In this document: positions 1-19,166 of the stretch, piece after piece
How positions within the stretch are numbered: the stretch's first letter is position 1
Layout of the letters: each line of letters opens with the position of its first letter
NCBI GenBank assembly: GCA_022865865.1
Contig: JALHTN010000478.1
Coordinates: forward strand, 1 to 19,166
Source: Anaerolineales bacterium
GTDB taxonomy: Bacteria > Chloroflexota > Anaerolineae > Anaerolineales > UBA4823
Length of the DNA: 19,166 bases
Direction of reading: 5' to 3'
Notes under the pieces: model-generated
The model's database searches: none
What the model was told of the DNA's origin: nothing
Seen by the model: the letters and a program-made list of their open reading frames with translations, nothing else
Translations under genes and position numbers: made by a program

Positions 1-213
1 ATCGAAGCAAAATTATCTCGAAATGAAGTAGATCCAGAACCGTATCTACAGCGAGTCAGGGATTCAACACCTGGTCGCTTCTTCCTTGACCCAGAATTAC
101 TAAAATATCCTCTAAAAGACCTGGAGTATAGTTTAGCTATCAACAAATTCGATTTCCTAATGCCAATTCGACGCAACGATAAGCATTTACTCATGCAAGC
201 GACTGCACTATAA
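1..213 (+). CDS. C-terminal end of an unrecognised protein (partial)
   Basis: An open frame enters from the left edge and runs 70 codons to a TAA at 211-213. The visible C-terminus is hydrophilic and mixed-charge, ending in LLMQATAL, with the segment PGRFFLDPELLKYPLKDLEY in the middle. There is no membrane segment and no catalytic motif I can name. I do not recognise the family. It is probably real because the frame is open over the whole edge segment and ends just before an intergenic region that leads into the next gene on the same strand. The upstream part, where a domain could be identified, is outside the window. Confidence 0.6.
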   Translation: MEAKLSRNEVDPEPYLQRVRDSTPGRFFLDPELLKYPLKDLEYSLAINKFDFLMPIRRNDKHLLMQATAL

Positions 214-215
214 TA

Positions 216-234
216 ATTGACCAATAAGGTCAAT
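216..234. repeat. Short inverted repeat after the first gene
   Basis: Perfect 7-bp arms ATTGACC and GGTCAAT flank a 5-nt AATAA loop, starting three bases after the stop codon of the partial gene. No T-run follows, so it is a weak terminator at best. It could also be a protein-binding site upstream of the gene at 341. The rest of 235-340 shows no convincing promoter. Confidence 0.3.
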
Positions 235-340
235 GATCCCATGAATATAACGCGAATTTAGGAATATGATTACGTCAAATTCAGCAATCGGTTCTGGTAA
301 TAATGGTAGTCTGACGATTGATTGGGAAGAATGAGGAAAA

Positions 341-3300
341 ATGGAACGTAAAGAAACAAATTTTTGGAAGAGTATATTAATATCGGGATTGGGTTTTGGG
401 GTTGGGGGAGTTATTGGCAATTTTGCCTTATATCTTTTGATCCGCAGCGAATTGTTGAATTGGCCATCGGATTTGATTCCTGAAGGGCAAAGCTTTGTTT
501 TGTTATTGACCGCAATCGTGGTGATAATTCTCGGGGTAGGATTGACCACCGGGATAGGGGGTGCAATTGGAGGTTATGTTCTAAGTATCATCGATCCGAT
601 CTATGCAAGAAGGAAATATATATGGAGAACGGCGATTGCTACTGGTTTGACTGAAGCGTTGCTGATCATCCCTTTGATTCTATTTACAGCAATACTTGCT
701 TTGTATAATAACGGGTTGGATCGAGATCCTACTGGACAAGTGCTTGTTTTCGGAATTTACGGTGTCATTTTTGGAATTATTATTGGATTGATATTAGGTT
801 TCTCAACGGTTGGCTGGCGTCAGGCATGGCGAATTTTATTGGCATCGATTGCGGGCTTTGGATTGGGTGGAGCTGCGGTAGGTTATGGCATACGGACTGC
901 ATATTATCCTGCTTCTCTTGGAGAGCCTTTACCGAATTTCATCATCTTACTTCCCATCCTTACTTTTGTTTTCTTTGGTATTGGAGGCATGTTCATAGGT
1001 TGGGTGTATGAATGGGTCACCCATTGGCGGATGGACAATGTGCCTGATGAGCCAGCTCGTTGGGTAAAAGTGGCTGGGGTCATAGCAGCTTTATTAATCG
1101 CGTTCTTCTTGATTTCCAACTACCGGCAGCTGGTCAAATTTCTCACCATAAACCCGGGTTCACTGTCATCTCAAATAGAAATTGACACAACTGGTGTCCA
1201 CTGGAAGAAAGATGAAGTTATCTCACGCCAGCTTGCACCCAATGACGGCACTGCATATAGCGCCTCGGCATCGGTGAATGGAGCAGCAGCAGTATGGATG
1301 GGAGATCATGATGGAATATCAGCGATTTTTTTATCTAATCGAGCAGAGTTAGATAGTGGTGAGAATCGATGGGGCGATCCACTCCAGATTTCGATTAATT
1401 CGGATTTTAATGCAATCCATCCTGAGGTTTCGACAGATGAGAATAGTAGAAACCATATTGTTTGGACCGAGCTTCATGATGATTCTTCCAGTATCCTTTA
1501 CCGCAGTTGTGAGGGAGAGATATGCGGAGAGCCCGCTGAGCTTTCAAGCCAGATTGGTCCAAGTTGCAAGGGAATTGATGCTGCTGATATCAGTCCCACA
1601 CATGACTGGCCTGTGATATCGGTTGCTGATGATAATTCCATTATGGTTGTGTGGAGTAATCCTGACAATATCTTGTTTTATTCAACCTGGGAATCGGATC
1701 AAGCTCCTCCGGCATCGCCTACAGGTTGCCATGATGGCCCGAAGATTAGCGCAAGTGCACTTGACCAATTCCAACCCAGGCTAAGCGGGGGACAAGATGG
1801 CTCTTTCAGTACAGTGTTTTCCGTTCTAGAAACTGGATCAGAAACTGTTTATCAGATGGATTATATCGGTCAACAATGGAGTTCCCCTCAATCTTTAGGG
1901 AGCGGGAAAACACCAAATGTATTTACCCTTCCAAAAGGTGGTACTTACTACACGTGGTGTGATAGTGACAGCCAGGTTCGCATAAAGAATCCAGAGACGG
2001 ATCTGGTAGATCTGATCGATTTTCCCCCATGCAACAGCCGACCGACTATGTCACTCGCAGAAAATGATGCTCTCCACATTGTATGGTATTCCAATGAGAT
2101 CAAGAATAATCAAAATGTCGTCTCGAAAGCAAATATCATTTACGAGAGCATTCAAACTGACCATGGATGGTCTGAACCCGCGATTGTAGTTGAGACTGAT
2201 GAATATTCATTGCCAGTGATCGCTGGCATGGGCAGCGGCAACCTAAACATCCTCTGGAGTGATAATGCTGGACAAAGACTCAATTCAGCCCAACAACCGA
2301 TCTATGAATGTTCTGGAGATGAACTGGGTGAAATTGGGCAGGTAATGATCGATGTGATCGAGAACGGTTCGTACAGATCTGAGGGGGATCCCATTCCATA
2401 CTGTAAGAATAGTTATTTGGGTTTAATATATATGCCCAACCCTGAATCGGTATACAGCCCTCAGCCGCCAGATCAAAATGGGGGTTTTAGTACTGTGTCT
2501 AACATAGCGAGCTTGGTCGAATATGAAGTCCTTCTTTCTGTTATGGAATGGGCAGCAGATGAGAATGATCAAGGCCTAAATCCAGGCAGCGTCTATACCA
2601 GTGAGATAGCAAAGCTTTACCAACAAATTAATGAAGATCCCTCGCGTTATCCACGGGGACTAACCGTACGAATACTGTTGGGAAATTATCCTGAACTATC
2701 TAAGCTGGAGTGGGGTGAGCAAATTTGGAATGTGATTGATGATTTGAGAAATGCTGGTGTCGATGAAATGGTTGATTCGGATATTGGCTGGAATGTTGAA
2801 ATCGCAAATTATGAAGGAGTTTATCCCCACAGCCATACAAAATTCTTGGTTGTGGATGGAAAAATAGCAGTCGGTGCAGGATTTAATTATGGCTACCTTC
2901 ATTTCCCCTTTGACCATCCTTCTAACAAAGGCGGGGACCTGTTCGATTTGGGAATCGTAATCTCCGGACCGATCGCCCAGCAAGCGTTGGTCACCTTTGA
3001 CGATTATTGGCAGGGAGCGGAGCAATTATATTGTCCTGATTTGTCGTCAAATTCAGAGTACCTTTGGAACCGTGATTGCGTCCGCAGTGAAGCTCAGGCA
3101 TCCCATGTACCTGAAGTAAGAAAATATTTTCTTCCCGAGACTCAAGGTGAATTAAGCAATGCCTTTTCCCTTACTAGAAATATTGAGTTTAAGGAATCGG
3201 ACGATGTCATCCGGACTGTTTTAACTTCTGCACAAGAATCACTGGATATATGGGAGGTTAATTTCTCTTTAGAATTGATCTGCATGCTCGATTTGCTCAA

Positions 3301-3703
3301 CGATAAAGTCTGTTCGTTTGATAATGCGCTGGATTTCATGGACGCGATTATCACTTCGGTTGAACAGAATCAGACGAAAGTGAGGGTCTTGGTTGAGAAA
3401 ACCAATAGTAATGGGATGGAAAACCGGGTTGCTGCGAAAGAATTCACCCGTGAATTAGAAGAACGCGGTTTGAGCCAGTATGTAGAAATACGGTTCTTTG
3501 AAGGTAGGATGCATTCCAAGGCATTTCTCGTAGATGATGAAGTTCTATTTATTGGCAGTCAGAATTTTCATTACAGCGCTTGGGGAGAAGAAGGCTTGGC
3601 GGAATACAATTTAGCAACCGATGACCCTCGCGCGGTGTCGACTTTCAAAACAATGTTTGATTATTATTGGGAAACCGGTATTCCCTGGGAGGAATATCAG
3701 TAG
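341..3703 (+). CDS. Membrane-anchored phospholipase D-like protein with beta-propeller-like middle domain
   Basis: This 1120-residue protein has three parts. Residues about 10-265 hold around seven hydrophobic segments, several Gly-rich. Residues about 275-650 contain recurring short motifs such as HIVWTE, VVWSN, HIVWYS and WSEP, typical of sialidase/beta-propeller blades. The C-terminal part carries two HxKxxxxD motifs, HTKFLVVD (H832, K834, D839) and HSKAFLVD (H1058, K1060, D1065), each followed by a Gly/Asn segment (GAGFN, GSQNF). Two HKD motifs in one chain are expected to build one phosphodiesterase/phosphatidyltransferase active site. Cysteines recur through the non-membrane part, which suggests it lies outside the cytoplasm. 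The start is supported by GAGG at 333-336. The substrate cannot be told: lipid hydrolysis, cardiolipin-type transfer or nuclease activity are all possible. It seems to be transcribed alone, since the next gene has its own promoter. Confidence 0.85.
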   Translation: MERKETNFWKSILISGLGFGVGGVIGNFALYLLIRSELLNWPSDLIPEGQSFVLLLTAIVVIILGVGLTTGIGGAIGGYVLSIIDPIYARRKYIWRTAIATGLTEALLIIPLILFTAILALYNNGLDRDPTGQVLVFGIYGVIFGIIIGLILGFSTVGWRQAWRILLASIAGFGLGGAAVGYGIRTAYYPASLGEPLPNFIILLPILTFVFFGIGGMFIGWVYEWVTHWRMDNVPDEPARWVKVAGVIAALLIAFFLISNYRQLVKFLTINPGSLSSQIEIDTTGVHWKKDEVISRQLAPNDGTAYSASASVNGAAAVWMGDHDGISAIFLSNRAELDSGENRWGDPLQISINSDFNAIHPEVSTDENSRNHIVWTELHDDSSSILYRSCEGEICGEPAELSSQIGPSCKGIDAADISPTHDWPVISVADDNSIMVVWSNPDNILFYSTWESDQAPPASPTGCHDGPKISASALDQFQPRLSGGQDGSFSTVFSVLETGSETVYQMDYIGQQWSSPQSLGSGKTPNVFTLPKGGTYYTWCDSDSQVRIKNPETDLVDLIDFPPCNSRPTMSLAENDALHIVWYSNEIKNNQNVVSKANIIYESIQTDHGWSEPAIVVETDEYSLPVIAGMGSGNLNILWSDNAGQRLNSAQQPIYECSGDELGEIGQVMIDVIENGSYRSEGDPIPYCKNSYLGLIYMPNPESVYSPQPPDQNGGFSTVSNIASLVEYEVLLSVMEWAADENDQGLNPGSVYTSEIAKLYQQINEDPSRYPRGLTVRILLGNYPELSKLEWGEQIWNVIDDLRNAGVDEMVDSDIGWNVEIANYEGVYPHSHTKFLVVDGKIAVGAGFNYGYLHFPFDHPSNKGGDLFDLGIVISGPIAQQALVTFDDYWQGAEQLYCPDLSSNSEYLWNRDCVRSEAQASHVPEVRKYFLPETQGELSNAFSLTRNIEFKESDDVIRTVLTSAQESLDIWEVNFSLELICMLDLLNDKVCSFDNALDFMDAIITSVEQNQTKVRVLVEKTNSNGMENRVAAKEFTRELEERGLSQYVEIRFFEGRMHSKAFLVDDEVLFIGSQNFHYSAWGEEGLAEYNLATDDPRAVSTFKTMFDYYWETGIPWEEYQ

Positions 3704-3739
3704 GATAATAATTTTGTCTGAATTCTTGTTTGTTATTTC

Positions 3740-3768
3740 TTGACTGGATACGGAAAGATTGGTAAACT
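3740..3768 (+). promoter_or_regulatory. Strong sigma70-type promoter for the RIO kinase leader
   Basis: TTGACT (3740-3745) and TAAACT (3763-3768) are separated by exactly 17 bp. Transcription would start near 3775. This leaves about 45 nt before the leader ORF at 3819 and about 270 nt before the kinase start at 4046. Confidence 0.65.
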
Positions 3769-3818
3769 CCTAGCAGAGTTGGTACCGAATTTGAGAAGAA
3801 AGGAGGCTTGAAAATTCA

Positions 3819-3887
3819 ATGCAAAAATCAATCATTGTTGAAAAATTGATGTTAAGCGCGCCTCCTGGTGACATCTTCTTGGACTAG
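3819..3887 (+). CDS. Putative 22-residue leader peptide upstream of the RIO kinase gene
   Basis: An ATG at 3819 is preceded by AAAGGAGG (3799-3806), the best Shine-Dalgarno sequence in this part of the window, and opens a 22-codon frame ending in TAG at 3885-3887. The peptide begins MQKSIIVEKL and contains SAPPGD. Pro-Pro-Gly is a known strong ribosome-pausing motif that needs EF-P. The frame lies between a good promoter and two tandem terminator hairpins. The SD bases 3801-3807 (AGGAGGC) can pair with 3860-3866 (GCCTCCT), the codons for the APP stretch of the same ORF, so initiation might be self-limited. I infer a regulatory leader peptide. A small functional protein is also possible, and no homologue is known to me. 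Confidence 0.5.
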   Translation: MQKSIIVEKLMLSAPPGDIFLD

Positions 3888-3910
3888 GTCAATTATTCCA
3901 CTGGAACTTC

Positions 3911-3945
3911 ACCACAGGTGCGCCCATGCCCTGTGGTTTTTTATT
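3911..3945 (+). terminator. First terminator hairpin in the RIO kinase leader (T1)
   Basis: Arms ACCACAGG (3911-3918) and CCTGTGGT (3930-3937) form 8 bp around a 11-nt loop and run straight into a T-tract (TTTTTTATTT). It begins 23 nt after the leader ORF stop. Its right arm can instead pair with the left arm of the second terminator. Confidence 0.7.
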
Positions 3946-3949
3946 TAAT

Positions 3950-3974
3950 CTGATTATCTCACTCAAATAATCAG
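3950..3974 (+). promoter_or_regulatory. Hairpin between the two leader terminators
   Basis: Perfect 8-bp arms CTGATTAT (3950-3957) and ATAATCAG (3967-3974) flank a 9-nt loop. No T-tract follows, so it is not a terminator. Folding here would shorten the distance between the right arm of T1 and the left arm of T2 and could favour the alternative antiterminator pairing. Confidence 0.5.
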
Positions 3975-3992
3975 AAGGACTACTGAAACCAT

Positions 3993-4028
3993 CCCACAGG
4001 GTGAGAATCTCCTGTGGGTTTTATATAT
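3993..4028 (+). terminator. Second terminator hairpin in the RIO kinase leader (T2)
   Basis: Arms CCCACAGG (3993-4000) and CCTGTGGG (4011-4018) form 8 bp, followed by TTTTATATATT. The T-tract ends just before the kinase ribosome binding site at 4030-4035, so any transcript from the upstream promoter must read through it. The arms repeat those of T1 almost exactly. 3929-3936 can pair with 3994-4001 over 8 bp, which excludes both terminators. Confidence 0.7.
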
Positions 4029-4045
4029 TAAAGGATCAATTAACG

Positions 4046-5074
4046 ATGGAGTTTTACGAAGATTTCGATGAGAAAGAAGGTTTACCAAGGATAAAGAATA
4101 TGCCTGAAGCTCGTCCATTGCTGGCCTGGAAAGCAAGACCTCAGAATGAAAAGAAATCAATAAATGATAAATCAGCCTCACTGGTTGAGCAAAGAGATGA
4201 AATTCGAGACTACTCTTTCACTTATGAAGCTTCACGTCATGAGCGCGAGTGGATATTAAATTCATTGGGAATATTTCACGATATGCAGTGGTTTTCTGAT
4301 GTCCTCCGATTAGTAAAGGGAGGTAAGGAAGCCTCTGTTTACCAATGTTTAGCTGCACCGGATTCACCAGTTGAAGGAGCTTTTGTTGCAGCGAAAGTAT
4401 ACCGACCCCGCCGGTTTCGTAATTTGAGGAAAGACCATATCTATCGTGAAGGTCGTGTGGAATTAGATACATCTGGTAATGCAATTGTCAAGGATAAAAT
4501 GGTAAAAGCCATCCGACAGCGATCAGATTATGGACGTGAAATTATGCATACATCCTGGTTGGAGCATGAATTTCAGACTATGCAAATCCTGCACTCTGCA
4601 GGTGCCGATGTGCCCAGACCTTATGCAAGTGGGAATAATGCGATTCTGATGGATTTTATCGGGGATGAAGTGGGTGCTGCACCAACCTTGAACACGGTAA
4701 AACTTGATCCACTAGAAGCAAAAATACTTTTTGAACGTGTAATTTTCAATATAGAGCTTCTACTTGCCAACGAACGGGTGCATGCAGACCTTTCTGCATT
4801 TAATATTCTCTATTGGGAAGGTGAGATCACGCTGATAGATTTTCCTCAAGCAATCTCTCCCCATGAGAACCAGAGTGCTTTCATCATCTTTGAACGCGAC
4901 ATGCGCAGGATATGCGAATATTTTGTCTGTCAAGGAATTAATGTTGATATCCGGGAATTAACCGCAAAACTTTGGAAAACCTATAAATACCGTAAGATAC
5001 CGGAATTCACCCTTGATTTTCTTGATGAGGAAGACGAAGAAGATCGGGCATACTGGGATCGTTATAAGGAATAG
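4046..5074 (+). CDS. RIO-type serine protein kinase
   Basis: A 342-residue cytoplasmic protein with the RIO kinase core. The residue order is a Gly-rich nucleotide-binding stretch VKGGKEASVY (around K94), the ATP-anchoring lysine in VAAKVYR (K117), the catalytic loop HADLSAFN (H246, D248, N253) and the metal-binding aspartate in LIDFPQ (D265). All residues needed for phosphotransfer or ATPase activity are visible. RIO kinases are best known in archaea and eukaryotes, where they act in small-ribosomal-subunit maturation. The bacterial members are poorly understood, so the substrate here is unknown. I place the start at ATG 4046, preceded by AAAGGA at 4030-4035. An in-frame GTG at 4001 lies inside the T2 hairpin and has no ribosome binding site. 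The C-terminus is acidic (DEEDEEDRAYWD). It is apparently a single-gene unit under its own structured leader. Confidence 0.88.
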   Translation: MEFYEDFDEKEGLPRIKNMPEARPLLAWKARPQNEKKSINDKSASLVEQRDEIRDYSFTYEASRHEREWILNSLGIFHDMQWFSDVLRLVKGGKEASVYQCLAAPDSPVEGAFVAAKVYRPRRFRNLRKDHIYREGRVELDTSGNAIVKDKMVKAIRQRSDYGREIMHTSWLEHEFQTMQILHSAGADVPRPYASGNNAILMDFIGDEVGAAPTLNTVKLDPLEAKILFERVIFNIELLLANERVHADLSAFNILYWEGEITLIDFPQAISPHENQSAFIIFERDMRRICEYFVCQGINVDIRELTAKLWKTYKYRKIPEFTLDFLDEEDEEDRAYWDRYKE

Positions 5075-5093
5075 AAATCGAGCTTCAGATAGA

Positions 5094-5131
5094 TCACCAT
5101 GCATAGGCATACCAAGTCGTATGCATGGTGA
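5094..5131. repeat. Strong inverted repeat downstream of the RIO kinase gene
   Basis: Perfect 12-bp arms TCACCATGCATA (5094-5105) and TATGCATGGTGA (5120-5131) flank a 14-nt loop, 20 nt after the kinase stop codon. The loop allows a competing smaller hairpin, GCATAC (5107-5112) with GTATGC (5119-5124). No T-run follows on either strand. It may act as a factor-independent 3' end of modest strength, as an mRNA-stabilising stem, or as a protein-binding site. The stretch 5132-5240 that follows shows nothing else I can name. Confidence 0.55.
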
Positions 5132-5240
5132 AATCTTAATCAATGCGAAAATCTAAGGGGAAAATCAGCCAACGAGAATGATCTTATTAGATGGCGATAC
5201 CAGTTTCCACCAGATTATTATCATTAATATAAACAATATC

Positions 5241-5268
5241 TTGATTAATCGGAGAAAACGTGTATAAT
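5241..5268 (+). promoter_or_regulatory. Promoter for the secreted protein gene at 5369
   Basis: TTGATT (5241-5246) and a perfect TATAAT (5263-5268) are spaced by 16 bp. The start site would fall near 5275, giving a 5' leader of about 95 nt before the ATG at 5369. Confidence 0.6.
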
Positions 5269-5368
5269 TTTATAGGATAGGGAAAAATTATCAATCTGGT
5301 AAGTTCTAATTGAAAATTCTCCATAATTAATATAAATCTAGTAAGATCATTGGGAGGCGAATGAACCA

Positions 5369-5890
5369 ATGAAGCAGAAGAATCTTCCTCTCTACCTATT
5401 TGCGACTTTGATTTTACTTGCTATTACGCTTGGATATACGAACCAAGCACTTGCAGAAGAAGGGGTTTCAACTGCTTACTATTCTCTTAATTATCAGGAA
5501 GAAGCGGATCTATATCTTGGAAAAGCGGGAGTATTCATGGTAAGTTCGAGCTATAATGCCACCGCTACCCTCAACCGTTTTGATCCTGATAATACCTATT
5601 ATGCGGATGATTTGGAGTTTTATGACCGCTGGCTTGATTTCGGAATTTATGATGATTATGGAAATCCATACCTGAGATTATGGGGATTTAACTACGCATA
5701 CTTTAATTTGAAATACCAAACCAGACGTTTGTGGGATGATGGAGAATTGAATATTTATCGATGGGATGTGGATAGAAGAGATTGGATTGAATGTCCGACA
5801 TATCTTGTGGAAATGAAGAATCTACCACATGGGCGAGCAACTTGCATTATGACTACTTTTGGATTGTATGGAATCGCATCAGAAAACTGA
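5369..5890 (+). CDS. Secreted protein of unknown function
   Basis: A 173-residue protein with a clear signal peptide: a charged start (MKQK), a hydrophobic core up to about residue 25, and a likely cleavage after QALA near residue 29. The mature part of about 144 residues is rich in Tyr, Trp and Asp and has no further membrane segment. Its last third has the pattern of an extracellular beta-sandwich: NIYRWDVDRRDWIECPTYL, then TTFGLYGIAS at the C-terminus. Two cysteines in this part (ECP and TCI) could form a disulfide. I do not recognise the family. GGGAGG at 5352-5357 supports the start. A three-codon frame at 5361 ends in a TGA that overlaps this ATG, probably by chance. The neighbouring gene downstream also encodes a secreted protein. 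Confidence 0.75.
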   Translation: MKQKNLPLYLFATLILLAITLGYTNQALAEEGVSTAYYSLNYQEEADLYLGKAGVFMVSSSYNATATLNRFDPDNTYYADDLEFYDRWLDFGIYDDYGNPYLRLWGFNYAYFNLKYQTRRLWDDGELNIYRWDVDRRDWIECPTYLVEMKNLPHGRATCIMTTFGLYGIASEN

Positions 5891-5894
5891 ATGT

Positions 5895-5923
5895 TTGATT
5901 GAGAATAAGGTGAAATTTATTTA
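5895..5923 (+). promoter_or_regulatory. Possible promoter for the three-repeat secreted protein
   Basis: TTGATT (5895-5900) and TATTTA (5918-5923) are spaced by 17 bp, about 95 nt before the ATG at 6019. The -10 element is imperfect and the region is AT-rich, so this is a weak call. Read-through from the promoter at 5241 is the alternative. Confidence 0.3.
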
Positions 5924-6018
5924 GGGTAAATTCCTGGAACTAAATGAGCAACTCATGAGCTAAAATTCGACAATTTGGTGGATGAGAATCAAGAATTATT
6001 AATTAGTTGGAGGTCATC

Positions 6019-7134
6019 ATGGCAATATACCGGAAATTTTTAGTAGCAGTGGTAATTTCAGCTTTACTTTTGGTTGGACTTGGTATTTCTGTCCAACCTG
6101 CGCAAGCAGTGCCAAAAGGGTCGTTGAATTCTTATTCGGGAACTCCTTCATTTTCGATTGTCAGCGTTGTACCGGATAAAAGCGTCACAATCCAGACTTA
6201 TAATTTACCCCCCAATGATAAATATGATGTAACTATGGGCCCGATGGGTACTCAAGGAATCGGAGGAGTTAAAGTTGCAACTGTCGATTCTGGATCGGGT
6301 GGGTCGAAATCCTATACATTTAACATTCCTTCATCACTTTATGGTTCATACCAAATATCAATCCGTTTGCAGAGCCCCACCAGTGGATATTATGCATACA
6401 ATTGGTTTTACAACAATACAACAGGTGCCGCGACCGCGCCGCCTCCTTCAGCGACACCACCTCCTGGGACGACACCACCCCCTGGTTATTCAGGCATCCC
6501 AACTTTCTCAATCGTAAGTGTTGTGGCGGATAAGAATGTCACCATCCAGACCAAAAACTTGCCTCCAAATGACACCTTCAGAGTTACAATGGGACCCATG
6601 GGAACACAGGGTATTGGTGGGACTGTAGTTGATGCAGTGGATTCTGGAACAGGTGGTACTAAAACATATACCTTCGATATACCCTCATCCCTGTATGGTT
6701 CCTATAAGATTTCAATCCGCATTGAGAGCCCGACCAGTGGAAATTATGCCTACAACTGGTTTTATAACAATACAACCGGTGGGGCGACCCAACCTCCTTC
6801 AACCAGTACGACCCCCACTCCACCACCTGGATACGCTGGTTTCCCGAGCTTCAAGATCTTAGCTGTCGTGCGCGATACCAGCGTAAAGGTGGAGACTAAT
6901 AACCTGCCTCCAAACGACAGTTTCGTGGTTACGATGGGGCCGATGGGCACCCAGGGTATTGGCGGCATCAAGGTGGACACTATCGATTCTGGAACTGGCG
7001 GCTCGAAGCAATATACCTTTAACATACCTGCAGCATTAAAAGGCTCGTATAAAATATCGATCCGCATGCAGAGTCTCACCAGTGGTTACTATGCCTATAA
7101 CTGGTTCTACAATACCAATGCTGGGACACCATAG
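6019..7134 (+). CDS. Secreted protein with three tandem beta-type repeats and Thr/Pro linkers
   Basis: A 371-residue exported protein. Residues 1-31 form a signal peptide ending in QPAQA. Three homologous domains of about 95 residues start near residues 43, 161 and 276. Each runs from P(S/T)F(S/K)I through NLPPND, MGPMGTQGIGG, DSG(S/T)GG and GSY(Q/K)ISIR to SGYYAYNWFYN. They are joined by linkers rich in Pro and Thr (TAPPPSATPPPG and similar), typical of extracellular flexible spacers. Alternating hydrophobic residues suggest a beta-sandwich. No catalytic motif is visible, so a cell-surface or adhesion role is a guess. I chose ATG 6019, which follows TTGGAGGT at 6007-6014. A TTG at 6007 in frame lies within that ribosome binding site. 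A strong terminator follows at 7172. Confidence 0.8.
   Translation: MAIYRKFLVAVVISALLLVGLGISVQPAQAVPKGSLNSYSGTPSFSIVSVVPDKSVTIQTYNLPPNDKYDVTMGPMGTQGIGGVKVATVDSGSGGSKSYTFNIPSSLYGSYQISIRLQSPTSGYYAYNWFYNNTTGAATAPPPSATPPPGTTPPPGYSGIPTFSIVSVVADKNVTIQTKNLPPNDTFRVTMGPMGTQGIGGTVVDAVDSGTGGTKTYTFDIPSSLYGSYKISIRIESPTSGNYAYNWFYNNTTGGATQPPSTSTTPTPPPGYAGFPSFKILAVVRDTSVKVETNNLPPNDSFVVTMGPMGTQGIGGIKVDTIDSGTGGSKQYTFNIPAALKGSYKISIRMQSLTSGYYAYNWFYNTNAGTP
6145..7125 (+). repeat. Three intragenic copies of a roughly 280-bp coding repeat
   Basis: Copies at about 6145-6425, 6499-6775 and 6844-7125 encode the three domains of the secreted protein. The proteins are highly similar, while the DNA has diverged at many third codon positions, so the duplications are not recent. 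The conserved core MGPMGTQGIGG is present in all three. Confidence 0.8.
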
Positions 7135-7171
7135 GTAGTAGATAATCGAAGATCGATAAAAAAGAATATAC

Positions 7172-7212
7172 AAACAGACCCACCAGATGATTCCTGAGAG
7201 TGGGTCTGTTTT
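7172..7212 (+). terminator. Terminator of the three-repeat protein gene
   Basis: Perfect 12-bp arms AAACAGACCCAC (7172-7183) and GTGGGTCTGTTT (7200-7211) flank a 16-nt loop and end in a short T-run, 37 nt after the stop codon. Confidence 0.8.
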
Positions 7213-7222
7213 GATTCATGTG

Positions 7223-7420
7223 AATTTCATATCCCTGAAGAATCTATCAACGATGCTGATAACGGATTTAGACCAAAAAGTATAAATTCCGGGTGGCGGG
7301 AAGTTAAATTACCTCTGGATTATATGGCAAGTGGTCGAGCATGAGATTCATCACCGGGGAGAATTCTCATTTATTCTTGGATTGCTATGAAACCAAGGAT
7401 TGAATGTTTGGGATCGCTAT
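7223..7420 (+). pseudogene. Remnant of a DinB-family (DinB-like four-helix) protein
   Basis: One reading frame carries the C-terminal signature of DinB-superfamily proteins although it has stops. It reads SLKNLSTMLITDLDQKV, a TAA at 7283, IPGGGKLNYLWIIWQVVEHE, IHHRGEFSFILGLL, a TGA at 7388, then NQGLNVWDRY. The EHEIHHRGE block contains the conserved metal-binding histidine motif of this family, and the preceding LWxxxW and following LGLL positions fit as well. The N-terminal half, with the first metal ligand, is absent. The fragment begins directly after the terminator at 7172-7212. I therefore read it as a truncated and decayed gene, not an expressed protein. DinB-like proteins are metal-dependent enzymes, often thiol-S-transferases. 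Confidence 0.65.
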
Positions 7421-7501
7421 CGCAAGAGATTTGTTTTGAGTATACTGGTCTTCAATACTCGACAATAGGGATCCATAAAGTTTCTGATTTGAGGAGGAAA
7501 A

Positions 7502-7893
7502 ATGGGTGACAATGCTGAATGGTCTCCTGGGGACATTCTCTGGCAGGACCTAACGGTCTGAAATGTGGTTGAGGAAAGTGATTTTTACAGAGAAATAATT
7601 GGATGGATGGGATTGTGAACCTGAAGATCTGGATGGTTATGAAATCTATCACATTTTAGTACCAGCTAAAGGAACCAGTGTTGCTGGAATATGCCATGTG
7701 CGCGGAGAAAATGTGGATATCCCCGTGGTATGGTTGATATATATTGCGGTTGAAAATGGAAAGAAGCGCCCAATTATACTGAAAGATTGACGGAGAAGGG
7801 CTGGTTGAACCAGGAAAAAAGGGAAGGGGACGTTTTTGCGTGATCTGAGATCCTTAAGGTGCTATCTGCGCTTTGACCCGCACAACTGAATAA
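7502..7893 (+). pseudogene. Decayed VOC-family (glyoxalase/bleomycin-resistance-like) gene
   Basis: A VOC-domain protein can be pieced together across three frames. It starts well, with GAGGAGG at 7491-7497 and an ATG at 7502 giving MGDNAEWSPGDILWQDLTV. A TGA follows at 7559, then NVVEESDFYREIIGW in the same frame. A frameshift near 7605 moves to WDCEPEDLDGYEIYHILVPA, on through AGICHVRGENVDIPVVWLIY and IAVEN. A second shift leads to GRGRFCVI, a TGA (7846), DP, a TAA (7852) and GAICALTR. The order and spacing match small VOC proteins of about 120-130 residues. Two frameshifts and three stops show it is dead; a single sequencing error could not explain this. The intact ribosome binding site and first 19 codons suggest recent or still-transcribed decay. 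Confidence 0.75.
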
Positions 7894-8061
7894 AATACCA
7901 TTCGCGTCAGTATGGATTAATCGAAAGGCCAAGTAATTGTAAAGGATAATATCCGCACCTATTTTCATATTCACATGACCGACTACAGAAGAAATTCGAT
8001 ATTCGGGTTTCATTATGTGGTTTTTTTGCAAGCAACAACTTGATGCACTAAATTTTAAATT

Positions 8062-8092
8062 AATACATCCCGAACGCTGTCCGGGATGTATT
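8062..8092 (-). terminator. Terminator of the small membrane protein gene
   Basis: Perfect 11-bp arms AATACATCCCG (8062-8072) and CGGGATGTATT (8082-8092) flank a 9-nt loop. On the minus strand it lies 20 nt after the stop of the gene at 8113-8502 and is followed by AT-rich sequence. The stretch 7894-8060 between it and the VOC remnant holds nothing I can identify. Confidence 0.65.
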
Positions 8093-8112
8093 GTGTTTAT
8101 TATTTGAATTTC

Positions 8113-8502
8113 TTACTTCGTTCCGAAGGTGTTGCGCACACCTGGAAGCATACAGTATATTAATATAATGCCGTTAAAGAAAATTGACCAGCCATATTCA
8201 ATTCCAGCACCTGCGCCAATCATGCCAAGGAAATCTAGGATGAGATTGAAAAGGGTTATCACCACCAGGAAAATCCAGGCTGATGGATCAACCTTCCACA
8301 GCATTTGAACCAACCATACATAGACCCAGACCAACAATCCGTACATCAAGGCTGCAAATAAATTGAAATTACGGAAAGAAAAAGGTCCAAAATTAAATTT
8401 AATTATTCCCAAGAATTGGAGTGCATGAAAGGCTGCTATCAGCGCAGCGATTCCAGCCAAGACTGCCAAAATGGTGACTCCAATGGGTCGCTCTTTCTCC
8501 AT
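8113..8502 (-). CDS. Small four-helix integral membrane protein
   Basis: A 129-residue hydrophobic protein with four likely membrane segments at about residues 7-32, 47-68, 75-97 and 103-121. It begins MEKERPIGVTILAVLAGIAA, with a charged N-terminus followed by the PxGVxxLAxLAG pattern common in small bacterial membrane proteins of unknown function. A conserved-looking WLVQMLWKVDPSAW lies between helices two and three. There is no catalytic motif, so the function is unknown. The start is secure: minus-strand AAAGGAGA lies about 7 nt before the ATG. It is divergent from the TetR-led operon, and the 176-nt gap is shared. Whether the TetR operator also affects it is open, since the palindrome is about 140 bp from this gene's start. 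Confidence 0.75.
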   Translation of the reverse strand: MEKERPIGVTILAVLAGIAALIAAFHALQFLGIIKFNFGPFSFRNFNLFAALMYGLLVWVYVWLVQMLWKVDPSAWIFLVVITLFNLILDFLGMIGAGAGIEYGWSIFFNGIILIYCMLPGVRNTFGTK

Positions 8503-8620
8503 GATTTATCTCCTTTTTTAATACAAAGATTTTATGATTTTCCGCCAATAGGCGCGTTGTAGGTCATTGGTAATAACACTGAAGTACATCTCCAGTTTCT
8601 CAAATTGGGGATTTCAGTGA

Positions 8621-8649
8621 TTGACTTTTCAAGAAAAATTTGCTATGCT
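8621..8649 (+). promoter_or_regulatory. Promoter of the beta-oxidation operon
   Basis: TTGACT (8621-8626) and TATGCT (8644-8649) are separated by 17 bp. Transcription would start near 8656, inside the palindrome at 8645-8680, leaving a leader of only about 22 nt before the tetR start codon. No second promoter is evident between the downstream genes. Confidence 0.7.
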
Positions 8650-8680
8650 TTATCTACCGAACGTTCGGTAGATAAAGCAT
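8645..8680. promoter_or_regulatory. TetR operator: perfect 36-bp palindrome
   Basis: Positions 8645-8680 read identically on both strands, centred on AACGTT, with core TACCGAACGTTCGGTA. The site covers the -10 element, the predicted start site and the first two bases of the tetR start codon. TetR-family regulators commonly bind palindromes of 14-20 bp in their own promoters, so this is almost certainly the autoregulatory operator. It is longer than a single dimer needs, and two dimers may bind. No clear second copy was found elsewhere in the window. Confidence 0.8.
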
Positions 8681-9260
8681 GACTCGAAACGAAATCCTTG
8701 ACGCATCAGCACAAATATTTAGCCGGAAGGGTTATCACGGCACATCCATGCAGGATATCGCTGATGCTGTGAACTTGCAAAAGGCCAGTCTTTATCATCA
8801 CGTCTCCAGCAAGCAAGAGATTTTATTTGAATTGCTTAGCAGGGGACTCCAAATCTTAACAGATAGAGTTGAAGATGCGATTGTGAGTTCTGATTCACCT
8901 GATGAACGCTTACGTAGAGCAATTGGTGCGTATTTAATCGCGTTAACTGAACACCAAGAATTGACCTCTGTTTTGCTGCTCGAATACCGATCCCTCGAAC
9001 CCAGTTATCACGGACGCCATATCAAAGAAAGGGATCGCTTTGAACAGATCTGGCGGGATCTGATTGAGGTAGGGGTGGATGAGGGTATTTTTTCATGTGA
9101 ACACCCGTCATTATCTGCGCGTGCTCTACTGGGTGTTATGAATTGGACAGTAACTTGGTATCGAGTTGATGGCCCCATGTCAGCGAGAGAAATTGCTGAT
9201 CAATTTACCGATCAATTTCTCCTGGGTCTTACAATTCGAGAGAAGTCATTGGAGAATTGA
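8679..9260 (+). CDS. TetR-family transcriptional repressor of fatty-acid degradation
   Basis: A 193-residue regulator. The N-terminal helix-turn-helix is textbook: residues 1-50 read TRNEILDASAQIFSRKGYHG, then TSMQDIADAVNLQKASLYHH and SKQEILFELL. Residues 60-193 form the helical ligand-binding part. It is first in an operon of beta-oxidation genes and sits under a perfect palindrome. By analogy with FadR/PsrA-like TetR proteins it likely represses the operon until a long-chain acyl-CoA or a related intermediate binds. The ligand is inferred, not visible. The start is unusual: only a weak GGTAGA lies upstream, and the ATG overlaps the palindrome, so translation initiation may be inefficient and keep repressor levels low. 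The next gene starts 7 nt after this stop. Confidence 0.9.
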   Translation: MTRNEILDASAQIFSRKGYHGTSMQDIADAVNLQKASLYHHVSSKQEILFELLSRGLQILTDRVEDAIVSSDSPDERLRRAIGAYLIALTEHQELTSVLLLEYRSLEPSYHGRHIKERDRFEQIWRDLIEVGVDEGIFSCEHPSLSARALLGVMNWTVTWYRVDGPMSAREIADQFTDQFLLGLTIREKSLEN

Positions 9261-9267
9261 GAGAATT

Positions 9268-10281
9268 GTGAGAAAAATAAAAACTTTCGAAACTTCCTCT
9301 GGCGTTCCTATCTATCAAATTCCGATTGAAGCCTTTCCTGGACTGTGGACTTACGCTTACTTGGTTGTGCATGAGGATTTCAGAGTGCTGATCGACACAG
9401 GATCAGGAATTGGTGAATCAAAAGACCAATTAGTGAGTGGAATTCAGGAGGCTGGACTTATCGCTAGCGGTGAATTATTCTCACTAGCTGAATTAACTCA
9501 TGTATTGATTACTCATGGGCATATCGATCATTTTGGGGGTTTATCAGCGCTATGTTCTCGTTCAAAAGCAAAGATAGGTGTGCATGAACTCGTTCGCCGA
9601 AATTTGACGAGTTTCCAAGAGCGGCGCACAATAAATTTACATATATTAGCTGATTATTTAATTGCAGCTGGTGTGATGCAAGAAAAACGGGATAGTATGC
9701 TGGAATTTTATCGTTTCACAAAACAGTTATTTGATTCTGTCGATGTAGATTTTTGCTACGAAGAGATCAATATGGAGCTGGGTCCATTTCAATTTTTGCA
9801 TGTTCCCGGGCATTCTGGTGGCCATGTTGTGATCCGATTTGATGACATTCTGTTCTGTGGAGACCACATTCTGACCGATATTACCCCACACCAAGTCCCG
9901 GAGCAGATAAGTACCTGGTGCGGACTCAATCATTATCTCAAATCACTGGATGTTGTTGAGCATTGGGCAAGGGATACAAAACTGGCTCTCGGTGGTCACA
10001 AGGGGGTTATCAAAGATTTACCAGCCCGGATTACAGAAATCAGGGATATGCACATGGATCGTCTTGAAAAAGTTCTGACATTCTTTCAATCTCCAAACAC
10101 AATCGATGCGCTGTCAAATTCATTATTTGGTGAGGCGATAGGTTTCAATGCATTACTTGCGATAGAAGAAGCTGGTGCTCATGTTGAATATCTGTATCAA
10201 CGTGGATTGCTCACAATCGTGAATTATAAACAATTAGAGAACGGAAAGAGCCCGGTTGCGCTCTATTATCAGGGTTATTAA
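9268..10281 (+). CDS. Metallo-beta-lactamase-fold hydrolase, possible acyl-CoA thioesterase
   Basis: A 337-residue MBL-fold enzyme. Metal ligands are all present: HGHIDH (H83, H85, D87, H88), H182 in PGHSGGH, D199 in CGDH and H244 in GGHKG, so a two-metal site is expected. Residues about 255-337 form a helical, winged-helix-like tail (EEAGAHVEYLYQRGLL), as in the MBLAC2/RNase Z-related hydrolases. MBLAC2 proteins are known as acyl-CoA thioesterases. The position between a fatty-acid TetR and acyl-CoA dehydrogenases fits a role in removing CoA from stalled or excess acyl-CoA. This is an inference, and another ester or thioester substrate is possible. The start is taken as GTG 9268: no in-frame ATG is near, and GAGAGA precedes it. 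Extending upstream would overlap tetR by 100 nt and add a non-homologous N-terminus. Confidence 0.8.
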   Translation: MRKIKTFETSSGVPIYQIPIEAFPGLWTYAYLVVHEDFRVLIDTGSGIGESKDQLVSGIQEAGLIASGELFSLAELTHVLITHGHIDHFGGLSALCSRSKAKIGVHELVRRNLTSFQERRTINLHILADYLIAAGVMQEKRDSMLEFYRFTKQLFDSVDVDFCYEEINMELGPFQFLHVPGHSGGHVVIRFDDILFCGDHILTDITPHQVPEQISTWCGLNHYLKSLDVVEHWARDTKLALGGHKGVIKDLPARITEIRDMHMDRLEKVLTFFQSPNTIDALSNSLFGEAIGFNALLAIEEAGAHVEYLYQRGLLTIVNYKQLENGKSPVALYYQGY

Positions 10282-10325
10282 ATGCTAAGTCGTGAAGATG
10301 TGCGATCATCAAGAAGGAGGCAGTG

Positions 10326-11420
10326 ATGTATGCGTTTGAACCATCTGATGAACAAAAAATGTTGCTGGATGCCATCCATCGTTATGTTACCAATGATGTG
10401 AGACCAGCAGCACATGAAGCTGATGAGGAAGAAAATTTCCCAACTGATTTAATTGAGAAGGGTTGGGAATTAGGTGTTCTTCAGGCATCGATTCCTGAGG
10501 ATTATGGTGGCTTCGGTGATCACTCAACTGTGACCGGTGTATTGGCCGCAGAAGGATTAGGCTGGGGGGATTTAGCAGGGGCACTGGCGGTTCTAACTCC
10601 AGGTCTTTTTGCACTGCCGATTTTATTATGCGGGAGCGAGCAGCAGAAGCAGAAATATCTACCCCCAATCATCGATGCTGAATGGGAATCCGTTTCAGCT
10701 GCGATGATCGAACCGCACTTCGATTTCGATCCCAATGATATGAGCACATTGGCAGCAGAGATTGGTGACAGGTACCTGATCAATGGTGAAAAGGTTTTTG
10801 TGCCTTACGCGGCTGGTGCAGAGGCATTTATTGTGTATGCACAATTGGATGGAAAGACACAGGGCTTTATCATGCCATCAGACGCTCAAGGAATTGAAAT
10901 CGATGGTCGCCAGGGTTTATTGGGGATCAATGCTCTCCCTCTTTATAAGATGCGCTTCAATGAAGTCAGCATACCAAAGCAAAACCGCTTGGGTGAAGAA
11001 GCTGGTCATGATTTTGCCCCTATCATTGATGCCTCTCGAGTTGCTATTGCTGCTTTAGGGGTGGGACTATCCAAAGCGGCTTTTGAATATTCCCGAGATT
11101 ATGCAAAGGATCGCGATGTATTTGGGATGAAAGTTGCCCAAAAACAGGCTATTGCCTTTATGTTAGCGGAAATGGCGACAGAAATTGAATCTATCCGTCT
11201 GCTTGTATGGGAGGCTGCCTGGATGATCGATGAGGGAAAAGAAGAGGCCAGTAAACACGCCTATCTTGCCCATATGGGTGCTATAGATATGGCGATGATG
11301 GTCACCGACCGTGCTGTACAGATCTTGGGTGGTCATGGCTACATCCGTGAGCATCCAGTAGAGATGTGGATGCGATCGGGTCGGGGGATTGCCGCTTTCG
11401 CTGGTTTGGCAATTGTTTAA
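10326..11420 (+). CDS. Acyl-CoA dehydrogenase homologue lacking the catalytic glutamate
   Basis: A 364-residue member of the acyl-CoA dehydrogenase family with the full order of N-terminal helical, middle beta and C-terminal helical domains. Family landmarks are DYAKDRDVFGMKVAQKQAI (FAD contact) and AVQILGGHGYIREHPVE. Two features are odd. The usual EP(D/H)xGSD flavin-binding loop is replaced by IEPHFDFDPNDMS. Neither known location of the base is Glu: A359 (FAG) stands where most members have YEGT, and S237 (DASR) stands where isovaleryl- and long-chain-type enzymes have Glu. The protein ends only five residues after A359. It is directly followed by a dehydrogenase that has the Glu, so it may be the non-catalytic partner of a heteromer. 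AGGAGG at 10315-10320 favours ATG 10326 over GTG 10323. Confidence 0.88.
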   Translation: MYAFEPSDEQKMLLDAIHRYVTNDVRPAAHEADEEENFPTDLIEKGWELGVLQASIPEDYGGFGDHSTVTGVLAAEGLGWGDLAGALAVLTPGLFALPILLCGSEQQKQKYLPPIIDAEWESVSAAMIEPHFDFDPNDMSTLAAEIGDRYLINGEKVFVPYAAGAEAFIVYAQLDGKTQGFIMPSDAQGIEIDGRQGLLGINALPLYKMRFNEVSIPKQNRLGEEAGHDFAPIIDASRVAIAALGVGLSKAAFEYSRDYAKDRDVFGMKVAQKQAIAFMLAEMATEIESIRLLVWEAAWMIDEGKEEASKHAYLAHMGAIDMAMMVTDRAVQILGGHGYIREHPVEMWMRSGRGIAAFAGLAIV

Positions 11421-11449
11421 AGCTTGATTGGTGATATTTGGAGGAAGAA

Positions 11450-12709
11450 ATGATTGAATTTGAGATTCCGAAACCTATTGCAAAGCAGCGATTTCTACTG
11501 CAGACCGTGGCTGAGGAGATGATGCGCCCCCACTCACGCTATTTTGATGAGCACGAGCATGAAATTCCATGGGATTACATTAATTTCATGCACCAGGCTA
11601 TGCGAGCCATGGGCGCGGGAGCGCTAGCACCCAGTGTGCAGGACAGTGGAAAACAGGAGCAAGGCAAAGAGAAGAAAAAATATCCCCCGATTGGGTATCA
11701 ATCATTAGCTTTTATGCTCGAAATCCTTTCCTGGGGCGATGTTGGCATGTACCTGGTGACACCAGGAGGTTCTCTCGGGGCGGCAGCGGTGGAAGCTACA
11801 GGTACTGCAGAACAAAAAAAGAAATTCTTAAGCCGTTTCAACCAAGAGAATCCTGCCTTTGGTGCTATGGCGATGACGGAACCACATTGTGGTTCTGATA
11901 CCTCGTCAATTCGAACCAGCGCTGTTTTAGATCCAGCAACAAATGAATGGGTGATCAATGGTGAGAAAATCTTTGTCACGGCTGGCAAGATTTCTCTCGA
12001 AGATGGTGACGGTCTGGTTGTAATCTGGGCAACCATCGATCCTGAAGCTGGCCGGGCAGGCATGAGGCCATTTGTGGTAGAAGCTGGAACACCCGGCGTG
12101 AAGGTGACAAAGCTCGAGCACAAGATGGGCATCCGGGCAAGTGATACAGCTTCGATAGTGCTTCAGAATACAAGAGTGCCATTTGACAACCTGCTCGGGA
12201 GTCCGGAGATTCCGAAAAAAGAAACCAAAGGATTCAAAGGTGCGATGGCAACTTTCGATGCCACGCGTCCGCTGGTTGCAGCAACTGGGGTTGGTGTCGC
12301 GCGGGCAACTCTTGAATTATTAAAAGAACTCCTGGAGCAGCAAGGTGTCACCATTCGTTATGGACTTCCCAGGCAAAAATTATCCAGTGTCGAACGTGAT
12401 GTGATCGACATGGAAATTATGCTGGAGTCTGCCTGGCTGCTGGTGATTAAAGCCGTCTGGATGGCAGATAATCATAAACCAAACTCACTCGAAGCTTCAA
12501 TGAGTAAGGTAAAGGCAGGAGACATCGTCACAAAAATAACCCAAAAAGCTCTAGAGATAATGGGACCGGTAGGATATACACGTGAGCACCTGCTTGAGAA
12601 ATGGTTCCGCGATGCGAAGATCACTGATATCTATGAAGGTACCGGACAAATAAACCGGTTGGTCGTTGCCCGGAAAATCCTTGGATATCATGGCAGCCAG
12701 CTGCGATGA
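11450..12709 (+). CDS. Acyl-CoA dehydrogenase (catalytically complete)
   Basis: A 419-residue flavoenzyme that would introduce the trans-2 double bond into acyl-CoA and pass electrons to electron-transfer flavoprotein. Residues about 145-160 hold AMTEPHCGSDTSSI, the flavin-binding signature. KALEIMGPVGYTREHLLEKW is the C-terminal FAD/adenine region. E396 in IYEGTGQINRLVVARKILG is the expected catalytic base. An insertion rich in Lys, Gln and Gly (SGKQEQGKEKKKY, around residues 66-80) is unusual. The gene begins 29 nt after its paralogue, with GGAGG at 11440-11444; an in-frame TTG at 11438 overlaps this site and is rejected. Pairing with the Glu-less paralogue resembles actinobacterial FadE26-FadE27-type heteromers. 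Confidence 0.92.
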   Translation: MIEFEIPKPIAKQRFLLQTVAEEMMRPHSRYFDEHEHEIPWDYINFMHQAMRAMGAGALAPSVQDSGKQEQGKEKKKYPPIGYQSLAFMLEILSWGDVGMYLVTPGGSLGAAAVEATGTAEQKKKFLSRFNQENPAFGAMAMTEPHCGSDTSSIRTSAVLDPATNEWVINGEKIFVTAGKISLEDGDGLVVIWATIDPEAGRAGMRPFVVEAGTPGVKVTKLEHKMGIRASDTASIVLQNTRVPFDNLLGSPEIPKKETKGFKGAMATFDATRPLVAATGVGVARATLELLKELLEQQGVTIRYGLPRQKLSSVERDVIDMEIMLESAWLLVIKAVWMADNHKPNSLEASMSKVKAGDIVTKITQKALEIMGPVGYTREHLLEKWFRDAKITDIYEGTGQINRLVVARKILGYHGSQLR

Positions 12710-12714
12710 TATCC
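12683..12714 (+). promoter_or_regulatory. Long stem-loop across the dehydrogenase stop codon
   Basis: 15-nt arms at 12683-12697 and 12700-12714, with one mismatch and a 2-nt centre, form a near-palindrome (GGATATCAT ... ATGATATCC) that includes the TGA at 12707-12709. No T-tract follows. It may be an mRNA processing or stabilising element, or a partial attenuator, before the 106-nt gap that separates the dehydrogenases from fadN, the largest gap inside the operon. Confidence 0.45.
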
Positions 12715-12764
12715 AACTTTATAAGCATAAATCATTAGGTAATTTGGAGGTTCTTAGCAAAAAA

Positions 12765-12806
12765 ATGCGAATTCCGAAACATCACTATAATAAAAAAGAT
12801 TTTTGA
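12765..12806 (+). CDS. Possible 13-codon mini-ORF before fadN
   Basis: TTGGAGG (12744-12750) is followed at 12765 by an ATG opening MRIPKHHYNKKDF, which ends in a TGA at 12804-12806. That TGA overlaps the Shine-Dalgarno sequence of fadN (GAGGAGG, 12805-12811). The arrangement could couple translation to fadN. The SD-to-ATG distance of 14 nt is long, and a frame this short may be chance, so this is a weak call. Confidence 0.2.
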   Translation: MRIPKHHYNKKDF

Positions 12807-12815
12807 GGAGGCGCA

Positions 12816-15227
12816 ATGAAATACAAAATCAGGAATGCGGTGGTTATCGGTGCCGGTACTATGGGAGCAGGCATTGCTGCTCACCTGGCAAATATTGGTG
12901 TGTCAGTAACGTTGCTGGACATTGTCCCTGGTGAGCTCACCGCTAAAGAACAGAAAAAAGGATTGAGCTTGAGCGATCGAAAGGTGAAGAATCGTATCGT
13001 CCAGGGTGGATTGGACCGGGCATTGAAATCTCGACCCGCCAGCTTCTTTACCCCCGATTATGCTGCATTGATTTCTGTAGGGAATTTGGATGACGATTTT
13101 GAGGTCATCAATAATACAGATTGGGTGATCGAAGCAATTGTTGAAAACCTGGAAATTAAGCAGGGTTTGATGGAGAGGATCGACAGGGTTCGTGCTGAGA
13201 ATACCATCGTCAGCACCAATACTTCGGGAATTCCTGTCTCTGCTATCGCTGATGGATTATCCGCAAGCTTCCGGCAGCATTTCTTGGGAACCCACTTCTT
13301 CAATCCACCCCGGTACATGAAGTTAGTCGAATTAATCGCCACCGAGGATACAAGCCAGGATGTGCTGGATTTCATGAGTCACTTCTTGGAGTACCGCCTT
13401 GGTAAAGGGGTTGTGATTGCTAAAGATACCCCGAATTTTATTGCTAACCGGCTTGGATTTGCTAGTGGTGCTTTCGCTCTGGATTATATTCTCCAGAATG
13501 GTTATTCAGTTGAGGAGGTCGATGCAATCACTGGACCGGTCATTGGGCGACCGAAAACTGCAACCTTCCGATTAATCGATCTGGTGGGAATTGACGTCTG
13601 GGAGCATGTTAGCCGCAATTTGGCACCCGCAATACCAAACGATAAGCAGGCATTAAGGTACCTGGAATCTGAATCCAGCAATAAATTGATCCATACACTG
13701 GTAGAAAATGGTTGGTTGGGTAACAAAACCAAGCAAGGGTTTTACAAACAAGTTCGTAATGAGGGGGGAGGAAAAGCGTTTTGGGTTCTCAATTTAGAAT
13801 CCATGGAGTATGAAGCACCTACTACACCAAAATTTGATTCCATTGGTGATGCGAAAGATGAGGATGAATACGGAAAGCGTTTGAAATTGATGCTGGACGC
13901 AGAAGACAGTGCTGGGGAGCTGGTCCGGGCAATCACTTACCAGGGACTGGCTTATGCATCGCATCGAATTCCTGAGATTGCTGATACACCTATGCCGATC
14001 GACGACGCCCTGCACTGGGGTTTCAACCACGAGGCTGGACCCTTTGAAACCTGGGATTTACTGGGTGTCGCTGAGACAGCAGTAAAAATGAAAGAGCTAG
14101 GCTTTGAGCCAGCCCCTTGGGTTGACGAGATGCTTTCGAAAGGGAATGAATCCTTCTATACCTACGAGAATGGTCTCAGAACAGGTGTCTACAATCCTGA
14201 ACTTGGCGATTATCAAACTAAAAAACCATCGAAAGCTGTAATCTACCTCCGCCAGCAAAAATTGATCGAAAAAAATCCAGGAGCAAAATTATGGGATATG
14301 GGGGATGGTGTCGCCTGTGTTGAATTCTGTGCCAAGATGAATATACTGGACGAAGACATCCTTTCAATGATCGAAACCGGATTAGACAAAGCAGATCAAG
14401 ACTTTGCTGGACTTGTGTTGGGGACCGAAGCCGATCATTTTTCTGCTGGAGCGAATTTGTTCATGGTTGTAATGTTAGCCCAGAACGAGGATTGGGAAAC
14501 ATTAGAATTTGCGGTTAAGAAATTACAGGATGTCAACCAACGGATGCGATATTTCCCCAAGCCAGTTGTCGCTGCTCCCGCAGGTATGGCCCTGGGAGGA
14601 GGCCTGGAGATCCTCATGCACGCCAACCGGGTGGTCGCTGGGGCTGAATTGTATTCAGGTCCTACCGAGTTAGCCCCGGGAGTGATCCCCGCGGGAGGAG
14701 GCACGAAAGAATTACTGCGCCGTATACTGAACCCTGGTATGCGGACAAAAGGTGTTGAAGCGCTGCCGTTTTTAATGCGCATCATTGAGATGATTGGCAC
14801 AGCGAAGGTCTCAACCGGGGCCGAAGAAGCCCGAGAATTAGGGTTCTTAAGATCATGTGATCGAGTGGTTTTGAATAAAGATCACCTGCTTGGAGAGGCT
14901 AAAAAAGAAGTACTTAATATGGCAAATTCTGGCTATGCAGCTCCATTACCCGAGAAAATATATGCTGCGGGGCGAGAAGGATTGGCTGCCCTGCAGGTGG
15001 GTATATACATGTTCCAAGAAGGAAAGTATTTTACAGATCACGAGGCGCATATCGTGAAGAAAGCGGCTCATGTCATGGCAGGTGGTGAAATTAGCCAGCC
15101 AGCTTGGGTAAATGAGCAATATATCCTTGATTTAGAACGAGAGGCATTTCTCTCTCTTTGTGGAGAAGAAAAAACCCAGGAAAGAATGTGGAGTTTATTG
15201 CGAACTGGTAAACTATTGAGGAATTAG
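12816..15227 (+). CDS. fadN: 3-Hydroxyacyl-CoA dehydrogenase / enoyl-CoA hydratase fusion
   Basis: An 803-residue bifunctional enzyme that hydrates trans-2-enoyl-CoA and oxidises the 3-hydroxyacyl-CoA with NAD+. The dehydrogenase is N-terminal: GAGTMG (12-17) binds NAD, H160 in [15 protein letters not shown] is the catalytic His, and [10 protein letters not shown] follows. The crotonase part is C-terminal, from about residue 490. It has the oxyanion-hole segment HFSAGANL and the two catalytic glutamates E598 (GGGLE) and E618 (PTELAPG), 20 residues apart as in E. coli FadB. The domain order is opposite to FadB and matches the FadN (YusL) type of Bacillus, whose gene also precedes fadA. Length fits that family. 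GAGGAGG lies 4 nt before the ATG. The stop is followed within 11 nt by the thiolase start. Confidence 0.93.
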
Positions 15228-15238
15228 GAGAGATGGTG

Positions 15239-16441
15239 ATGAACAGTGAAGATGCAAACCGTGATGCGGTAGTAGTCGCAGCAGCCCGTACTGCTGTCGG
15301 CCGGGCAAAACGTGGCAGCCTGGCGACAACCCGATCAGATGATTTGGCAGCAGAGGTCTTTCGGGGATTATTGAGAAAAGTAGAAGGATTGGATCCCGCA
15401 GAAATTGATGATGTAATCTTAGGATGTGCTTTCCCAGAAGGCGAACAAGGGATGAATATGGGTAGGATGGTATCCCTGAGAGCTGGTTTGCCTCAATCAG
15501 TACCAGCCGAAACAGTTAACCGCTTCTGCTCCTCTGGCGTTCAAACTATTGCCCATGCTGCCAATGCAATTATGGCTGGTCAAGCGACAACCATCATCGC
15601 TGGTGGGACTGAATCGATGAGCATGGTACCGATGACCGGGCTGAAATTTGCACCGAATCCCTTTTTTGCGGCCGATTCCCCCGTGGTCTACACAAGTATG
15701 GGTCTTACCGCAGAGAATGTGGCTGAGAAATATGGTGTCAACCGCGAAGATCAAGATAAATTTTCTCTGCGCAGCCACCAAAACGCGAACCGGGCGGTGA
15801 CAAGTGGTTTATTCGATGCAGAGATCATCCCTATAGATGTGGAAATCGTGGAGCCAGGTTCCAACGGGGAAGGTCCCCGGAAGCGAACTTTTATCTTCAA
15901 TCGGGACGAAGGCCCGCGAGCAGATACATCATTAGAGGCACTTGGAAGGTTAAGACCTGCATTTAAAGTAAATGGTACTGTAACCGCAGGTAACTCTTCC
16001 CAAATGTCTGACGGTGCTGCAGGTGTGGTTATCATGTCGCGTGCAAAAGCTGAGTCTTTGGGTATCAAACCAATGGTGAGATTTATCGCTTATGCTGTCG
16101 GAGGGGTTGCACCAGAATTAATGGGTATCGGACCGACGGTTGCAGTACCGAAAGCCCTCAAGCTGGCAGGTTTATCGTTGGAAGATATTGGATTGATCGA
16201 GTTGAATGAAGCATTTGCAGCCCAAGGTTTAGCGGTGATGCGGGAACTGGGCCTAGACGAGGAAATCACCAACGTGAATGGTGGAGCGATCGCTTTGGGT
16301 CATCCATTAGGCTGCACAGGAGCCAAGCTGACCACCCAATTGATTTATGAAATGAAAAGACGGGAAGTTCAGTTTGGCATGGTTACCATGTGCATTGGGG
16401 GAGGAATGGGTGCTGCAGGTATCTTTGAGAATATCAATTAA
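15239..16441 (+). CDS. fadA: Acetyl-CoA C-acyltransferase (thiolase)
   Basis: A 400-residue thiolase that cleaves 3-oxoacyl-CoA with CoA to acetyl-CoA and a shortened acyl-CoA. The three active-site signatures are intact: C97 in NRFCSSGVQ (acyl acceptor), H355 in [11 protein letters not shown] and C385 in [14 protein letters not shown]. Length and the fadN-fadA order match the degradative Bacillus-type operon, which supports a beta-oxidation role over acetoacetyl-CoA synthesis, although chain-length preference cannot be read. The start is probably ATG 15239, 8 nt after GGAG (15227-15230). The in-frame ATG at 15233 is only 2 nt from that site. The ribosome binding site overlaps the fadN stop codon, which suggests translational coupling. 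Confidence 0.92.
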
Positions 16442-16456
16442 TTAGGAGAAATAATC

Positions 16457-16789
16457 ATGGCTGATGAAATCACGATCGAAGAAATGATGAACCGCATGCC
16501 GAAGGCATTCTTACCCGACAAGGCTGGCGATGTAGAGGCCGTTATCCAGTTTCACATGACCGGGGCGGAGCCTGGGGATTGGATTGTCAGGATCGGGGAT
16601 GGAAAATGCGATGTAGAGAAAGGTGTGACCGATGATGCTACCATGACTCTACGAGCGGATTCTCAGGATTACAAGGATATCATCTCTGGAAAACTGGATC
16701 CCATGACAGCCTTTATGCAGCAGAAGGTCAAATTGACTGGAAATCTCAACATGGCGCTTGGGTTAACAAAGTATTTCAAACTTACATAG
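16457..16789 (+). CDS. SCP2 sterol-carrier/lipid-binding domain protein
   Basis: A 110-residue single-domain protein of the SCP2 family. The pattern GDVEAVIQFHMTGAEPGDWI, then DDATMTLRADSQDYKDIISG and PMTAFMQQKVKLTGNLNMAL is characteristic of the fold: five strands forming a hydrophobic lipid pocket with a ligand-covering C-terminal helix. There is no signal peptide, so it is cytoplasmic. In eukaryotes this domain is fused to or associated with beta-oxidation enzymes and binds acyl-CoA. Here, as the last gene of a beta-oxidation operon, it probably shuttles or buffers acyl-CoA for the enzymes upstream; that role is inferred. TTAGGAGA lies 9 nt before the ATG and 15 nt separate it from fadA. 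A strong terminator follows. Confidence 0.88.
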   Translation: MADEITIEEMMNRMPKAFLPDKAGDVEAVIQFHMTGAEPGDWIVRIGDGKCDVEKGVTDDATMTLRADSQDYKDIISGKLDPMTAFMQQKVKLTGNLNMALGLTKYFKLT

Positions 16790-16835
16790 AACCCGGACCA
16801 TATTTACATAGAAATACATTAATTGGAAAATTAAT

Positions 16836-16872
16836 AGGGAGTGTTCATTCTCGAACACTCCCTGATGTTTTT
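16836..16872. terminator. Shared terminator between the beta-oxidation operon and proS
   Basis: Perfect 11-bp arms AGGGAGTGTTC (16836-16846) and GAACACTCCCT (16853-16863) with a 6-nt loop are followed by GATGTTTTTA on the plus strand. On the minus strand the stem is followed by ATTAATTTTCC, 16 nt after the proS stop. It can serve both convergent units. Confidence 0.75.
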
Positions 16873-16878
16873 AGCGCA

Positions 16879-18678
16879 TTAATCTTCGAATGGAATGGTT
16901 ACAACACTTCCGTCCAGATCAGCTTGTAAATCAGCGATCATGGCATTAACATGGTTGATTATTTCTTCGATGGGGATAATGTTTTTATCTTTCTGATCCC
17001 TCCGTTTAACCTCGATGCCACCAGCTTGCAGTGCACGATCGCTAACTGTCAGCCGGATGGGAATACCGATCAAATCCGCGTCGTTGAATTTAACACCCGG
17101 TCTTTCCTGGCGATCATCAAATAGGATCTCAATCCCTGAAGATTGAAACTGCATATACAGCTGCTCAGCAATTGTGAGAGGATCTGGGTCTCCTTGTATA
17201 TCTGTTTCTTGCTTCTTGACATTCCTAGGCAGAACGATGAGAAGAACCGAGTATGGAGCAACCGAAATTGGCCAAATCAACCCATATTCGTCATGGTGTT
17301 CTTCAGCCACCGAGGCCATCAACCTGCCGGAGCCAATGCCATATGATCCCATAACGACCGGCTTTGAATTTCCCTCGGAATCCAGGAATTTTGCCCCCAT
17401 AGCTTCACTATAACGCGTTCCGAGTTTGAAAATATTCCCCACCTCTACTCCTCGCTGCACGGTCATCTGATGACCGCATTCTGGACACATGCTATTGTCT
17501 TCTGCCACGGCAATATCAGCAATAATCTCGGCTTGGAAATCGCGTCCGTAGTTTACGTTGATAAAATGAAAGCCTTCCTCGTTAGCGCCTGCTACGAGAT
17601 TTGGTGAATCTGGAATTACATCATCGACCACAACCAGGGTGTTTTTAAGATCCTTTGGCGAGGCATAACCTGGGACAGCACCAGTAGAAACGATCTCTTC
17701 CTCAAGAGCAGGTCTCAGCTCTTTTGCCATCAGGACATTGGCCAGTTTTGTTTCATTTAGGTCCATATCACCGCGGACAATAGCCAATACCAAACGATCT
17801 GAGGCTTCAATCCCTTGGACGATTGTGGCAACCAGGAATACTGCCTTGGCTGTTTTTGATCTTGGAATGTCTAAGAAATTAGCCAAATCTTCGATAGTTT
17901 TTGAATCAGGAGTAGCAACTTTTTGCAGGGCTTGAGGTGATTCGCTTTTATCGGAATCTTTTTTGAAGCGTGCAATTTGCCTGTTCGCTGCGTAACCGCA
18001 TTCGTCACAAATTAACAGCGTATCTTCTCCAATGGGAGTAAGGTACATGAATTCGTGGGCTAAGCTACCACCCATCATACCGACATCAGATTTAAATGCT
18101 TTTACCGGCAGTCCACAACGGTGGAAAATATCGTAGTATGCTTGGAAATGGGCGCGATACTGGGTGTCCAAACCATCTTGATCCAAATCCAGGCTGTAGC
18201 TGTCCTTCATTGTGAATTCACGCACTCTGATCAGGCCAGCTCGAGGGCGGGGATCATCGCGCCATTTGGTTTGAATGTGGTAAATCAGCGCTGGTAGCTG
18301 GCGATATGAACGAATAGATTTTCTCACCAAGTCAGCCACCACCTCTTCATGGGTCATCGCCAGCACCATGTCACGCCCAGATTTATCATAAAAGCGTCCC
18401 ATCTCAGAACCGATCTGGTACCATCTGCCAGTTTCTTTCCACAATTCAGCCGGGTGCACAACAGGCATCGTTATTTCTTGACCCCCAATAGCCTCAATTT
18501 CCTGGCGCATGATGTTTTCAATTTTCGTCAACACGCGCTTGGCCAGGGGAAGGTAAGTGAATATACCTGCTGCGAGCTGTTGGATATATCCCGCCCGTAC
18601 GAGAAGTTTATGACTGCTCACTTCGGCATCAGCTGGTGCCTCTCGTAAGGTCTGGTTGAATAATCTGCTCATTCTCAT
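16879..18678 (-). CDS. proS: Prolyl-tRNA synthetase, bacterial type with editing domain
   Basis: A 599-residue class II synthetase that charges tRNA-Pro. The start of the chain, MRMSRLFNQTLREAPADAEV, and SHKLLVRAGYIQQLAAGIFT are typical of bacterial ProRS. Motif 2 lies in AGLIRVREFTMKDSY (REF at residues 153-155), with the TxE-type THEE at 109-112. Motif 3 is GSYGIGSGRLMASVAEEHHD near residue 444. The stretch between motifs 2 and 3, about residues 220-390, is the YbaK-like insertion that removes mischarged alanine, and the last 120 residues form the anticodon-binding domain. I place the start at 18678, 8 nt after minus-strand GGAGG (18691-18687). An upstream in-frame start at 18714 would run through that site. 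A structured leader lies upstream. Confidence 0.95.
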   Translation of the reverse strand: MRMSRLFNQTLREAPADAEVSSHKLLVRAGYIQQLAAGIFTYLPLAKRVLTKIENIMRQEIEAIGGQEITMPVVHPAELWKETGRWYQIGSEMGRFYDKSGRDMVLAMTHEEVVADLVRKSIRSYRQLPALIYHIQTKWRDDPRPRAGLIRVREFTMKDSYSLDLDQDGLDTQYRAHFQAYYDIFHRCGLPVKAFKSDVGMMGGSLAHEFMYLTPIGEDTLLICDECGYAANRQIARFKKDSDKSESPQALQKVATPDSKTIEDLANFLDIPRSKTAKAVFLVATIVQGIEASDRLVLAIVRGDMDLNETKLANVLMAKELRPALEEEIVSTGAVPGYASPKDLKNTLVVVDDVIPDSPNLVAGANEEGFHFINVNYGRDFQAEIIADIAVAEDNSMCPECGHQMTVQRGVEVGNIFKLGTRYSEAMGAKFLDSEGNSKPVVMGSYGIGSGRLMASVAEEHHDEYGLIWPISVAPYSVLLIVLPRNVKKQETDIQGDPDPLTIAEQLYMQFQSSGIEILFDDRQERPGVKFNDADLIGIPIRLTVSDRALQAGGIEVKRRDQKDKNIIPIEEIINHVNAMIADLQADLDGSVVTIPFED

Positions 18679-18930
18679 GTGAATTTCCTCCGACTTTAAA
18701 TAATCAACACCCACAGCACTTTATCTGCTGAGGGTGTCTATTCGATAGCTAAACGCGTTTTATGAAATAATTCTCAGCAATTGAATAATGGCCCGTAAGG
18801 GCCGAGGTGGGTAAGGAGTGGAAACTTGTTGGAACAGCACATGCGGGTCCATAAACTATAGTTTACCACCCAGGATGATAAGTGAAAAGGTGATCATAAT
18901 AATGAACTAATTGATGGTCCAAAATCTTGA
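18679..18930 (-). promoter_or_regulatory. Structured leader and promoter region of proS
   Basis: The 252 nt between proS and the next gene hold no ORF. Read on the minus strand they contain, in order: a possible promoter TTTTCA-17 bp-TAAACT (near 18884-18856); a 14-bp palindrome TAAACTATAGTTTA (18852-18865); a GGCCC/GGGCC stem with a four-base loop (18790-18803); and a 12-nt-arm stem with one mismatch, ACACCC..CAGCA / TGCTG..GGGTGT (about 18708-18738), just before the ribosome binding site. Such a leader suggests regulation of the synthetase, but I find no T-box consensus. The promoter call is weak. Confidence 0.4.
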
Positions 18931-19166
18931 TTATTTTTGGTCGAGATTGGTCATGCCAGCGAATATTGCGGCATCGACTGCCGTTTGGTATTCTTGGTCT
19001 GATAATCGACGATCTAATTCTGGATAGTGATGGGATTTATATGCCGGGTGGTATTGATCCATGATATTTAAATATGTCTTTTGAGAAACTTCTTCGCATA
19101 TGTAGCGGATTATCTCTCGCGTTCCAGCCAGGTTATTGGGGAGCACGAGATGGCGAACAAGCAATC
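18931..19166 (-). CDS. Radical SAM protein related to pyruvate formate-lyase activating enzyme (partial, C-terminal)
   Basis: The last 78 codons of a gene that starts beyond the right edge. The visible part reads LLVRHLVLPNNLAGTREIIR, then TYLNIMDQYHPAYKSHHYPE, LDRRLSDQEYQTAV and AIFAGMTNLDQK. The L(L/I)VRHLVLP segment, the (Y/F)xN(I/L)MxQYxPAYK segment and the ending match the C-terminal third of COG1313-type proteins, putative PflA-like radical SAM enzymes. The CxxxCxxC cluster would be in the missing N-terminal part, so activity cannot be checked. It lies upstream of proS on the same strand, 252 nt away, and is probably a separate unit. Confidence 0.8.
   Translation of the reverse strand, partial: LLVRHLVLPNNLAGTREIIRYICEEVSQKTYLNIMDQYHPAYKSHHYPELDRRLSDQEYQTAVDAAIFAGMTNLDQK

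Follow-up and report, generated by a model that had tools for sequence, protein, structure and literature searches.

Organization of the region upstream of the RIO kinase gene

The DNA stretch analysed here (19,166 nt, hereafter the window) encodes a RIO-family kinase (342 aa, ATG at 4046; 4046-5074, + strand), identified by Pfam and presumed to be regulated by the region that precedes it (leader region studied, 3740-4048), and the question raised by this locus is how such a control could operate and whether it is particular to RIO kinases. The kinase matches Pfam RIO1 (E 5.7e-33), scores 114.5 bits against PF01163, above the family cut-off of 22, and finds its best solved-structure matches in the Rio1 kinases 12ez and 1zp9 (E about 7e-20); against the NCBIfam equivalog for PA4780-family RIO1-like proteins it scores 126.4, below the cut-off of 350.

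The initial annotation described a transcription attenuator made of a promoter, a 22-codon small ORF (sORF), two terminators and a hairpin between them, and all of these elements are present. Indeed, beyond a phospholipase-D-like gene (341-3703, Pfam search), which is the 5' neighbour of the leader, the + strand carries (i) a sigma-70-type promoter (3740-3768) composed of TTGACT (3740-3745), a 17-nt spacer and TAAACT (3763-3768), with an extended -10 TG (element TGGTAAACT), (ii) a perfect Shine-Dalgarno sequence (SD) AAAGGAGG (3799-3806), which is the core of arm 1, the SD/start region (about 3800-3820, from sequence and pairing), (iii) the sORF (3819-3887; 22 codons and TAG, peptide MQKSIIVEKLMLSAPPGDIFLD), whose 3' end holds arm 2 (3855-3872), the partner of either arm 1 or arm 3, (iv) arm 3 (3908-3924), the 5' side of T1 and the partner of arm 2 in the antiterminator, arms 2 and 3 being placed by swap tests and alignment, (v) a predicted intrinsic terminator T1 (3911-3942; stem 3911-3937, then a T-tract), (vi) a hairpin separating T1 and T2 (3949-3975; sequence and folding), (vii) a second predicted intrinsic terminator T2 (3993-4022; stem 3993-4018 and TTTT), whose tail TTTTATATAT is a short T-tract and which lies immediately 5' of (viii) the kinase ribosome binding site AAAGGA (4030-4035). 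The leader region folds better than its own shuffles (z -2.5).

Two other features of the window were recorded. A strong 12-bp hairpin (16835-16864) has a terminator-like score on both strands and, lying between the converging ORFs 16457-16789 and 16879-18714, is probably a shared bidirectional terminator. The product of 6019-7134 is by eye a predicted secreted protein, with about three repeat copies around PPND..VTMGPMGTQGIGG and Pro/Thr linkers; its Pfam match is sub-threshold only (DUF1410).

Conservation among RIO kinase upstream regions

Relatives of the kinase were found at 14 loci and then in 143 of the 396 genomes in the class of one such locus. The closest seem to lie in metagenome contigs; among the named records seen, the proteins most similar to the window kinase belong to Anaerolineae-type Chloroflexota. 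The taxonomic scope is that of a 'class' and a 'phylum' draw around an Anaerolineaceae MAG, a class that we infer to be Anaerolineae. In total, 121 upstream regions were compared, from 111 of the 143 genomes, other loci of the 14 and the window (L080 was excluded as too short).

This comparison of orthologous upstream regions, suggested with the initial annotation, revealed a plan common to many Anaerolineae-type Chloroflexota, in which stems 1:2 and 2:3 covary. Most upstream regions have, about 200-660 bases ahead of their downstream limit, a strong SD followed by a short ORF with a 3' end complementary to the SD region, and a terminator was called in 78 of the 112 regions listed. A strict detector, requiring an SD, an sORF, pairing of the SD with the sORF 3' end (helix 1:2, threshold -16) and a terminator, recovered 65 of the 121 RIO kinase upstream regions versus 0/363 dinucleotide shuffles and 0/121 reverse complements; with the terminator not required, the weaker criterion gave 88/121 versus 76/363 and 24/121, respectively. 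No call at all was made in 33/121, including L001 and the window, which were outside the thresholds (helix 1:2 of the window, -15.8 kcal/mol; -17.4 with wider arms), and 23 further regions had no called terminator. Six uncalled leaders were added by hand, giving 71 RIO leaders, 59 of them non-redundant, for the later tests.

In all 18 close leaders, window included, the distance from start codon to arm 2 is 39 or 42 nt, in frame, and the SD-to-ATG spacer measures 7-12 nt; the 12 nt of the window are a long spacer, which counts against the attenuator reading. A promoter-like site (at least 9/12) lies within 92 nt 5' of the SD zone in 49 of the 74 leaders with sufficient upstream sequence, versus 3.6 expected from shuffles. 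The sORF is 14-36 codons long and starts with ATG in 95 of 97 leaders.

Several individual loci were also noted. In a subgroup (L009, L096, L098, L113, L122, L123, L125), arm 2 contains CATATGGAGC, and its pairing partners are the SD spacer and the start codon itself (GGCTCCATATG); the terminator lies 95-102 nt past the sORF where called, none being called for L113. By eye, a GNAT-like gene (L027) and a SnoaL-like gene (L038) stand between leader and RIO kinase. Upstream of a Latescibacteria RIO kinase (L014) are a strong SD, a 9-codon ORF and a terminator (about 4840-4980); a search of that genome with the covariance model R2 described below gave nothing significant (best E 0.83).

The same leader upstream of other gene families

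A covariance model (R1) was trained on 15 close RIO leaders, the window not being one of them. Among the 18 sources tried, it recovered the window leader (66.9 bits, E 5e-15) and L001 as well as eight others, and missed the remaining eight (L003, L004, L008, L009, L012, L013, L014, L058). On 18 genomes, 15 of which are training sources, R1 detected the RIO leader in 18/18 and 12 further matches at E <= 1e-3, which precede a second RIO kinase, an MsbA-like exporter, a decayed region, an M24 aminopeptidase, three DrrA-like ABC ATPases, two RsgA genes and two GNATs, one match being spurious (among NCBIfam models, MsbA and DrrA come closest, with scores below their cut-offs, and L148 is named by likeness to L147 and L149). 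Two candidates, L154 (E 6.5e-4) and L155 (E 1.35e-3), were counted as spurious, having no SD or sORF by eye. The second RIO kinase with a leader in one genome (L143) matches Pfam RIO1 and, more weakly, APH. Class-wide (298 genomes, strict filters, E <= 1e-4), R1 gave 24 matches in 20 genomes. Of these, 10 lie at genes other than RIO, and four of the 10 had already been found in the 18-genome search.

A second model (R2), built from 29 leaders of RIO and other genes and run on 40 chosen genomes, yielded 67 matches in 30 genomes at E <= 0.01, of which 53 had E <= 1e-3 (22 RIO and 31 non-RIO). In brief, the 31 non-RIO matches precede ABC exporters or ABC ATPases (10, plus two with the ABC gene in second position), GNATs (7), RsgA (3), MFS genes (3), ABC-F genes (3) and unassigned sequence (3). 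Training sequences make up 5 of the 31; without them, 23/26 precede the same families. ABC, MFS and GNAT families were assigned by Pfam (barely so for the GNAT of L222), and RsgA assignments are above cut-off; the MFS gene of L197 is nearest to TetA(P), far below cut-off. Among the ABC-F genes, L216 and L217 exceed the NCBIfam 'ribosomal protection-like' cut-off, and L203, truncated by the end of its locus, is below it. The ABC-F leaders keep the arms by eye and lack the strong SD; L171, before an ABC-F gene, has no clear SD.

Furthermore, in 41 phylum-drawn genomes searched with stricter filters, matches occurred in 5, with 12 rows comprising 4 RIO, 1 RsgA (a training row), 4 ABC and 3 GNAT genes (L234 and L229 were assigned by similarity, and one GNAT gene is at a distance of 522 nt). 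Among the 36 phylum genomes outside the class draw, one has a match (G417), and its RIO kinase was found by the RNA model alone. The leader thus precedes genes for RsgA, ABC and MFS exporters and GNAT acetyltransferases and, less cleanly, ABC-F genes. An attenuator before the RIO kinase, as first annotated, is strongly supported, but since the covariance models match before other genes, the view of a leader specific to RIO kinases is rejected.

Covariation of the mutually exclusive helices

In swap tests, pairing of each arm with its own partner was compared with pairing to partners from other leaders (5000 permutations, near-duplicates removed). With z-scores not fully corrected for relatedness, the 59 non-redundant RIO leaders gave z -14.0 for 1:2 and z -11.6 for 2:3 (each 0/5000), and 38 further leaders from model matches gave z -8.0 and z -7.3 (each 0/5000), one of these 38 being before a RIO paralogue and a few before unassigned sequence, with the sORF picked partly by 1:2 pairing. 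The control arms 1:3 and 2:4 showed no signal (z -0.5 to +0.7). The RIO set was preselected by 1:2 pairing for the 1:2 test, which is not the case for the 2:3 test nor for a test in which the sORF was selected by SD strength alone; the latter gave z -13.3 for 1:2 (74 leaders), with z +2.0 for a control using codons 5-12. Six leaders with a weak SD, an atypical sORF or no called terminator (L171, L203, L210, L216, L217, L227) were left out, and the ABC-F leaders are outside the swap tests because L171, L203, L216 and L217 are among them.

Columns were also counted in an alignment of 29 leaders, 10 of them non-RIO. Pairs form in 96.5% of the cells of helix 2:3, which has 22 two-sided changes versus 6.2 expected (0/500 shuffles); for 1:2 together with 3:4, the values are 91.3% and 48 versus 17.1 (0/500). 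With slid partners, pairing drops to 22-65% and 29-51%, a comparison that favours the helices since they were read from one alignment row. The number of 2:3 pairs with a two-sided change shows no excess (4 versus 3.3 in shuffles, 234/500), and the number of pair types in 1:2 and 3:4 is weakly above shuffles (27/500). The arms drift in sequence with their complementarity kept. Conservation and covariation among orthologous leaders strongly support the attenuator that had been annotated, with a different main switch: the covarying antiterminator pairs the sORF 3' end (3855-3872) with the T1 5' side (3908-3924), in place of the T1 3' arm with the T2 5' arm.

A ribosome-mediated attenuator as the most probable reading

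Anatomy, conservation, covariation of both exclusive helices and sharing with translation- and drug-related families were computed directly. As expected of an attenuator, predicted intrinsic terminators (T1, T2) stand between promoter and gene, and the antiterminator 2:3, which covaries, is exclusive with the terminator. The leader is most probably (about 0.78) a ribosome-mediated transcription attenuator, or uORF attenuator, with three competing helices, as judged from sequence and folding models. Helix 1:2, joining the SD/start region and the 3' end of the sORF, would be the anti-antiterminator; 2:3, joining the sORF 3' end and the 5' side of T1, would be the antiterminator, and 3:4 the terminator T1. 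With no ribosome, 1:2 would form first and T1 would halt transcription. Under brisk translation, a ribosome at the end of the sORF would cover arm 2 and T1 would again form. A ribosome that is bound or detained at the SD/start would mask arm 1 and leave arm 2 free, so that 2:3 could form before arm 4 is made and the kinase gene would be transcribed. The leader would thereby report initiation without subsequent elongation, and candidate triggers could be translation-blocking antibiotics or too few working ribosomes. Translation of the sORF, the direction of the response, the inducer and the role of T2 as a back-up terminator are parts of this scheme that we infer.

Folding of 97 leaders with the ribosome footprint kept single-stranded is consistent with this order of events. 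Counting 2:3 as present at six or more pairs, it formed before arm 4 existed in 96/97 leaders with a ribosome at the start, 82/97 at codon 6, 15/97 at the stop and 75/97 with none; with T1 complete, the corresponding counts were 33/97, 10/97, 1/97 and 7/97. As the counts differ by masked position, the modelling supports a start-codon ribosome favouring antitermination and a stop-codon ribosome working against it. With T1 complete and the start masked, 64/97 leaders have fewer than six 2:3 pairs at equilibrium, and antitermination must therefore be kinetic under this model.

The free-RNA state is less clean, as it requires 1:2 to be the first helix. Helix 2:3 of the window (-24.6 kcal/mol with flanks) is stronger than its 1:2 (-15.8 kcal/mol). 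Equilibrium folds lacking a ribosome contain hardly any 1:2 (0.4 pairs), with 2:3 prevailing up to the completion of T1, so that the OFF state without translation would depend on folding order. T2 formed in every modelled window state, and either T2 is therefore weak or something else overcomes it; this second barrier is unexplained by the proposed switch.

Leader peptides and alternative explanations

In the amino-acid operon attenuators (trp, leu, his), an sORF is combined with 1:2 / 2:3 / 3:4 logic. Unlike these, the present leaders have no codon run and the regulated genes are not biosynthetic. Indeed, over codons 2-10 of 97 leaders no residue exceeds 12.7%, and the window peptide has no run of codons for one amino acid either. 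A leucyl-tRNA synthetase gene (L227; TIGR00396, start of gene at 472) follows a short ORF with consecutive Leu codons (..SLCGLLLG.., by eye) and a terminator; this weak R2 match (E 0.002) has the appearance of a classical leucine attenuator, again from this lineage.

It is unlikely, although less so than the other alternatives, that the switch is set by the nascent peptide, which carries S-A-P close to its end, through stalling of the ribosome. Pro-Pro and similar contexts are plausible ribosome pause sites, and APP stands near the end of the peptide in 17/18 close RIO leaders. However, A-P-P is the SD complement read in one frame, and arm 2 occurs in all three frames (31:12:16 in RIO leaders, 21:8:9 in the others, a few rows being mis-anchored), as expected if the arms are kept rather than the peptide; APP was set aside as a universal arrest signal on these grounds. 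Moreover, a ribosome stalled at this place would keep arm 2 covered and so promote termination instead of induction. R-S-A-P is found near the stop in 8/43 sORFs of the non-RIO search, often after Pro or Pro-Cys (L153, L156, L157, L208, L210, L213, L214, L215), with near variants in 5 more (L209, L211, L212, L221, L224), and the codons differ by eye. It is possible, from these sequences, that R-S-A-P acts as a peptide-level pause keeping arm 2 covered and the gene off.

Improbable to a greater degree is the switch that was originally put forward, in which the T1 3' arm pairs with the T2 5' arm and breaks both terminators. The 8-bp complement on which it was built (3929-3936 with 3994-4001) is exact, the stem motif CCACAGG-N(4-14)-CCTGTGG occurs in the 19-kb window only at T1 and T2 (0 in 200 shuffles), and across 22 tandem leaders T1:T2 complementarity is better within than between species (z -3.5, 2/5000), a likeness also expected if the terminators of a genome share a favoured stem. 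The helix reaches 8.9 pairs in the start-masked fold of L108, but it formed in 4/22 start-masked and 3/22 unmasked folds and essentially not in the window, and a second terminator was called in 22 of the 59 non-redundant RIO leaders and not in the other 37. A 'domino' version, in which 2:3 releases the T1 3' arm and this arm breaks T2, was rejected, being formed in just 4/22 folds.

A metabolite riboswitch or a protein-bound leader, for example through kinase autoregulation, with the sORF incidental, is very improbable: mutually exclusive helices alone would be compatible with it, but the window has no Rfam match at gathering score (one chance-level match in the leader region, E 4.1), SD, ATG and frame are kept, drifting arms are unlike a ligand pocket and unrelated genes share the leader. 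The least credible explanation is that of two ordinary terminators of the upstream gene followed by a missed kinase promoter. The earlier statement that no promoter fits between T2 and the kinase ribosome binding site was too strong, as a weak 9/12 promoter-like match spans 4001-4029. However, the window contains matches of this kind at close to the chance level (46 versus 39.9 expected, sd 6.8), and promoter, sORF and covarying arms are conserved 5' of T1.

Comparison with known systems

The best precedent for the ribosome-mediated attenuator proposed here appears to be the vmlR leader of Bacillus subtilis, in which a uORF lies inside an anti-antiterminator hairpin, antiterminator and intrinsic terminator are exclusive, and initiation on the uORF is essential for induction, the leader answering lincomycin (PMC9226507). 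According to the same source, its cognate drugs, retapamulin and lincomycin, stall initiating ribosomes, and vmlR is also induced on loss of CshA, an assembly defect with free 30S subunits (PMC9226507). The present leader would share the uORF attenuator logic, with exclusive antiterminator and terminator. It differs in that vmlR has a tripeptide uORF with an SD single-stranded before the hairpin, in contrast to a 14-36-codon ORF placed between arms 1 and 2 with its SD within arm 1, and in that the phylum and, ABC-F apart, the regulated genes are other ones (PMC9226507). What is new with respect to vmlR-type leaders, as read from the sequences, is that the sORF's own SD would form the anti-antiterminator and that the leader is common to unrelated genes.

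In the leaders of hflXr in Listeria (PMC6310831) and of msrD (PMC10314930), transcription attenuation is likewise ribosome-dependent, and a small ORF precedes a gene whose product targets ribosomes that are stalled or carry a drug. As reported there, they have defined leader peptides (RLR motif, PMC6310831; MsrDL peptide arrest, PMC10314930), whereas no universal peptide occurs in the present leaders. The toiL uORF before topAI of Escherichia coli is described as multipurpose, responding to several ribosome-targeting antibiotic classes, start-codon stall included, a possible parallel to the leader proposed here; it acts on topAI translation and Rho, not on an intrinsic terminator (PMC12121999). 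In the duf1127 leader of Sinorhizobium meliloti, tetracycline relieves attenuation and a start-held ribosome masks an element; as in the present leader, the uORF ribosome binding site and first codons can form a hairpin, although the text consulted describes no covarying antiterminator:terminator pair, and lineage and gene are other ones (PMC12218461).

Implications for bacterial RIO kinases

ABC-F proteins, exporters, GNATs and RsgA are the genes expected of a translation-stress response and, because they share its leader, the best assignment for the RIO kinase, purely by association, is to ribosome maintenance or drug response. Eukaryotic Rio1 is described as acting in late 40S maturation (PMC4231747, PMC6934326). 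As a tentative extension, the leader may define a lineage-wide translation-stress regulon of Anaerolineae whose readout would be whether a ribosome docked on the perfect SD moves on; the RIO kinase and RsgA would be members because both act on the small ribosomal subunit, and the SD arm would sense a 30S subunit bound but unable to start. Among the titles and opening lines of abstracts listed for attenuators in the lineage, none reports such leaders in Chloroflexota, and one paper on histidine regulation mentions Chloroflexi once. Listings of literature on bacterial RIO function contain nothing on kinases of the present kind, and the literature searched contains nothing combining a RIO kinase with Chloroflexi.

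If the attenuator reading is right, one simple RNA device, apparently remade often with new arms, governs genes for ribosome protection, export, acetylation and 30S assembly as well as a RIO kinase; it sits in a little-studied phylum and provides a functional hint for bacterial RIO kinases from the genes with which they share the leader. The signature of an SD, a short ORF, an SD complement and a terminator could then serve to find translation-stress genes in unculturable genomes. If the regulon reading is also true, bacterial RIO kinases would be ribosome-maintenance or drug-response factors, which would open a route to testing their function.
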